Both the position numbers and the translations under genes were made by a program. A stretch of DNA of 64,000 nucleotides. Origin: Acuticoccus sp. I52.16.1 (GTDB taxonomy: Bacteria > Pseudomonadota > Alphaproteobacteria > Rhizobiales > Amorphaceae). Below, piece after piece: positions 1 to 64,000 of the stretch (position 1 is its first letter; every line of letters begins with the position of its first letter). The stretch is taken from the NCBI RefSeq assembly GCF_022865125.1, contig NZ_CP094828.1, positions 3,775,219 to 3,839,218 on the forward strand. The letters are read 5' to 3'. The notes under the pieces are model-generated. The model worked only from the letters and a program-made list of their open reading frames with translations. It did no database searches and had not been told where the DNA came from.

Positions 1-2023
1 CGCCGGCGGCAACGCCCCGGCGACGATCCGGGGTGCGGACGTCGACATGGTGCTCGCCCGCGGCGACGGCGTGTGGGTGGAGGCCAACGGTTCGGTCGAC
101 CTCGTCGACAGCCGGATCCTGTTGAGCGGGACAGGCTATGGCCTCCACGTCTCGGGCGGGGGCGGGACCGCACAGATGCGAGGGACGAACCTTTCGGTCG
201 CGACCTCGGCGCCGAACAGCTTCGGCGTGCTCGCGCAGGGCGAGGGGGCGCACGTCGCGCTCGCCGGCGGGTCGGTGGTGACGCGCGGCGCGGATGCCCA
301 TGCCGTCGTGCTGGGGCAGGGCGCCCGTGTCGACCTGAGCGACCTGGTGGTCTCCGCCTCGGGCCCGGCCGCGGCGGCCGTCGCCGCGCTCTCCATGGGC
401 GATCTGCCGGGTCGTCGAAGCGCCGTGCTTTCGCTGACGAACGGCGAGCTTCTTGCCGCAAGCGGCACGGCGGTCGTGGCCGGCGGGACGGACCTGACGC
501 TGACGGCCGCCGGGTCGCAGGTGATCGGCGCGATCACCCGCTCGCCCGATGCGCGCATCGACCTGACGTTGGCCGACGCCGGCACCTGGGTGCTACCCGC
601 CGCAGGCGCCGGCGTGAGATCGCAAGTCGACGCGCTGGCGAACTCCGGTAGCACCGTGGTGTTCTCGCCGCCGGAAGGAGCGGGCTTCCAGAGCCTGACC
701 GTCGGCGACTATTCCGGCGTCGATGGCACTCTGGTCATGAACGCCGCGCTGGGCGCGCGGGGGGCGAGCGATCGCCTGGTCGTCGACGGCGGGCTGGCGC
801 GCGGGTCGACCCGCGTCCTCGTCGCGCCGATCGGCGACGGCGGGCTCACCACGGGCGACGGCATCCGGCTGATCGAGACGGTCGACGGTGGGCGGACCAC
901 GCCGCGCGCCTTCACGCTCGGCAGCCGTGTCGCGAGCGGCGCGCTCGAATACGGCATCCATCGTGGCGGTGCGTCCGGGGGCGACGACTGGTTTTTGCGT
1001 TCGACCCAAGGCGGTGCGACCGGCCCCGCCGCGTTGCCCGCCGTGAGGGCGGAAGTCGCCGTCGACACCGCGCTCCCCGCCATCGCGTCCGAATATGGGC
1101 TCGCCGTTCTCGGCACCCGTGACGAGCGCGTCGCCGCCCGGGTGCCGGGCCGCGACAGCACGGCCTGGGCCCGCGTGTTCGGCGAGACCGGCAGCCAGGG
1201 ATCCAGCGGCGGCGACCCGCAGGCGCAGTGGGACCGCTTCCGGAGCGACGGGCCGAGCTACGACGTCGACCTCGCGGGCTTCCAGGCCGGCTATGATCAC
1301 CGGCTCTCCCTGCCCGGCGAGACCATCCAGAATCTGATCGGCTTCTATGTCGGCGCGGGGCAGGCGCGCGGTAAGGTCGACGCGGTCTACGGCGGTTCGG
1401 CGGGCAAGGTGTCGATGGACGCTTATTCGCTGGGCGCCTACTGGAACCATGCACAGGCCGGCGGGCTCCACATCGATGCCGTGCTGCAAGGCACCTTCTA
1501 CGACGAGGCCCGAGCGCGTTCGGTCCCCGGCGAGACGCTGGAGACCGACGGCGTCGGCCTGATCGCTTCGCTGGAAGCCGGCTATCGCTTCGACGTCGGC
1601 CAGGGTTGGGTGATCGAGCCGCAGGCGCAGCTCGTCTATCAGCGTCTCTCCTTCGACGATGGGGCCGACAGCTACGGACGGGTCGACTACGACGCGGCGA
1701 ACGACGTCTTCGGCCGGATCGGCGGGCGCGTCAGCCGTGGCTGGGCGCTGGAGAACGGCCAGGAATTGACCGGCTGGGCCCGTGCCAACCTCTGGCACGC
1801 CTTCGGCGATGGACCGGAGGTGACGTTCGCCGGGCTGGGCGGCGGCAACGCCATGTCGTTCGATTCCGGGCTCGAGGGCACGCGGGTGCAGCTCGGCCTG
1901 GGCGCATCGATGGCCCTGTCGGATCGGGTGAGCCTGTTCGCGTCGGGCGACTACGACGTGCGGATGAACGACGTCTCCGGCCACGCGCTGGGCGTACGGA
2001 TCGGCGGCACCGTGAACTGGTGA
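1..2023 (+). CDS. Autotransporter, 3' part (gene begins upstream of the window)
   Basis: The frame is open from the first bases, so the N-terminus and signal peptide lie outside the window. The visible 5' half codes a Gly/Ala/Val-rich stretch of short repeating strands, as expected for a right-handed beta-helix passenger domain. From about base 1150 (W-A-R-V-F-G-E) to the stop, aromatic/hydrophobic alternation and a terminal Trp mark a C-terminal 12-strand outer-membrane beta-barrel of the type V secretion family. The barrel should sit in the outer membrane and export or display the passenger. The function of the passenger (adhesin or other) cannot be told from this fragment. The family call is confident from the barrel; the substrate is not known. 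Confidence 0.85.
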   Translation, partial: AGGNAPATIRGADVDMVLARGDGVWVEANGSVDLVDSRILLSGTGYGLHVSGGGGTAQMRGTNLSVATSAPNSFGVLAQGEGAHVALAGGSVVTRGADAHAVVLGQGARVDLSDLVVSASGPAAAAVAALSMGDLPGRRSAVLSLTNGELLAASGTAVVAGGTDLTLTAAGSQVIGAITRSPDARIDLTLADAGTWVLPAAGAGVRSQVDALANSGSTVVFSPPEGAGFQSLTVGDYSGVDGTLVMNAALGARGASDRLVVDGGLARGSTRVLVAPIGDGGLTTGDGIRLIETVDGGRTTPRAFTLGSRVASGALEYGIHRGGASGGDDWFLRSTQGGATGPAALPAVRAEVAVDTALPAIASEYGLAVLGTRDERVAARVPGRDSTAWARVFGETGSQGSSGGDPQAQWDRFRSDGPSYDVDLAGFQAGYDHRLSLPGETIQNLIGFYVGAGQARGKVDAVYGGSAGKVSMDAYSLGAYWNHAQAGGLHIDAVLQGTFYDEARARSVPGETLETDGVGLIASLEAGYRFDVGQGWVIEPQAQLVYQRLSFDDGADSYGRVDYDAANDVFGRIGGRVSRGWALENGQELTGWARANLWHAFGDGPEVTFAGLGGGNAMSFDSGLEGTRVQLGLGASMALSDRVSLFASGDYDVRMNDVSGHALGVRIGGTVNW

Positions 2024-2024
2024 A

Positions 2025-2050
2025 GAGGCGCCCCATTTCGATGGGGCCTC
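2025..2050 (+). terminator. Hairpin just after the autotransporter stop
   Basis: Six perfect pairs (CCCCAT/ATGGGG) closed by a TTCG tetraloop begin two bases after the stop codon. Some further pairing is possible with a bulge. There is no T-run, so this may be an RNA-stabilising or Rho-assisted end rather than a classical intrinsic terminator. Confidence 0.35.
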
Positions 2051-2373
2051 GAACTAGGATCAGGACCGCCAAACTCGGCGAATGGATGGACCTGTCGGAC
2101 CGCCGCCCGTCGACTTGGAGTGACCGGACCCCTCCTGCGCGTCTCCGCGAATCAAAGGCGCGACGGGCCGCGCAGGCCGATGCCGCACCTTCGAGAGGTC
2201 CAGTTCGACCCGCATGTTCTCGGCGGTCATGGCCGTCCGGCCTGCGTCTCGCCGGTTCTCCCCAGAAAGGCGCCGCGAGGTCCGTATCACCGATGCGTCC
2301 AGCTTCGTCCGTGTGCATCACTCGTGTGGCACACCCGCTCGGCTCGCAGCTAGATCCTGGAAACTCCGGGGAA
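2051..2373. other. Gene-free stretch between autotransporter and tRNA-Ala
   Basis: Short open frames here have no recognisable product. One of them ends by reading the antisense of tRNA-Ala, a classic spurious ORF. No promoter or repeat could be identified with confidence. Confidence 0.6.
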
Positions 2374-2449
<76 letters not shown>

Positions 2450-2493
2450 CCGTCGGTGGAAGCGGACATAAACAGTCCGCTTCCCGCCGTCAA

Positions 2494-2871
2494 CTAGTGT
2501 TCGTCGTCGTCCTCGCCGGAACCGCGCACGACGTCGGAAACTTCGTCGTCGCTGTCCTCGTCATCCACAAGAACGTCGTCGTCGGTGTCGACGGTCACGT
2601 CGTCGTCGTCGTCCACGCCGAGAGAGTCGGCCGTATCGTCGGCGTCGTCCTCGGCCTCTTCGAGCGCGACCAGCTCGACGCCCTCGTCGTCGGCCTCCAG
2701 CTCTTCGTCTTCGTCGTCGGCGGGACGGGCGGTCTCGCGCCGGGTGGCGATGATGCCCGTCGCGAAGGAGGCGTTGCATTTGGGGCACATGATCGGATCG
2801 CGGTTCAGATCGTAGTACTTGGCCCCGCAGTTGGGACACAGCCGCTTTGTGCCGAGTTCGGGTTTGGCCAA
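2494..2871 (-). CDS. TIGR02300 family protein (FYDLN acid domain)
   Basis: The 125-residue protein starts M-A-K-P-E-L-G-T-K-R, followed by a CPNC...CPKC zinc ribbon (Cys12, 15, 29, 32) around a Y-Y-D-L-N motif. It ends in a very acidic Asp/Glu tail of about 80 residues. This layout defines the alphaproteobacterial TIGR02300/FYDLN_acid family, whose function is unknown. I place the start at a TTG codon (2871-2869), because family members begin M-A-K-P and a GGAG sequence lies seven bases upstream. An earlier in-frame TTG would add two residues. The gene lies upstream of and divergent from aroA, as is usual in Rhizobiales. Confidence 0.9.
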   Translation of the reverse strand: MAKPELGTKRLCPNCGAKYYDLNRDPIMCPKCNASFATGIIATRRETARPADDEDEELEADDEGVELVALEEAEDDADDTADSLGVDDDDDVTVDTDDDVLVDDEDSDDEVSDVVRGSGEDDDEH

Positions 2872-3043
2872 GGACAAGCTCCGTTAGCGTCGAGGAAAAT
2901 GGTGAATTTCAGTGAGGCGAGGCCCCATGGCATACCTCACGGCGGAATGTAAAGCGCCTATCTTCGGTCGGCACCCGCACGAGGCGAGGGTGGATCACCG
3001 ACGTGCGACTGCCTATGACGGCGGGAGTAGGAGCGAACGATCT

Positions 3044-4375
3044 ATGACCGGCAAGAGGCGAGTGGCAAGCGCAAGGGCGAGCGGGCCGCTGAAAGGCGAC
3101 GTGCGTGTCCCCGGGGACAAGTCGATTTCCCATCGCGCCCTGATGATGGCGACCCTCGCAATCGGCCGCTCGAACATCGAGGGCCTGCTCACCGCGGAGG
3201 ACGTCCTCGCGACCGCGGCCGCCATGCGCGCGATGGGCGCCGGCATCGCGATCGACGGCACCCGCATCACCGTCGACGGCGTCGGCCTCGGCGCGCTGGG
3301 CGAACCGGACGGCGTGATCGACTTCGGCAACGCCGGCACCGGCACGCGGCTCACCATGGGCATCGTCGCCGGCCATCCGATCGCGGCGACCTTCGTGGGC
3401 GACGCCTCCCTGTCGCGCCGGCCGATGGGGCGCGTGGCCAACCCCCTGCGCGAGATGGGCGCCGAGGTGGTGGCACGCTCCGGCGACCGGCTGCCGCTGA
3501 CGATCCGCGGGCCGCAGACGCTGGCGCCGATCGAGTACCGTCTGCCGGTCGCTTCGGCGCAGGTGAAGTCGGCGATCCTGTTCGCGGGCCTCAACGCACC
3601 CGGCGAGACGACCGTCATCGAGCCCGTCCCGACCCGCGACCACACCGAGCGCATGCTCGCCGCATTCGGCGCCACCGTGCGCCGCACCCCGTCGCCGGAG
3701 GGCCTGCGCATCACCGTCACCGGCCGCGAGCCGCTCCGCCCGTGCGACGTCACCGTGCCGGCCGACCCGTCCTCCGCCGCGTTCCCGATCGTCGCCGGGC
3801 TGATCGTGCCGGGGTCGGAGCTGGTCGTGCGCGACGTCATGCTCAATCCCTCGCGTATCGGGCTCATCACCACGCTCGTCGAGATGGGCGGCGCGCTCAC
3901 GATGGAGAACGAGCGCGACGCCGGGGGCGAGACCATCGCCGACATCCGGGTCGTCGCCAGCCGGCTGAAGGGCGTGACCGTGCCGGCGGACCGCGCGCCC
4001 TCGATGATCGACGAGTACCCGGTGCTCGCCGCCGCCGCCGCCTATGCCGAGGGCACCACGCGGATGGAGGGGCTCGAGGAGTTGCGCGTGAAGGAGAGCG
4101 ACCGGCTCGCCGCCGTGGCCGCGGGCCTCGCCGCCAACGGTGTCCCGCACGCCACCGGGGCGGACTGGCTCGAGGTGACGGGCCGTGCCGCCACGATCGG
4201 CGGCGGCATGGTGACGACCCACCTCGACCACCGCATCGCGATGAGCTTCCTGGTGCTGGGCCTGGGCGCGGACCGTGCGGTGACCGTCGACGACGCGTCG
4301 GTGATGGAAACCAGCTTCCCCGGCTTCGTCGACCTCATGACGCGGATCGGCGGGACCATCGAGGTGGAGGCATGA
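3044..4375 (+). CDS. aroA: 3-phosphoshikimate 1-carboxyvinyltransferase (EPSP synthase)
   Basis: This cytoplasmic enzyme transfers enolpyruvyl from PEP to shikimate-3-phosphate, the sixth step of chorismate and aromatic amino acid synthesis. The 443-residue product carries the N-terminal PGDKSISHRALM motif, the N-A-G-T-G-T-R substrate loop and the late E-L-R-V-K-E-S-D-R motif. These are hallmarks of the family and span both inverse alpha/beta domains. The ATG at 3044 is chosen because a TAGGAG ribosome-binding site lies about ten bases upstream; the frame is open further 5' but has no better signal. Its TGA overlaps the cmk start (ATGA), so the two are translationally coupled. Confidence 0.97.
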   Translation: MTGKRRVASARASGPLKGDVRVPGDKSISHRALMMATLAIGRSNIEGLLTAEDVLATAAAMRAMGAGIAIDGTRITVDGVGLGALGEPDGVIDFGNAGTGTRLTMGIVAGHPIAATFVGDASLSRRPMGRVANPLREMGAEVVARSGDRLPLTIRGPQTLAPIEYRLPVASAQVKSAILFAGLNAPGETTVIEPVPTRDHTERMLAAFGATVRRTPSPEGLRITVTGREPLRPCDVTVPADPSSAAFPIVAGLIVPGSELVVRDVMLNPSRIGLITTLVEMGGALTMENERDAGGETIADIRVVASRLKGVTVPADRAPSMIDEYPVLAAAAAYAEGTTRMEGLEELRVKESDRLAAVAAGLAANGVPHATGADWLEVTGRAATIGGGMVTTHLDHRIAMSFLVLGLGADRAVTVDDASVMETSFPGFVDLMTRIGGTIEVEA

Positions 4376-5010
4376 TCATCGCCGTCGACGGACCGGCAGC
4401 CTCCGGCAAGGGGACGCTCGCCCGGCGTCTGGCCGCGCAGTACGGTCTGGCCTACCTCGACACCGGCCGCACCTACCGCGCGGTGGCGCTCGCCATGCAG
4501 CGCGCCGGCACCGGGCTGGACGACGTCGCCGCAGCGGTGGAGGCGGCCGGGACGCTCGACTTCGCGATGCTGGACGACCCGGAGATGACGAGCACGCACG
4601 CCGGGGAGGGGGCCTCGCGGATCGCGGTGATGCCGGCGCTGCGGGCCGCCCTGGTGGAGCGCCAGCGGGCGTTCGCGCAGCGCGCCGCACGCGAGGGCAC
4701 CGGCGCCGTGCTCGACGGACGGGACGTCGGCACGGTGATCCTGCCGGACGCGACGGTGAAGCTCTTCGTCACCGCGGACGTGGCCGAACGGGCCCGGCGC
4801 CGCGCCCTGGAGCTGCACGGCGTCGCCGAAGGGCCGCTGTTCGACGAACTCCTCGAGACGCTGCGACGGCGCGACGCGCGCGACACCGGCCGCGCCGCCA
4901 GCCCGCTGAAACAGGCCGACGACGCCTACGTTCTCGACACCACGCGGATGGACGCGGAGGCGGCATTTTCCGCCGCGATCAGGGTTGTGGAGCGCGCTCT
5001 CGTCGCGTAA
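4372..5010 (+). CDS. cmk: (d)CMP kinase
   Basis: The enzyme phosphorylates CMP and dCMP with ATP for pyrimidine nucleotide recycling. The 212-residue product begins with a P-loop (GPAASGKGT, residues 6-14). It then has Y-L-D-T-G-R-T-Y-R-A and the D-G-R-D-V-G-T nucleoside monophosphate-binding motif, and the length is normal for the family. Most family members have YLDTGAMYR at the first position, so T-G-R-T is a mild variant. The ATG overlaps the aroA stop by four bases, and rpsA follows after a 183-bp leader. The aroA-cmk-rpsA order is conserved across proteobacteria. Confidence 0.95.
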   Translation: MIIAVDGPAASGKGTLARRLAAQYGLAYLDTGRTYRAVALAMQRAGTGLDDVAAAVEAAGTLDFAMLDDPEMTSTHAGEGASRIAVMPALRAALVERQRAFAQRAAREGTGAVLDGRDVGTVILPDATVKLFVTADVAERARRRALELHGVAEGPLFDELLETLRRRDARDTGRAASPLKQADDAYVLDTTRMDAEAAFSAAIRVVERALVA

Positions 5011-5193
5011 ATGAGGCCTGATGCGGAGACGGCTGCGGCTGGCTGCGCTTTTTGCGCTTCGGGCTTGCGTGTTCTCCACCCGGCGCAATCCGAGACCTGT
5101 GCCCCCGCTGATGGACCGCGGCGACCACCGCCGGCGGGTGCTCCGACCAACACCAACCCCGCCGCCGCGCCGAGAGGCGCATCCGGAGATTGA

Positions 5194-6897
5194 ATGAGCT
5201 TATCAACCCCAACCCGTGACGATTTCGCGGCCCTCCTCGAGGCGTCGCTCAACCAGACGGAGATGGCCGAAGGTTCGGTCGTCAAGGGCACCGTCGTCGG
5301 CTTCGAGAAGGATCTCGTCGTCATCGACGTCGGCCTCAAGGTCGAAGGCCGGGTGCCGGCCAAGGAATTCGGTGTCCGCGGCGAAGAGGAAGACGTCTCC
5401 ATCGGCGACGTCGTCGAAGTCTACCTTGAGCGCGTCGAGAATGCGCTCGGTGAGGCCGTCCTCAGCCGCGAAAAGGCCCGCCGCGAAGAGTCGTGGGTCC
5501 GCCTGGAGGCCGCGTTCGAGAAGAACGAGAAGGTCACCGGCAAGATCTTCAATCAGGTCAAGGGCGGCTTCACGGTCGACCTCGACGGGGCCGTGGCCTT
5601 CCTGCCGCGCTCCCAGGTCGACATCCGCCCCGTGCGCGACGTCACGCCGCTGATGAACACGCCGCAGCCGTTCCAGATCCTCAAGATGGACAAGCGCCGC
5701 GGCAACATCGTCGTGTCCCGCCGCGTCGTCCTCGAAGAGACCCGCGCCGAGCAGCGTCACGAGATCGTCCAGTCCCTCGAGGAAGGTCAGATCATCGAGG
5801 GCGTGGTCAAGAACATCACCGACTACGGTGCGTTCGTCGACCTCGGCGGCATCGACGGCCTGCTGCACGTCACCGACATGGCCTGGCGCCGCGTCAATCA
5901 CCCGACCGAGATCCTCTCCATCGGCCAGTCCGTGAAGGTCCAGGTCATCCGGGTGAACCAGGAGACGCACCGCATCTCCCTGGGCATGAAGCAGCTTCAG
6001 GCCGACCCGTGGGAAGGCATCGAGGCGAAGTACCCGATCGACGCCCGCTTCACCGGCCGCGTCACGAACATCACCGACTATGGTGCGTTCGTGGAGCTGG
6101 AGCCGGGGATCGAGGGTCTGATCCACGTCTCCGAGATGTCCTGGACGAAGAAGAACGTCCATCCGGGCAAGATCGTCGCCACGTCGCAGGAAGTGACCGT
6201 GATGATCCTTGAGGTCGACGCCCAGAAGCGCCGTATCTCGTTGGGCCTCAAGCAGGTCATGGACAACCCGTGGGAGGCGTTCCTCGACGCCAATCCTCCG
6301 GGCACCGCGGTCGAGGGCGAGGTCAAGAACAAGACCGAGTTCGGCCTGTTCATCGGCCTCGAGAACGACATCGACGGCATGGTCCACCTCTCCGATCTCG
6401 ACTGGAACCGTCCGGGCGAAGAGGTCATGGAAGACTACAACAAGGGCGACGTCGTGAAGGCGGTCGTGCTCGAGGTCGACCCGGACAAGGAGCGGATCTC
6501 GCTGGGCATCAAGCAGCTCGGCTCCGATCCGTTCACCGAAGCGGCCGACGGCGCCGAGGTCCGTCGTGGTGCGATCGTCACCGTCGAGGTGAAGGAAGTG
6601 AAGGAAGCCGGTCTCGAGGTCCAGATCGTGGGCACCGAGCTCGCCACCTTCATCCGTCGCTCCGAGCTGGCGCGCGACCGCAACGACCAGCAGCCCACGC
6701 GCTTCAAGGTCGGCCAGCAGTTCGACGCCCGTGTCACGCAGTTCGACCGCAAGGCGCGCCGCGTGCAGGTCTCCATCAAGGCGCTCGAGCTCGCCGAGGA
6801 GAAGGAAGCCGTCGAGCAGTACGGCTCGACCGACAGCGGCGCCTCGCTGGGCGACATCCTGGGCGCCGCCCTGCGCGCCCGCAACACCGATCAGTAA
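5194..6897 (+). CDS. rpsA: 30S ribosomal protein S1
   Basis: S1 binds mRNA on the small ribosomal subunit and helps start translation of structured or weakly Shine-Dalgarno-dependent messages. The 567-residue protein has six tandem S1/OB-fold repeats. The clearest include I-T-D-Y-G-A-F-V-D-L-G-G near residue 210 and I-T-D-Y-G-A-F-V-E-L near residue 295. Length and repeat number match the proteobacterial protein. A GGAG site precedes the ATG. The 183-bp upstream leader holds a 60-codon open frame that I treat as non-coding. An intrinsic terminator follows about 50 bp after the stop. Confidence 0.97.
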   Translation: MSLSTPTRDDFAALLEASLNQTEMAEGSVVKGTVVGFEKDLVVIDVGLKVEGRVPAKEFGVRGEEEDVSIGDVVEVYLERVENALGEAVLSREKARREESWVRLEAAFEKNEKVTGKIFNQVKGGFTVDLDGAVAFLPRSQVDIRPVRDVTPLMNTPQPFQILKMDKRRGNIVVSRRVVLEETRAEQRHEIVQSLEEGQIIEGVVKNITDYGAFVDLGGIDGLLHVTDMAWRRVNHPTEILSIGQSVKVQVIRVNQETHRISLGMKQLQADPWEGIEAKYPIDARFTGRVTNITDYGAFVELEPGIEGLIHVSEMSWTKKNVHPGKIVATSQEVTVMILEVDAQKRRISLGLKQVMDNPWEAFLDANPPGTAVEGEVKNKTEFGLFIGLENDIDGMVHLSDLDWNRPGEEVMEDYNKGDVVKAVVLEVDPDKERISLGIKQLGSDPFTEAADGAEVRRGAIVTVEVKEVKEAGLEVQIVGTELATFIRRSELARDRNDQQPTRFKVGQQFDARVTQFDRKARRVQVSIKALELAEEKEAVEQYGSTDSGASLGDILGAALRARNTDQ

Positions 6898-6912
6898 GGG
6901 ATCTCCCTTCAC

Positions 6913-6936
6913 GGCGGCAGGTTTCGGCCTGCCGCC
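6913..6936 (+). other. Hairpin in the rpsA 3' UTR
   Basis: GGCGGCAGG and CCTGCCGCC pair perfectly around a six-base loop just after the rpsA stop. It has no T-run of its own and sits directly in front of the true terminator, so it may protect the 3' end or assist termination. Confidence 0.5.
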
Positions 6937-6947
6937 CGATCACGAGA

Positions 6948-6976
6948 AAAGGCGGGCCTCGGCCCGCCTTTTTTTG
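6948..6976 (+). terminator. Intrinsic terminator of rpsA
   Basis: AAAGGCGGGCC pairs with GGCCCGCCTTT around a two-base TC loop and runs into an uninterrupted T-tract, a textbook Rho-independent terminator. Confidence 0.9.
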
Positions 6977-7030
6977 TCCTGCGGCGGCTGGCGCGCCAAT
7001 GCGAAGACCGCTGCAAGGCGAGGAGACCCC

Positions 7031-7223
7031 ATGGCGACCGTCGAGACGTCCTGCCTCTTCTGCCGGATCGCGCGGGTAGATCCCGGCGGTGACGGTCCAT
7101 GCCGACGACCGCCGCTACATCGCGCAGGAGACGCTGACCTTCCAGGCGTTGCCCCACCCCGGCGACGGCGCCCTCGCCGAGGCCGCCGCGATCTTGCGTG
7201 CCGAGCTGGAGCGGCCGGGCTGA
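7031..7223 (+). pseudogene. Short HIT-like gene, apparently frameshifted and truncated
   Basis: A strong GAGGAG site precedes ATG 7031. The first 20 codons read MATVETSCLFCRIARVDPGG, with the C-x-F-C-R-I-A start seen in many HIT-family nucleotide-binding proteins. Coding character then continues in another frame from about 7080-7089 (V-T-V-H-A-D-D-R-R-Y-I-A-Q-E) to a TGA at 7221, which resembles the T-V-x-x-D-D-R-x-I-A segment that follows in HIT proteins. A one-base shift near 7085 would join the two into about 64 residues. The HxHxHxx active-site region is absent. It could be a decayed HIT gene, a sequencing error in a CG run, or a small unrelated gene. Confidence 0.4.
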
Positions 7224-7362
7224 CGCGGGGCCCCGAAACGCGAAACGGGCGGCTGTCTCGCCGCCCGTCTGCCAGTCTCGTGTTCGCCGCCGCGCGCCGG
7301 TCCATTTCGCGGCTGTCGCCGCGTGTGGGTCGATCTCGGCGTGGCGGCGGCGCGGTGCGGGA

Positions 7363-7971
7363 TCAGGCCGCCTTGCGCGTCGGACGCTTGGTCTTCGCCG
7401 AGCCCTTGGCCGCGCCGTCCACGTCGTCGGCCTCCATGTCGGCGTCGTCGCCGGGAGGGGCGTCGTCGTCGGTCTGCTGCTCGCCGGCCGCCGATGCGTT
7501 GAGCGAACCGGTCGCGAGGGCGGACAGCTTCTCGTCGGCCGCGATCTCCTGGTCGCGGATCTCGGCCAGCATCGTCGCGGCGTCTGCGTGGCCCAGAACC
7601 TCGGCCCAGGCGACGAGCGTGCCGTAGCGCGCGATCTCGTAGTGCTCGACCGCCTGTGCCGCGGCGGCGATGGCCGCATCACGGACCGCGTCGTCCTTCG
7701 ACTCCTCCATCAATTCCTGCGCTTCTTCGATGATACCGTTGATCGCATCGCAGGTGACGCCGCGCGGTCGCAGGCCCAGGCTCTCGAACACCTTGGTCAG
7801 CGTCTCGATCTGCCCCTCGGTCTCCTCCCGGTGGGTCTCGATCAGCGCCATCAGTTCGTCCGAATTCGCCTTGCGCTGCATCGCGCGCATGCCCTTCAGC
7901 GCCTGCTTCTCCGCGTAGTAGACGTCGCGGAGCGTGTGGACAAAAAGATCGTTCAGCGATTTCATCGCCAT
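7363..7971 (-). CDS. Ferritin-like YciE/YciF family protein (DUF892)
   Basis: The 202-residue protein starts M-A-M-K-S-L-N-D-L-F and continues L-R-D-V-Y-Y-A-E-K-Q, the usual start of DUF892. It forms a four-helix bundle with conserved Glu/His of the ferritin-like fold (E-K-Q, E-T-H, H-Y-E-I-A-R-Y-G-T-L, E-I-R-D-Q-E). Related proteins are linked to osmotic, oxidative or general stress, but their reaction is not established. The last 45 residues form a low-complexity acidic then basic tail (D-D-D-A-P..., K-T-K-R-P-T-R-K-A-A). The start at 7971 is chosen because GAGGAG lies seven bases upstream. An ATG six bases earlier would be too close. Confidence 0.88.
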   Translation of the reverse strand: MAMKSLNDLFVHTLRDVYYAEKQALKGMRAMQRKANSDELMALIETHREETEGQIETLTKVFESLGLRPRGVTCDAINGIIEEAQELMEESKDDAVRDAAIAAAAQAVEHYEIARYGTLVAWAEVLGHADAATMLAEIRDQEIAADEKLSALATGSLNASAAGEQQTDDDAPPGDDADMEADDVDGAAKGSAKTKRPTRKAA

Positions 7972-8154
7972 CTTCATTCTCCTCGCGGAACTCATTCCGC
8001 GATCCAGAATGTTCGGCGCCGCCCGCCCGTTCCCTCTTTAACCTCGATGAAAGTTGCCGGTGGCTCGGCACCGACGGCGGCGTTCGAGACGTCATCACGC
8101 GGCCCGAAAGATCGGCTATGAAGGGGGCATCATAAGAAGAACTTCGGAGGAACC

Positions 8155-9591
8155 ATGTCCCACAGAGCCCCATGGGCGGCCGCGTTCGCCGGCGCCGCCG
8201 TCCTCGCCGCCGCGAGCCCCGCCGCCGCTCAGGACCCTGCCGCCTGCGAGGCGTTGGAGCAGGTGGTGATCGACGCCGCCACAGTCGGCTCCGCGCGCCG
8301 GATGCCAGCCGTCGACGCTTCGCCCGCCTACTGCGAGGTGCGCGTCACCGCCCGCCCGGCCATTTCCATCGAGGTGCGCCTGCCGCTCGAGGGCTGGAAC
8401 GGCAAGCTCTATCAGACCGGGTGCGGCGGCTTCTGCGGCATCCTCGGCCGCGCCGATTCGGCGCCGGGCGTGATCAACGCCATGCGCCCCGGCCTCGAGA
8501 AGGGGTACGCCACGGCGACGTCCGACTCCGGCCACCACGGTCTCTCGGTGGTCGACGCCTCGTTCGCCTACGCCAACCCGCAGGGCGAGCGCGACTGGGG
8601 CTGGCGCTCCATCGGCGAGACCAACCGCGTCGCCAAGGCGTTGATCGAGGCGTTCTACGCCGCGCCCGCCGGCACCGCCTACTTCCAAGGCTGCTCAACC
8701 GGGGGTCGCATGGCCCAGCGAGCCGCACTCACCTACCCGGACATGTTCGACGGGATCATCTCCGGTGCCCCGGCGATCGACTATCCCGGCCTCGTCGCGA
8801 CGGCGTTTTCCTACTTCCTCCAGGCCAACACCGGCGCCGACGGGCAGCCGATCCTCGAGCCCGGCAAGGAGGCGCTGATCGGCGACGAGGTGATGGCGCA
8901 GTGCGACGCGGCCGACGGCGCCGAGGACGGCCTCATCGCCGACCCCCGCGCGTGCTCGGTCGATCTGTCCACCATCGCCTGCACCGCCGAAGCCGAGGAG
9001 GGCTGCCTCTCTGAGGCCGAGCTCGGCGTGATCGACAAGTGGCGCAAGGGACCGCGCAACGCGGCCGGCGAGCAGCTCTACCCCGGCGGCATCCCCGAGG
9101 GATCGGAGCCGTTCTGGAGCCTATGGCTGACCGGCAAGCCCGGCGGCGCGCCTTTGATGACGCCCTTCGCCACCTCGTTCGGCCAGTTCATGGCCTTCCC
9201 GAACGATCCGGGACCGACCTGGTCGCCCCAGGACTTCGACTTCGAGACCGACCCCGCCAAGGTCGCGATGATGAACAGCGTCTACAATTCTGACGACCCG
9301 GACCTGTCGGCCTTCATCGCGGCGGGCGGCAAGATGATCGTCTATCACGGCTGGGCCGACCCGCTGGTCACGCCCTACAAGACCGTCGACTGGTACGAGA
9401 AGGCGAGCGACCTCTCCGGCGGCAAGGACACGCTGGAGAACAACGTGCGCCTCTTCATGATCCCCGGCATGGACCATTGCGGCCTGCAACCGGGACCCGG
9501 CGGCATCTCCCAGGCCGATCTCGATCTCGTCGGCCCGATCGAGGTGTGGGTCGAGGAGGGGACGGCCCCCGAGACGATCCTCAGGCGGTAG
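8155..9591 (+). CDS. Tannase/feruloyl esterase family protein, secreted
   Basis: The 478-residue protein has a Sec signal peptide (residues 1-26, cut after A-A-A-Q) and is expected in the periplasm or outside. The nucleophile motif is G-C-S-T-G-G (Cys180-Ser181). The catalytic His lies in M-D-H-C-G (His441-Cys442), and an Asp sits in H-G-W-A-D-P. Cys-Ser and His-Cys next to each other form the CS-D-HC signature of tannases and feruloyl esterases, in which the two cysteines are disulfide-bonded behind the active site. D-G-A-E-D-G-L-I matches the calcium-binding lid segment. It hydrolyses esters of aromatic acids; the exact substrate is open. A GGAGG site precedes the ATG. Confidence 0.9.
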   Translation: MSHRAPWAAAFAGAAVLAAASPAAAQDPAACEALEQVVIDAATVGSARRMPAVDASPAYCEVRVTARPAISIEVRLPLEGWNGKLYQTGCGGFCGILGRADSAPGVINAMRPGLEKGYATATSDSGHHGLSVVDASFAYANPQGERDWGWRSIGETNRVAKALIEAFYAAPAGTAYFQGCSTGGRMAQRAALTYPDMFDGIISGAPAIDYPGLVATAFSYFLQANTGADGQPILEPGKEALIGDEVMAQCDAADGAEDGLIADPRACSVDLSTIACTAEAEEGCLSEAELGVIDKWRKGPRNAAGEQLYPGGIPEGSEPFWSLWLTGKPGGAPLMTPFATSFGQFMAFPNDPGPTWSPQDFDFETDPAKVAMMNSVYNSDDPDLSAFIAAGGKMIVYHGWADPLVTPYKTVDWYEKASDLSGGKDTLENNVRLFMIPGMDHCGLQPGPGGISQADLDLVGPIEVWVEEGTAPETILRR

Positions 9592-9633
9592 TGCGGCGCG
9601 CCCTCCGGTCCGCGAGAGCGGGGGGCGCCATGC

Positions 9634-9663
9634 CAGGGGCGGGCCCGTCGCGGGCCGCCCCTG
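9634..9663 (+). terminator. GC-rich hairpin after the esterase gene
   Basis: CAGGGGCGG(g)CCCG pairs with CGGGCCGCCCCTG around a TCG loop, with one bulged G. It lies 43 bp after the stop and has no T-run, so it is a probable but not classical terminator. Confidence 0.4.
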
Positions 9664-9836
9664 CCGACGCGCCTCGCGTGAGAGACGCGCCCGCGAATCG
9701 ACGCGCGTCATTAGGGCTAATGTTAATCTGCGACAACTTTTTTGCCTGAGGCGGAAGATTCCAGGGAACGAATGCCATCGCACGTGACTTCACATGGAGC
9801 CACCAGATCGTTCGTGCCCGGGGAAGGTGTTCTTCT

Positions 9837-10703
9837 ATGTCAACGGAAAATGGATCGCCGCGTCACTTCGTCAAGGCCGCCATGAGCGCCCCCTACCTGG
9901 AACGCGAAGAAGAACACCAACTGGCGCTGAGGTGGCGGGACGACAAGGACGAGAGCGCACTCTCCAAGCTGACCGCCGCCCACATGCGCCTCGTGATCTC
10001 GATCGCGTCGCGCTTCCGTCATTTCGGCCTCGCCATGGGCGACCTCATCCAGGAAGGCCACGTCGGACTGCTCGAGGCGGCCGCGCGGTTCGAGCCGGAG
10101 CGCAACGTGCGCTTCTCGACCTACGCGACGTGGTGGATCCGCGCCTCCATCCAGGACTACATTCTGCGCAACTGGTCGATCGTGCGCGGCGGCACGTCGT
10201 CGACGCAGAAGGCGCTGTTCTTCAACCTTCGCCGGCTGCGCGCCAAGATGGCCCGCAACGGCTCCGGTTCGCCCGACGCGGCGATGTACGAGGAGATCGC
10301 CGCGGCGATCGGCGTCTCCAAGGCCGACGTGGAGCTGATGAACTCGCGCCTTTCCGCGCCCGATACCTCGCTCAACTCCCCGGTCATCGAGAGCGATTCC
10401 TCCGCGGCCGATCGGCAGGATTTCCTCCCCTGCCACGCCCCCCTGCCGGACCAGAACGTCACCGACACGATCGACACCGACCGCCGCTCGCAATGGCTGG
10501 CGACCGCGCTGCACGAGCTGAACGAGCGCGAGCTGCGCATCGTGCGCGAACGCCGCCTGACCGAGGAGGGCGCGACGCTGGAATCGCTCGGCGCCAAGCT
10601 CGGCATTTCCAAGGAGCGCGTCCGCCAGATCGAGAACCGCGCCCTGCAGAAGCTCCGTTCCGCGCTGCTGCGCGACCACGAGCAGCAGGTCTTCGTCAGC
10701 TGA
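9837..10703 (+). CDS. rpoH2: RNA polymerase sigma-32 family factor, RpoH2 type
   Basis: The 288-residue sigma-70 family factor directs RNA polymerase to heat-shock and stress promoters. Region 2 contains A-H-M-R-L-V-I-S-I-A and the core-binding D-L-I-Q-E-G-H-V-G-L-L-E-A-A-A-R-F. The -10 recognition helix reads F-S-T-Y-A-T-W-W-I-R. The RpoH box Q-K-A-L-F-F-N-L-R-R-L is present, and a C-terminal helix-turn-helix follows (G-I-S-K-E-R-V-R-Q-I-E). The start (M-S-A-P-Y-L-E-R-E-E-E-H) and the Q-K-A-L-F-F-N-L box resemble alphaproteobacterial RpoH2. That paralog typically serves the oxidative or singlet-oxygen response under RpoE control. A GGGGAAGG site precedes the ATG. The 3' UTR contains a candidate small RNA. 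Confidence 0.92.
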   Translation: MSTENGSPRHFVKAAMSAPYLEREEEHQLALRWRDDKDESALSKLTAAHMRLVISIASRFRHFGLAMGDLIQEGHVGLLEAAARFEPERNVRFSTYATWWIRASIQDYILRNWSIVRGGTSSTQKALFFNLRRLRAKMARNGSGSPDAAMYEEIAAAIGVSKADVELMNSRLSAPDTSLNSPVIESDSSAADRQDFLPCHAPLPDQNVTDTIDTDRRSQWLATALHELNERELRIVRERRLTEEGATLESLGAKLGISKERVRQIENRALQKLRSALLRDHEQQVFVS

Positions 10704-10756
10704 CCGCGCCCGCGGCCGCGCCGCGGATCCCGCTCGGGGCGGCGCTGTCGTCCTCG

Positions 10757-10840
10757 CCTCGCCGGCGTATCGGCGAGGTGCGTTTTCCTCCCTGATGGGC
10801 TAAGCCGTCTCAGACACCACTGAGGCGGCACTTTTTTTTT
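10757..10840 (+). ncRNA. Candidate small RNA in the rpoH2 3' UTR with a UUUCCUCCCU motif
   Basis: Three elements follow in order. First is a perfect 8-bp hairpin (CCTCGCCG/CGGCGAGG, 10757-10778). Next is the single-stranded TGCGTTTTCCTCCCT containing the ten-mer TTTCCTCCCT (10784-10793). Last is a strong intrinsic terminator. The same ten-mer, preceded by GCG and followed 8 bases later by a terminator stem, occurs in the MmgR-like RNA at 21278-21364. The motif can pair with purine-rich ribosome-binding sites, so antisense control of translation is the natural guess. I see no clear promoter in the 53 bp after the rpoH2 stop, so it may be cut from the rpoH2 transcript. Expression is not demonstrated. 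Confidence 0.55.
10804..10840 (+). terminator. Intrinsic terminator downstream of rpoH2
   Basis: GCCGTCTCAG pairs with CTGAGGCGGC (one G-U pair) around the loop ACACCA. It is followed by AC and nine T residues. Confidence 0.88.
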
Positions 10841-10993
10841 CCGGCTCGGCGGCTGCGGTGCCGGCGCGCGTCGTGGGCGGCGCCGCCTCGCCATCGACCC
10901 GAACGAGGCTCGACCGATCGAGATGTCTGCGACAATGAGGCGGCTGCCGCGTGGCGCGGCCCCGGCCGATGCGCCGACGAGGCCCGCGCGCTG

Positions 10994-11677
10994 ATGGACG
11001 TGAGCATCTGGCCCGTGGTGAGCCTGTCGCTCCAGGTGGCGCTGACCGCGACGATGGCGGCGCTGCCGCTGGCCCTCGTGGTCGCCGTCGTCCTGTCGCG
11101 GGCACGGTTTCCGGGGCACTGGCTCCTCAACGTCCTGGTTCACCTGCCGCTGATCCTGCCGCCGGTGGTGACCGGGTACCTCCTGCTGTTGCTCTTCGGG
11201 CGGCGCGGGGCGATCGGCGCCTGGCTCGCCGACCTCGGCATCGTCTTCGCCTTCAACTGGACGGGCGCGGCCCTCGCCGCCGGGGTCATGTCCTTTCCGC
11301 TGATGGTCCGGGCGATCCGCCTGGCGGTGGACGCGGTCGACGTGCGCGTCGAGGCGGCCTCGCGCAATCTCGGCGCCGGCCCCGTGGCGACGTTCGTGTT
11401 CGTGACGCTGCCGCTGATCGCACCCGGCATCCTCGCCGGCATGGTGATCGCCTTCGCCAAGGCGCTGGGCGAATTCGGCGCCACGATCACCTTCGTCTCC
11501 AACATACCGGGTCAGACGCGCACGCTGCCGCTCGCGATCTACACCGAGCTTCAGGTTCCCGGCGGCGAGGAGGGGGCGCTGGTGCTGGTCGCTATCTCGG
11601 TGGCGATCTCGGTCGTGGCGCTGTTCGGGTCGGAGATCCTCGCCACCCGCACCGCCAAATGGGTGCGCGGGCATTGA
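10994..11677 (+). CDS. modB: Molybdate ABC transporter permease
   Basis: This inner-membrane permease of the high-affinity molybdate importer supplies molybdenum for molybdopterin enzymes. The 227-residue protein has about five to six hydrophobic segments. Its EAA-loop, A-S-R-N-L-G-A-G-P-V-A-T-F, and the L-P-L-I-A-P-G-I-L-A-G and F-A-K-A-L-G-E-F-G-A-T motifs are typical of ModB. modC overlaps its 3' end by 19 bases. No substrate-binding protein gene (modA) is present upstream in the window; the preceding 150 bp contain only the rpoH2 terminator and GC-rich spacer. Confidence 0.93.
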   Translation: MDVSIWPVVSLSLQVALTATMAALPLALVVAVVLSRARFPGHWLLNVLVHLPLILPPVVTGYLLLLLFGRRGAIGAWLADLGIVFAFNWTGAALAAGVMSFPLMVRAIRLAVDAVDVRVEAASRNLGAGPVATFVFVTLPLIAPGILAGMVIAFAKALGEFGATITFVSNIPGQTRTLPLAIYTELQVPGGEEGALVLVAISVAISVVALFGSEILATRTAKWVRGH

Positions 11678-12759
11678 AGGTCTCCGTCGACCTGCGCCGT
11701 CGGGCCCGCTTCCCGATCGACGTCGCGTTCGAGGCGGAGGGCGGCGTGACCGCGCTGTTCGGCCGCTCCGGCGCCGGTAAATCCACCGTGATCGCGATGA
11801 TCGCCGGGCTGGAGCGGCCGGAGGCGGGATGGGTCGTCGTCGGCGATCGGGTGCTGTTCGATTCCGAGCGCGGCCGGGCTGTCGCGCCGCATGCGCGCCG
11901 CACGCCGGTGGTGTTCCAGGACGGGCGCCTGTTCCCGCATCTCACCGTCGCCGGCAACCTCGCCTTTGCACGCCGCTTCGGCGGTGGCGCACCCCGCCCG
12001 CTGGAGCCGATCGTCGAGCTTCTGGGCATCGGCGGGCTGTTGCACCGGCGGCCGGGACGGCTGTCGGGCGGCGAGAAGCAGCGCGTGGCGATCGCGCGCG
12101 CGCTCGCCTCCTCGCCGGATCTCCTGCTGCTCGACGAGCCGCTCGCCGCCCTCGACGAGGCGCGAAAGGCCGAGATCCTGCCCTACCTCGACCGCCTGCG
12201 CTCCGAGACCGGCCTCGCGATGATCTACGTCAGCCACGCGGTGAGCGAGGTGGCGCGGCTCGCCGACCGCGTCGTCATGTTGCAAGGCGGCCGGAGCGTG
12301 GCCGCCGGTCCGGTGGCCGAGGTCTTCGCCGACGCCGCGACCGCCGCGATCATGGGCCCGCGCGATGCCGGCGCCATCCTGGAGGGGCGCATCGCCGCCC
12401 ACCTGCCGGACGACGCGCTGACCGAGGTCGCCCTCTCCACCGTGCGGCTGACGCTGCCGCTGGTCGCCGCACCGCCGGGAACGCGGGTGCGGCTGCGTCT
12501 GCGCGCGACGGACATCATCGTCGGCACCGGCGCGGTGGCCGGATTGTCGACCCACAACGTGCTCCCGGCGGTCGTCTCGTTCGTGCGGGAGGGGGAGGGG
12601 CCGGGGGCGCTGGTGGGGCTGCGGTGCGGCGATGACCGGCTGCTCGCCCGGCTGACGCAGCGATCGGTGCGCGACCTGGGCCTTGCGCCGGGCTGCCCCT
12701 GCACCGCGATTTTGAAGGCCGTCGCGGTCCCGCCGGAAGACGTGACCGTTCTGGGCTGA
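11659..12759 (+). CDS. modC: Molybdate ABC transporter ATP-binding protein
   Basis: The 366-residue ATPase powers ModB. Walker A is G-R-S-G-A-G-K-S-T (near residue 37). The Q-loop is V-V-F-Q-D-G-R-L-F, the signature is L-S-G-G-E-K-Q-R-V, Walker B is L-L-L-L-D-E-P-L, and the H-loop is Y-V-S-H-A. The last 70-80 residues form a TOBE/MOP-like domain that binds molybdate or tungstate and gates transport in this family. I start at the ATG at 11659, inside the modB end. A TTG at 11674 that overlaps the modB stop is an alternative. Coupled translation with modB is expected. Confidence 0.92.
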   Translation: MGARALKVSVDLRRRARFPIDVAFEAEGGVTALFGRSGAGKSTVIAMIAGLERPEAGWVVVGDRVLFDSERGRAVAPHARRTPVVFQDGRLFPHLTVAGNLAFARRFGGGAPRPLEPIVELLGIGGLLHRRPGRLSGGEKQRVAIARALASSPDLLLLDEPLAALDEARKAEILPYLDRLRSETGLAMIYVSHAVSEVARLADRVVMLQGGRSVAAGPVAEVFADAATAAIMGPRDAGAILEGRIAAHLPDDALTEVALSTVRLTLPLVAAPPGTRVRLRLRATDIIVGTGAVAGLSTHNVLPAVVSFVREGEGPGALVGLRCGDDRLLARLTQRSVRDLGLAPGCPCTAILKAVAVPPEDVTVLG

Positions 12760-12860
12760 CGGCGCCATTGTCGGACCAGGGTCGGCGCGCAACATTGGCA
12801 GCACGGCCGTGTCGGGACAATCGGCACGGCCTCGTCAGCTGTCTCAGCGCCGGGGTTCCG

Positions 12861-13892
<1,032 letters not shown>

Positions 13893-13911
13893 CGCCCGGC
13901 GGCTCGCCGCC

Positions 13912-16848
13912 TCAGTGCGCCTCGGCCCAGCTGGTGCCGGCGCGAGCGTCGACGTCGAGGGGGACGGCCAGCTTCACCGCCGGCTCCGCCGCGCCCTTCA
14001 TGACCGTGGCGATGATCTTGATCGCGCGTTCGGCCTCCGACTCCGGGGCCTCGAACAAGAGTTCGTCGTGCACCTGGAGGAGCATTTTGGTGCCGAGGCC
14101 GGCCTTGGCGAGCGCCGGCTCGATGCGCACCATCGCGCGGCGGATGATGTCGGCCGCGGAGCCCTGGATCGGCGCGTTGATCGCCGCCCGCTCGTAGAAG
14201 GCGCGCAACGAGGGGTTCTTGGTGTCGATCTCCGGGTAGTGCGCGCGGCGGCCGAACAGCGTCTCCACGTAGCCGTTCTCGCGCACGGTCTTCTTGGTGG
14301 CCTCCATGTAGTCGCGGATGCCGGGGAAGCGCTCGAAGTACTTCTTGATGTAGGCCGACGCCTCGGCGTTCGGGATCGAGAGCTGGTTGGCGAGGCCGAA
14401 GGCCGAGATCCCGTAGATGATGCCGAAGTTGATCGCCTTGGCGCGGCGGCGCACCATCGGGTCCATCCCCTCGACCGGCACGCCGAACATCTCCGACGCG
14501 GTGATGGCGTGGATGTCCTGTCCGTCGGCGAACGCTTCGCGCAGCTGGGGGATGTCGGCGATGTGGGCGAGCACGCGCAGCTCGATCTGGCCGTAGTCGG
14601 CGGCGATCAGCGTGGTGCCGGGCGCGGCGACGAAGGCGGTGCGGATCTTGCGGCCTTCCTCGGTGCGGATCGGGATATTCTGCACGTTCGGGTCGGTCGA
14701 GGAGAGGCGCCCGGTGGTGGTCGAGGCCATCATGAAGGTGGTGTGCACCCGGCCCGTCTCGGCGTTGATCTCGTTCGGCAGCGCGTCGGTATAGGTCGAC
14801 TTCAGCTTGGAGATCTGCCGCCACTGCAACAGCTTGACGGGGAGGGGATGGCCCTCGGCGGCGAGGTCTTCCAGCACCTGCGCGCCGGTGGACCAGGCGC
14901 CGGTCTTGGTCTTCTTGCCGCCCGGCAGGCCCAGCTTGTCGAACAGGATCTCCGAGAGCTGCTTGGTCGAGCCGATGTTGAACTTCTCGCCGGCCAGCTC
15001 GTAGATCTCGTCCTCGATCCGCGCCAGCGTCTGCGCGAAGTCGCCCGACATGCGCGACAGGATGTGGCGGTCGACCAGGACGCCGTTCTCCTCCATCCGG
15101 GCCAGCACCGTCACCAGCGGCCGCTCCAGCGTCTCGTAGACGCGGCTGAGGCGCTGGGCGACGACGCGCTGGCGCAGCACCGGCCACAGCCGCACGGCGA
15201 CGTCCGCTTCCTCGCCGGCGTGGCGCGTGGCCGACTCCAGCGGCACGTCGGCGAAGGGGATCTTCTTCTGCCCCGTCCCCATCACGTCGCGGTCGTCGAG
15301 CGGGGTGTGCGTCAGGTAGCGCTTGGCGAGGCCCGGATAGTCGTGCAGCCCGTTGCCGGAATCGGCCGTATAGGAGAGGAGGCACACGTCGTCGATCGGG
15401 GCGACCTCGATCCCGATCCGCCGCAGCGCCAGGTAGTCGCGCTTCATCGCGGTGGAGATCTTGGCGATGCCGCGGTCCTCCAGCGGCCCTTTCAGCAGCG
15501 GCACCGCCTCGTCGAGCGCCATGCCTTGCGGCTCTGACATGAGGTCGACGGCCTGCTGGCCGATGGCGAGGTAGCAGGCCTTGCCCGGCCCCACCGCGAT
15601 GGCGATCCCGGCGACGGCCGAGCGCATCACCGGCCCGTTCGCCAGCCGCACCGCGATCGCCATGGTGCCGGTCGCGCGGGCGGCCTCCAGCCATTCGGCG
15701 AGGCGCTCGGCGGTGGTGACGGTCTCGTAGGCGGCGAGGTCGATCGCGGCGCCGGCGGCGGCGCGCTCCAGGTGGGCGGCGAGGTCGGCCGGGGTGCCGG
15801 CGGTGGCGATGTCGTCCGCGGTCTCCTCGGGGTCCGCCATCGGCGCGCCGAGGTTGAGGTAACGCCCGTCCGCCTCGACCTTCGCATGGTCGACGCCGAA
15901 GTCCTCGGCGGCGCGGCGGGTGAGGGTGCCGAAGTCCATCGCCTTGAAGAAGGCGACCAGCGGCTCGGGCGGCACCGGCTGCAGGGTCAGCGCCTCGAGG
16001 CCCTGCTCCAGCTCCACCCGGTCGTCGAGCTTGACGAGGCTGCGGGACAGCCGCGCCTGGTCGGCGAACTCGATCAGGTTCTCGCGCCGCTTGTTCTGCT
16101 TGATCTCCTGCGCGTTGGCGAGCAGCGTGTCGAGGTCGCCCCACTCGTCGATGAGCTGGGCGGCGGTCTTCTTGCCGATGCCCGGCACGCCCGGCACGTT
16201 GTCCGTCGCGTCGCCGATGAGGGCCTGCACGTCGACCACCTTTTCCGGCGGCACACCGAAATATTCGACCACCTCATCGACACCGATGCGCCGCTCCGGC
16301 CGCACACCCATGCGCCCCTGGCCGGCGCGACGGCCCTCGCCGGAGGCCGGGTCGTACATCGCAACCCGCTCGTTCACGAGCTGCATCAGGTCCTTGTCGG
16401 CCGAGACGATGAGCACGTCTGCGCCGTTGTCGGCGGCCTGCCGGGCGTAGGTGGCGATGATGTCGTCCGCCTCGAACCCGCCCTTCTCGATCGGGGTGAG
16501 ACCGAACGCCTCCACCGCGGCGCGCATCAGCGGGAACTGCGGGATCAGGTCGTCGGGCGGGGCGGAGCGGTTGGCCTTGTACTCGGGGTACATCTCGTTG
16601 CGGAACGAGGCCTCCGACTTGTCGAAGATGATGGCGAGGTGGGTCGGGTGGATGTCCGCCGCGCCGTCTTTGATGAATTGGTAGAGCTTGTTGCAGAAGA
16701 GGCGGACCGCGCCGGTGGGCAGCCCGTCGGCCCGGTAGTTGTATTTCCGGTCCTGGTTCATCGACTGGAAGTAGGCGCGGAAGACGAACGACGAGCCGTC
16801 CACCAGGAAGACGGTGTCGCCGGGGCCGGGGGTCTTCAGGTCGGTCAT
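13912..16848 (-). CDS. polA: DNA polymerase I with a degenerate proofreading domain
   Basis: The 978-residue protein fills gaps in repair and removes Okazaki primers. Residues 1-300 are the 5'-3' flap nuclease (V-D-G-S-S-F-V-F-R-A-Y, D-N-V-P-G-V-P-G-I-G). Residues about 377-560 correspond to the 3'-5' exonuclease. The C-terminal polymerase has motif A (D-Y-G-Q-I-E-L-R), motif B (R-R-A-K-A-I-N-F-G-I-I-Y-G) and motif C (Q-V-H-D-E-L-L). The exonuclease metal motif DxE, normally F-D-T-E-T, reads I-A-V-R-L here. The Exo II Asn and Exo III Tyr are also replaced, so proofreading is probably lost. A short Gly/Arg insert (about residues 168-187) sits in the flap nuclease. The start M-T-D-L-K is chosen because the upstream frame lacks coding character and has a GGAGGAACACG leader. 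Confidence 0.95.
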   Translation of the reverse strand: MTDLKTPGPGDTVFLVDGSSFVFRAYFQSMNQDRKYNYRADGLPTGAVRLFCNKLYQFIKDGAADIHPTHLAIIFDKSEASFRNEMYPEYKANRSAPPDDLIPQFPLMRAAVEAFGLTPIEKGGFEADDIIATYARQAADNGADVLIVSADKDLMQLVNERVAMYDPASGEGRRAGQGRMGVRPERRIGVDEVVEYFGVPPEKVVDVQALIGDATDNVPGVPGIGKKTAAQLIDEWGDLDTLLANAQEIKQNKRRENLIEFADQARLSRSLVKLDDRVELEQGLEALTLQPVPPEPLVAFFKAMDFGTLTRRAAEDFGVDHAKVEADGRYLNLGAPMADPEETADDIATAGTPADLAAHLERAAAGAAIDLAAYETVTTAERLAEWLEAARATGTMAIAVRLANGPVMRSAVAGIAIAVGPGKACYLAIGQQAVDLMSEPQGMALDEAVPLLKGPLEDRGIAKISTAMKRDYLALRRIGIEVAPIDDVCLLSYTADSGNGLHDYPGLAKRYLTHTPLDDRDVMGTGQKKIPFADVPLESATRHAGEEADVAVRLWPVLRQRVVAQRLSRVYETLERPLVTVLARMEENGVLVDRHILSRMSGDFAQTLARIEDEIYELAGEKFNIGSTKQLSEILFDKLGLPGGKKTKTGAWSTGAQVLEDLAAEGHPLPVKLLQWRQISKLKSTYTDALPNEINAETGRVHTTFMMASTTTGRLSSTDPNVQNIPIRTEEGRKIRTAFVAAPGTTLIAADYGQIELRVLAHIADIPQLREAFADGQDIHAITASEMFGVPVEGMDPMVRRRAKAINFGIIYGISAFGLANQLSIPNAEASAYIKKYFERFPGIRDYMEATKKTVRENGYVETLFGRRAHYPEIDTKNPSLRAFYERAAINAPIQGSAADIIRRAMVRIEPALAKAGLGTKMLLQVHDELLFEAPESEAERAIKIIATVMKGAAEPAVKLAVPLDVDARAGTSWAEAH

Positions 16849-17176
16849 GCTCGTGTTCCTCCAGCGGGCGCCGTCGTCGTCCCGCTCCGCCTGCCGCGCG
16901 GTGGACGGAGCCCGGTGGTCCGGCGCTCCACTCCGGCCGGGGCCCCGGACGGGCCCCGCGCGGGCCGGCGGACATTGGGGCGCCTTGCCGCGACGATCAA
17001 GCCACGCGGCGGCGCCATCCCGTCCTCGTGCCGTCATCCTCGGGCGGAGGGGCGCGGCAGCGGCACAGGATCGATTAACCATTCGCCTTGATTCGCGTGA
17101 AGCGATTGGCGAAGGGTTCCGTTAGCCCTGGTCGGCGACACTGGCGCCGACCGACAACAGTGATGAGTACGCCGTC
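16849..17176. other. Divergent intergenic region polA / PBP1A with an inverted repeat
   Basis: No gene is seen in these 328 bp. Arms AACCATTCGCC (17077-17087) and GGCGAAGGGTT (17108-17118) are complementary at 10 of 11 positions. A second near-palindrome, TTCGC/GCGAt, lies between them. The structure lies about 60 bp upstream of the PBP1A start and could be an operator or an mRNA leader hairpin. Confidence 0.45.
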
Positions 17177-19729
17177 ATGAAGGACGCCAAGCCGCGCGGC
17201 GCGCTTGCATCGGGACGGAACAAGTCGACGACACGCGTTGCCCCCCGCTTCGGCGAGGACACGCACGACCGTTCCCCGCAAGCCAGCGACCCGCCCGCGG
17301 GCGCGAAGAGACGCGCCGACCCCGAGCGCGCCGAGCCGCGGCGCGGCGCCGACGGCGCCCCTCCCAAACGCGCCCCCTCCGGTGCGACCCGGTCCGCTGG
17401 CGCCGCGTCGGGGACGCCATCCCCAGGTAAAACGTCCTCGGGCAAGACCTCCTCGGGTAAGGCGCCGTCCGGCAAGACGGCCGCGACCGCCAAGGCGGCG
17501 GCGCCCCGCACGGCTGCGGCCAAGAGCGCCAGCGGCACGTCGACGGCCAAGGCCGCGAAGGCGGGTGCCGTATCCCGCAGCGCCGGCGGCGCCGGCAAGG
17601 CCGCGAGCGCCAAGGCGGCGGCCCCCGCCCAGGCCGCGGCGGCGCCCCGGCGCGGGCGGGCCGAGCCGGTGGAACGCGAGGCGGCGCAGCAAGCCGCCAG
17701 CCGGCGTCGCGCCGAGCCGAAGCGCCGCAGCCGGGGCGAGCGTCCCCGCCGGCGCCGCTTCAGCCTGCTGCGCTTCGCCTTCCGCATGACGTTCACCCTG
17801 GCGCTCCTGGGCGTCGTCGGTGTCGGCGCGATCATCGCCTATTATGCGGCCACGCTGCCGCCGGTCGACGAGTGGGCGGTGCCCGAGCGCCCGCCCAACG
17901 TCGCCATCCTCTCCGAGGGGGGCGAGCTGATCGCCAATCGCGGCGACACCGGCGGGCGGGCCGTCAAGCTGGCGGATCTGCCGCCCTACGTGCCGCAGGC
18001 GGTCATCGCCATCGAGGATCGGCGCTATTATTCGCACCCCGGCGTCGACCCGATCGGCCTGGCGCGGGCGATGGTGACGAACCTCACCTCCGGGCGGCTG
18101 GAGCAAGGCGGCTCGACGCTGACCCAGCAGCTCGCCAAGAACATGTTCCTGACCCCCTCGCGCACCATCGAGCGCAAGATCCAGGAGATGGTCTTCGCGG
18201 TATGGCTGGAGATGAAATACTCCAAGGACGAGATCCTGGAGATGTATCTCAACCGCGTCTATCTCGGCGCCGGCGCCACCGGCATCGACGGCGCGGCCCG
18301 CCGCTACTTCGACCGGCCGGCCGAGGAGCTGACGTTGGCCCAGGCGGCGATGATCGCCGGCCTCCTCAAGGCGCCCACCTACTACGCCCCCACCAACGAC
18401 CTCGCCCGCGCGCGCGGGCGGGGCGAGGTGGTTCTCGCCGCGATGCGCGACGTCGGCTTCATCTCCGGCGACGAATACACCTACGCGGTCGACAACCCCG
18501 CCTCCGTCGCCGCGCCCAAGGTGGCGACCTCCGGCGGCTACGTGGCCGACTGGGTGGCCGAGGTGCTGCCCGGCTTCGCCGGTTCGCTGACGTCCGACAT
18601 CGTCGTCGAGACGACCATCAACCTCGAACTCCAGGATCTGGCCCAGAGCGCGCTGCAGGATGTCATCGCCAAGGAGGGCGAGGCGAAGGGGGTCAGCCAA
18701 GGCGCGGTGGTGGTGCTCGACGGGTCGGGCGCGGTGAAGGCGCTGGTGGGCGGGCGCAAGTACGCCGAGAGCCAGTACAACCGCGCCGTCTCGGCCCATC
18801 GCCAGCCGGGCTCGTCGTTCAAGCCGTTCGTCTACCTCGCTGCGCTGGAGCATGGGCTGACGCCGTACACCATGCGCATCGACCAGCCGACCCGCATCGG
18901 CGACTGGGAGCCGGAGAACTACAACCGCAAGTATCTCGGCCCCGTCTCGCTGACCCGCGCGCTGGCCCTGTCGCTCAACACCATCGCCGCGCAGCTGACG
19001 GCCGAGGTCGGCCCCAAGACGGTCGCCGACGTGGCGCACCGGCTCGGCATCCGCTCCGAGATGGCGCCCAACGCCTCGATCGCGCTCGGCACCTCGGAGG
19101 TGACGCTGCTGGAGCTGACGACCGCTTACGTGCCGTTCTCCAACGGCGGCATCGGCGTCGTCCCGCACGTGGTGCGGCGGATCAAGACCGCCGACGGGCA
19201 GATGCTCTACGAGCGCCGCGGCGGTGGACCGGGGCAGGTGGTGAGCCTGGAGCATGTCGGGCAGATGAACACGATGCTGCATGCCGCGCTCACCTCGGGG
19301 ACGGCACACCGCGCGGCGATCGACGGCTGGCAGGCCGCCGGCAAGACCGGCACCAGTCAGGCGTGGCGCGACGCTTGGTTCGTCGGCTACACCGCCTTCT
19401 TCACGGCGGGCGTGTGGCTCGGCAACGACGACAACTCATCCACCAAGAAGGCCACCGGCGGCTCGCTGCCGGCCGAATTGTGGAAGACGTTGATGAACAA
19501 GGTGCAGGAGGGGATGGTGCCGGCGGATCTGCCGGGCATGGACCAGCTCCCCGAGCCGATCGAGGCCGCGCCCGACGACTACGAGATCGAGTTCGGCCAG
19601 CCGGTCGCTGCCGCACCGCAGCAGCTGGAGCAGCAGCGCCAGATCCGGCGCGGGCGCGACGACTGGATCCGCCCGGCGCCGCAGCAGGACAACGGGCGCG
19701 GCTTCTTCGGCCGCCTCTTCGGCGGCTGA
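17177..19729 (+). CDS. Class A penicillin-binding protein (PBP1A family) with a long basic N-terminal tail
   Basis: This bifunctional peptidoglycan synthase polymerises glycan and cross-links peptides in the periplasm. Residues 1-200 are an unusual cytoplasmic tail rich in Ala, Lys, Arg, Pro and Ser, including three tandem K-(T/A)-(S/P)-S-G repeats (85-99). One membrane helix follows (about 204-224). The GT51 domain carries I-A-I-E-D-R-R-Y-Y-S-H-P-G with the catalytic Glu and G-G-S-T-L-T-Q-Q. The transpeptidase has S-S-F-K (SxxK), S-L-N (SxN) and K-T-G-T. At 850 residues it is longer than typical family members because of the tail. It is divergent from polA. Confidence 0.93.
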   Translation: MKDAKPRGALASGRNKSTTRVAPRFGEDTHDRSPQASDPPAGAKRRADPERAEPRRGADGAPPKRAPSGATRSAGAASGTPSPGKTSSGKTSSGKAPSGKTAATAKAAAPRTAAAKSASGTSTAKAAKAGAVSRSAGGAGKAASAKAAAPAQAAAAPRRGRAEPVEREAAQQAASRRRAEPKRRSRGERPRRRRFSLLRFAFRMTFTLALLGVVGVGAIIAYYAATLPPVDEWAVPERPPNVAILSEGGELIANRGDTGGRAVKLADLPPYVPQAVIAIEDRRYYSHPGVDPIGLARAMVTNLTSGRLEQGGSTLTQQLAKNMFLTPSRTIERKIQEMVFAVWLEMKYSKDEILEMYLNRVYLGAGATGIDGAARRYFDRPAEELTLAQAAMIAGLLKAPTYYAPTNDLARARGRGEVVLAAMRDVGFISGDEYTYAVDNPASVAAPKVATSGGYVADWVAEVLPGFAGSLTSDIVVETTINLELQDLAQSALQDVIAKEGEAKGVSQGAVVVLDGSGAVKALVGGRKYAESQYNRAVSAHRQPGSSFKPFVYLAALEHGLTPYTMRIDQPTRIGDWEPENYNRKYLGPVSLTRALALSLNTIAAQLTAEVGPKTVADVAHRLGIRSEMAPNASIALGTSEVTLLELTTAYVPFSNGGIGVVPHVVRRIKTADGQMLYERRGGGPGQVVSLEHVGQMNTMLHAALTSGTAHRAAIDGWQAAGKTGTSQAWRDAWFVGYTAFFTAGVWLGNDDNSSTKKATGGSLPAELWKTLMNKVQEGMVPADLPGMDQLPEPIEAAPDDYEIEFGQPVAAAPQQLEQQRQIRRGRDDWIRPAPQQDNGRGFFGRLFGG

Positions 19730-19809
19730 GCGACCCGGCCACGACAAAACCCGTCGGGGCGCGGGTCGATCTCGCGCCCCGTTCCGTTTCCACACCCGCA
19801 ACGCCGACG

Positions 19810-20256
19810 ATGACCGCCATGCCGCTCCGCATCGAACCTCTCGCCGCCGCCGACCTCGACACCGGTGAGGCCGTCGCGCAGATCGTCGCGCTGTGGGATG
19901 CCTGCCGGCTGACGAGGCTATGGAACGACCCGGTCGCCGACCTGCGGCTCGCGGTCGAGGGTGCGGCGTCGGCGGTGCTGGTCGGGCGGGTCGGCGAGCG
20001 GCTCGTCGCCACCGTCATGGTCGGCCACGACGGGCACCGCGGCGCGGTCTACTACGTCGCGGTGGCGCCGGAGGCGCAGCGCGACGGTACGGGGCGCGCG
20101 ATGATGGCGGCGGCGGAGGCGTGGCTGAAGGCGCGCGGCGTGCCCAAGCTCAACCTCATGGTCCGCCGCGAGAACCGCGCCGTGGCGGGCTTCTACGCGG
20201 CCCTCGGCTATGCAGAGGAAGACGTCGTCGTCCTCTCCAAGCGCCTCGCGTCCTGA
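19810..20256 (+). CDS. GNAT family acetyltransferase (YpeA-like)
   Basis: The 148-residue protein has the acetyl-CoA-binding core V-A-P-E-A-Q-R-D-G-T-G-R-A-M-M and the late N-L-M-V-R-R-E-N-R-A-V-A-G-F-Y-A-A-L-G-Y segment typical of Rim-like/YpeA GNAT enzymes. The acceptor substrate is unknown. Two in-frame ATGs nine bases apart (19810, 19819) are possible starts. It sits 80 bp after the PBP1A gene on the same strand and converges with hisN four bases after its stop. Confidence 0.85.
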   Translation: MTAMPLRIEPLAAADLDTGEAVAQIVALWDACRLTRLWNDPVADLRLAVEGAASAVLVGRVGERLVATVMVGHDGHRGAVYYVAVAPEAQRDGTGRAMMAAAEAWLKARGVPKLNLMVRRENRAVAGFYAALGYAEEDVVVLSKRLAS

Positions 20257-20260
20257 CGCT

Positions 20261-21061
20261 TCAGCGGCCCTTCAGCGCGCTCAGCACCGCGTCGAGCAGC
20301 GCCGGGTCGCCGACGGCCACCGTCGTGCCCGCGAAGCGGTGCGGCAGCATCGGACCGATCCGCGCGCCTTCCCAGTCCGTCAGTGCACCGCCCGCCGCCT
20401 CGACGATGGGGACGAAGGGCGCGATGTCGACCGGCTTGAGACCGGCCTCCACCACGACGTCGATCTGCCCTGCGGCCAGCATCGCGTAGGCATAGCAGTC
20501 GGTCCCGTAGCGCACCAGGCGGCTACGGCCGGCGACCCGCTCGAACGCGGCGAGCGCGTCCGGGGCGAAGTGCTGCGGGCCGGTGGTGGCGAGCGTCGCC
20601 TCGGCGAGGCCGGGACAGGGACGCGTGCGCAGCGGCCGCACCTCGCCGCCACGGGAGAAGGTGGCCCCGTCACGTCCGCCGACGAACCGCTCGCCCACAT
20701 AGGGCTGGCACATCATGCCCAGCGTCGGCCCCGTCGCGTCGGCGAGCGCGATGAGGACGCCCCAGGTCGGCAACCCCGCCATGAAGCCGCGCGTGCCGTC
20801 GATCGGGTCGAGGATCCAGGTCCGCCCGCTGCGGCTCTCCACCGCGTCGAACTCCTCGCCGAAGATCCCGTCCTCGGGACGCTCGCGCGCCAGCACCGCG
20901 CGCATGGCGAGTTCGGCCTCGCGATCGGCGACGGTGACCGGATCGAACCCCTCGGCCGCCTTGTTGTCGACCCCCGGCAATTTGCGGAAATGAGGGAGGA
21001 TGGCGTCGCTGGCGGCGTCCGCGAGGCGCTCCAGGAGGTCGCGATCGAGGTTATTATTCAT
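20261..21061 (-). CDS. hisN: Histidinol-phosphatase, inositol monophosphatase family
   Basis: The 266-residue Mg-dependent phosphatase carries the family motifs G-E-E-F (metal ligand Glu), W-I-L-D-P-I-D-G-T-R-G-F and the late V-D-I-A-P-F-V-P-I-V-E-A-A-G-G. Alphaproteobacterial proteins of this subtype act on histidinol phosphate, the penultimate step of histidine synthesis. Related IMPases act on inositol phosphate, so substrate is inferred. The start is either ATG 21061 (M-N-N-N-L) or ATG 21079 (M-H-G-T-H); neither has a strong ribosome-binding site. The upstream 180 bp are AT-richer than the surroundings, and a small RNA is encoded divergently. Confidence 0.87.
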   Translation of the reverse strand: MNNNLDRDLLERLADAASDAILPHFRKLPGVDNKAAEGFDPVTVADREAELAMRAVLARERPEDGIFGEEFDAVESRSGRTWILDPIDGTRGFMAGLPTWGVLIALADATGPTLGMMCQPYVGERFVGGRDGATFSRGGEVRPLRTRPCPGLAEATLATTGPQHFAPDALAAFERVAGRSRLVRYGTDCYAYAMLAAGQIDVVVEAGLKPVDIAPFVPIVEAAGGALTDWEGARIGPMLPHRFAGTTVAVGDPALLDAVLSALKGR

Positions 21062-21242
21062 CGCATGGGTGCCATGCATTAATGTAACGGTCCTGATACA
21101 TTCGGGTGACGATTTTTCGATGTCTCTGTAAGTCACTGAATTTGAATTGGAAATTCTCTCGCCTCGCACTTCAGGCGATGCGCACATAACCCAATTGCCA
21201 AATCCCTGAGCATTTTTTTGGGGTGTCTACCATCTAAGCATC

Positions 21243-21271
21243 TTGACGATTGTGCGCCGCGGCTGCATTTG
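21243..21271 (+). promoter_or_regulatory. Possible promoter of the MmgR-like RNA
   Basis: A TTGACG hexamer (21243-21248) is followed after 17 bases by a weak -10-like CATTTG (21266-21271). This would place the transcript start near 21278 and give a transcript of about 87 nt. Confidence 0.35.
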
Positions 21272-21277
21272 TTGCAG

Positions 21278-21364
21278 CGCGGGACGGCGGTTGTCGTCTC
21301 GCTGCCCTCCTTGGGCGTTTCCTCCCTAGACTTACGGCCGCTCCTCGGAGCGGCCTTTTTTTTT
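21278..21364 (+). ncRNA. mmgR: MmgR/suhB-type (alpha-r8) small RNA
   Basis: The intergenic region carries a short GCCC/GGGC hairpin, then GCGTTTCCTCCCT (ten-mer TTTCCTCCCT at 21318-21327), an eight-base spacer and a strong terminator. As I recall the family (Rfam suhB/mmgR, alpha-r8), UUUCCUCCCU is its invariant unpaired motif. The original suhB RNA was named for its place beside an inositol-monophosphatase gene. In Sinorhizobium meliloti mmgR lies in the same neighbourhood of an IMPase, an N-formylglutamate amidohydrolase and cpdR1. That RNA restrains polyhydroxybutyrate accumulation. The 5' end is inferred from a possible promoter, so it may be off by tens of bases. Confidence 0.72.
21335..21364 (+). 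terminator. Intrinsic terminator of the MmgR-like RNA
   Basis: GGCCGCTCC pairs with GGAGCGGCC around TC and is followed by nine T residues. No protein gene precedes it on this strand, which itself points to a small RNA. Confidence 0.92.
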
Positions 21365-21519
21365 GTCCGGGTGCCGCGTCGCCCACGAGGGGCGGGGCGC
21401 GGTGGGGATCACGCGGTAGAGCGGACAGAGTGTGCCTCCTCAATCTGGGCTACGTCATGGCGAAGCCGGCGCCGGTAATGGCGGTGGCGTGGCGATCGCG
21501 GTCGGGGGGAGGGTGGCCG

Positions 21520-22419
21520 CTACTCGGCGGCCTGCTGCCAGTCCACGCCGGCGTCGTGTGCCATGAACCAGTCGATCAGTCTGGCCGAGGTCGCCATCAG
21601 CGCCAGGCGCAATGCGTCGAAGCCGGCGTTCCGCTCGAACGTCGCCTCGTTCATGTAGAGCGCGCGATTGATCTCGATCTGGATCGCATGGATCATCGGC
21701 GGGTGGCCGTAGCGCTCGGTGATGAAGCCGCCGGCGTAGGGCCTGTTGCGGCCGACGGTGAGGCCCTGGTCGCGCAGCAGCCGCGCGAACTCCTCCGACA
21801 GCATTCCAGAGCAGCTCGTGCCGTAGCGGTCGCCCAGCACCACGTCGATCCGGTTGGGGTCGCCGACATCGTGCCGGATCGCGCCGGAGGGCATGGAGTG
21901 GCAGTCGACCAGGACCGCCGCGCCGAAGTGCTCCACATGCGTCGCCAGCTGGGCGGAGAGGGCGTTGTGATAAGGGTGGTAGAACCGCGTCAGCCGGTCT
22001 TCGGCTTCCGCGGCGGGAAGGTGCGAGGCGTAGATCTCCTGGCCTTCGCCGACGATGCGGGCGATCACGCCGAGACCACTGGCGACGCGCGGGCTGTCGG
22101 CCTGCATCGGCAGAGGAGGGGGCGCGTCGAACATCGACGGGTCGATCTCGCTGGAGCAGCGGTTGAGGTCGAGGAAGACGCGCGGGAAGTGCGCGCGCAT
22201 CAGCGGCGCCCCGAGTGAGGGCACCCCGGCGAACAGTTCGTCGACGAAGGTGTCTTCCGAGCGGCGCAGGGTCAGCCGGTCGAGCCGGGCGCGCGAGAGG
22301 AGCGATTTGGGGTAGGTGGTGCCGCTGTGCGGGGCGCTGAAAACGAAGGGCACCGAAGGAACGGTCGGCTCGATGAGGTCGAACGTCGTCCCTTCGGAAA
22401 AGTCGTCGACGATCAGCAT
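21520..22419 (-). CDS. N-formylglutamate amidohydrolase family protein
   Basis: The 299-residue metalloenzyme hydrolyses N-formyl-glutamate or related N-acyl amino acids. Family motifs include F-S-A-P-H-S-G-T-T-Y near the start and a V-D-C-H-S-M-P segment with metal and catalytic residues. The later I-Q-I-E-I-N-R-A-L-Y-M-N-E block is also typical. The ATG at 22419 is preferred because GGAG lies eight bases upstream; a GTG six bases earlier is too close. It is a paralog of the hutG product at 47338-48132 but is not in a hut context. Here it sits next to cpdR (divergent) and the MmgR-like RNA, a conserved rhizobial arrangement. Confidence 0.88.
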   Translation of the reverse strand: MLIVDDFSEGTTFDLIEPTVPSVPFVFSAPHSGTTYPKSLLSRARLDRLTLRRSEDTFVDELFAGVPSLGAPLMRAHFPRVFLDLNRCSSEIDPSMFDAPPPLPMQADSPRVASGLGVIARIVGEGQEIYASHLPAAEAEDRLTRFYHPYHNALSAQLATHVEHFGAAVLVDCHSMPSGAIRHDVGDPNRIDVVLGDRYGTSCSGMLSEEFARLLRDQGLTVGRNRPYAGGFITERYGHPPMIHAIQIEINRALYMNEATFERNAGFDALRLALMATSARLIDWFMAHDAGVDWQQAAE

Positions 22420-22612
22420 CACCACATCTCCGCTCCGTACAGATCGGCCGTCATACCACGACCTGCGTCGCTGTCAGATCGAATCGATTCGCACGAGCGC
22501 AGTAAGCATCTCCTAAGCGAGACGCTTGACCGCGACTTAAATCGACTGGCCGCAAAGTCCAACTCGTCATTGCAACGAGGGACGCGGCGCTTCTGGGCTG
22601 CGGCGACACACT

Positions 22613-22972
22613 GTGCGAATTTTGCTGGCCGAAGACGACGAGGACATGCGCCGATTCCTCGAGCGGGCACTGGAGCGGGCAGGGTACGACGTCGTCGCGG
22701 TGGACGATGGCGAGACCGCCTATGCCCGGCTTCAGGAGGAGCCCTTCTCGCTCCTCCTGACCGATATCGTCATGCCCAACATGAACGGGGTCGAGCTGGC
22801 GCGCCGCGCGACCCGGCTCGACCCGGATCTGGCGGTGATGTTCATCACCGGGTTCGCCGCGGTGGCGCTCGACGGCGAGCACCGTGCCCCGCGCGGCGCC
22901 AAGGTCCTGTCCAAGCCCTTCCACCTGCGCGAGCTGGTGCGCGAAGTCGGCCGCATGCTGGAATATGCCTGA
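22613..22972 (+). CDS. cpdR: Single-domain response regulator CpdR
   Basis: The 119-residue protein is only a receiver domain. The acidic pocket is E7-D8-D9, the phosphoacceptor is Asp51 in L-L-L-T-D-I-V-M-P, a Thr lies in F-I-T-G-F-A-A-V-A-L, and Lys is in V-L-S-K-P. The F-I-T-G-F-A-A-V-A-L and K-V-L-S-K-P-F-H-L-R-E-L segments are diagnostic for CpdR. Unphosphorylated CpdR primes ClpXP for degradation of cell-cycle proteins such as CtrA regulators and PdeA, downstream of the CckA-ChpT phosphorelay. The start codon is GTG. The gene is divergent from the N-formylglutamate amidohydrolase gene. Confidence 0.92.
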   Translation: MRILLAEDDEDMRRFLERALERAGYDVVAVDDGETAYARLQEEPFSLLLTDIVMPNMNGVELARRATRLDPDLAVMFITGFAAVALDGEHRAPRGAKVLSKPFHLRELVREVGRMLEYA

Positions 22973-23099
22973 GCCGGCATCGGTCGACGGCCGCCCGCCA
23001 CGGCCGCGGAACGGGTGCGCCGCCGGGGTGTGAAATCGGGGCAAAAACGGGCTTGCCCCCCGCCGGCTGTGCGTCTATATCGGGGCCTCGCTGGCGTCC

Positions 23100-23174
23100 G
23101 GGCGGTTAGCTCAGCGGGAGAGCACTTCGTTGACATCGAAGGGGTCACTGGTTCAATCCCAGTACCGCCCACCA
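23100..23174 (+). tRNA. tRNA-Val (anticodon GAC)
   Basis: This is a 75-nt cloverleaf with encoded CCA. The acceptor stem is GGGCGGT/ACCGCCC, the anticodon stem is CTTCG/CGAAG with loop TTGACAT (anticodon GAC), and the T loop is GGTTCAATCCC. It reads GUC/GUU codons. Confidence 0.97.
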
Positions 23175-23405
23175 CGTCCCCGGCACTTCCAGATCCCAAA
23201 TCGAGTATCGTCCAGCCGCGCCGTCGCGGGTCGACGCCGCAGCCGCGTCGCGTGCGGAACCCGCCGCTGCGCGGGTAGGCCGCGGGTTCGCGCCTAGCCT
23301 CGCCTCGGACCGGGGGGCGGCCGTTACGATTTTCCGGGCGATTCGAGCGAGGCTTTAACCAACTTCCGCAAAGGCGCTTTCATGCCTCCCCGGCACACTG
23401 CGCCC

Positions 23406-23993
23406 ATGCGACACCTGTTCCACATCCCCCTGGTCCTCGGCCTGCTGGCACTCGCCGGCTGCGGCAGCACGCCGCCCTCGTCGATCAACGACGTATGCTC
23501 GGTGTTCGCCCAGCGGGACGGGTTCTTCGACGATTGGTACGACGACGCCAAGCGCGCCGAGCGCAAGTACGGCATCCCCGTCCACGTCCTCATGGCGACC
23601 ATGCGCGTCGAATCCGGGTTCGACGGTGACGCCCGGCCCCCGCGCAGGAAGTTCCTCGGCATCGTTCCCGGCAAGCGCCCGTCCAGCGCCTTCGGCTACA
23701 GCCAGGCCCTCGACGGCACGTGGTCGCAATACCGCCGCGAGACCGGCCGGACCATGGCCCGCCGCACGGACTTCGGCGACAGCGTCGACTTTGTCGGCTG
23801 GTACTATTCCAAGACGGTGCAGCAGTACGGGATCTCGCGCGACGACGCCTATTCGCTCTACCTCAGCTACCGGTCCGGCTGGGCCGGCTACGGGCGCGGC
23901 GCATGGCGCAACCAGTCCGGCGCCCAGGCGACGGCCACGAAAGCGGCCAACATCGCCAACACCTACGCCTTCCAGCTGCGCAACTGCCGCTGA
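23406..23993 (+). CDS. Lipoprotein with a lytic transglycosylase (SLT) domain
   Basis: The 195-residue protein has a lipoprotein signal peptide with lipobox L-A-G-C, so it should be anchored to a membrane facing the periplasm. A lysozyme-like SLT fold follows: K-Y-G-I-P-V-H-V-L-M-A-T-M-R-V-E-S-G-F with the likely catalytic Glu, then S-A-F-G-Y-S-Q-A-L-D-G-T-W, and a late Y-L-S-Y-R-S-G-W-A-G-Y. It would cleave peptidoglycan glycan strands. A second in-frame start eight codons upstream lacks a better ribosome-binding site. The gene stands alone between tRNA-Val and hyuA. Confidence 0.85.
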   Translation: MRHLFHIPLVLGLLALAGCGSTPPSSINDVCSVFAQRDGFFDDWYDDAKRAERKYGIPVHVLMATMRVESGFDGDARPPRRKFLGIVPGKRPSSAFGYSQALDGTWSQYRRETGRTMARRTDFGDSVDFVGWYYSKTVQQYGISRDDAYSLYLSYRSGWAGYGRGAWRNQSGAQATATKAANIANTYAFQLRNCR

Positions 23994-24130
23994 GATTGAG
24001 GGCCGACCGGCCCTCGGTGCCCGACTGAAGGTCATTCGCGCTCAAACAAGGTTTGCGCGCGTTGACAGCCCGTTCCTCCCCCGGCCAACGTGACCCGGTC
24101 GGCTGCGGCCATGGAGCGGGGGGACATGTC

Positions 24131-26152
24131 ATGACGGTCAGCGTCGGGGTCGATGTCGGCGGAACCTTCACCGACTTCCTCATGCTGGACTCCGCGGCGG
24201 CCACCTTCCGCACCGCCAAGGTCCCCACCACCGTCGACGACCGCGCCCGTGGTTTCCTCGAAGGGATCGACGCGCTCGCGGTCGCGCCCGGCGCGATCGA
24301 CTGGCTGGTCCACGGCACCACCGCCGGCACCAACGCCGTGCTGGAGCGCAAGAGCGCCCCCGTCGGCCTCATCACCACCGCCGGCTTTCGCGATACGCTG
24401 GAGCTCGGCCGCCGCACCCGGCCCAAGCCGTACGGGCTCGCCGGCAACTTCACCCCGCTGATCCCCCGCCGCCATCGCCGCGAGGTGGCCGAACGGATCG
24501 ACGCCGCCGGCAACGTCGTCGTCCCGCTCGACGAGGAGGCCGTGCGGGCACAGGCCGCCGCGCTCCTCGACGCGGGGATCGAGTCGGTCGTCATCCACTT
24601 CCTGCACGCCTACGTGAACGATGCGCATGAGGCGCGCGCGGCCGCGATCGTGCGGCAGATGTGGCCCAACGAGCACGTCGTCGCCGGACACGAGATCATC
24701 CGCGAGGTGCGCGAGTTCGAGCGCGCGTCGACCGCCGCGATCCACGCCGGTATCGGCCCCATCGTCTCGCGCTACATCAAATCCGTCGCCACGCAGCTCG
24801 CCGATCGCGGCTTCCCGGGCGAGCTTCTGGTGATGCAGGCTAACGGCGGGATGCTGGCGTCCTCGCTGGTCGCGAGCCAGGCGGTGCAGACGGTGATGAG
24901 CGGGCCGGCCGCCGGCGTCCTCGCCGCCGCCGCGATCGCCGAGGCCGCCGGCACGCCCAACATCATCACCGGCGACATGGGCGGCACCTCGTTCGACGTG
25001 GCGCTCGTCGTCGGCGGCGCGCCGGTCATCTCGGCCGAGAAGGACCTCGCCTATTCGGTCCCCATCCGCATCCCGATGATCGACATCCACACCGTCGGGG
25101 CCGGAGGCGGTTCACTCGCCAAGATCGACGCGGCGGGGATGCTGCGGGTCGGACCGGAGAGCGCGGGGTCGACGCCGGGGCCGATCGGCTACGGCCGTGG
25201 CGGCACCGAGCCGACGATCACCGACGCCAACTTCCACCTCGGCCGCCTCAACCCGGACGCCGTCACCGGCGCGGGGGCCGCACCGCTGGGCGCCGTGCGG
25301 GAAGCGCTGGATGCGCTGGGGGCGCCGCTGGGGCTCGACGCGACGGGCGCCGCAGAGGCGATCATCCGCATCGCCATCGCCGAGCTGGCGGGCGCCATCC
25401 GCCTCGTCTCCATCGAGAAGGGGCACGACCCGCGCGACTTCGCCTACATGCCGTTCGGTGGCGCAGGGCCGCTGCACGCGGTCGAGATCGCCCGCGAGCT
25501 CGGCATCCCCAAGATCGTCGTGCCGCGCTTCCCGGGCCTCACCTCGGCGCTCGGCTGCATCCTCGCCGACGTCCGGCACGACTTCGTGCAGACGGTGAAC
25601 CGCCCCGTCGCCGCGCTCGACCCGGCCGAGATCGACGCCATCCTCGCCGCCCAAGCGAAGGCGGGGCGCGATCTCCTGGCGCGCGAGAAGGTCGCCGTCG
25701 CCGAGGTCCGCATCGTCCACGAGGCCGACCTTCTCTACAAAGGACAGACCCACGTCCTGCGCGTCCCGATCGACGGCGAGCGGTTCGACGCCGACGCGGT
25801 GCTGGCCGCCTTCGCCGATGCCTACCGCACGCGCTTCGAGCTGGAATTTCCCGAGATGGTGCCGATGCTCGCGAACGTGCGCACCACCCTCGTCGGCGTG
25901 CGCGAGCGGGTGGACCTCGCCGTCTTCGCGCCCGCTGGCGGCGACCTCGCGGCGGCCCGCCGCGGTACCCGCCGCGCCTATTTCGACGGGGCCTGGCACC
26001 AGGCGGCGATCTGGGCGCGCGAGGCGCTTCCCGCCGACGCCGTCATCGAAGGGCCGGCGATCGTCGAGCAGGCCGATTCCACCCTCGTGCTGGATCCCGG
26101 ATCGCGCGCGACCGTCGACCGTGTCGGCAACCTCGTCGTGGAGCTGATGTGA
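24131..26152 (+). CDS. hyuA: Hydantoinase/oxoprolinase subunit A
   Basis: The 673-residue protein belongs to the HyuA/ATP-dependent N-methylhydantoinase alpha family, with an actin-like ATPase fold. It has G-V-D-V-G-G-T-F-T-D at the N-terminus, V-H-G-T-T-A-G-T-N-A-V-L-E, a G-D-M-G-G-T-S-F-D-V phosphate loop and F-G-G-A-G-P-L-H. With HyuB it hydrolyses a cyclic amide such as hydantoin or 5-oxoproline using ATP. Acetophenone or acetone carboxylases share the fold, so the substrate is not fixed. The start M-T-V-S-V-G-V-D is chosen from family alignment. The stop overlaps the hyuB start. Confidence 0.9.
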   Translation: MTVSVGVDVGGTFTDFLMLDSAAATFRTAKVPTTVDDRARGFLEGIDALAVAPGAIDWLVHGTTAGTNAVLERKSAPVGLITTAGFRDTLELGRRTRPKPYGLAGNFTPLIPRRHRREVAERIDAAGNVVVPLDEEAVRAQAAALLDAGIESVVIHFLHAYVNDAHEARAAAIVRQMWPNEHVVAGHEIIREVREFERASTAAIHAGIGPIVSRYIKSVATQLADRGFPGELLVMQANGGMLASSLVASQAVQTVMSGPAAGVLAAAAIAEAAGTPNIITGDMGGTSFDVALVVGGAPVISAEKDLAYSVPIRIPMIDIHTVGAGGGSLAKIDAAGMLRVGPESAGSTPGPIGYGRGGTEPTITDANFHLGRLNPDAVTGAGAAPLGAVREALDALGAPLGLDATGAAEAIIRIAIAELAGAIRLVSIEKGHDPRDFAYMPFGGAGPLHAVEIARELGIPKIVVPRFPGLTSALGCILADVRHDFVQTVNRPVAALDPAEIDAILAAQAKAGRDLLAREKVAVAEVRIVHEADLLYKGQTHVLRVPIDGERFDADAVLAAFADAYRTRFELEFPEMVPMLANVRTTLVGVRERVDLAVFAPAGGDLAAARRGTRRAYFDGAWHQAAIWAREALPADAVIEGPAIVEQADSTLVLDPGSRATVDRVGNLVVELM

Positions 26153-27807
26153 TGGACCAGATGGCCCGAACCGCGATCGACCCCGTCACCCTCACCGTGA
26201 TCGAGAAGGGGTTGCAGCAGGTCTGCTCCGAGATGGACCTCGTCCACGAGAAGACGTCCTTCTCGCCGGTGATTTCCGAGGGGCTCGACCGCTCCAACGG
26301 CATCTACGCGCCCGACGACGGCCGCATGATCGCGCAAGGCGCGCTCGGCCTGCCCATCTTCCTCGGCGTCATGCAGGAGACGACCCGCGCCGTCATCGCC
26401 GCCCGGCCAGACCTGAAGGACGGCGACGTGGTGCTGGTCAACGACCCGTACTTCGGCGGCACGCACCTGATGGACGTGAAGATGGTGCGCCCGTTCTACT
26501 ACCGGGGCCGGCTGTGGTGCTATCTCGCCAACACCGGGCACTGGCCGGACACCGGCGGCATGGTCCCCGGCGGTTTCAACTCCACCGCCACCGAGATCTA
26601 CCAGGAGGGCCTGCGCCTGCCGCCCGTCCGCCTGGTGCGCGAGGGGGTGATGGACGAGGACATCATCCGCATCGTGCTCGCCAACGTGCGCGTCTCGTCC
26701 GAGCGGATCGGCGACATCAAGGCCCAGATCGCGGCGCTGGCGACGGGCGTGAAGCGCCTCACCGCGCTCCTCGACCGCTACGGCCGCGAGACGGTGGAGG
26801 CCGCGATCGCCGAGCTGGAGACCCGCGGCGAGGCGCTGATGCGCACGCACATCGCCGCGATCCCCGACGGTACCTACTCGGCCAGCGCGTTCATGGACTC
26901 CGACGGCGTCGTCGACGCGCCGCTGGAGATCGCGCTCGACGCCACCATCGCAGGCTCCGACATCACGCTCGACTTCGCCCGCTCCTCCGCGCCGTGCGCC
27001 GGGCCGATGAATTCGGTGTGGGCGTCCACCTTGTCGGCGGTCTACGTCGGGCTGAAGCACATCTTCCCGGACCTGCCGATGAACGCCGGGTGCTTCAAGC
27101 CGGTCGCCGTGGCGGGCACGGAAGACACCTTCCTGGAGGCGAAGGAGCCGCGGCCGGTCGCCGGGTGCGCCTCGGAGACCTCGCAGCGCATCGTCGAGGC
27201 GGTGTGCCTGACGCTCGCCACCGCGCTGCCGGACAAGACCTTCGCCGCGGGCGCGGGGTCGAGCGGCAACCTCTCCCTCGGCGGGTTCGACCCGGCGACA
27301 GGTCAGAGCTACATCATGTACACCTTCTCGGGCGGCGGTTACGGCGGCTGGTGGGGCGGCGACGGGCTCACCAACGGCTGCTCGACCATCGGCATCTCCA
27401 AGAACCAGCCGGTGGAGATCCTGGAGCAGCGCTACCCGCTCCTCTTCGAGCGTTACAACCTGCGCGAAGGCTCGGCCGGCGCGGGCGAGTACCGTGGAGG
27501 CTACGGCATCGACTACCGCTTCCGCCTGCTGCGCGGGGAGGGCAAGGCCTCGTTCCTGATGGAGCACGGCCGGGTCGGCCCGCCGGGGATTCTGGGTGGC
27601 GAGGCGGGCCTCACCAACGAGATCCGCATCGGCCAGGCCGGCCGCGTGACGACCCCCGAGCACCTCTCCAAGGGCGAGGGCTACGTGCTTCACGCCGGCG
27701 ATTGGATCGAGGTGCTGACCCCCGGCGGCGGCGGCTACGGCGACAAGGCGCGCCGCGCGCCAGAAGCCCGCGCCGCCGACACCGACTACGCACCCGGCAG
27801 CGACTGA
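26152..27807 (+). CDS. hyuB: Hydantoinase/oxoprolinase subunit B
   Basis: The 551-residue HyuB-family protein begins with I-D-P-V-T-L-T-V-I, and carries E-K-T-S-F-S-P-V-I-S-E and N-D-P-Y-F-G-G-T-H-L-M-D-V-K. It ends in a Gly-rich G-G-G-Y-G-D segment. These are the family hallmarks. It is the partner subunit of HyuA; the start ATG shares one base with the hyuA stop (TGATG), so the pair is translationally coupled. No transporter or dedicated regulator is adjacent, so the physiological substrate stays open. Confidence 0.92.
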   Translation: MDQMARTAIDPVTLTVIEKGLQQVCSEMDLVHEKTSFSPVISEGLDRSNGIYAPDDGRMIAQGALGLPIFLGVMQETTRAVIAARPDLKDGDVVLVNDPYFGGTHLMDVKMVRPFYYRGRLWCYLANTGHWPDTGGMVPGGFNSTATEIYQEGLRLPPVRLVREGVMDEDIIRIVLANVRVSSERIGDIKAQIAALATGVKRLTALLDRYGRETVEAAIAELETRGEALMRTHIAAIPDGTYSASAFMDSDGVVDAPLEIALDATIAGSDITLDFARSSAPCAGPMNSVWASTLSAVYVGLKHIFPDLPMNAGCFKPVAVAGTEDTFLEAKEPRPVAGCASETSQRIVEAVCLTLATALPDKTFAAGAGSSGNLSLGGFDPATGQSYIMYTFSGGGYGGWWGGDGLTNGCSTIGISKNQPVEILEQRYPLLFERYNLREGSAGAGEYRGGYGIDYRFRLLRGEGKASFLMEHGRVGPPGILGGEAGLTNEIRIGQAGRVTTPEHLSKGEGYVLHAGDWIEVLTPGGGGYGDKARRAPEARAADTDYAPGSD

Positions 27808-27892
27808 CCCGCTCTGATCCGCCCTGACCTGCCCGGGATAACCGCCGGACGCGCCCGCGCCCAGGGAGGACATATTGGCCTGAGCGTATCCG

Positions 27893-27908
27893 TTATGTTA
27901 TAACATAA
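27893..27908. promoter_or_regulatory. Perfect 16-bp palindrome, probable Zur operator of zinT
   Basis: TTATGTTATAACATAA is a perfect inverted repeat 55-70 bp before the zinT start. Its core TGTTATAACA matches the style of alphaproteobacterial Zur (zinc uptake regulator) boxes. zinT is a common Zur target, which supports the assignment. Zinc-bound Zur would repress here and zinc starvation would release it. Confidence 0.72.
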
Positions 27909-27962
27909 TAGATGGAGCGACGATCGATCCTCCAGGCCCACAGTCAGACAAGGCGCAACTCG

Positions 27963-28607
27963 ATGAAGATGACGTTTCCCGGGCGGACGCTCGCGATGAC
28001 GATCGCGGCGGCGATGCTTCTCGCCCTGCCGGCCTCCGGCGAGGAGAAGGCCGGCCACGCCCACGCTCAGGACGAGCGGATCTACAAGGGCTATTTCGAC
28101 GATGACCAGATCCAGCCCCGCTCGCTCGGCGACTGGGCGGGAGACTGGCAATCGGTCTACCCCCTCCTGATGAACGGCGACCTCGACGTCGTCATGGAGC
28201 ACAAGGCCGAAACCGGCGACCAGACCGCCGAGGCCTACCGTGCCACCTACGAGGTCGGCTACGAGACCGACGTCGAGCGCATCACCATCGAGGGCGACAC
28301 GGTGACCTTCTACAGGGGCGGCGTGCCGGTGAGCGGCCGCTACGCGGACGACGGCTTCGCGGTGCTGACCTACAAGAAGGGCAATCGGGGCGTACGTTAT
28401 ATCTTCTCGAAGAGTGAGGGTGACGACGCCGCGCCCGCCTTCATCCAGTTCAGTGATCACCGCATCGCGCCCGCGCACGCCGACCACTACCACCTCTATT
28501 GGGGTGACGACCGCGCCGCCCTGCTGGAGGAGGTGACCAATTGGCCGACCTATTACCCCTTCGACCTCGGCCCCGAAGAGATCGCCGACGCGATGATGGC
28601 CCACTGA
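27963..28607 (+). CDS. zinT: ZinT family periplasmic zinc-binding protein
   Basis: The 214-residue protein has a signal peptide (cut near A-S-G/E-E-K) and a short His-containing N-terminus (G-H-A-H-A). The lipocalin-like ZinT core contains R-S-L-G-D-W-A-G-D-W-Q-S-V-Y-P. The three zinc ligands of ZinT are conserved as His166, His175 and His177 (S-D-H...D-H-Y-H), and N-W-P-T-Y-Y-P closes the domain. ZinT scavenges periplasmic zinc, and can bind cadmium, to feed the ZnuABC importer under zinc limitation. No znu genes are in the window. An in-frame ATG at 27912 directly after the palindrome would give a poor signal peptide, so I use 27963. Confidence 0.95.
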   Translation: MKMTFPGRTLAMTIAAAMLLALPASGEEKAGHAHAQDERIYKGYFDDDQIQPRSLGDWAGDWQSVYPLLMNGDLDVVMEHKAETGDQTAEAYRATYEVGYETDVERITIEGDTVTFYRGGVPVSGRYADDGFAVLTYKKGNRGVRYIFSKSEGDDAAPAFIQFSDHRIAPAHADHYHLYWGDDRAALLEEVTNWPTYYPFDLGPEEIADAMMAH

Positions 28608-28655
28608 GCAAGCCCCGCCGCGCCGCCCGCAGTCGGAGGGGCGCGGCGGACGGGC

Positions 28656-28685
28656 ATCAGTCTTCCGGGTATCAGTCTTCCGGGA
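28656..28685. repeat. 15-bp tandem duplication at the aidB-like stop
   Basis: ATCAGTCTTCCGGG occurs twice, at 28656-28669 and 28671-28684, with one intervening base. On the minus strand this duplicates the last codons and stop of the acyl-CoA dehydrogenase gene (C-C-G-G-A-A-G-A-C-T-G-A). A second in-frame P-E-D-stop therefore follows the real one. Confidence 0.85.
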
Positions 28686-30336
28686 CGATGAAGTCGAGGA
28701 TGGCGGCGGCGTCGAAGCGGCCGTCGAGAGTGCCGAAGCCGGCGCGGAAGCGCTCGCGCAGCCGCGTGGCGATGTAGGCGTCGGCGATCACGCGCGGCAG
28801 GTTGCGGCGCATCGCCGAGGCGGCGGCGACCATGGCGAGCTGCTCGGCGAAGGCGCGGGCGAGGGAGGCGTCGCCGGCGGCACGCTCGCCCAGCTCCAAC
28901 GTGTCTTCGATCAGGTCGGCGTTGGCGTTGCCGAGATCGGCGCCGAGCTCGCCCAGCGCGTCCTGCAGCACTGCTTTGTCCCGGTCGACCTGCATGACGA
29001 GGTCCATCGCCGCCTCGTTGGCGGTGCCGTCCCATTGGGCGAGGGCGGTCAGGTCGGCATGGAGGCGGGCGGCGGGATGCAGCGCGTCGAACGCCGCCCC
29101 GCCGATCGCCTCGGTGCAGGCCAGCGCCACCTGCGGCGCGACGGTCATGGTGTAGAAGCGTGCCGCGGGGGTGACGAGGCGGGCGAGGGCGTGGTCGCCG
29201 TCCCGCTCGAACGCCTGATCGAAGCCGGCGGCGACGCGCATCGCGAGGGCCGTGTGCGCCGCGCTCTCGAGCGCGAGGTCGGCGAGGAGGCGGGCATGCA
29301 GCGGGTGGCTGACGAGGAGCTTGCCGAACGATTCGCGGTAGCGCGCGTGGTGGACCGCACGGCCGACCGCGGCGCGCATGGCGCCGGCGGCGACGATCGT
29401 GCTGTCGAGCTGGAGGAGGGTGCGCACGTCACGCAGGACGTGGAGGCCGCGGCCCGGCTCGCCGAGAATGCGCCCGGTGGCCCCCTGGAACGACAGGCTC
29501 GCCACCGCCTGCGAGGCGAGCCCGCCGACGTCGCGCAGTGCCTCGATGGTGATGGTGTCGGCGTTCTCGGGCCCGTAGCGGGGCACCATGGCGGCGGTCG
29601 GCCCCTCGATCGTGCGGGCGAGCACGAGGGCGACGTCGGCCGCCGGGGCACAGACGAACCACTTGTCGCCCGCCAGGCGCAGGCGGTCGCCGGCCACGAC
29701 CTCGCCGCGCATGGCGACGGCGCTGCGGTCGGCGCAGCTATCCCGCTCGGTGAGGGCGAGGGTGATCGTCGCGCCGCCTTTCTCGGACAGGGCGGCGGGC
29801 TTGCGGTCGTACCGGCGGGTGGCGACGAGGGGGAAGAGCTCGGACTCCAGGTCGCTGGCGTAGGCGAGGGCGGCGACGGAGGCGTGGGTGGCGCAGACCT
29901 GCGTGAGGTGGCCGCGGTCGCACTGGGCGGTGAGATAGAGCACCGCCGCGCGCATGCGGTGCTGGCGCCGGTCGTCCCCGTCCTCCCACGCGGAGGAGGC
30001 GAGGCCGGCGGTCACGCTGCGGTTCATCAGCGCGTGATAGGCGGGGTGGATCTCCAGCTGGTCGACCCGGTAGCCGTCGAAGTCGGTCCGGCGGAGTTGC
30101 GGCGGGCAGGCCGCGGCGATGCGCGCGACCTCCTGCGCCTCTGCCGAGCCCCAGTAGGCGCCGATCGCCTTGAGATGGTCTTCGCCGGCCTCGTCGAGAG
30201 CCGAATCGAGTGTTGCGGCGAGCACGGGATCGGACGCGAACGTATTGAGGCCAGCATATTCTGGCGGACGGGCCGGGGAGGACACGGGTTCCGTCGCGCG
30301 GCGAATGCCGACGCGCCGGTTCAGCGTGTCGTCCAT
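28672..30336 (-). CDS. Acyl-CoA dehydrogenase, AidB-like
   Basis: The 554-residue flavoprotein of the acyl-CoA dehydrogenase superfamily has the N-terminal extra domain of the AidB branch. It carries L-T-E-R-D-S-C-A-D (Q-x-x-x-x-S-D-x-like FAD loop), a W-F-V-C-A-P-A-A-D-V segment, and R-E-S-F-G-K-L-L-V-S-H-P-L in the helical domain. AidB proteins respond to alkylation stress and bind DNA in E. coli; enzymatic acyl-CoA substrates are uncertain. I start at ATG 30336 (M-D-D-T-L-N-R-R). A TTG five codons earlier is also possible. The 3' end carries a small tandem duplication. Confidence 0.85.
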   Translation of the reverse strand: MDDTLNRRVGIRRATEPVSSPARPPEYAGLNTFASDPVLAATLDSALDEAGEDHLKAIGAYWGSAEAQEVARIAAACPPQLRRTDFDGYRVDQLEIHPAYHALMNRSVTAGLASSAWEDGDDRRQHRMRAAVLYLTAQCDRGHLTQVCATHASVAALAYASDLESELFPLVATRRYDRKPAALSEKGGATITLALTERDSCADRSAVAMRGEVVAGDRLRLAGDKWFVCAPAADVALVLARTIEGPTAAMVPRYGPENADTITIEALRDVGGLASQAVASLSFQGATGRILGEPGRGLHVLRDVRTLLQLDSTIVAAGAMRAAVGRAVHHARYRESFGKLLVSHPLHARLLADLALESAAHTALAMRVAAGFDQAFERDGDHALARLVTPAARFYTMTVAPQVALACTEAIGGAAFDALHPAARLHADLTALAQWDGTANEAAMDLVMQVDRDKAVLQDALGELGADLGNANADLIEDTLELGERAAGDASLARAFAEQLAMVAAASAMRRNLPRVIADAYIATRLRERFRAGFGTLDGRFDAAAILDFIVPED

Positions 30337-30579
30337 CGTCTTGTGCAACAAGCCATCCTCACCACCGACCCAGTGTCACGGCCGTCGGTAAGATGTAACC
30401 GGGCCTTGGCCCGGCATCAACGCCCGACTTGCGTCGCGACGAGCTTTCGGCCACCAATCGCCGCGTGATGGGCTCCAGCCCGGCGGTCGCCCGCGCGATC
30501 GGCGAGTCCGGAGCCGGACCGCGAGACGGACCGCCGGGCGCCCGGCCCGCCGGCTGCGCGACGAACGCTCGGGGAGACG

Positions 30580-31194
30580 ATGCCGGATCCGATCAGCTGG
30601 GCCGCCGTGTGGCCCTACTTCGCCGCCGCGTTCGTGGCGAGCTACCTCTCCGGCTCGATCCCGTTCGGCCTGCTGCTCACCCGCCTCGCCGGCCTCGGCG
30701 ACGTGCGCAAGATCGGCTCCGGCAATATCGGCGCCACCAACGTCCTGCGCACCGGACGCAAGGACCTCGCCGCCGGGACGCTGTTGCTCGACGCGCTGAA
30801 GGGGGCGGTGCCCGTCCTCGTCGCCTGGCGCGTCGGCGGGGCGGACTTCGTCGTCACGGCCGCGCTCGGCGCCTTCCTGGGGCACCTCTTTCCGGTGTGG
30901 CTGGGTTTCCGCGGTGGCAAGGGCGTGGCGACCTACATCGGCGTCCTGCTGGCGGCCTCCTGGCCGGCGGGGCTGGCGTTCGCCGGGATCTGGCTCACCA
31001 CCGCCTTCGTGACGCGGTTCTCCTCGCTGGCGGCGCTGCTGGCGGCCCTCGCGACGCCGATCGTCCTGGCGATCCGCGGCGAGTTGCAATACGCGGAGAT
31101 CTTCGGCGTCTTGACGGCGCTGCTCTGGTTCAAGCACGCCGCCAACATTGCGCGGCTGCTGAAGGGCACCGAGAGCCGGATCGGCAAGAAATGA
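30580..31194 (+). CDS. plsY: Glycerol-3-phosphate acyltransferase PlsY
   Basis: The 204-residue inner-membrane enzyme acylates glycerol-3-phosphate from acyl phosphate, the first step of phospholipid synthesis. It has five to six hydrophobic segments and the three family motifs [19 protein letters not shown] and [24 protein letters not shown] precedes the ATG. Its TGA overlaps the dprA ATG (ATGA). Confidence 0.96.
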
Positions 31195-32303
31195 CCGGGC
31201 CGGCGACCGAGACGGACCGGCTCGACTGGCTCCGCCTCATTCGCTCGCAGAACGTCGGTCCGGAGACCTTCTTCACTCTGCTGCGCCGTTTCGGCTCTGC
31301 GCGCGCCGCGCTGGAGGCGCTGCCGGACCTGGCGGCGGCGGGCGGGCGGCAGCGGCCCATCGTGGTGGCGGACCCCGGCCGGATCGAACGTGAGCTGACC
31401 GCCGCCGCCCGCCTCGACGTTCACTACGTCTTCTTCGGTACGGCCGCCTATCCGCCGCTCCTCTACGAAATCAGCGGTCCGCCCCCGGTGTTGACGGTCC
31501 GCGGCGACATCTCGTTGGCGCAGCGGCCCAGCATCGCGGTGGTCGGCGCGCGTCAGGCCTCGGCCTCCGGACGCACCATCGCGCGCACGTGGGCCGAGAC
31601 GTTCGGCCGCGAGGGATGGACCGTGGTGTCGGGCCTGGCGCTGGGAATCGACGCGGAGGCGCATCGCGGCGCGCTCGCCACCGGCACAGTCGCGGTGATT
31701 GCCGGCGGGGTGGACCGGCCGAGCCCCGAGGCCAACCTCGACCTCGCCGCCGCGATCGCCGACCAAGGCGCGCTGGTCTCGGAGATGCCGTTGGGCGTGG
31801 AGCCGTTTGCGCGACTTCTGGTGCGCCGCAATCGGTTGATCGCGGGCCTGTCGCACGGGGTGGTGGTGGTGGAGGCGGCGGCGCAGTCCGGCGCGCTCTA
31901 CACGGCCGACTTCGCCGCCAGTGCGGCGCGGGACGTGTTCGCGGTGCCCGGCTCCCCGCTCGATCCGCGCGCGGCCGGATGCCTGAAGCTCCTGAAGGAA
32001 GGTGCGACACTGGCGATCGACCCGCGCGACATCGTCGACCAGCTCCGGCCCGCCCAGCAGCCCATGCTGCCCGGCTTCGGCGAGGAGGACGACGGGAGGT
32101 TGCCGCAAGAGACGCCGAGCGACGTGATCGACGAGCTGCGCCGTGCGCTTTCGCCCGCCCCGGTCTCGGTGGACACGCTGGTTCGCGTCACAGGGCTGGC
32201 GACGGGGACGGTCATCGCCTCGTTGGTCGAACTGGAACTCGCAGGTCACGCCGAGCGCGAACCCAACGGCATGGTGCGCGCCGCGACCCCCGCCGCCGGC
32301 TGA
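31191..32303 (+). CDS. dprA: DNA-processing protein DprA
   Basis: The 370-residue protein loads RecA onto incoming single-stranded DNA during natural transformation, and is widespread also in non-competent bacteria. An N-terminal helical region leads into the DprA/Smf Rossmann fold ([21 protein letters not shown]). The later S-E-M-P-L-G and [10 protein letters not shown] motifs belong to the same fold, and a C-terminal winged-helix domain spans about residues 300-365. It is coupled to plsY by a four-base overlap, an order common in Rhizobiales. Confidence 0.95.
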
Positions 32304-32322
32304 CGGCCGCGGCGGGGCGCAA

Positions 32323-32344
32323 GGGAGGGTCCCACAACCCTCCC
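32323..32344. terminator. Hairpin between convergent dprA and the small secreted gene
   Basis: GGGAGGGT and ACCCTCCC pair perfectly around CCCACA, 20 bp after the dprA stop and 10 bp from the end of the opposing gene. There is no T-run on either strand, so it is likely a shared transcription end rather than a strong intrinsic terminator. Confidence 0.45.
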
Positions 32345-32353
32345 GGCCGATCC

Positions 32354-32641
32354 CTACCAGATCGGCTTGCGCACGCAGACCGTCTTGATCTTGACGATGA
32401 AGGCGTTGTGGAAGTCGCTCCAGACGCGAACCTTCTTGTCGAAGCAGTGGCGGCGGAAGTGCGCCCGGTGGTTGAACGTCGTCACCCGGCGGTGGGAGTG
32501 GAAGCTGTGGCCGCCGACCTGGGTCGTGCCCGCTTCGGCCGCGATGGCCGGCGCGCTGAGCGGGGCGGCGTTCGCGCCGACGGTCCCGGTGACGGCGGTG
32601 AACCCGATCACGGCGGCGAGGATGGCGGTTTTCATGGTCAT
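32354..32641 (-). CDS. Small secreted protein of unknown function
   Basis: The 95-residue product has a signal peptide (M-T-M-K-T-A-I-L-A-A-V... cut near A-N-A). The mature chain is basic and rich in His/Phe, with pairs such as H-S-F-H-S-H and H-F-R-R-H-C-F and two cysteines near the end. The spacing could allow one disulfide or metal binding. I do not recognise the family. GGAG lies about eight bases before the ATG. It converges with dprA. Confidence 0.7.
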   Translation of the reverse strand: MTMKTAILAAVIGFTAVTGTVGANAAPLSAPAIAAEAGTTQVGGHSFHSHRRVTTFNHRAHFRRHCFDKKVRVWSDFHNAFIVKIKTVCVRKPIW

Positions 32642-32756
32642 GTCTGGTCTCCGTGTTGGTGAGGCCGGTGTCATCCGGCGACAGGACGGAGATGGGGGCG
32701 GCCCGGAGGCGGTCTTGTGCTCATCGGCACAAGCGCCGGGCGGCCGCGCGCCTCGC

Positions 32757-33551
32757 TCAGGCGAGGAGGTTCTGGATGAGGTGAGAGAGGACGCTGTTGT
32801 CGTCGGCGAGTTCGGCCACGAGGCTGGAGTGGTGGTGGTTCTCGGTGAACTCGATGGTCGCGGTGCCGCCGGCGGCGTCCACCGCATCGTACATCCGCGC
32901 CGCCTGGCGGCGAAACTCGAACGTCTCGTCCGCCCCCGTGCGCAGGTGCACCGGGCAGCGAATGTCGCCGGCGTGGCGTTGCGGCGAGTAGTCGAGCACC
33001 TCGCGTTCGGTCAGGTGCAGCTCGTCCTGCATAGGGGCGTAGCGCAGCGGGTCGAGGTCGTAGATGCCACTGATGGCGACGATCGCGAGCGGCGGGTCGG
33101 ACAGCCGCGCCGACGCCTCCAGCGCCAGGTGCGCGCCCGCAGAGTGCCCCGTCAGCAGCACCGTGTCCGCCTCGGTCATGACGATTTGGCAGGCGTTGAC
33201 GACGTCCTCCACCAGGTCCGGCATCCGCGCGCTGGGCATCAGGCGATAGTCGATGTTGTAGAAGGTGGCGTCGCTGGCGGCGGCGGTCTCGGCCGCGAAC
33301 GCGAAATCGTCGGCGCACCCGCTCTTCCAGCCGCCGCCGTGGATGAAGACGAGCGCGTGGGTGGGTCGCCCGAGCCGGGAGCGCCACACCACCTGGGCGT
33401 CGTGCGGTCCGGTGGGGATGCGTTGAGGCGCGCCGAAGGCGTCCGCGCGAGCCGAGAGCGCTTCGTGCCGGTCTTGCCACGCGGCAAAATCAGGGATGGC
33501 CGCCGTGGTGTCGAACTGCGAATTCCAAAATCGTTCTGTGTCGCGCCCCAT
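32757..33551 (-). CDS. Alpha/beta hydrolase (esterase/kynurenine formamidase-like)
   Basis: The 264-residue enzyme has the oxyanion-hole motif F-I-H-G-G-G-W, the nucleophile elbow G-H-S-A-G-A-H, and a late H-H-H-S-S segment that holds the catalytic His. The HGGGW plus GHSAG(A)H combination is shared by kynurenine formamidases and hormone-sensitive-lipase-type esterases. No tryptophan-degradation gene is adjacent, so the substrate is not assigned. No signal peptide is seen. Confidence 0.82.
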   Translation of the reverse strand: MGRDTERFWNSQFDTTAAIPDFAAWQDRHEALSARADAFGAPQRIPTGPHDAQVVWRSRLGRPTHALVFIHGGGWKSGCADDFAFAAETAAASDATFYNIDYRLMPSARMPDLVEDVVNACQIVMTEADTVLLTGHSAGAHLALEASARLSDPPLAIVAISGIYDLDPLRYAPMQDELHLTEREVLDYSPQRHAGDIRCPVHLRTGADETFEFRRQAARMYDAVDAAGGTATIEFTENHHHSSLVAELADDNSVLSHLIQNLLA

Positions 33552-34032
33552 CTAATCGGGCTCCTCATGTTGGCCGACACCGTGGTCCTAAAATTTCTCC
33601 CACGTTATTAACGAACATCTTTGCCTATATTTCATTTGTGGCATCATTTCCGCAGACGATGGCCCAATTGTCGAGGATCGGGTCTGTTCACGAATGCGTG
33701 ACGGGCCATGAATTCGTTGTCGCGCAAAGTAAGTCGCGGCCTCGAAACCGCGCTTGGCCGTTGGGATTGCGAGGCATTCCATCGCGAGACGCACGATCGG
33801 CCATGCGCGAGTTCGCGCCGGCGCCGGCCCCTCTGGCCTGTCGATCGAGCGGCAATAATGGCGAAGAGAAGGCGGGACGGTGCCGCTGAGACGCGCCGGG
33901 CCGGCAGAATATGGCAGCGGCGACAGGGGGGCCGGCCACCGCCGCACGGTCTTGCGGGCGCGGCGCGGATGTGCGCCGGCATGGCGCGGAGCCATGGGCG
34001 GGCCGCCGCGATCCGGGGCCCGCCGCATGGCA
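33552..34032. other. Gene-free stretch, AT-richer near 33580-33720
   Basis: About 480 bp without a credible gene. The first 170 bp are clearly less GC-rich than the surroundings, which could reflect a promoter for the alpha/beta hydrolase gene or an unannotated RNA. No terminator or repeat was identified, and the short open frames look random. Confidence 0.5.
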
Positions 34033-34326
34033 TCAATGCTGGTGGGTGGCCTCGAAGGCGGTCTTTTGCGTGTCGGTCGCCTCGCTCTGATACTTCGCCT
34101 TCCACTCGGCGTAAGGCATCCCGTAGACGATCTCGCGCGCCGCTTCCTTGTCGAGCGCGATGCCGCGCGCGTCGGCCTCCTCGCCGTACCAGCGGGACAG
34201 GCAGTTGCGGCAGAAGCCGGCGAGGTTCATCAGGTCGATGTTCTGCACGTCGGTGCGTTCGCGCAGGTGGTCGACGAGGCGGCGGAAGGCGGCCGCCTCC
34301 AGCTCCGTGCGTTCGGCGTCGGTCAT
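34033..34326 (-). CDS. DUF1244 domain protein
   Basis: The 97-residue protein matches the DUF1244 family: a helical protein with I-D-L-M-N-L-A-G-F-C-R-N-C-L-S-R-W-Y and a C-x-x-C pair. The segment E-I-V-Y-G-M-P-Y-A-E-W-K-A-K-Y-Q is also typical. Its role is unknown. The start is M-T-D-A-E-R; three extra upstream codons are possible. Confidence 0.9.
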   Translation of the reverse strand: MTDAERTELEAAAFRRLVDHLRERTDVQNIDLMNLAGFCRNCLSRWYGEEADARGIALDKEAAREIVYGMPYAEWKAKYQSEATDTQKTAFEATHQH

Positions 34327-34376
34327 GGTGCACACTCCGGTTTCCTGCCCCTTAGGTGGCGCAAAACGGGCGCATG

Positions 34377-34400
34377 AAAAAGGGGCGCCGAAGCGCCCCT
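34377..34400 (-). terminator. Intrinsic terminator of the phosphodiesterase gene
   Basis: On the minus strand AGGGGCGC, a TTCG tetraloop and GCGCCCCT run directly into a T-run, 34 bp after the stop. Confidence 0.88.
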
Positions 34401-34434
34401 CCCAGATTGCCGCAGGTGCGAGCCCCGGCGCGGC

Positions 34435-35649
34435 TCAGAGGTCGAAGCAGTTGGCGTAGTAGGTGACGGTCGCCGGCCAGTCGGAGAACACGCCGACGAC
34501 GCCGACGTCCTGCGCCAGCACGTCGAGCACGGCGTAGTAGTCGCTGTCGCTGTCGATCGCGTCGGTGACGGAGTTGTAGTACCAGCCGCCGCCGTTGGCG
34601 AGCGGGCCGGAGCGCTCCAGCGACCAGGTGATGAGGGTCAGGCCCGCATCCTTGGCCGCCTCGGCGTAGGCCGAGGCGACGATCTCGCCGTCGTCGTCCA
34701 GCGAGACCAGCATGTTGATCGACGGGGCGAGGTAGTTCACGCCCAATTCGGCGATCTCGGCCGGGGTGTGGGTCCAGGTGGACTCGTCGTCGGCCGACCA
34801 GTCGTCCGCCGGCTCCACGAGGTAGACCGCCTGCTGCCCGTAGTCGCCCGCGTTGGCGACCCAGTACTTGATGACGTCGAGGTTGAAGGACTGCGGGAAG
34901 ACGTCCGCCGCCGGGATGCCGGCGTCTTCGTACTCGGCGATCAGCTTCTGCGCGTAGTCGTCCATGGAGAAGCCGTCGAACGGCATTTCGACGGCCGGGT
35001 CCTTCAGCTCGGGGGTGAACTTCGCGCCCAGCGACTTGAAGAGGTCGATCGACTGCTTGTGCGTCATCAGCTCGGCGCCGTCGGCGTAGAGCGTGGTGCG
35101 CCAGGACGGGACGCCGCCCTGGTAGGCCTCGGCGCTCGTCGCGGTCTTGTCGGCGGCGTCCATTTTGGGCGTCAGCGTCTGGAACTCGGCGAGCGTGATG
35201 TCCGACGTGCGGCATTCGGCGGCGGCGGGCGTGTCACCGGCGGCCGGGGTGAACGGCGTGGTGCACTTCGCGGCGAGGTCGCTCACGAGCATGTTGGTGG
35301 TGGTGTGCAGGTCGTTCTGCGCGTGGCGGCAGACCAGCTCCTTGTCGGCCGTGAAGGCGACGTCGCATTCCAGGATACCGGCGCCCGACCGCGCGGCGGC
35401 GAGGTTGGACTGCACGGTGTGCTCGGGGAACTGCAGCGGGGCGCCGCGGTGGCCGATCGAGAAGGTCGTGCGGGCGGGCGTCTGCCCGGTGCAGGACAGG
35501 AGCTTCTCTTTCAGCTCGCCGTCGGGGAGCTTGTCGATGAGGTAGAACGGGCGCACGCCGTAGGTCAGCGGCTCGTCCGCCTCGGCGACCGCGGCGGGTA
35601 GGATGACGGGGAGCAGCGCGAGGGCGGCGCCGAGAAGGAGACGGTTCAT
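34435..35649 (-). CDS. Glycerophosphodiester phosphodiesterase family protein, secreted
   Basis: The 404-residue protein has a Sec signal peptide (cut near A-E-A-D). The GDPD barrel carries I-G-H-R-G-A-P-L-Q-F-P-E-H-T, where most members have E-N-T. It also has the metal/acid-base pair in E-C-D-V-A-F-T and the catalytic His in C-R-H-A-Q-N-D. It should hydrolyse glycerophosphodiesters to glycerol-3-phosphate and an alcohol in the periplasm. An insert with several acidic residues lengthens it relative to the 250-350-residue core. No glp transporter is adjacent. Confidence 0.87.
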   Translation of the reverse strand: MNRLLLGAALALLPVILPAAVAEADEPLTYGVRPFYLIDKLPDGELKEKLLSCTGQTPARTTFSIGHRGAPLQFPEHTVQSNLAAARSGAGILECDVAFTADKELVCRHAQNDLHTTTNMLVSDLAAKCTTPFTPAAGDTPAAAECRTSDITLAEFQTLTPKMDAADKTATSAEAYQGGVPSWRTTLYADGAELMTHKQSIDLFKSLGAKFTPELKDPAVEMPFDGFSMDDYAQKLIAEYEDAGIPAADVFPQSFNLDVIKYWVANAGDYGQQAVYLVEPADDWSADDESTWTHTPAEIAELGVNYLAPSINMLVSLDDDGEIVASAYAEAAKDAGLTLITWSLERSGPLANGGGWYYNSVTDAIDSDSDYYAVLDVLAQDVGVVGVFSDWPATVTYYANCFDL

Positions 35650-35746
35650 GAAGGACCTCCACAATGGTGGCCCGTCTCTACCGTCGCCTTCGTGTCGGTC
35701 CGCGGACGGTCCTGCGAAAGTTCTGTGACAGTCCCCGCTGCGCGCC

Positions 35747-36496
35747 TCAGCCGGCGCGGGCGGCGGCGATGACGCGCTTCATCTCCTGGATCGCCGGAAT
35801 GATCCCCGTGAACACCGCCGCGCCGATCAGGAAATGGCCGATATTCAGCTCGGCCATGTTGGGGATCGCGGCGACGGGGCCGGCGGTGGCGTAGTCGAGC
35901 CCGTGGCCGGCGTGGCACTCGATGCCGAGTTCGGCCGCGAGGGCCGCCGCTTCCACGATGCGGGCGAGTTGCGCCGGGCGCTGCGCGTCGGGCGCGTCGC
36001 AATAGGCGCCGGTGTGCAGCTCGATCACCGGGGCGCCGACGCGCTTGGCCGCCTCGACCTGCACCGGGTCCGGATCGATGAAGAGGGAGACGCGGATCCC
36101 CGCCTCGCCGAGCCTGGCGACGAAGCCGGCCATGTCCACGGTCGCGTCGGCGACCTCGAGGCCGCCCTCGGTGGTGACCTCCTGGCGTTTCTCCGGCACC
36201 AGGCAGGCCGCGTGCGGACGCAGCGCGGTGGCGATCGCCAACATCTCCTCGGTCACCGCCATCTCGAAGTTGAGCGGCAGCGGGCTCTCGGCCATCAGCC
36301 GGCGGACGTCCTCGTCGCGAATGTGGCGGCGATCCTCGCGCAGGTGCGCCGTAATCCCGTCCGCCCCCGCCTCTGCGGCCAGCAGGGCGCCGTGGACCGG
36401 GTCCGGGTGCTTGCCGCCGCGCGCGTTCCGCAGGGTGGCGATATGGTCGATGTTGACGCCGAGGCGGGGCACAGCGGGGGCAGGGGGGACGGTCAC
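35747..36496 (-). CDS. pdxJ: Pyridoxine 5'-phosphate synthase
   Basis: The 249-residue TIM-barrel enzyme condenses 1-deoxyxylulose-5-phosphate with the PdxA product to make pyridoxine phosphate. It has the N-terminal [15 protein letters not shown] and H-L-R-E-D-R-R-H-I. The late G-H-G-L-D-Y and [10 protein letters not shown] segments complete the family signature. It starts with GTG, overlapping the pdxA stop (GTGA). Confidence 0.96.
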
Positions 36497-37479
36497 GACG
36501 CTCTCCGATTGCAGGCAAGCTCGGCGGCCAGTCGGATCGCCGCGAGGAGGCTATTTGGACGCGCGACGCCCTGGCCCGCAATATTGAAGGCGGTGCCGTG
36601 GTCGGGCGACGTGCGCACGAACGGCAGCCCCAGGGTGACGTTGACGCCGTCGTCGAAGGCGAGCGTCTTGATCGGGATCAGCGCCTGGTCATGGTACATG
36701 CACAGTGCGACATCGTACTTCGCCCGCGCGCTCTCGTGGAACATCGTGTCGGCGCTGCGCGGTCCGTCGATATCGAGGCCCTCCGCGGCGAGGCGGGCGA
36801 CGGCGGGGGCGATGGTGTCCACCTCCTCGCGGCCGATCTCGCCGTCCTCGCCGGCGTGCGGGTTGAGGCCCGCCACCACCAGGCGCGGCTGCGCGAGGCC
36901 GAACATCGCCCGCATGTCGTGGTCGACGATGCGGGCGGTCTCCTCCAGCGCCGCCGCCGTCAGCGCCGCCGGCACTTCGGCGAGGGGGATGTGGATCGTC
37001 ACCGGCACCACGCGGATGCCGGGGCCGGCCAGCAGCATCACGGTGCGTTGCGCGCCGGAAAGCTCGGCCAGGAACTCGGTGTGGCCGGGGTGGGCGAAAC
37101 CGGCCTGCAGCAGTACCGCCTTGTGGATCGGGTTGGTGACGATGCCGCCGACCGCGCCGGCCTCGGCCAGGCGCACGGCCGTGCGGATCGCCTCCAGCAC
37201 CGCGTCGGCGTTGGCGGGGTCGGCGACGCCGGGTTGGGCGTGCACGCGCCGCCCGAGCGGCAGGACGGGGAGGGCGTGGGGGAAGACGTCCGCCGCCGCG
37301 GCGGGCCCGGCGACCGCCTCGACCGCGACGTCGGGCGCGTGGCGGGCGGCGAGGGCGCGGACGCGCTCCGGATCGTCGATCAGGAGGAAGGCCGGGCCGC
37401 TGCGGCACAACGCCTTCCAGGCCCCCAGCGTGATCTCCCCGCCCACTCCGGCGGGCTCGCCCATCGTCAACGCCAACAT
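36493..37479 (-). CDS. pdxA: 4-hydroxythreonine-4-phosphate dehydrogenase
   Basis: The 328-residue NAD(P)-dependent enzyme oxidises 4-phosphohydroxy-L-threonine in the DXP-dependent vitamin B6 pathway. It begins [12 protein letters not shown], and has [16 protein letters not shown] and [11 protein letters not shown]. Family metal-binding His residues are included. It is sandwiched by overlaps: the ilvA stop overlaps its ATG (TGATG) and its stop overlaps the pdxJ GTG. PdxA and PdxJ act in consecutive steps. Confidence 0.96.
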
Positions 37480-38753
37480 CAGATCAGGACGCCTGCCACG
37501 ACCTCGTCGTCGGTGATGTCGCGATAGACGAAGCCGGCCGCGTCGAGCCGCGCCGTCAGCACCTCGAAGTTGGCGCGCGACGGGGTCTCGATGCCCAGCA
37601 GGATCGAGCCGAAGTTGCGGGCCGACTTCTTGAGGTACTCGAACCGCGCCACGTCGTCGTCCGGACCGAGGAGGTCGAGGAACTCGCGCAGGGCGCCGGG
37701 GCGCTGCGGCAGGCGCAGGATGAAGTACTTCTTGGTGCCCGCTGCGCGCATCGCCCGCTCCTTCACCTCGGGCAGACGCTCGAAGTCGAAGTTGCCGCCG
37801 GACGTGATGCACACCACCGTGCGCCCCTTCAGCCGCTCGGGCGGCAGCGAGCGCAGCGCGTCGATCTGCATGGCGCCGGCCGGTTCCAGCACGACACCCT
37901 CGATGTTCAGCATCTCGAGGATGGTCTCGCAGAGCCGGTCCTCCGGCACCAGGGTCACCTGCGCCGGGTGCCGTGTGCCCAGCACCGCGAAGTTGGCGTA
38001 GCCGATCTGCGCCACCGCCGCACCGTCGACGAAGCTGTTGACCTTGTCGAGCGTGACGCGATGCCCCTCGATGAGGCTGCGATGGAGGGACGGCGCGCCG
38101 GCAGGCTCGACGAAGACGATCTCGGTCCGGGGCGACAGCGCTTCGAACACCTGGACCATGCCGGCCGCCAGCCCGCCGCCGCCGACCGGGACGATCAGCA
38201 GGTCCGGCGCGCGCTCCAGAGCGTCGAGGATCTCGAGGCCCACGCTCGCCTGTCCCTCGATGATGTCGGCATGGTCGAACGGGGGGACGAAGACGGCCCC
38301 CTCGGCCTCGGCGAACTCACGTGCGGCTTTGTAGGACTGGTCGAAGGTGTCGCCGATGAGGCGGACCGTGATGGCGTCACCGCCGAAGGTCTCGGTCTTG
38401 TAGATCTTCTGCTTGGGCGTCGTCGTCGGCATGAAGACAGTGCCGGTGACGCCGTGGTGGGCGCACACGTACGCGAAGCCCTGCGCGTGGTTGCCGGCCG
38501 AGGCGCACACGAAGGTCCGCGCCTGCGGGTGGGTGGCGAGCGTCTTGCGGAAGAAGTTGGCGGCGCCGCGCAGCTTGTAGGAGCGAACCGGCGTCAGGTC
38601 CTCGCGCTTGAGGTAAATGTCGGCCCCGTAACGCTCCGACAGGTGCGCGTTGCGCAAAATGGGCGTCGGCGCGAGCAGCGGACGGATGGCGTCGGCGGCA
38701 TCCCTGGCACGCGTCAGGAAATCGTTGGAAACGGGGTCGGATACGAGGCTCAT
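37479..38753 (-). CDS. ilvA: Threonine ammonia-lyase (threonine dehydratase)
   Basis: The 424-residue PLP enzyme makes 2-oxobutanoate from threonine for isoleucine synthesis. The PLP lysine is in V-R-S-Y-K-L-R-G-A, the phosphate-binding loop is P-V-G-G-G-G-L-A-A-G, and A-S-A-G-N-H-A-Q-G-F-A matches the family. The last 80-90 residues form the ACT-like regulatory domain (F-I-L-R-L-P-Q-R-P-G-A-L-R-E-F), so feedback control by isoleucine/valine is plausible. It is the first gene of the ilvA-pdxA-pdxJ run. Both pathways depend on PLP, which makes the coupling biologically sensible. Confidence 0.94.
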   Translation of the reverse strand: MSLVSDPVSNDFLTRARDAADAIRPLLAPTPILRNAHLSERYGADIYLKREDLTPVRSYKLRGAANFFRKTLATHPQARTFVCASAGNHAQGFAYVCAHHGVTGTVFMPTTTPKQKIYKTETFGGDAITVRLIGDTFDQSYKAAREFAEAEGAVFVPPFDHADIIEGQASVGLEILDALERAPDLLIVPVGGGGLAAGMVQVFEALSPRTEIVFVEPAGAPSLHRSLIEGHRVTLDKVNSFVDGAAVAQIGYANFAVLGTRHPAQVTLVPEDRLCETILEMLNIEGVVLEPAGAMQIDALRSLPPERLKGRTVVCITSGGNFDFERLPEVKERAMRAAGTKKYFILRLPQRPGALREFLDLLGPDDDVARFEYLKKSARNFGSILLGIETPSRANFEVLTARLDAAGFVYRDITDDEVVAGVLI

Positions 38754-38955
38754 GCGCGCGGTGTAACCGAACTTGGCGGCGAGCGGTAGCGCCTCGTGCC
38801 CGCCGCGCGCAGCTCTGGACGGCGCGCGCGGAGGGCGGTCGCGCCGGCCGGACCGCCGTCGCCCCGCACCGGCTCCGGGCGGTGACCGAACATGGCGAAT
38901 GCGCGAAGCGTCGGGCGGAGGAGGCCGGCGCCGGCGTTGCTGGCGCCCGAAAACC

Positions 38956-39738
38956 TCAAGCGTTGGCGTAGAAGTCCTTTTCCCACGCGCGGTGTTGCCG
39001 GACGGGGTCGCGGACGAACGGCATCATCCGCGCGATCCGCAGCAAGGTCTTGTTGAGACGATCGAGCCGCCGGGGCAGCGGGCGGTGCACGTCGATCAGC
39101 AGCACCACGCGCACGCCGTCGGTGTCGTTCCAGACCTCGTGCTGGTAGGTGTCGTCGAACACCACGCACCGGCCTTCGCGCCAATGGATCGTCTCGTCGC
39201 CCACCGCCATGCGGCACTCGGCCGACGGCTCGGGCACGATCAGCCCCAGGTGCGCGCGCACGAGGCCCTTATAGACGCCGCGGTGGGCGCGGATATGCGA
39301 GCCCGGCGCCAGGATCGAGAAGAAGGCCTCCTCAAGGTCCGGGATCGTATCGATCAGCGCGGCCGTACGGGGGCAGCGCTCGCAGTTGCGCGTCGCCCGC
39401 TCGCCGAACGCGGTGAAGAAGTAGGTCTTCCACCCGTCCGTCTGGATGAGCTTGCGCTGCGTCTTGGAGATCTGCTGCATCGTCGGCAGGCACTGCTGCA
39501 GGCCGAGCACCGCCTCGAGTTCTTCGCGGATCACGGATGCGTTCGCCTCGAGCCGCGCGACCCACGGGAAGGCGCTGTTGTCGAAGACGGGGGTATCGCC
39601 GATCAGAGAAGCGTGGCCCATGACGGTCTCGAGCTTGCGCACCGCGGCCTTGCCGGGCCAGTTGATCGCGCCCTTCAGACGCTTGGTCAGGGGCTTGGAC
39701 TTCGACTTCGGAGTCTGGTCGTGTGTGGTCATCTGCAT
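38956..39738 (-). CDS. Aspartyl/asparaginyl beta-hydroxylase family protein (LpxO-like)
   Basis: The 260-residue Fe(II)/2-oxoglutarate oxygenase has I-R-A-H-R-G-V-Y-K-G and V-F-D-D-T-Y-Q-H-E-V-W-N-D, holding the two iron His and the Arg context of the family. It also has a basic N-terminal stretch (K-S-K-S-K-P-L-T-K-R-L-K). Bacterial relatives hydroxylate lipid A acyl chains (LpxO) or ornithine lipids (OlsC). No clear N-terminal membrane helix is seen, so a membrane-lipid substrate is only inferred. Two ATGs six bases apart (39738, 39732) are possible starts. It is divergent from the YaiI-type gene. Confidence 0.84.
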   Translation of the reverse strand: MQMTTHDQTPKSKSKPLTKRLKGAINWPGKAAVRKLETVMGHASLIGDTPVFDNSAFPWVARLEANASVIREELEAVLGLQQCLPTMQQISKTQRKLIQTDGWKTYFFTAFGERATRNCERCPRTAALIDTIPDLEEAFFSILAPGSHIRAHRGVYKGLVRAHLGLIVPEPSAECRMAVGDETIHWREGRCVVFDDTYQHEVWNDTDGVRVVLLIDVHRPLPRRLDRLNKTLLRIARMMPFVRDPVRQHRAWEKDFYANA

Positions 39739-39782
39739 GGCGTGTCGCCTTGGCAATCGCCGCCGGTCGGCTGGGGTTAGAG

Positions 39783-40241
39783 ATGAGGACAATATTCATT
39801 GATGCGGACGCATGTCCGGTCAAGGATGAAACCATCCGTGTCGCGGATCGCTACCGCTTTGAGGTTGTGATGGTCTCGAACGGGGGGCTGCGTCCGCGGC
39901 GGGAGGCGTTCGTGCAGATGGTCGTGGTCCCCGCGGGGCCCGACGAGGCGGACAAGTGGATCGCCGATCGCGCCGGTCCGGGGGACGTGTGCGTGACGTC
40001 GGACGTGCCCCTGGCGGCCCGCGTCCTGGAGGGGGGCGCGGCGGCGCTGCGGCCCGATGGCGAGGCGTTCACGACCGCCTCGATCGGCAACGTGCTGGCC
40101 ACGCGCGACCTGATGGCGGATTGGCGGGCGGCGAACCCGCTGGAGGCGGGCGGCGGCGGCAAGTCCTTCTCCGCGAAGGACCGATCCCGCTTTCTTCAGT
40201 CGCTCGATCGCCTGGTGCGGGCGGCCGCACGGGCCGGCTAG
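39783..40241 (+). CDS. YaiI/YqxD family protein (UPF0178, DUF188)
   Basis: The 152-residue protein starts M-R-T-I-F-I-D-A-D-A-C-P-V-K and has T-S-D-V-P-L-A-A-R and a late K-S-F-S-A-K-D-R-S-R-F motif, which define the family. The acidic residues suggest a PIN-like nuclease fold, but no function is established. It lies alone between the LpxO-like gene and an oppositely oriented SDR gene. Confidence 0.92.
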   Translation: MRTIFIDADACPVKDETIRVADRYRFEVVMVSNGGLRPRREAFVQMVVVPAGPDEADKWIADRAGPGDVCVTSDVPLAARVLEGGAAALRPDGEAFTTASIGNVLATRDLMADWRAANPLEAGGGGKSFSAKDRSRFLQSLDRLVRAAARAG

Positions 40242-40298
40242 GCCGCGCGGCCGACCGAAGCGGCGGGCCGCCCGCGAAGGCCGGCCCGCCGGGACGTG

Positions 40299-41081
40299 TC
40301 AGCCCATAGTCGAGTTGAAGGAGCCGCCGTCCAGCAGCACGTTCTGGCCGACCATGAAGCCGACATGCTCCGAACACAGGAAGGCGGCGACGCTGCCGAA
40401 TTCCTCCGGTGTGCCGAAGCGGCCGCGCGGGATCGCCTTCTGCGCGCTCGCCCGCGCCTCGTCGACGGTGATGCCCTCGTTCTTGGAACGCGCGCTCATC
40501 AGCGAGACGATGCGGTCGGTGTCATGCTGGCCGGGCAGGATATTATTCATGATGACGCCGTGCTTGGCGACCTGCCGCGCGGTGCCGCCGATGAAGCCGG
40601 TGAGGCCGGCGCGGGCGCCGTTGGAGAGGCCGATCTGCGGGATGGGGGCCTTCACCGAGCCCGACGTGATCGACACCACGCGTCCCCAGCCACGCTCGAT
40701 CATTCCCGGCAGCACCTGCGTGGTGAGGAGGATCGGCGTCAGCATGTTCGCCTCGAAGGCGGCCTGCCACTCCTTGCGGCCCCATTCGGACCACACACCG
40801 GGGGGCGGGCCACCGGCGTTGTTGATCAGGATGTCGGGCTGCGGCTCGGCCTCCAGCACCGCGGCGCGACCCTCGTCGGTGGTGATGTCGCACGCGATGG
40901 CCTTCACCTCGACGCCGTAAGTGTCGGCGATCTTGGCGGCGGTGGCGTCCAGCGTGTCCTTGGTGCGTGCGTTCAGCGTCAGATGGACGCCGGCGGCCGC
41001 GAGCGCCTCGGCCGTGCCGCGGCCCAATCCCTTCGACGATGCGCACACGATTGCCCGACGGCCCTTGATGCCCAGATCCAT
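40299..41081 (-). CDS. Short-chain dehydrogenase/reductase lacking the usual Tyr-Lys pair
   Basis: The 260-residue Rossmann protein is FabG-like in layout. The cofactor loop is A-S-S-K-G-L-G, followed by I-N-N-A-G-G and V-S-I-T-S-G-S. Where classical SDRs read Y-x-x-x-K before A-G/A-L, this sequence reads I-G-L-S-N-G-A-R-A-G-L-T-G, so Ser and Arg occupy the Tyr and Lys positions. Related 3-oxoacyl-ACP-reductase-like proteins with this change are known to me, but their reaction is unclear. It may bind NADP(H) without classical catalysis. No pathway gene is adjacent. Confidence 0.88.
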   Translation of the reverse strand: MDLGIKGRRAIVCASSKGLGRGTAEALAAAGVHLTLNARTKDTLDATAAKIADTYGVEVKAIACDITTDEGRAAVLEAEPQPDILINNAGGPPPGVWSEWGRKEWQAAFEANMLTPILLTTQVLPGMIERGWGRVVSITSGSVKAPIPQIGLSNGARAGLTGFIGGTARQVAKHGVIMNNILPGQHDTDRIVSLMSARSKNEGITVDEARASAQKAIPRGRFGTPEEFGSVAAFLCSEHVGFMVGQNVLLDGGSFNSTMG

Positions 41082-41574
41082 GATGTCTCCTCGATTGACG
41101 TTGCCGATATGCGTGCCATGCCACGTCTACGACTGGCAAGCGCGCGCGACGACACGTTTCGCGCGCGGCTTTGCAATAGGTCCAAGGTCTATTGCCAAAA
41201 CCGAACCATTTGGCGCGCTTTTTTAGCGAAACGTCTTGGCAACGGGGCAGTGATGTGCATTCGTTAACGCCGTATGCGGCGCTGGTTGCGACCGGTGCGG
41301 CGTCACGAAATTTTGCGGGCCGTTTTGACCCTCGCAACGGCGGGTGGACCGGACCTGATCGATTTGCCGCAGTCTTCGCGGCTCGGACGATACGCTGTGG
41401 CACGACGATTGCTCCAGCAGACGAATGTAGGCGCAACCTCAACCTCTGTTGGATTGGGTGAGCGGAACAGCGCGCACAGCGTGCTTGTTCTACTTGTGGG
41501 GTCGCGCGTGCAGGCAGTCGACGTCTGGTGCGGGGCCGGACGCGAAAGGGGACCGGGAGATAGGAGGCCATTGA
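41082..41574. other. Divergent region SDR / cspA with a long cold-shock leader
   Basis: About 490 bp without a credible protein gene. It must hold promoters for the SDR gene (minus) and the cold-shock gene (plus). A TAGGAGG ribosome-binding site precedes cspA. Cold-shock mRNAs commonly have long structured leaders, so part of this region is probably transcribed. The transcript start could not be read from the sequence. Confidence 0.5.
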
Positions 41575-41784
41575 ATGGCGACAGGTACGGTCAAGTGGTT
41601 CAACGGAACCAAGGGGTATGGTTTTATTCAGCCGGATGAGGGCGGAGCCGACGTATTCGTTCACATTTCGGCCGTCGAACGTGCCGGGATGACCTCGCTG
41701 AGTGAAGGTCAGCGCGTAACGTACGAACTCTATAAAGATCCCAAGCGTGGCCGGACCTCGGCCGAACAGTTGAAGGCGGTCTGA
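41575..41784 (+). CDS. cspA: Cold-shock protein (CspA family)
   Basis: The 69-residue single OB-fold RNA chaperone has RNP1 (K-G-Y-G-F-I) and RNP2 (V-F-V-H-I-S) and the standard start G-T-V-K-W-F-N. It melts mRNA structure at low temperature or during growth transitions. The gene has a strong TAGGAGG ribosome-binding site. Its stop codon lies in the loop of a 7-bp hairpin (GGCGGTC-TGA-GACCGCC, 41775-41791). Confidence 0.97.
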
Positions 41785-42087
41785 GACCGCCGACGAATGC
41801 GGCGGCCCCCGCCGCCTCCAGGCAACAACCCACGCCGACGGGCCGAGCTGCGCCGGCGTCCCCCCATCCGACCCGCCGCCGCGTGAGAGTCTCCCCAGCC
41901 CGCGCCCGGCCCGCCTCCGACGTCAGACACCAGCACCGCCGACCCCAGCGCATGCGCGCGGGGCGAATCCCTCTGCTCCGCCGTGGCGCGGGCGCGCGGC
42001 GTGATCCCTTCCGTCCCTGCGTTCTCGTTTCGCTCGCCGGCCGGCGCGCCCCTCGCGGGCCGGCGTCCGGCCGTTCGCGGTGGGCGC
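41785..42087. other. Gene-free stretch after cspA
   Basis: No gene is seen. It starts inside the hairpin that contains the cspA stop, followed by GGCGG/CCGCC and ACGCCG/CGGCGT inverted repeats. These probably end the cspA and arginase transcripts, which converge here. No T-run is present. Confidence 0.5.
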
Positions 42088-43002
42088 CTACCAGGCCTTG
42101 GTCGGGCGGTCCATGATCGTGCGCCCGAAGAGGCTGGCGGCGAGGTCCACCATCAGCGTGGCGGTGCGCCCGCGCTCGTCGAGAAAAGGGTTCAGCTCGA
42201 CGATGTCGAGCGAGGCGACGCGGCCGCTCTCGTGCAGCAGCTCCATCGCCAGGTGGGCCTCGCGCACCGTCGCGCCGCCCGGCACGGTCGTGCCCACCGC
42301 GGGCGCGACGTCCGGATCCAGGAAATCGACGTCGAGCGAGACGTGCAGCGGCGCGCCTGCTTCGCCCGCCCGGCGGATCGTGCGGCGGATCAGCTCGCCC
42401 ATGCCGAACTCGTCGACATCGCGCATGTCGTGCACGGTGATGCCGTGGCGCGTCAGCAGCGCCCGCTCGTCCGGGTCGACGGAGCGGATGCCGATCATCG
42501 TGATGGCGTGCGGATCGAGCGGGGTGATCGGCGCGCCGTAGATGAGGTCCGCTCCCTCCAGACCCGAAGCGATGGCGACGGGGATGCCGTGCAGATTGCC
42601 GCTGGTGGTGGTGGTGAGAGTGTTGAAATCGGGGTGCGCGTCCAGCCAGACGACGTGGGTTTCAGGCCGGACATCCATGATCGCCGCGAGCGAGCCGGCG
42701 GCGATCGAGTGGTCGCCGCCCAGGAGGATCGGCACGGTGCCGTCGCGCAGAGCCTCGCCGAACGCGCGCCGCACGGCGCGGACCCAGCCGGCGGTCCGGC
42801 CGACACCGCGCGCCGGGGCGTAGGCGGCGTCGGCGATCGCCACCGGATCGGGGGTGAGGTCGCGATCGTCGGCGATGGTGTGGCCGAGGGCGCGAAGCGA
42901 CTCGATGAGCCCGGCGGTGCGCAAGGCGGCCGGCCCCATGATGCAGCCCCGGCGATAGGTGCCCGCCTCGGTCGGCGCGCCCAGAACGGCCACGTTCGCC
43001 AT
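42088..43002 (-). CDS. rocF: Arginase
   Basis: The 304-residue Mn enzyme hydrolyses arginine to ornithine and urea. The metal-binding motifs are G-G-D-H-S-I, D-A-H-P-D-F-N and S-L-D-V-D-F-L-D-P, and the length fits arginase rather than agmatinase. G-N-L-H-G-I-P also matches arginases. I start at M-A-N-V-A-V-L-G; an ATG five codons upstream is an alternative. Urea produced here could feed a urease, two subunits of which are encoded 12 kb away, but linkage is only by function. Confidence 0.94.
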   Translation of the reverse strand: MANVAVLGAPTEAGTYRRGCIMGPAALRTAGLIESLRALGHTIADDRDLTPDPVAIADAAYAPARGVGRTAGWVRAVRRAFGEALRDGTVPILLGGDHSIAAGSLAAIMDVRPETHVVWLDAHPDFNTLTTTTSGNLHGIPVAIASGLEGADLIYGAPITPLDPHAITMIGIRSVDPDERALLTRHGITVHDMRDVDEFGMGELIRRTIRRAGEAGAPLHVSLDVDFLDPDVAPAVGTTVPGGATVREAHLAMELLHESGRVASLDIVELNPFLDERGRTATLMVDLAASLFGRTIMDRPTKAW

Positions 43003-43312
43003 GTCGTCATCCCGCATTTGGGCCGTGAGCGCCTCGGCCCGGACGTCGAGGTGGCTCTCGGCGAGTTCGGTGAGCTTCTTGTCGGCCGCGGCGCCCGCGT
43101 CAAGGCTGGGCGGGCGGCGACGGCGGGCGATCGCATCGCGCCCGCTCCGTCGCCCGCCGCCTCCATTCACGCCTCGGCCGCGTCGAGGGTTCCGTCCGCC
43201 GGGATCGGGAAGACGACCGACGGGCCGCGGAGATCGTCGCCGTGTCGTGCCTGCGTCCGCCGCCGGTCGCTGGACGGGCGGCCGAGGACGTAGCGAGCGC
43301 TCTCGCGCTCGG
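43003..43312. other. Gene-free stretch between arginase and cobB
   Basis: The minus frame 5' of the arginase start stays open for about 55 codons and looks partly coding, but no family match or ribosome-binding site supports an extension. Just after the cobB stop, GAGCGC/GCGCTC (43295-43310) forms a 6-bp hairpin that could end the cobB transcript. Confidence 0.45.
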
Positions 43313-44575
43313 TCAGACGGTGTCGATCACGTGGGCGAAGGAGCCGCACACGGTGCCGACGCGGGTGCCGATGGGGCCGAGGGCGCGCCCGTCCGCGTCG
43401 CGCGCCTCGAACAGCGGCGGGCCCTCGCGGGCGATGGTGGCGTAGTGGAACTCGTGGCCGCGCAGGCGCCGGGGGAGGAGGCCGCCGTCGTGCGTCAGCT
43501 CGCGATAGCCGAGCGTGCGGGCGCGAGTTGCGAAGCTGGTCGCGATCGGCAGCAGGCCGGCCATCGCGTGCGGCGCGCCGTCGGCGTCGACCAGCGTCTC
43601 GCCGAGGGCCATGTAGCCGCCGCATTCGCCCACCACCAGCGCTCCGCGCGCGGCCGCGGCGGCGAGGCCGGCCTTCCAGCGCGTACCGGCGGCGAGGCGT
43701 CCGGCGTACAGCTCCGGATAGCCGCCGGGGAGGACGACGGCGTCGGCGGCGGGGTCGGGTGCCTCGTCCCCCAGCGGCGAGAAGGGGTGCAGGCTGGCGC
43801 CCGCGCGGCGCCATCCATCGAGGATGTGGGCGTAGGCGAAGGAGAAGGCCTGGTCGGAGGCGACGGCGATCCGCTGGCCGGGCGGCGGCAGCGCGTCGGG
43901 CAACGCCGGCGCCGTGCGCCGCGGCCCGTCCAGCGCCTCGATCGCCGGCAGGTCGACCACGCCGGAGATGATGCGGCCGATCGCGTCGATCCGCTCGGTG
44001 ATGTCGGCATATTCGCCGGCCTGATAGAGACCGAGGTGGCGCGATGGAAAGGCGAGCCGCTCGTCGCGTGGGACGGTGCCGAGGCAGGCGAGCTCCGTCA
44101 CCGCCAGGGCCTCGCGCAGCATGCGCGCGTGTTTCACGCTCCCCACCCTGGTCAGGATGACGCCGGCGATGGTGATCGTCCTGTCGAACGTCGCAAAGCC
44201 GTGCACCAGCGCGGCGACGGACTGGCTCTGGCGCGACGCGTCGACCACCAGGACGACCGGCAGGGCGAGAAGGCGGGCGATGTCGGCCGTGGAGCCGACG
44301 CCGGAGGAGGGGCCGTCGAACAGGCCCATCACGCCCTCCACCACAAGGTCGTCGTGGTCGGCGAGGGCCGCCACCAGCGCCGGACGCATCGCCCACAGGT
44401 CGAGGTTGAGGGCGGGGCGCCCGGCCGCGGCGGCGAGGAAGGCGGTGTCGATATAATCCGGTCCGACCTTGGCCGGGTGGACGCTGCGTCCGCGGGCGGC
44501 GAGCGCGGCGATGAGGCCCGTCGTGATCACCGTCTTTCCCGACCCCGAGTGCGGGGCGGCGACGACGAACCTCAC
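43313..44575 (-). CDS. cobB: Cobyrinate/hydrogenobyrinate a,c-diamide synthase
   Basis: The 420-residue enzyme uses glutamine and ATP to amidate the a and c carboxylates of the corrin ring. The N-terminal P-loop is A-A-P-H-S-G-S-G-K-T, followed by K-V-G-P-D-Y-I-D. The C-terminal glutaminase domain has the nucleophile Cys in V-V-G-E-C-G-G-Y-M and a late H-E-F-H-Y-A. The start is taken as GTG 44575 (V-R-F-V-V-A-A-P-H-S), four bases after the stop of the DUF1194 gene. A longer reading would lack coding character. It is called cobB by function and is equivalent to cbiA. Confidence 0.92.
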   Translation of the reverse strand: MRFVVAAPHSGSGKTVITTGLIAALAARGRSVHPAKVGPDYIDTAFLAAAAGRPALNLDLWAMRPALVAALADHDDLVVEGVMGLFDGPSSGVGSTADIARLLALPVVLVVDASRQSQSVAALVHGFATFDRTITIAGVILTRVGSVKHARMLREALAVTELACLGTVPRDERLAFPSRHLGLYQAGEYADITERIDAIGRIISGVVDLPAIEALDGPRRTAPALPDALPPPGQRIAVASDQAFSFAYAHILDGWRRAGASLHPFSPLGDEAPDPAADAVVLPGGYPELYAGRLAAGTRWKAGLAAAAARGALVVGECGGYMALGETLVDADGAPHAMAGLLPIATSFATRARTLGYRELTHDGGLLPRRLRGHEFHYATIAREGPPLFEARDADGRALGPIGTRVGTVCGSFAHVIDTV

Positions 44576-44579
44576 GAGC

Positions 44580-45389
44580 CTACCACTGGTCGAAGCGGCG
44601 CCAGCGTCTCCATTGTTTCTCACCCACCATGCAGTCCACAGCCACCGACTGCGGCACCTCGATCTGCGCTTTCTGCACGGTGGGCTGGGCGCCGGCAATC
44701 TCCAGAATCAATTTGCGCCGGATCGCCTGGCCGAACTGCTCCCGGCTCTCGATCGTGATCATGAAGGAGCCCATCCCGCCGATGACGCAGCCGCGATAAT
44801 ATTCGTCCAGGTTCTCGATCTGGAAGAAATCGCCGCGGATGCGCTGCTTCACCATGATCGGCAGACCGTTGATGGTGATGCCCTGGCGGATGACGCGGTC
44901 GCGCGCCTCCGTCACCATCGGGCCCATGTTGTTGGGCCCGTCGCCGGACACGTCGATGACCTTGCGGAAACCGTCGATCCCATTGTCGAACAGGGCGGCG
45001 CTCATCAGGAGAGCGCTCGAGATGGAGGTGCGGCGCATGCGGCCGATGGAGGCCTCGCCCAGCGCCTTGGCGAAGAGGTCCGCGTCGCGCTGGCTCTCGA
45101 TGATCGACCAGGGGACGACGGTGCGCTGCAGGCCGACCCCGGCCCACTCCACGTAGGTGACCGCGATGCGGCCCCAGTCGCCGCGACGGATGGCCCTGAT
45201 GACCTCCGGATCGCGGATGGCGTTGACGTATCCCTCGCGCTGCAGCCTCTGTTCGTCGATGTCCATCGACCACGAGACATCGACCGCCAGCACCAGCTCG
45301 ACGTCGACAACCGGGGGGAAATCCTGGGACCGTGCAACCGACGTCCAGGCTAGGCTAAGAAGGAAGGTAGAAACGATCGCGCGCAGCAT
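44580..45389 (-). CDS. DUF1194 family protein, secreted, von Willebrand A-like
   Basis: The 269-residue protein has a signal peptide (cut near A-R-S-Q). A VWA-like domain follows with a MIDAS-type D-V-S-W-S-M and a later D-V-S-G-D-G-P-N-N segment. The metal site is thus largely preserved. DUF1194 proteins are frequent beside cobalamin genes in Rhizobiales, but no role is known. The ATG at 45389 is preferred because GGAG lies six bases upstream; an ATG four codons earlier is possible. cobB follows four bases downstream. cbiD is divergent. Confidence 0.88.
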   Translation of the reverse strand: MLRAIVSTFLLSLAWTSVARSQDFPPVVDVELVLAVDVSWSMDIDEQRLQREGYVNAIRDPEVIRAIRRGDWGRIAVTYVEWAGVGLQRTVVPWSIIESQRDADLFAKALGEASIGRMRRTSISSALLMSAALFDNGIDGFRKVIDVSGDGPNNMGPMVTEARDRVIRQGITINGLPIMVKQRIRGDFFQIENLDEYYRGCVIGGMGSFMITIESREQFGQAIRRKLILEIAGAQPTVQKAQIEVPQSVAVDCMVGEKQWRRWRRFDQW

Positions 45390-45512
45390 CCCAGACTCCA
45401 TGAATGCTATGGACTGATGGATACCCCTTGGGGCGTGCCGTTAGCCGTCTATGCGACCTTCATACCACCGTGACCCTCCCGAGCAGGTCGGTCAACGCAA
45501 CCGAGGGGTTAG

Positions 45513-46604
45513 ATGACCGAGGTCGAACGCAACGTTGACGCGAATCGACCCCTGCGTTCGGGGTGGACCACAGGAGCCTGCGCAACCGCTGCCGCCAAGT
45601 CCGCATACGCCCGGATCCTGGCGGGATCCTTCCTCGATCCGGTCACGATCGCGCTGCCGCGGGGCGGTTCCGCCGCCTTCGCACTCGCGCAGGAGTGGTA
45701 CCGCGACGGTCGCGCCACGGCCGGCGTCGTCAAGGACGCCGGCGACGACCCGGACATCACCCATGGCGCGACCATCCTCGCGACCGTCCGCACCACTCAC
45801 GAAGGTGTGACGTTTTGCGCCGGTGAGGGGGTCGGCACCGTCACCCGCGCCGGGCTGCCGCTAGCGGTCGGCGAGCCGGCCATCAACCCCGTGCCGCGGG
45901 CCATGATCACCGCCGCGCTCGGTGAGGTGGCGGCGGCGGCCGGCGTTCCCGTGGCGGCGGAGGTGACGCTCTCGATCCCCGGCGGGGCGGCGCTGGCGGC
46001 CAAGACCTGGAACCCGCGGCTGGGCATCGTCGGCGGCCTGTCGGTCCTCGGCACCACCGGCATCGTCACGCCCTATTCGTGCGCGGCGTGGATCCACTCG
46101 ATCCACCGCGGCGTGGACGTGGCGCGGGCCGCGGGCCTCGCGCACATCGCCGCCGCCACCGGCTCCACCTCCGAGCGGGCGGCCCAGGCCGCGCTCGGCC
46201 TGCCGGACATGGCGATGATCGACATGGGCGACTTCGCCGGCGGGCTCCTGAAATATCTCGCCCGGCACCCCGTCGCGCGGCTCACCATCGCCGGCGGCTT
46301 CGGCAAGCTCACCAAGCTCGCCGCCGGTGCCATGGACCTCCACTCGTCCCGCAGCCAGGTGGACCATGCACGCCTCGCCGCCTGGATGCGCGAGGCCGGT
46401 GGCACCGAGGCCGACGCCGTCGCCGTCGCCGCGGCTCCCACCGCGATGGCCGCGCTCGACCTCGCCCGCCGGCGTCAGGTCGACCTCGCCGGCCAGGTGG
46501 CGCGGCGCGCCGGCGAGGCCGCGAGGGAACGTCTCGCCGGGGCATCCGTTGGCGTGGACGTGATGATCGTCGATCGCGCGGGGCATATCGTGGCGCATGG
46601 CTAA
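45513..46604 (+). CDS. cbiD: Cobalt-precorrin-5B C1-methyltransferase
   Basis: The 363-residue SAM-dependent enzyme methylates C1 and promotes loss of the C20-derived acetaldehyde in corrin ring contraction. It has R-S-G-W-T-T-G-A-C-A-T-A-A-A-K near the N-terminus and K-D-A-G-D-D-P-D-I-T-H-G, both diagnostic for CbiD. V-S-I-P-G-G and G-I-V-G-G-L-S-V-L-G-T-T-G-I-V also match. CbiD belongs to the oxygen-independent route; the aerobic pathway uses CobF for this step. The ATG has an AGGGG sequence upstream. The 3' end overlaps cobK by eight bases. Confidence 0.94.
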   Translation: MTEVERNVDANRPLRSGWTTGACATAAAKSAYARILAGSFLDPVTIALPRGGSAAFALAQEWYRDGRATAGVVKDAGDDPDITHGATILATVRTTHEGVTFCAGEGVGTVTRAGLPLAVGEPAINPVPRAMITAALGEVAAAAGVPVAAEVTLSIPGGAALAAKTWNPRLGIVGGLSVLGTTGIVTPYSCAAWIHSIHRGVDVARAAGLAHIAAATGSTSERAAQAALGLPDMAMIDMGDFAGGLLKYLARHPVARLTIAGGFGKLTKLAAGAMDLHSSRSQVDHARLAAWMREAGGTEADAVAVAAAPTAMAALDLARRRQVDLAGQVARRAGEAARERLAGASVGVDVMIVDRAGHIVAHG

Positions 46605-47322
46605 AATTTTGCTGCTCGGCGGGACCGAGGAAGCCCGCCGCACGGCGGAAATGCTGGACGCGGCCGGCGCGAGCTTCATCGTCTCGCTGGCGAGCGCGTC
46701 GGCCGAGCCCTATCCGGGCAACGAACGGCGCGGCGGCTTCGGCGGCGAGGACGCGATGGTGCGCTTCATCGAGAACGAGGGCGTCGAGGTGGTCGCCGAC
46801 GCGACCCATCCGTTCGCGGCGACCATCAGCCCGACCGCCAAGCGCGCGGCCCGGCGCGCGCGCGTGCGCTACCTGCGGCTGGAGCGCCGGCCCTGGCGCC
46901 GCTCCTCCGGCGATCGCTGGGTGGACGTGCGCTCCCTGCAGGAGGCGGCCGATCAGCTCGACAACGGCTCGGTGGTGTTTCTCACCGTGGGCGGGCGGAG
47001 CCTGCGGCCCTTCCTCATGCGCCGCGACCTCGACCTCGTCGTGCGCACCATCGAGATTCCCGACCTCGACGGGCGCCGCGACGTCACCGTCATCCGCGAC
47101 CGCGGCCCGTTCACCGTCGAGGACGAACGCGCCCTATTCGCCCAGTTCCGGTTCGATGCGATGGTGACGAAGAATTCCGGCGGCGATGCGACGGCCGCCA
47201 AGCTCGTCGCCGCGCGCGAACGGCGGATGCTGGTCTACATGGTCAAGCGCCCGCGCGGGCAGCCGCACGCCAACTGCCGCACGCCCGAGGAACTCGCCCG
47301 CCGCCTGCGCCGCTATATGTGA
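46597..47322 (+). CDS. cobK: Precorrin-6A reductase
   Basis: The 241-residue NADPH-dependent enzyme (CobK/CbiJ) reduces precorrin-6A to 6B. It begins I-L-L-L-G-G-T-E-E-A-R, with a Rossmann-like loop, and has A-D-A-T-H-P-F-A and a late N-S-G-G-D-A-T-A-A-K-L segment, as in the family. It overlaps cbiD by eight bases, so the two consecutive ring-modifying steps are co-translated. It converges with hutG 15 bp downstream. Confidence 0.92.
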   Translation: MAKILLLGGTEEARRTAEMLDAAGASFIVSLASASAEPYPGNERRGGFGGEDAMVRFIENEGVEVVADATHPFAATISPTAKRAARRARVRYLRLERRPWRRSSGDRWVDVRSLQEAADQLDNGSVVFLTVGGRSLRPFLMRRDLDLVVRTIEIPDLDGRRDVTVIRDRGPFTVEDERALFAQFRFDAMVTKNSGGDATAAKLVAARERRMLVYMVKRPRGQPHANCRTPEELARRLRRYM

Positions 47323-47337
47323 GCCGGCGCGGAGGGG

Positions 47338-48132
47338 CTACGGCTTCAGCCGCCCGGCCAACTCCGTGAGCCCGTCCACCACCCGCTGCAACACCTCGCC
47401 GACGAAGGCGCCCCCGTCCGCGTGGAGACCGAAGGGCGGGGCCTCGTCCATATAGAGCGCCTGCGCCATCTCGATCTGCACCGCATGGACGCCGAGCGCG
47501 GGCTGGCCGTGGTGGCGCACCGTCCAGCCGCCGCGGAAGCGTCCGTTGAGCACGGTGTCGCTCGCCTGGCGGAAGAGCCGCGTCGCCAGCTCCTCGAAGG
47601 CGGGGGCGCAGGTCTTGGTGTAGTCGGTGCCGACGTTGAAGTCGGTCAGCCGCCCGTCGAACAGCCGCGGGACGACCGAGCGGATGGAGTGGACGTCGAA
47701 CAGGACCGCGATGCCGTGCGCCTCCTTCAGCCGGTAGAGCTCGCCCGCCAGCGCCTCGTGGTAGGGCGCATGATAGGAGAAGCGCCGCTCGTCGATGTCG
47801 GCGATGGTCGGCTCTGCGCCCTGCTTCCAGATCGGCCTGCCGTCGAAGTCGGTGGTGGGGATCAGCTCGGTGGTCGCCTGGCCGGGGTAGAGCGAGGCGC
47901 CGGACGGGTCGCGGTTGGCGTCGATCACGTAGCGGTGGAAGCCGGCGAAGACCTTGCTGGCCGGCCCCGACAGACCCTTGACGATCGTGTCGATGTGCCA
48001 GTCGGCGTCGGCCAGGAGCGCACCGTTCGCGTCGAGCCGGTCGGCGACGTCCTCCGGCACGCTCGGAGATGCGTGCGGGACGGAGATCAGCACCGGTCCC
48101 TCGCCCTCGATCAGGGTGAACGGTGTCGTCAT
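47338..48132 (-). CDS. hutG: N-formylglutamate deformylase
   Basis: The 264-residue metal-dependent amidohydrolase releases glutamate and formate from N-formylglutamate at the end of the five-step histidine degradation route. It has S-V-P-H-A near the start, D-A-N-R-D, a D-V-H-S-I-R segment and a late V-Q-I-E-M-A-Q-A-L-Y-M-D-E. It lies downstream of hutI on the same strand after a 175-bp gap. hutH, hutU and hutF are not in the window. It is a distinct paralog of the gene at 21520-22419. Confidence 0.92.
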   Translation of the reverse strand: MTTPFTLIEGEGPVLISVPHASPSVPEDVADRLDANGALLADADWHIDTIVKGLSGPASKVFAGFHRYVIDANRDPSGASLYPGQATTELIPTTDFDGRPIWKQGAEPTIADIDERRFSYHAPYHEALAGELYRLKEAHGIAVLFDVHSIRSVVPRLFDGRLTDFNVGTDYTKTCAPAFEELATRLFRQASDTVLNGRFRGGWTVRHHGQPALGVHAVQIEMAQALYMDEAPPFGLHADGGAFVGEVLQRVVDGLTELAGRLKP

Positions 48133-48307
48133 CGTGCGTGTCTTGCGGTCATCGTCGAAACTCCAGTGACGCGGGGCGGGCGGCGCCGCGCGGCGGCCGT
48201 CGGGTGAGCCACCGCGCCGGCGCTCGCGAGGCGGGCATGCGCGGCTCGCGGTGCCGGTGCGAGGGGCGCCGGTGGGCGCGGATGAGGGGTGTGAGGGCGC
48301 ATCGCGG

Positions 48308-49510
48308 TCAGCTCGGCACGCCGCCGATCAGCCGCTGGGCAAGGGGATTGTAACCGATCCGGTAGACCAGCTCGGCCGGCTGGCGCACCGACCAGACCGC
48401 GAGGTCGGCCCGCTTGCCGCTCTCCAGCGTGCCGATGTCGCCGCCCAGCCCCAGCGCGGCCGCGGCGTGGCGCGTGGTGCCGGCGAGCGCCTCCTCCGGC
48501 GTCAGGCGGAAGAGCGTGGCGGCCATGTTCATGGCGAGCAGCAGCGAGGTGAGGGGCGAGGAGCCGGGGTTGCAGTCCGTCGCCACGGCGATCGGCACCC
48601 GGTGGCGGCGCAGCGCCGCGATGTCGGGCGCCGCATCCTGGCGCAGGGTATAGTAGGCGCCCGGCAGCACGACCGCGACGGTGCCGGCGGCGCCCATCGC
48701 CGCGGCGTCCGCGTCGGTCAGGAATTCGAGGTGGTCGGCCGAGAGGCCGCCATAGCGCGCCACCAGCGCCGCGCCGCCCGAGTGCGACAGCTGCTCGGCG
48801 TGGAGCTTCACCGGCAGGCCGAGCGCCACGGCACGGTCGAACACGCGGGACATCTCGTCGGCCGAGAAGGCGATGCCTTCGCAGAAGCCGTCCACCGCGT
48901 CGACCAGGCCCTCCGCGTGTGCGGCCGCTAGCCCGGCCAGCACCACGTCCTCGAGATAGGCGGCGCGGTCGATCTCCGGCGGCACGGCGTGGGCGGCGAG
49001 CCAGCTCGTCACCACACGCACCGGTCGCACCTCGCCGATGCGCCGGGCGACCCGCAGCATCTTCGCCTCGTGCGCCACCGTCAGGCCGTAGCCCGACTTC
49101 ACCTCCAGCGTGCCGACCCCCTCGGCGATCAGATGGTCGACCCGAGGCAGGGCGCTCGCCAAGAGCGCGTCCTCGTCCGCCTCGCGCGTCGCGCGCATGG
49201 TCGACAGGATGCCGCCCCCGGCACGCGCGACGGCCTCGTACGAGGCACCTTCCAGGCGCATCTCGAATTCGCCGGCCCGGTCGCCGCCGAAAACGATATG
49301 GGTGTGGCAGTCGATCAGTGCGGGCGTGACGAGGCGGCCGGCGACGTCCGTCAGCGGTCGCCCGGAATATTCCGACGGCAGCTCCGCGGCCGGGCCGACC
49401 CACTGGATCACGCCGTCGCCGAACGCCACCGCGCCGTCCGGCAACAGCCCGTATCGCTCGCCGCCTTCGGTCATCGTGGCCACCGGCCCGCCGACGATCA
49501 CGCCGTCCAT
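48308..49510 (-). CDS. hutI: Imidazolonepropionase
   Basis: The 400-residue amidohydrolase opens imidazolone-5-propionate to formiminoglutamate in histidine catabolism. It has the metal motif D-C-H-T-H and [18 protein letters not shown] and A-T-D-C-N-P-G-S-S are also characteristic of HutI. The start is M-D-G-V-I-V-G-G with GGAG nine bases upstream; a further 17 upstream codons are not coding-like. With hutG it forms the lower part of the hut pathway. Confidence 0.95.
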
Positions 49511-49654
49511 GTCACCACTCCTGTGCGCGGCGAGCACACTCGCTGTCCCGCGGTGCGTCAAGGGGATGGGCGAGTCCGGCGCGAACGCCGCACCGCCGGC
49601 CGGGTCGCGCGCAGGTGCCGATGGCGACGGCGAGGGCGAGGGCGAGGGCGGCCC

Positions 49655-49936
49655 TCAGCCGGCGCGCGTCTTGTCCATCAGCGCCACGAGGTGGAGCAGC
49701 GCCTCGCGCTGCGCATCGGCGCTCCCGGAGGTGACCGCATCGTCGACGCAGCGACGGGCATGATCGTCGATCAACAGCCGCTCGACCCCCTTGAGGGCGG
49801 ACCGGATCGCGGCGGTCTGCTTCAGCACGTCCACGCAGTCGCGCTCGTCTTCCACCATGCGGGTGACCCCGCGCACCTGCCCTTCGAGGCGGGCCAGGCG
49901 GCGGAGAACGGCTCGCTTGTTCTGCGTCTGGCTCAT
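49655..49936 (-). CDS. CsoR-type metal-sensing transcriptional repressor
   Basis: The 93-residue all-helical repressor belongs to the CsoR/RcnR/FrmR family. It has R-L-A-R-L-E-G-Q-V-R-G and the ligand set Cys34, His59 and Cys63, with exactly the spacing of the Cu(I) site in CsoR (C-x24-H-x3-C). This favours copper sensing over nickel (RcnR) or formaldehyde (FrmR). The frame continues upstream for 29 poorly coding codons, so the start M-S-Q-T-Q-N-K is used. No copper exporter is adjacent. It lies next to hutI and is divergent from thrS. Confidence 0.9.
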   Translation of the reverse strand: MSQTQNKRAVLRRLARLEGQVRGVTRMVEDERDCVDVLKQTAAIRSALKGVERLLIDDHARRCVDDAVTSGSADAQREALLHLVALMDKTRAG

Positions 49937-50231
49937 CGGAGGGTCCTGGCGCGGGTCCGTGGTCGGGCGATGGCGACGCGGCGCCGATCGACGACCTTGG
50001 GTTAAGCGCAACCTCGCCCCCACGCAATGGCGTCACACGGCCCGGCGCGCCGCGGGAGAGGGGCGCCCGGTCGCCGCGCGGATCCGCCTCGCGACGGGGC
50101 GCGCGGCGCCGGATTTCGCCGCGCGCGGCGGGCGGGGACCGGGGCGATCCCACATTGCAATCGGTGTCCGAGAGGGGCAGATAGAGGTCCCCTGCTTACC
50201 TGCATCCGTGGGCAGAGATTGAGCGAGAGCT

Positions 50232-52400
50232 ATGATTACAGTCACGTTTCCCGATGGCGCATCGCGCCAGTACGACGCCGGCGTGTCCGGGGCCGACATC
50301 GCCGCATCCATCTCCAAGTCACTGTCGAAAAAGGCGGTGGCGATGGTCGTCGACGGCACCCTCGTCGACCTCGCCGACCCGATCGACCATGACGCCGAGG
50401 TCAAGATCGTCACCCGGACTGACGACGAGGCGCTGGAGTTGATCCGCCACGACGCCGCGCACGTGATGGCCGAGGCCGTCCAGGAGCTGTGGCCGGGCAC
50501 CCAGGTCACCATCGGCCCCGTCATCAAGGACGGCTTCTACTACGACTTCTACCGCGACACGCCCTTCTCGACCGACGATCTGGCCAAGATCGAGGCGAAG
50601 ATGCGCGAGATCATCAAGCGCAACGCCCCCTTCACCAAGACGGTGAAGGCCCGCAACGACGTGCGCGAGATGTTCCGCCGGATGGGCGAAGGCTTCAAGG
50701 TCGAGCTGGTCGACGCCATCCCCGCGGACCAGGACGTGAAGCTCTACCACCAGGGCGAGTGGTTCGACCTGTGCCGTGGTCCGCACATGACCTCGACCGG
50801 TCACATCGGCGACGCGTTCAAGCTGATGCGCGTCGCGGGCGCCTACTGGCGCGGCGATTCCGACCGCGAGCAGCTGACCCGCATCTACGGCACCGCCTGG
50901 GCCGACAAGAAGGGCCTCGACGCCTACCTCCACATGCTGGAGGAGGCCGAAAAGCGCGACCATCGCCGGCTCGGCCGCGAGATGAACCTCTTCCACTTCC
51001 AGGAGGAGGCGCCGGGCGCGGTCTTCTGGCACGAGAAGGGGTGGCGGGTCTTCCAGTCGCTCATCAACTACGTGCGCCGCCGCAACGAGGCCGCCGGCTA
51101 CCACGAGGTCAACACGCCCGAGCTGATGGACATCTCGCTCTGGCAGGCCTCCGGTCACGCCGAGAAGTTCGCCGACAACATGTACATGACGCAGACGCCC
51201 GACGAGCGGACGTACGCGATCAAGCCGATGAACTGTCCCGGCCACGTCCAGGTGTTCAAGAACGGCCTGCGCTCGTATCGCGAGCTGCCGCACAAGGTGG
51301 CCGAGTTCGGCAAAGTGCACCGCTACGAGGCGTCGGGCGCCCTGCACGGGCTGATGCGCGTGCGCGCCTTCACCCAGGACGACGCGCACGTCTTCTGCAC
51401 CGAGGAGCAGATCGCGGCCGAGTGCCTAAAGATGAACGACCTCATCCTCTCGATCTACGAGGACTTCGGCTTCGAGGACGTCATCATCAAGTTCTCCGAT
51501 CGCCCCGAGGTGCGCGTCGGCGAGGACGCCGTGTGGGACAAGGCCGAGAAGGCGTTGATCGACGTTCTGAACTCCACCGGCCGGCCGTGGTCGACCAACG
51601 TCGGCGAGGGGGCGTTCTACGGGCCCAAGCTCGAGTACACGCTGCGCGACGCCATCGGGCGCGAGTGGCAGTGCGGCACGGTGCAGGTGGACCTCAACAT
51701 GCCCGGCCGCCTCGGCGCCTTCTACATCGGCGCCGACGGTGAGAAGCACACCCCGGTGATGCTGCACCGCGCGATGGTCGGCTCGCTGGAGCGCTTCTTC
51801 GGCATCCTGGTGGAGCACTTCGCCGGGCACCTGCCGATGTGGCTGTCGCCGATGCCGGTGATGGTCGCCACCATCGTCTCCGAGGTGGACGACTACGCCG
51901 TCGAGGTGCGCCGCGCGCTGGAGGCGGCCGGCATCCACGCCGAGACCGATCTGCGCAACGAGAAGATCAACTACAAGGTCCGCGAGCACTCCGCCGCCAA
52001 GGTGCCGGTGATCGCCGTCGTCGGCGCGCGCGAGGCGCAGGAGAAGACCGTCAACGTCCGCCGCCTCGGCTCGCGCGAATCGCAGACGATGCCGCTCGAC
52101 GCCTTCGTCGCGATGATCGCCGGCGAGATCGTCCCGCCCGACGTGAAGCGCACCGCGGCGGCGTCCTTGCGCGCGCTCGCCGCCAAGGACCAGCGCATCG
52201 ACGTGGTCGAGGTGTTCGAGGGTTTCGTCGTGAACGACGCGGTCCAGGGGCGCTCGTCCGACGTCTTCGCCACGCGCGAGGAGGCGGTCGAGACCGCGCG
52301 CCGGATCCTCGCCGAGCGCGGCGGCGGCTCGGTCTCCATCTCGACCCTCGCCGGCGAGACCGACCGGTTCACCGTCGACGGTATCGCCGCCGCGCAATAA
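50232..52400 (+). CDS. thrS: Threonyl-tRNA synthetase with a C-terminal DUF2188-like extension
   Basis: The class II synthetase charges tRNA-Thr. Residues about 1-60 form the TGS domain and 65-225 the editing domain (H-D-A-A-H-V-M-A-E). The catalytic core has M-N-C-P-G-H, motif 2 (R-Y-E-A-S-G) and motif 3 ([13 protein letters not shown]), and the anticodon-binding domain ends near residue 640. A further 82 residues (641-722) are unusual for ThrS. The segment with [15 protein letters not shown] and a Gly-rich turn resembles DUF2188. The extension keeps ordinary codon usage and runs into the true stop, so it is not a frameshift artefact. Confidence 0.96.
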
Positions 52401-52633
52401 GCGCGCCGCAACGCTCGGTCCGCGCCGAGGGCGATGCGCCGCGGCGCAGGCCGGCCCGTCACCGGCCAGCCCCCCGCGGCGGCCCGCACGGCAGTCGGCG
52501 GGTATGTCGGCGGTGCCGGAAAAAGGGGGCGGCGCCGGGGCGGGTTGTCCGGATCGGTGCTAGGGCACATATTCGGGTGTCCGAGGGCTGCCGCGGGGCG
52601 GTGCGCCCCGCCTTGCACCAAAGGACAGGCCCC

Positions 52634-53641
52634 ATGGTCACCTACAACATCCTCGACCTTTCGCCGATCCCCGAAGGCGGGACCGCCGCGGACGCTCTCG
52701 GCCGCTCCACCGACCTCGCCCAGCATGCCGAACGCTGGGGCTATACCCGCTTCTGGGTCGCCGAGCATCACAACATGCCCGGCATCGCCTCTTCCGCGAC
52801 CGCCGTCCTCATCGGCCACCTCGCGGCCCATACCGAGACTATTCGCGTCGGCTCCGGCGGTATCATGCTGCCGAACCACGCGCCGTTGATGGTGGCCGAG
52901 CAGTTCGGCACGCTGGAGACGCTCTACCCCGGCCGCATCGACCTCGGCCTCGGTCGCGCGCCGGGCACCGATCAGGCCACCGCCCGCGCGCTGCGCCGCT
53001 ACGCCGATGCCGCCGACCAGTTCCCCCAGGACGTCGCCGAGTTGATCGCCTTCCTCGATTCGCGGCCGGGCGAGACCCGCGTCGCCGCCATTCCCGGCGC
53101 CGGGACGCACGTCCCCATCTGGATGCTCGGCTCGTCCACCTTCGGAGCGGAGCTGGCGGCGATTCTCGGGCTTCCCTACGCCTTCGCCTCGCATTTCGCG
53201 CCGAACATGCTGGAGGACGCGATCGCGGTCTACCGCCGCAACTTCCGCCCCTCGGACCGGCTCGCCGCGCCGCGTTTCGCGATGGCCGTCAACGTCTACG
53301 CCGCCGCGAGCGACGAGGAGGCCCACTTCCTGCGCTCCTCGCAGATGCAGGCCATCGCCAACCTGCGCTCCGGCCGCCCCGGCCCGCTGCCGCGTCCGGT
53401 CGCGGATCTCTCGGCGGTCATCAGCCCCAATCTGATGCCGATGGTGGAGGGGATGCAGCGCGTCGTCGCCGTCGGCGCACCGGCGACCGTGCGCCGGGCT
53501 CTCGCCGCCATCCAGGCGCGCTACGAGCCGGACGAGATCTTCGTCGTCTCCGCCATCCACGACCACGAGGCGCGCCTCACCTCCACCCGCCTCGCCGCCG
53601 AAGTGCTGGCCGACCTCCCCGCCGCGGCCGCCGCCCAGTAG
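52634..53641 (+). CDS. LLM-class flavin-dependent oxidoreductase (YhbW-like)
   Basis: The 335-residue luciferase-like monooxygenase has [11 protein letters not shown] near the start and [31 protein letters not shown] and W-M-L-G-S-S continue the pattern of the YhbW/LuxA-like group. It likely uses reduced FMN and oxygen; the substrate is unknown. AAGGAC precedes the ATG. It lies between thrS and ureD on the same strand with larger gaps, so an operon is not evident. Confidence 0.88.
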
Positions 53642-53726
53642 GCCGCCTCCCGGCCGCCCCGCAGGCCCGGCGCGGCCCCGGCATCGACAAATGCCGCCGC
53701 GGCCGCCATTGAAGGCCGCGTTCGCG

Positions 53727-54674
53727 ATGCCAAGCGGGAGCCGGCCCTTGCCCCACCTCGACCCTGCCGACGCGGCGATCCCGGATCGGGACGCCTCGCC
53801 GGCCGTCACGCCCGAGCGCTTCCAACGCAGCACGGGGGAGGCGGTCGTGCGGGTGGTCGATGCGGGCGGCGCCGCCGCGCTCGGCACCACGCGGGCGGCG
53901 GGCTCGGCCAAGCTGCGATTTCCGCGCGGCGGCGGGGGGCGCGACGCGGCCAACATCGAGGCGATGGTGCTCAACACCTCCGGCGGCCTCGCCAGCGGCG
54001 ACCGCTTCCGCACCGCGATGACCGCCGAGGCGCATCGGCTCACCATGTCGACCCTCGCCTGCGAGCGGGTCTACCGCTGCGAGGAGGCGCCGGCGCGGGT
54101 GGAGCAGGCCGTCGCCGTCGCCGCCGGCGCGTCGCTGCGCCACCTGCCGCAGCCGACGATCCTGTTCGACGGTGCGCGCCTGCGCCGCCACACCCGGATC
54201 GACGTCGCGTCCGGCGCCGGCCTCACCTTCTGCGAGGGCCTCGTGCTGGGGCGCGAGGCGATGGGCGAGTGCGTCGCCGCGGCGGACGTCGTCGACCGGG
54301 TCGAGTTGCGCGTCGACGGCCGCCTCACGTTCGTCGACGCGTTCGGGCTCGACGCCGGTACCCTGGCGCGCGCCGCCGGCCCTGCGGCGCTGGCGGGGGC
54401 GCGCGGCGTCGGCCTGGTGCTGCACATCGGTCCGACGGGGCCCGTCCCGCCGCCGGCCGACGAGGAGGCCGGCGAGCCGTCGCTCGGCGAGGGGGCGGCC
54501 GCCGTCGCCCGTGCCGCGCTGGCGGGCAGCTCAGTGCGATGGGGTGCCAGCAATATCGGCATCTTGACGGTGGTGCGGGTTCTTGCGCCGGGGCACACAA
54601 GTTTGCAGGATGCGCTCGGCCGGGCGGTGGTTGCGCTGTCCGGCGCGCCGCTGCCGCGCGCATGGCAGCTGTAG
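53727..54674 (+). CDS. ureD: Urease accessory protein UreD
   Basis: The 315-residue chaperone works with UreF and UreG to load nickel into urease. It has L-N-T-S-G-G-L-A-S-G-D and T-M-S-T-L-A-C-E-R-V-Y-R, plus F-C-E-G-L-V-L-G-R-E-A-M-G-E, which are typical of UreD. The start at 53727 (GAAGG about 11 bases upstream) is preferred; an ATG at 53691 would add 12 residues. ureA follows 33 bp downstream. No ureC, ureE, ureF or ureG is present in the window. Confidence 0.9.
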   Translation: MPSGSRPLPHLDPADAAIPDRDASPAVTPERFQRSTGEAVVRVVDAGGAAALGTTRAAGSAKLRFPRGGGGRDAANIEAMVLNTSGGLASGDRFRTAMTAEAHRLTMSTLACERVYRCEEAPARVEQAVAVAAGASLRHLPQPTILFDGARLRRHTRIDVASGAGLTFCEGLVLGREAMGECVAAADVVDRVELRVDGRLTFVDAFGLDAGTLARAAGPAALAGARGVGLVLHIGPTGPVPPPADEEAGEPSLGEGAAAVARAALAGSSVRWGASNIGILTVVRVLAPGHTSLQDALGRAVVALSGAPLPRAWQL

Positions 54675-54707
54675 CGGGCTCTGCCCGCCCGATCGTAGGA
54701 CGGCCGC

Positions 54708-55010
54708 ATGAACCTTTCGCCTCGGGAGAAGGACAAGCTCCTCATTTCCGTTGCTGCCGACGTGGCGCGCCGCCGGCGCGACCGTGGCGTCAAGCTCAAC
54801 TATCCCGAGGCGATCGCCCTCATCTCCGACTTCATCATGGAAGGGGCGCGCGACGGCCGCTCCGTCGCCGACCTGATGGAAGCCGGTGCGACCGTGATCA
54901 CCAGGGACGCCGTGATGGAAGGCATCGCCGAGATGATCGACCACGTGCAGGTCGAGGCGACCTTCCCTGACGGAACCAAGCTCGTCTCCGTCCACAACCC
55001 GATCCGGTGA
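54708..55010 (+). CDS. ureA: Urease gamma subunit
   Basis: The 100-residue smallest structural subunit of the nickel enzyme urease begins [11 protein letters not shown]. It has [10 protein letters not shown] and [12 protein letters not shown] as in all UreA proteins. UreA packs against the UreB and UreC subunits in the (ABC)3 complex. The DUF1272 gene follows after four bases. Confidence 0.96.
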
Positions 55011-55014
55011 GGCC

Positions 55015-55275
55015 ATGCTGGAGCTGAAGCCCAACTGCGAGTGCTGCGACCGCGATCTGCCGCCGTCCTCGCCCGATGCCCGCATCTGCACCTACGAGTG
55101 CACCTTCTGCGCCGATTGCGTGGACGGTCCGCTCGGCGGCCGGTGCCCCAATTGCGGCGGCGCGTTCGTCGCCCGGCCGATCCGCCCGCCGCACATGCTC
55201 GCCAAACACCCCGCCTCCACCCGGCGCGTCCTGGGCGAGAAGCCGGAGTGCCTGGCGCTGCGGGGCGCGGCATGA
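55015..55275 (+). CDS. DUF1272 zinc-ribbon protein inside the urease operon
   Basis: The 86-residue protein is Cys-rich at the N-terminus: [16 protein letters not shown] and C-P-N-C-G-G. This is enough for two zinc or metal knuckles, and it matches DUF1272, which is found within urease clusters of some Rhizobiales. A metal-chaperone or regulatory role is plausible but not shown. It lies four bases after ureA and its stop overlaps the ureB start (ATGA), so it is co-translated with the two structural subunits. Confidence 0.9.
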
Positions 55276-55580
55276 TCCCCGGCGAGATCATCGCCGCCGA
55301 GGGCGACATCGAGCTCAACGCCGGTGCCGAGGCGATCGAGGTCGCCGTCGCCAACACCGGCGGCCGCCCGATCCAGATCGGCTCGCACTACCACTTCTAC
55401 GAAGCCAACGGCGCGCTGACGTTCGACCGCGAGGCCACGCGCGGCTTCCGGCTCGACATCCCCGCCGGCTCCGCCACCCGGTTCGAGCCTGGGCAGGCGC
55501 GCACCGTGCGCCTCATCCCCTTCGGCGGGGCACGCATCGTGCACGGCTTCAACGCCAAGGTGGCCGGCCCGCTGGACTGA
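55272..55580 (+). CDS. ureB: Urease beta subunit
   Basis: The 102-residue beta subunit begins [11 protein letters not shown] and has [21 protein letters not shown]. It ends with R-I-V-H-G-F-N, as in UreB proteins. Its ATG overlaps the DUF1272 stop. Normally ureC, the catalytic subunit, follows directly. Here the next gene is an unrelated FAD monooxygenase. Confidence 0.96.
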
Positions 55581-55968
55581 CGCCACGGGCTCCCGCCACC
55601 CCCGTCCGGGCGTCCGCCACCCCCGACCGTCGACGGCGTCCCGTTCGACAACCGGTGGTGCCGCCGGCGGTGCGGCCGGGGCGATGCCGGTGCTGCATGC
55701 GCCGCACGCAGGCGACTTGCCCGGCCCGGCCCGCGTCTTCGCCCTCACCAGGGCCCGATCGGCGCGCCGGTCGCGGCGGGGGAGGGGGGCCCGGCCGCAC
55801 CGCGCCGGTACGGCCTCGCGGGAACCCGAGCGCGGCGCCGCACATTCGCCCGGCGTCGGCCGCCTTGTCGCAAGGCCGGTGCAAGCCCCGCGCACGAGGG
55901 GGCTTGGCGGGGGAGACGCCGGGTGTCATGGCCCTCGCGTCGGCAAAGACGCGGCATGGGGGGACGGC
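55581..55968. other. Gene-free stretch where ureC would normally start
   Basis: The sequence is very GC-rich. I looked for the UreC start and its signature motifs on both strands and found no fragment. Open frames here are only consequences of the high GC content. No clear terminator for ureB was found. Confidence 0.6.
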
Positions 55969-57015
55969 ATGCACATCTTCGTTTCGGGAGCCGGGCCGGT
56001 CGGCATGTCGGCGGCGATCGCGCTCGCCGTGCGCGGCTACGAGGTCACCGTCGCCGATCGTGAGAGCGGCATCACCGAGGAGGCGCGCGCCGTCGGCGTC
56101 AACCGCAACTCGCTGTCGCTGCTGTCCCACTGCGGGGCGACCGCGGGCATCCTCGCCCGCGCCGAGGTGGTCCGCTCCGCGCGCATCGTCGCCGGGGAGG
56201 ACACCATCGCCCGGATCAAGGTCCCTGGCCAGGACAGGCGCTGGCCGACCCTCGTCGCCCTGCCGCAAAGCGAGACCGAGCGCGTCCTCCACGAGGTGGT
56301 GGCCCGCAACGGCGTCACCATCCTCTGGCGGCACGAGACCACCGCGATCGCCCAGTCGCCCGACGGCGTCGAGGTCGAGATCACCCAGCGCGAGACCGGG
56401 GAAACGCGCACCATCCGCGCCGACTATGCGTTCGGCGCCGACGGGTCGCACTCCGCCGTCCGCCGCCTCCTCAACATCGACTTTCCGGGGCGCACGCTCC
56501 CCGGCACCTGGAGCGTCGCCGACGCCCACTGCGAGTTCCCCTGGCCCGACCAGGCCTGCGCGGTGCTCTCCGACGTGGGCGAGATCGGCGTCATCGTCAC
56601 CATCGGCGAGGGGCGGCACCGCCTCATCGCCAATCACCCCGACGTTCTGGAGATGACGCGCCGGCTGATGCCCGTGCACCGCGTCCTGCGCGAGGGGACC
56701 TTCCATGTCGACCTGCGCGTCGCGGAGGTGATGGGGCGCGGGCGCGTGTGCCTGGGGGGCGATGCGGCGCATGTCCACTCGCCTGTCGGCGGGCGGGGGA
56801 TGAACCTCGGCATCGCCGACGCCTTCGCCTTCGCCCAGGCCGTCGAGGACCGCGACCTCGCCCCCTACCGCGCCGAGCGGCTGGCCCAGGCCCAGCGCAC
56901 CGTACGCTTGACCGACCGCGCCTATCGCGCGCTGGCGTCAACCGGCAGGCCGGCGATCCTCGCTCGCAACACGGCCCTGCGCGCCGTCGGCGCCGTCTCG
57001 CGCCTGCGCCGCTGA
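55969..57015 (+). CDS. FAD-dependent monooxygenase
   Basis: The 348-residue flavoprotein of the PHBH/UbiH-like class A group starts with the FAD-binding G-A-G-P-V-G-M-S-A-A. It has the A-D-G-S-H-S-A-V-R (DG) motif and the G-D-A-A-H-V-H-S-P-V-G-G-R-G-M-N-L-G (GD) motif. It should hydroxylate an aromatic or similar substrate with NAD(P)H and oxygen. It is somewhat short because the C-terminal region is abbreviated. The start M-H-I-F-V-S-G-A-G fits the Rossmann start. No pathway neighbours point to a substrate. Confidence 0.88.
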   Translation: MHIFVSGAGPVGMSAAIALAVRGYEVTVADRESGITEEARAVGVNRNSLSLLSHCGATAGILARAEVVRSARIVAGEDTIARIKVPGQDRRWPTLVALPQSETERVLHEVVARNGVTILWRHETTAIAQSPDGVEVEITQRETGETRTIRADYAFGADGSHSAVRRLLNIDFPGRTLPGTWSVADAHCEFPWPDQACAVLSDVGEIGVIVTIGEGRHRLIANHPDVLEMTRRLMPVHRVLREGTFHVDLRVAEVMGRGRVCLGGDAAHVHSPVGGRGMNLGIADAFAFAQAVEDRDLAPYRAERLAQAQRTVRLTDRAYRALASTGRPAILARNTALRAVGAVSRLRR

Positions 57016-57373
57016 GGCGAGCACCTCGGTGGTAAAAATATTGTGCCCGCCGTGTTGGTCCGGCGACGGCCCCGAACCGCATAGAAGGGGCCGCCTGCGC
57101 GGGCATGAATGCGAGGGTCGGGCGCGCTGGCTCTGGCGTCATCTCGTTGATTTAGATGGCGTAATTTCCCTCGCCGCGGTGGCGTGACATTCTTGCCCGA
57201 GTGCGGCGGAAATCGACTGCGGGCGCTTCGCGGCTCCGCGGAAGGTGCAAGTCGCGCGCTTCCGGTTACGCCCCCTTAACGCAGCCCGGTCACAAAAACG
57301 GGTGACGGGGCTGGCCGTCCGATCAAGGCCACCGTGACCGAACCGAACGCCACAGCCACGTCGCCAGAAACCG
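57016..57373. other. Gene-free stretch upstream of ftsK
   Basis: Locally AT-richer patches (57040-57170) suggest promoters, but no certain -10/-35 pair or repeat was found. Open frames in it have no recognisable product. Confidence 0.45.
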
Positions 57374-60300
57374 ATGAGGCGTGCCGTGAGCGTGATGCGT
57401 TTGAGAGCTTTGGAGCAAATCCTCGACGATCCTTCGGTGCTGTTCGCCCGCCGGGCGATGGCCACCGTGTCGGGGCTCGCCTTCCTGGCGCTGTCCGTGA
57501 TCCTGTCGATCGCGCTGGCGACCTGGACGGTCTCGGATCCCAGCTTCACCCATGCCACCGACGCGCCGGTCGTCAACGCGATGGGCTCCTTCGGCGCCGC
57601 CTTCGCCGATCCCGTGATGCAGCTCTTCGGTGTCGCCGCGCCGCTCCTCATCCTGCCGTTGCCGCTCTGGGGCCTGCGCCTCGTCTCGGGCCGGCCGGTG
57701 GGGTGGACGCCGGGGCGCCTGGGCGCCGGCCTCGCCGCGCTGTTCCTGGCACCGGGTTTCGTCAACGTCTTCCCCGTCACCGAGAGCTGGCCCTTGCCGC
57801 TCGGCCTCGGCGGCGTCGTGGGCAGCGTGCATCACTTCGTCTGGGCGGACATCTGCGGCATCGGCTCCGGCGCAGTCTTGGGGTTCATCGGCGGCGTCAC
57901 CGGCCTGCTGGCGGCGGTCGCGCTGGTCTCGGCGATCACTCCGGTGCGGCGCCGCGAGCGGCCGGCCGACCTCGGCTTCACCATTCGCCGCAGCCGCATG
58001 GAGCCGGACGAGTACGGCCTCGACGACACCGACGCCTATGAGAGCGACGCCTCGTCGCGCCTCGCCGAACTGTACGGCGCGATGGCGCACTCGGTGATGA
58101 TGTTGCGGGCCCGGCTGATGGGACCGAAGGCGCGCCGCCGCAAGCCGTCCGCCAAGCGCGCCCCGGCGCCGACCAACGCGCTTCGCGCCGCGCTCGAAGG
58201 GGCGCCGGAGGCCGAGGCGGACCAGGACGTCTATCGCCCGCGCCGCGCCGAGCGTCCGCGCCGCGAGAACGCGCGCCAGGTCCCGCCCGCGCCGGGCTTT
58301 GTCGAGGGCGAACTGCCGTTCGACCTCGACGACGAGCCGGAGGCGCCCGCGCCGCGCCAGCGCGCCGAGCCCGCGCCGGTCCGCCAGCCGCGCCCGAGCC
58401 GCCGGGCCGCGGAGGCCGCCCAGCGCGCCGAGCGGGGCCGTCGCCCGGCCTCGGCCGAGCGGACCGCCGAACCGGGGCGCCGTGCCGACGCCGCTGCCGC
58501 TGCCGCCGCCGCGGCTGCCGGAGCGATGGCTTTCGCGCGCCCGCTGCGCGGTCCCGCCGCCCGCCTGCAGCAGCTCCCCGCCGCACCCGGCACCGCGCCC
58601 GCCCCGGCCACCGCCACCGCCGCCGTGCCCCCGCGCGAGGCCGCCGCCCGCGAGCGCGCCGCGCTGGACGAGAAGATCGTCGCCGATGACGGCGCATGGG
58701 ACGAAGATGCCGCGCAGCCGCCCCTCGGCTTCGAGGCGGGGCCCGAGGACGCGCCCCTCGCCGAAGTCGAGGAGGCCGAGCTCGCCGCCGACTACGAGGA
58801 CATCGCCGGCGTCGACGGGATTGCCGACGCCGCCCTCGAGGACGACGACGCCGGTTACGAGGACGACGACGCCGCCGGCTACGAGGACGACTACGACGAC
58901 GGCGAGGACGAGCCCGCCGCCCCGGCGCCCGCGACCGCCTATGCCGAGGCGGACGAGTTCGACGACGAGTTCGGCGAGGACGACTACGACGAGGAAGACG
59001 CGGCCGAGGAGCACGACGTGCCGGCGGCCACCGCGGCCGCGCCGGCCGCCCGCCGCGACGAGCCCCGCTACGCCGCGCCGGACGGCTATGACGATGCCGA
59101 GGCCGGCTGGGAAGACGACGCCGACTACGACGACGAGGCCGAGGACGGCGACAGCGAAGACGGCGCCATGTACGACGCCTCCGGCAGCCGCGTCATCCCC
59201 GCCGCCGGCGCGATGAAGCCCGGCCGGCGCATCGTGCGCGAAGCGCAGCCGAGCTTCCTCACCCCGTCGGAGTACGAGTTCCCGCCGCTGGCCCTCCTCA
59301 CCTCCGCCCCCGCCGACCGCGGCGACCGCGAGCTGACCGAGGATGCGCTCGAGGCCAACGCCCGCGTCCTGGAGGGCGTGCTCGCCGACTTCGGCGTCAA
59401 GGGCGCGATCATCAACGTGCGTCCCGGCCCGGTCGTCACCCTCTACGAGCTGGAGCCGGCGCCCGGCATCAAGTCGAGCCGCGTCATCGGCCTCGCCGAC
59501 GACATCGCCCGCTCGATGTCGGCCGTCTCCGCCCGCGTCGCGGTGATCCCCGGCAAGAACGCCATCGGCATCGAGCTGCCCAACTCGCGGCGCGTGACGG
59601 TGTACCTGCGCGAGCTGCTCGCGTCGGAAGACTTCGAGCGCACCAAGCAGAAGCTGCCGATGTGCCTCGGCAAGACCATCGGCGGCGAGGCGGTCATCGC
59701 CGACCTCGCCCGCATGCCGCACCTCCTGGTCGCCGGCACCACCGGCTCGGGCAAGTCGGTCTCGATCAACACGATGATCCTCTCGCTCCTCTACCATCAC
59801 AAGCCGGAGCATTGCCGCATCATCCTGATCGACCCGAAGATGCTGGAACTTTCGGTCTACGACGGTATCCCCCACCTGCTGACGCCGGTGGTGACGGACC
59901 CGAAGAAGGCGGTCTCGGCGCTGCGGTGGGCGGTGCGGGAGATGGAAGACCGCTATCGCAAGATGGCCAAGCTCGGCGTGCGCAACATCGACGGCTACAA
60001 CCAGCGCCTCAAGGAGAGCCAGCGCCAGGGCGAGCCGCTGTCGCGCCTGGTCCAGACCGGGTTCGACAAGCGCACCGGCGAGGCGATCTTCGAGGAGGAG
60101 GTGCTCGACCTCGATCCGATGCCCTTCATCGTCGTCATCGTCGACGAGATGGCCGACCTGATGCTGGTCGCCGGCAAGGAAATCGAAGGCGCGATCCAGC
60201 GCCTCGCCCAGATGGCGCGTGCCGCCGGCATCCACCTCATCATGGCGACGCAGCGCCCCTCGGTCGACGTCATCACCGGTACCATCAAGGCCAACTTCCC

Positions 60301-60793
60301 CACCCGCATCTCCTTCGCGGTGACGTCGAAGATCGATTCGCGCACCATCCTGGGCGAGATGGGGGCCGAGCAGCTGCTGGGCATGGGCGACATGCTCTAC
60401 ATGGCCTCCGGCGGGCGCATCCAGCGCGTCCACGGCCCGTTCGTGTCGGACGAGGAGGTGGAGGACGTCGTCGCCCACCTGCGCTCCCAGGGCGCGCCCG
60501 AGTACCTGCACTCCGTTCTGGAGGACGACGAAGAGGAAGAGGAGGGCGCCGGGGGCGGTGCCGCCTCGGGCCTCGACGCGATGTCGGAGTCGGACGATCT
60601 CTACGACCGTGCCGTCGCGCTCGTCCTGCGCGACCGCAAGGCGTCCACCAGCTACATCCAGCGCCGCCTGTCGATCGGCTACAACCGTGCCGCGACGCTG
60701 ATCGAGCGGATGGAGAAAGAGGGCGTCGTCAGCCCCGCCAACAACGCCGGCAAGCGCGACATCCTCGTGCCGGCCGAGGGCGAGGCGGCCTGA
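57374..60793 (+). CDS. ftsK: DNA translocase FtsK
   Basis: The 1139-residue divisome protein pumps chromosome termini through the septum and activates XerCD at dif. The N-terminus has about four membrane helices within residues 25-195. A long low-complexity linker (about 225-610) is Ala/Pro/Arg-rich and then extremely acidic, with repeated D-D-D-A and Y-E-D-D. The RecA-like motor has Walker A (G-T-T-G-S-G-K-S-V) and Walker B ([10 protein letters not shown]). The C-terminal gamma winged-helix domain reads KOPS sequences ([14 protein letters not shown]). A start seven codons downstream (57395) is also possible. Confidence 0.95.
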
Positions 60794-60948
60794 CGCGCGT
60801 CGTCGCGGTGCAGGCCCCCGCGGCCATTCGTCGACGACCTGCGCGCGCACGGCGCGGTCCGAACGACCGCAGGGCGCTTGCGCCGAAGGAGGGGCGGGCC
60901 CAGATGCGGCTGGCCCCATTGTTTGTGAGGGTGCCTATCAGTGTGCGC

Positions 60949-60984
60949 CACCTCGCTCTCGCCCTTGAGCGGCCAAGCGAGGTG
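60949..60984 (+). promoter_or_regulatory. Inverted repeat upstream of lolA
   Basis: CACCTCGCT and AGCGAGGTG are perfect complements 18 bases apart, about 65 bp before the lolA start, between ftsK and lolA. It could be a leader hairpin or an operator; nothing in the sequence decides. Confidence 0.35.
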
Positions 60985-61050
60985 TGGTCATTCATAGGCC
61001 GTGTACTTTGCGCGAGGCCGAGAGTGCCCGCGCAATCGTCGGAGGATCCC

Positions 61051-61695
61051 ATGATCGCGTTCCCTCGTTCCGCCCGCCGGGCAGCCGCTGCCGCCGTCGC
61101 CGCAATCGTCATGGCGAGCGCACCCGCCGTCGCGCAGGAGGCGACCGACACGGCGCTGGTCGAAATCAATCAGTACTTCAACGCTATCGACACGATGCGC
61201 GGCGAGTTCGTCCAGTTCGGGCCCGACGGGTCCCGCACCCAGGGCCGCTTCGCGATCTCCCGCCCCGGCAAGGTCCGCTTCTTCTACGACCGACCCTCCA
61301 CGCTGGACATCATCGCCGACGGCACCTCCGTCGCCGTGCGTGACCGTCGCCGCAACACGCAGGACATCTGGCCGCTGTCCAAGACTCCCCTGCGCTTCCT
61401 GCTCGACAACACGATCGACCTCACCGCCGACGCCAAGGTGACCGACGTCGAGGTCGCGCCCGACCTCATCTCGGTGCGCATCGAGGAGGACACCGCCTTC
61501 GGCGAAGGCGCGCTGACGCTGCTCTTCGATTCGCAGAGCAAGGAGCTGAAGCAGTGGAACGTGGTCGACGGCAAGGGGCAGGAGACCAGCGTCTCCATCT
61601 ACAACGTGTCCACCGGAGTCGACGTCGACAAGGATCTCTTCGAGATCGACTACCAGCCGGTGATCGGTGAATCGGGGCGTCGGTCCGGCCGGTGA
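61051..61695 (+). CDS. lolA: Outer-membrane lipoprotein carrier protein LolA
   Basis: The 214-residue periplasmic chaperone carries lipoproteins from LolCDE to LolB. It has a signal peptide (cut after A-V-A-Q). The beta-barrel-like fold starts with the M-R-G-E-F-V-Q-F segment and continues with G-R-F-A-I-S-R-P-G-K-V-R-F-F-Y. GGAGG precedes the ATG. Its TGA overlaps the GTG of the following gene (GTGA). Confidence 0.93.
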   Translation: MIAFPRSARRAAAAAVAAIVMASAPAVAQEATDTALVEINQYFNAIDTMRGEFVQFGPDGSRTQGRFAISRPGKVRFFYDRPSTLDIIADGTSVAVRDRRRNTQDIWPLSKTPLRFLLDNTIDLTADAKVTDVEVAPDLISVRIEEDTAFGEGALTLLFDSQSKELKQWNVVDGKGQETSVSIYNVSTGVDVDKDLFEIDYQPVIGESGRRSGR

Positions 61696-62156
61696 GTTCG
61701 CGCAAATTCCTCGTCATCGTCGACGATACGGCCGAGTGTGAGCTGGCGATCCTCTACGCCTGCAAGCGCGCGGCGAAGACCAACGCTTCGGTCGTCGCCC
61801 TGTGCATCGCCGCCACCTCGGAGTTCCAGCACTGGCTGGGCGTCGAGAATCTGATGCGCGAGGAAGCCGAAGAAGAGGCCGAGGAGATGCTCGACCGCGT
61901 CCTCGCCAAGATGGCGCCCAAGCTGCCTTTGGAGCCCGAGCGCAAGGTCATCATCGCCAACCGGATCGAGGGGATCCGCCAGGCGATCTCGGAGGACCCG
62001 TCGATCATGGTGCTGGTGCTCGCCGCCGCCCAGGGCTCGGAAGGGCCGGGGCCGCTCGTCAGCGCCATCGCCGGCGGCCAGGCCGGCGGCTATCCCGTCC
62101 CCATCACCATCGTTCCGGGCGGCCTCAAGGAAGACGAGATCGACGCGATCGTCTGA
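61692..62156 (+). CDS. Universal stress protein family
   Basis: The 154-residue protein has the UspA fold (F-L-V-I-V-D-D-T at the start, a nucleotide-type G-x-x loop region near residue 130). It is highly charged in the middle (E-E-A-E-E-E-A-E-E). It starts with GTG overlapping the lolA stop, so it is co-translated with lolA. Its role is unknown; USPs are commonly induced on growth arrest or stress. Confidence 0.85.
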   Translation: MSSRKFLVIVDDTAECELAILYACKRAAKTNASVVALCIAATSEFQHWLGVENLMREEAEEEAEEMLDRVLAKMAPKLPLEPERKVIIANRIEGIRQAISEDPSIMVLVLAAAQGSEGPGPLVSAIAGGQAGGYPVPITIVPGGLKEDEIDAIV

Positions 62157-62161
62157 CCCGA

Positions 62162-62402
62162 TCGCACCCGCGGTGCGACGCGGAACCGCCGCTGCGAGGG
62201 GGTTCCCCCCTCGCGCTCCCTCCGTCTCGGCGACGGCCAGCCGTTCAGCTCAGTCGTCCGCCGAAGCGGCGGACAGCTGAGCTGAGCGGCCGATCGAGCG
62301 TGGGTGGAGGTCCGCGGCGGCGTCAAGTCCCCGTCCTCCCCATGCTCGCGCGGTGCGCTGCGCGTGGGTCCGGGCGGGGACCTGACCCCGCCGCAGACCT
62401 CC
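62162..62402. repeat. Composite palindromic element between convergent usp and aminotransferase genes
   Basis: Four inverted repeats are packed in about 240 bp: TCGCACC/GGTGCGA (62162-62178) and GCGAGGGGG/CCCCCTCGC (62194-62214). The third runs from TCAGCTCAG to CTGAGCTGA with inner GTCCGCCG/CGGCGGAC (about 62245-62286). The fourth is a 31-bp arm pair (62306-62336 and 62372-62402) matching at 27 of 31 positions, with a 35-base loop that can pair further. Together they form a nearly continuous series of hairpins. They would act as a two-way transcription end, but the complexity also fits a mobile palindromic repeat element. Confidence 0.7.
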
Positions 62403-62433
62403 GAGCCGGGCGAATGGCCGGGTGTTTGCCGTG

Positions 62434-63639
62434 TCAGCGCGCGGTGACGGCGCGTTTCGGGGCCGCTTGGGGGGCGAGGAGGGCGGCGACGCGCGTCAGC
62501 CCCTCGCGGGTCTCCTCGTAGGGGGCGACGAGGGCGAGGCGGATGTGGCCGGCGCCCGGATTGTCCGCCCCCTCGCCGCTGGCGAGCAGGCTGCCGGGGA
62601 TGACCTTCACGCCCTTCTCGCGCCACAGCGCCTCGGTGACGGCGACGTCGTCGCCTACCGCAAGCCACAGGCAGAAGCCGCCGGCCGGCGTCACCGCGCC
62701 GTCGAAGAGTGGGCCGAGGATCTCCTCCGCGGCGGCGAACTTCTCGTCGTAGAGGCGGCGGTTTTCGATGACGTGCGCCTCGTCGTCGTAGGCGGCGGCC
62801 GCGGCGTCCTGGAGCGGGAGCGGGACCTGTGGCGCGATCTGGTTGCGCAGGCTTTTCATCGCCTCGATCACGTCCGGTGCGCCGGCGACGAAGCCCACCC
62901 GCATCCCCGGCACGTTGGAGCGCTTGGAGAGCGAGTTGAGGACGATCAGCCGCTTCAGGATCTCGGGTCGCTCCCTGGCCACCTCGAGGGCACCCACCGG
63001 GGCGCCGTGTGCCTCGCGGTAGATCTCCGAGTAGCACTCGTCGGCGAAGAGGAAGAAGTCGTGCCGCTCGGCCCGGTCGAACAGGGTGTGCCAGTCGGCC
63101 GCGCTCGCCACCGAGCCGACAGGGTTGGACGGCGAGCCGAAATAATAGGCGATCGCGCGGTCCAGCACCGCCTCCGGGACGGCGGCGAAGTCGGGCAGCG
63201 GGGAGGGGCCGGCGGGCGTGCGCATCGCCGTCGCCTCGGCGCCGATCACGTGCGCGGCGCTCAAGTAGGCCTGATAGTAGGGGTTGGCGTAGAGCACCGT
63301 GGGGCGTGGCTTGGCGAGCCAGTCGCGCGCCGTCACCAGCGACAGGACGAGCCCCTCGCGGCTGCCGGCCAGCGGCAGCAGTGCGCCCGCCGTGTCGAAC
63401 CAGCCGTCCAGCTCGTAGCGCCGGTCGATCCAGCCGTGCACCGCGCGCTGGAAGTTGGCGTTGCCGGCGATCGGCGGGTAGGGACGGAAGGCCGCGGTCT
63501 CTGCCGCGATGATCTCGCCGATGAAGTCCGGCGGGGCGTGCTTGGGGCCACCGACGGAGAAGTCGACCGGGTCGGCACCGGGCGGGGTCTCGCCGAGGAT
63601 GCGGCGCAGGCGGTCGAACGGGGATTGGGGGACGGTCAT
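62434..63639 (-). CDS. Class I/II aminotransferase, DapC-like
   Basis: The 401-residue PLP enzyme of fold type I has the internal-aldimine lysine in L-N-S-L-S-K-R-S-N, the N-P-Y-Y-Q-A-Y segment and A-D-E-C-Y-S-E-I-Y. L-N-S-L-S-K-R-S-N-V-P-G-M-R-V-G-F is characteristic of the succinyldiaminopimelate aminotransferase group used in lysine and peptidoglycan precursor synthesis. Other substrates remain possible. The start is M-T-V-P-Q-S-P-F; a longer frame upstream is probably not translated. It converges with the usp gene. Confidence 0.85.
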   Translation of the reverse strand: MTVPQSPFDRLRRILGETPPGADPVDFSVGGPKHAPPDFIGEIIAAETAAFRPYPPIAGNANFQRAVHGWIDRRYELDGWFDTAGALLPLAGSREGLVLSLVTARDWLAKPRPTVLYANPYYQAYLSAAHVIGAEATAMRTPAGPSPLPDFAAVPEAVLDRAIAYYFGSPSNPVGSVASAADWHTLFDRAERHDFFLFADECYSEIYREAHGAPVGALEVARERPEILKRLIVLNSLSKRSNVPGMRVGFVAGAPDVIEAMKSLRNQIAPQVPLPLQDAAAAAYDDEAHVIENRRLYDEKFAAAEEILGPLFDGAVTPAGGFCLWLAVGDDVAVTEALWREKGVKVIPGSLLASGEGADNPGAGHIRLALVAPYEETREGLTRVAALLAPQAAPKRAVTAR

Positions 63640-63677
63640 CGGGGCCAGATGCTCTGTTTCTTGCGCGGCGGCAAGCA

Positions 63678-64000
63678 TCAGCGGTCGAATACCATCCATA
63701 GGGCCGAGACCGCCAGCAGGATGCCCATCGTCACGTTGAAAATCCGCAGCCGCCGGCCGCGGCCCAGGAGCCGCTGCAGCGCGGCGCCCGCCGCCGCCCA
63801 CGCGTTGGCCGACGTGAGGCCCACCAGAATGAAGACGCCCGCGATCAGCGCCGCCCCCAGCGTGGGCGACGTGCCGGACGCGAACGTCGCGGCGACGCCG
63901 ATCGACATCACCCACGCCTTGGGATTCACCCACTGGAAGGCCGAGGCGCCGAGGAAGCTCAGCGGCCGGGAGGCGTCGTCGCCGTCCTTCGGGGTTTGCA
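63678..64000 (-). CDS. LysE-family translocator, C-terminal part (continues beyond the window)
   Basis: The frame is open to the window end, so the N-terminal half is missing. The visible 107 residues read F-Q-W-V-N-P-K-A-W-V-M, the signature of the RhtB/LysE exporter family, followed by two to three hydrophobic membrane segments. It would export amino acids or analogues across the inner membrane; the substrate cannot be told. It lies 38 bp upstream of the aminotransferase gene on the same strand. Confidence 0.88.
   Translation of the reverse strand, partial: QTPKDGDDASRPLSFLGASAFQWVNPKAWVMSIGVAATFASGTSPTLGAALIAGVFILVGLTSANAWAAAGAALQRLLGRGRRLRIFNVTMGILLAVSALWMVFDR

Follow-up and report, generated by a model that had tools for sequence, protein, structure and literature searches.

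The rpoH2 locus

The window (the whole 64,000-nt stretch of DNA analysed) carries rpoH2, which encodes a 288-aa RNA polymerase factor sigma-32, at 9837–10703 on the plus strand (NF005693, 462.5 bits; cut-off, 315). The gene order is tannase-family gene, rpoH2, modB. The window's rpoH2 was 86–91% identical to those of seven congeners (89% for the Acuticoccus yangtzensis locus), and judged by this identity the host is an Acuticoccus-like member of the Hyphomicrobiales. Upstream of rpoH2, at 9765–9790 on the plus strand, lies GGAAC-N17-ACTT, which resembles a promoter element of the general stress sigma factor EcfG; this is a pattern match only, and the pattern occurs 10 times within the window. 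GGAAC with a CTT/GTT-type second element was found 61–72 nt before the ATG at seven of the eight rpoH2 loci of the genus, and a looser version at the eighth. In Rhizobium etli, EcfG drives rpoH2, and the EcfG1 motif is GGAAC-N16-CGTT (PMC3892343).

Structure of the element downstream of rpoH2

The rpoH2 stop codon is followed, in order, by 53 G+C-rich nt, an 8-bp hairpin, TGCG, TTTTCCTCCCT, GATGGGCTAA, and a terminator made up of a 10-bp stem and nine T. The hairpin (10757–10778, plus strand) consists of eight perfect pairs, CCTCGCCG/CGGCGAGG, followed by TGCGTTTT; it was called terminator-like in the terminator scan and might in addition serve as a first, weak terminator. The intrinsic terminator occupies 10804–10840 of the same strand, with the stem at 10804–10829 and T9 at 10832–10840. 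Both structures had been described in the initial annotation and were confirmed here. Between them, at 10784–10793 (plus strand), the motif search placed the ten-mer TTTCCTCCCT, which is identical to the core of the alphaR8 RNAs and of anti-Shine-Dalgarno type (PMC12559287). A GCG had been described as preceding this motif; it is present shortly before the ten-mer but not directly adjacent, with one extra T in between. The description of GCGTTTTCCTCCCT as unpaired also held in part. The ten-mer was predicted to be partly open, with a mean openness of 0.57–0.79 versus 0.92 in the alphaR8 RNA of the window, but its CCC at 10790–10792 was predicted to pair with the GGG at 10797–10799 in a weak 3-bp stem, CCC-UGAU-GGG (10790–10799, plus strand), that would partly hide the ten-mer. 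The unpaired probability of each of these C was 0.13–0.20 in the 82-nt form and about 0.65 when the fold began at the rpoH2 stop. The 86 nt of the element gave a fold z of -4.9 and beat all 200 shuffles, a value that is expected because any two strong hairpins would give it.

As had been stated, no promoter of its own is visible: a scan of 9600–11000 found no sigma-70-like promoter, although other promoter types can be missed by such a scan, and the pattern search found no plus-strand EcfG-like site between 9790 and the candidate RNA. The placement of the element, 53 nt past a stop codon and without a visible sigma-70-like promoter, is that of a 3′UTR-derived small RNA on its parental promoter. 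The G+C-rich 53-nt stretch that follows the stop showed no obvious AU-rich cleavage site.

Comparison with alphaR8 and other small RNAs

A genuine alphaR8/MmgR (suhB, RF00519) RNA is located in the same window at 21297–21370 on the plus strand (RF00519, 74.6 bits with a cut-off of 41; model R2, 76.2 bits), which bears out the earlier assignment of an RNA at 21278–21364 to MmgR/alphaR8. The ten-mer is indeed common to both loci, with exactly one further copy in the window, at 21318–21327. The usual neighbour of alphaR8, an N-formylglutamate amidohydrolase (FGase) gene, lies at 21520–22425 on the minus strand (PF05013, 246 bits; neighbour rule, PMC12559287). In alphaR8 RNAs such as MmgR and SisA-D, the core is described as a single-stranded ten-mer that has a weak hairpin on its 5′ side and a Rho-independent terminator on its 3′ side; the family has expanded by duplication and lateral transfer, and Caulobacter SisB-D have their own promoters, with unrelated promoters among alphaR8 siblings (PMC12559287). 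Both the sponge CrfA and a ribosome-binding region are pairing partners of the same ten-mer in Caulobacter (PMC12559287), which supports the proposal that the motif can mask ribosome-binding sites.

Like the alphaR8 RNAs (MmgR of Sinorhizobium meliloti, SisA-D, RF00519), the rpoH2 element is small and has an identical 10-nt core, UUUCCUCCCU, after a hairpin and before a Rho-independent terminator. It differs from them in having a strong GC hairpin of other sequence instead of the weak GCCC-GGGC, in carrying one extra U, in lacking AGACUU after the ten-mer, which is itself predicted to be partly paired, and in sitting in the 3′UTR of a sigma factor gene rather than beside FGase. The FGase-linked member is the RNA at 21297–21370, and siblings need not be linked. 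In the covariance searches that the initial annotation had proposed, with the alphaR8 model and a purpose-built one, the element was not recognised. It reached 14.9 bits with RF00519, below the gathering score of 41. R2, whose training set from related genomes comprised 37 alphaR8 RNAs and siblings and left out the candidate, replaced a first automatic model, R1, that had a poor structure (5 pairs). In the window, R2 placed the candidate second, at 15.2 bits (E 0.041), below only the true alphaR8 RNA; in whole genomes, a score of 15 with RF00519 or R2 is no better than chance, and scores of 15–23 are common as chance matches. A recent duplication of the nearby alphaR8 RNA was considered as the origin of the element and was rejected, as no similarity is visible beyond the core. 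At most, the rpoH2 element would act in the manner of an alphaR8 RNA, and it is not filed as a member of the family.

The alphaR8 siblings of other genomes lie at dispersed sites. One genome of the order, G035, has several in separate places (L216, L221, L222 and L223), three of them with CCTCCCTGAT(A/C)CCACTTTC replacing AGACTT. Altered spacers of the form CCTCCCTGAT(A/C)CC occur three times in G035 and twice in G030, and one sibling with CCTCCCTGACTG occurs in the congener G006. Diverged siblings with CCTCCCTGA, like the rpoH2 candidate, were found three times in G035 and once in G006, with scores of 39.5–43.4 bits. Since altered-spacer siblings exist, a diverged alphaR8 copy behind rpoH2 is plausible. 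G006 carries a second alphaR8-like RNA (L211, G006:C194:34307-34385, minus strand) that reads GATGCCCTTCTTGGGCGTTTCCTCCCTGACTGCCCGGC..., scores 43.4 bits with RF00519, above the cut-off, and has a weak T-tract.

SorX of Rhodobacter sphaeroides is a stress-tied 3′UTR small RNA with a CCUCCCU linker; RNase E helps to excise it, and it prevents a target from being translated (PMC8625941, PMC9438474). The rpoH2 element resembles it in having two hairpins with a CCUCCCUG linker and in its 3′UTR location, whereas the parent gene of SorX is ompR-1, not rpoH2, and the resemblance is not one of shown homology. The CcsR1-4/cuckoo-type RNAs are likewise alphaproteobacterial and carry an anti-Shine-Dalgarno motif, and CcsR comes from a 3′UTR and responds to oxidative stress (PMC8625941). 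SmelA075 and SmelA099 are also alphaproteobacterial RNAs with an anti-Shine-Dalgarno motif; theirs, CCUCCUCCC, is repeated in hairpin loops (PMC3927594), whereas the rpoH2 element has one linear copy of another sequence. Separately, an RNA-like TTTGACGCCTCCCTGTTA followed by a terminator, with a CCUCCCUGUU linker close to that of SorX/SorY, recurs at L131, L215, L228 and L229 (G030, G023, G020 and G028, respectively). The G030 copy reaches 37.4 bits with the SorX model, below the cut-off, and this recurring element could be a Hyphomicrobiales counterpart of SorX/SorY.

Occurrence of the ten-mer and conservation in relatives

The host genome (5.5 Mb) contains five copies of TTTCCTCCCT, two of which precede terminators, both in the window. 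Opposite each of the other three, a purine-rich site lies on the complementary strand, before a FadJ-type gene, an ABC transporter binding protein gene and a short, doubtful open frame, and at least two of these sites are Shine-Dalgarno sites of recognisable genes. The probability that a strong terminator starts 4–25 nt 3′ of a random position was 0.0007–0.0024. When 61 related genomes were searched for the ten-mer followed by 22–52 nt and T6, the matches were nearly always alphaR8 RNAs or terminator-bearing siblings, with about six lacking a convincing terminator; the reversed-pattern control gave 2 matches in all 61 genomes. The probability that ten-mer and terminator coincide by chance in the host genome is roughly of the order of 1–10%, which is unlikely but not negligible, and it rises if the three U of the ten-mer come from the U-tract of the first hairpin.

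The initial annotation had named absence of the motif downstream of rpoH2 in related genomes as grounds for refutation, and for a conserved rpoH2 RNA that refutation holds: behind rpoH2, neither the seven congeners nor about 100 other Hyphomicrobiales loci have CCTCCC and then a terminator in the same arrangement. Because there is no counterpart behind rpoH2 elsewhere, evidence from covariation or selection is impossible. In the closest species (G005) the gene order around rpoH2 is kept, and the UTR has two successive hairpins of another kind, with the motif absent. Several congeners (L008, L009, L011 and L013) have simple hairpin-and-T terminators close behind rpoH2. A DNA search with the rpoH2 UTR in the 61 genomes returned, besides itself, short G+C-rich chance pieces only, and its alignment with the congener UTRs was not clearly better than with shuffles. 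Within the genus, each congener has one place with ten-mer and terminator, the FGase-linked alphaR8 RNA, except for the incomplete draft G001; two such places occur only in the host genome. G001, in which no alphaR8 ten-mer with terminator was found, is 89% complete, so that this is possibly a gap rather than a loss. The absence in relatives is compatible with an rpoH2 RNA specific to the species, which is possible.

Other candidates in relatives were rejected. SorX-model matches were mostly plain terminators and also occurred in control genomes. In G007, an RF00519 match near rpoH2 is located on the upstream side of that gene, in the motif-free terminator of the preceding gene, which apparently encodes ribosomal protein S1, judging by its resemblance to the S1-like frame of the window. 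G005 contains a second exact CCTCCCTGATGGGCT; this copy lacks a terminator and resembles coding sequence.

A predicted target

One of the non-terminator sites offered a predicted target. The ribosome-binding site of the FadJ-type gene, AGGGAGGAAAACG (L001:1501-1522; G000:C1:642829), complements 13 nt of the candidate linker, and the sister species have a different sequence there. Thirteen contiguous pairs over the Shine-Dalgarno sequence were predicted, with a duplex energy of -33.4 kcal/mol, compared with -19.7 for the alphaR8 RNA. Weaker duplexes (-20.5 and -25.3) were predicted for the orthologues of G005 and G002, the two closest species, which are without the RNA. Tiles of the window alone reach -31.5. 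The predicted pairing is suggestive as target evidence, but it is one match picked post hoc in a 5.5-Mb genome where extreme energies are expected somewhere.

Interpretation of the rpoH2 element

The exact ten-mer stands behind rpoH2 in the alphaR8 order of hairpin, ten-mer and terminator. The best explanation in our view, which we hold at about even chances, is that the element is a lineage-specific alphaR8-like 3′UTR RNA that would be made together with rpoH2, would follow general stress and would block ribosome sites with its ten-mer. The rpoH2 3′UTR would end in an RNA of about 80–90 nt with a strong 5′ hairpin, a pyrimidine-rich linker containing the ten-mer, and an intrinsic terminator. 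Since it has no visible promoter of its own, this RNA would be transcribed together with rpoH2, probably from an EcfG-type general-stress promoter. It would then persist as a stable 3′ terminus, or an endonuclease would cut it free close to the stop codon, in the way that RNase E acts on SorX. In association with Hfq, it would pair through UUUCCUCCCU with purine-rich ribosome-binding sites and repress translation, like SisA. Such an RNA would have been gained or remodelled in the host species and would not be ancestral to rpoH2.

The arrangement behind rpoH2 is real and somewhat unlikely, and a serious rival is that it consists of tandem rpoH2 terminators. The first hairpin with TTTT would be an ordinary weak terminator and the second a back-up, the CU-rich spacer would match by chance, and there would be no separate RNA. 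The scan call of the first hairpin would make the UUU of the ten-mer its U-tract and leave only CCUCCCU to chance, and both the simple terminators behind rpoH2 in the four congeners and the two successive motif-free hairpins of the closest species favour such a design. However, the first hairpin has a short T-tract that is displaced by CG, and the full ten-mer, the GCG shortly before it and the strong terminator 10 nt after it coincide, at the per-genome chance estimated above. We regard tandem terminators as a substantial possibility, somewhat short of an even chance. It is improbable, on the other hand, that the element is a diverged alphaR8 paralogue with its own promoter in the coding end of rpoH2 or in the 53-nt gap, independent of rpoH2 expression in the manner of SisB-D. 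The dispersed siblings with unrelated promoters elsewhere (PMC12559287) would suit this explanation, but the promoter scan and the EcfG-like pattern search, within the types that they detect, speak against it.

Membership in, or close relationship to, the SorX/SorY-type 3′UTR stress RNAs of Rhodobacter is very improbable. SorX (RF02784) was the best Rfam match of the element, at 21.4 bits, and the alignment covers CCUCCCUG-U/A-UGG and both hairpins; this score is, however, far below the gathering score of 46.6, and ordinary motif-free terminators also reach 21, for example that behind rpoH1 of the host genome.

A stronger form of the alphaR8-like 3′UTR reading would make the element a recent, general-stress-driven anti-Shine-Dalgarno RNA that forms the repressing, non-coding arm of the RpoH2 response, with a FadJ-type site that matches fully only in the host species. 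We put this forward as a speculative proposal and consider it rather unlikely. If the element is not expressed, it is a warning that chance can place short anti-Shine-Dalgarno motifs before terminators. If it is expressed, the host would have a second alphaR8-type regulator, situated under the mRNA of a stress sigma factor itself, and a young one missing from the closest sister species, so that its birth and the effects on its targets could be followed.
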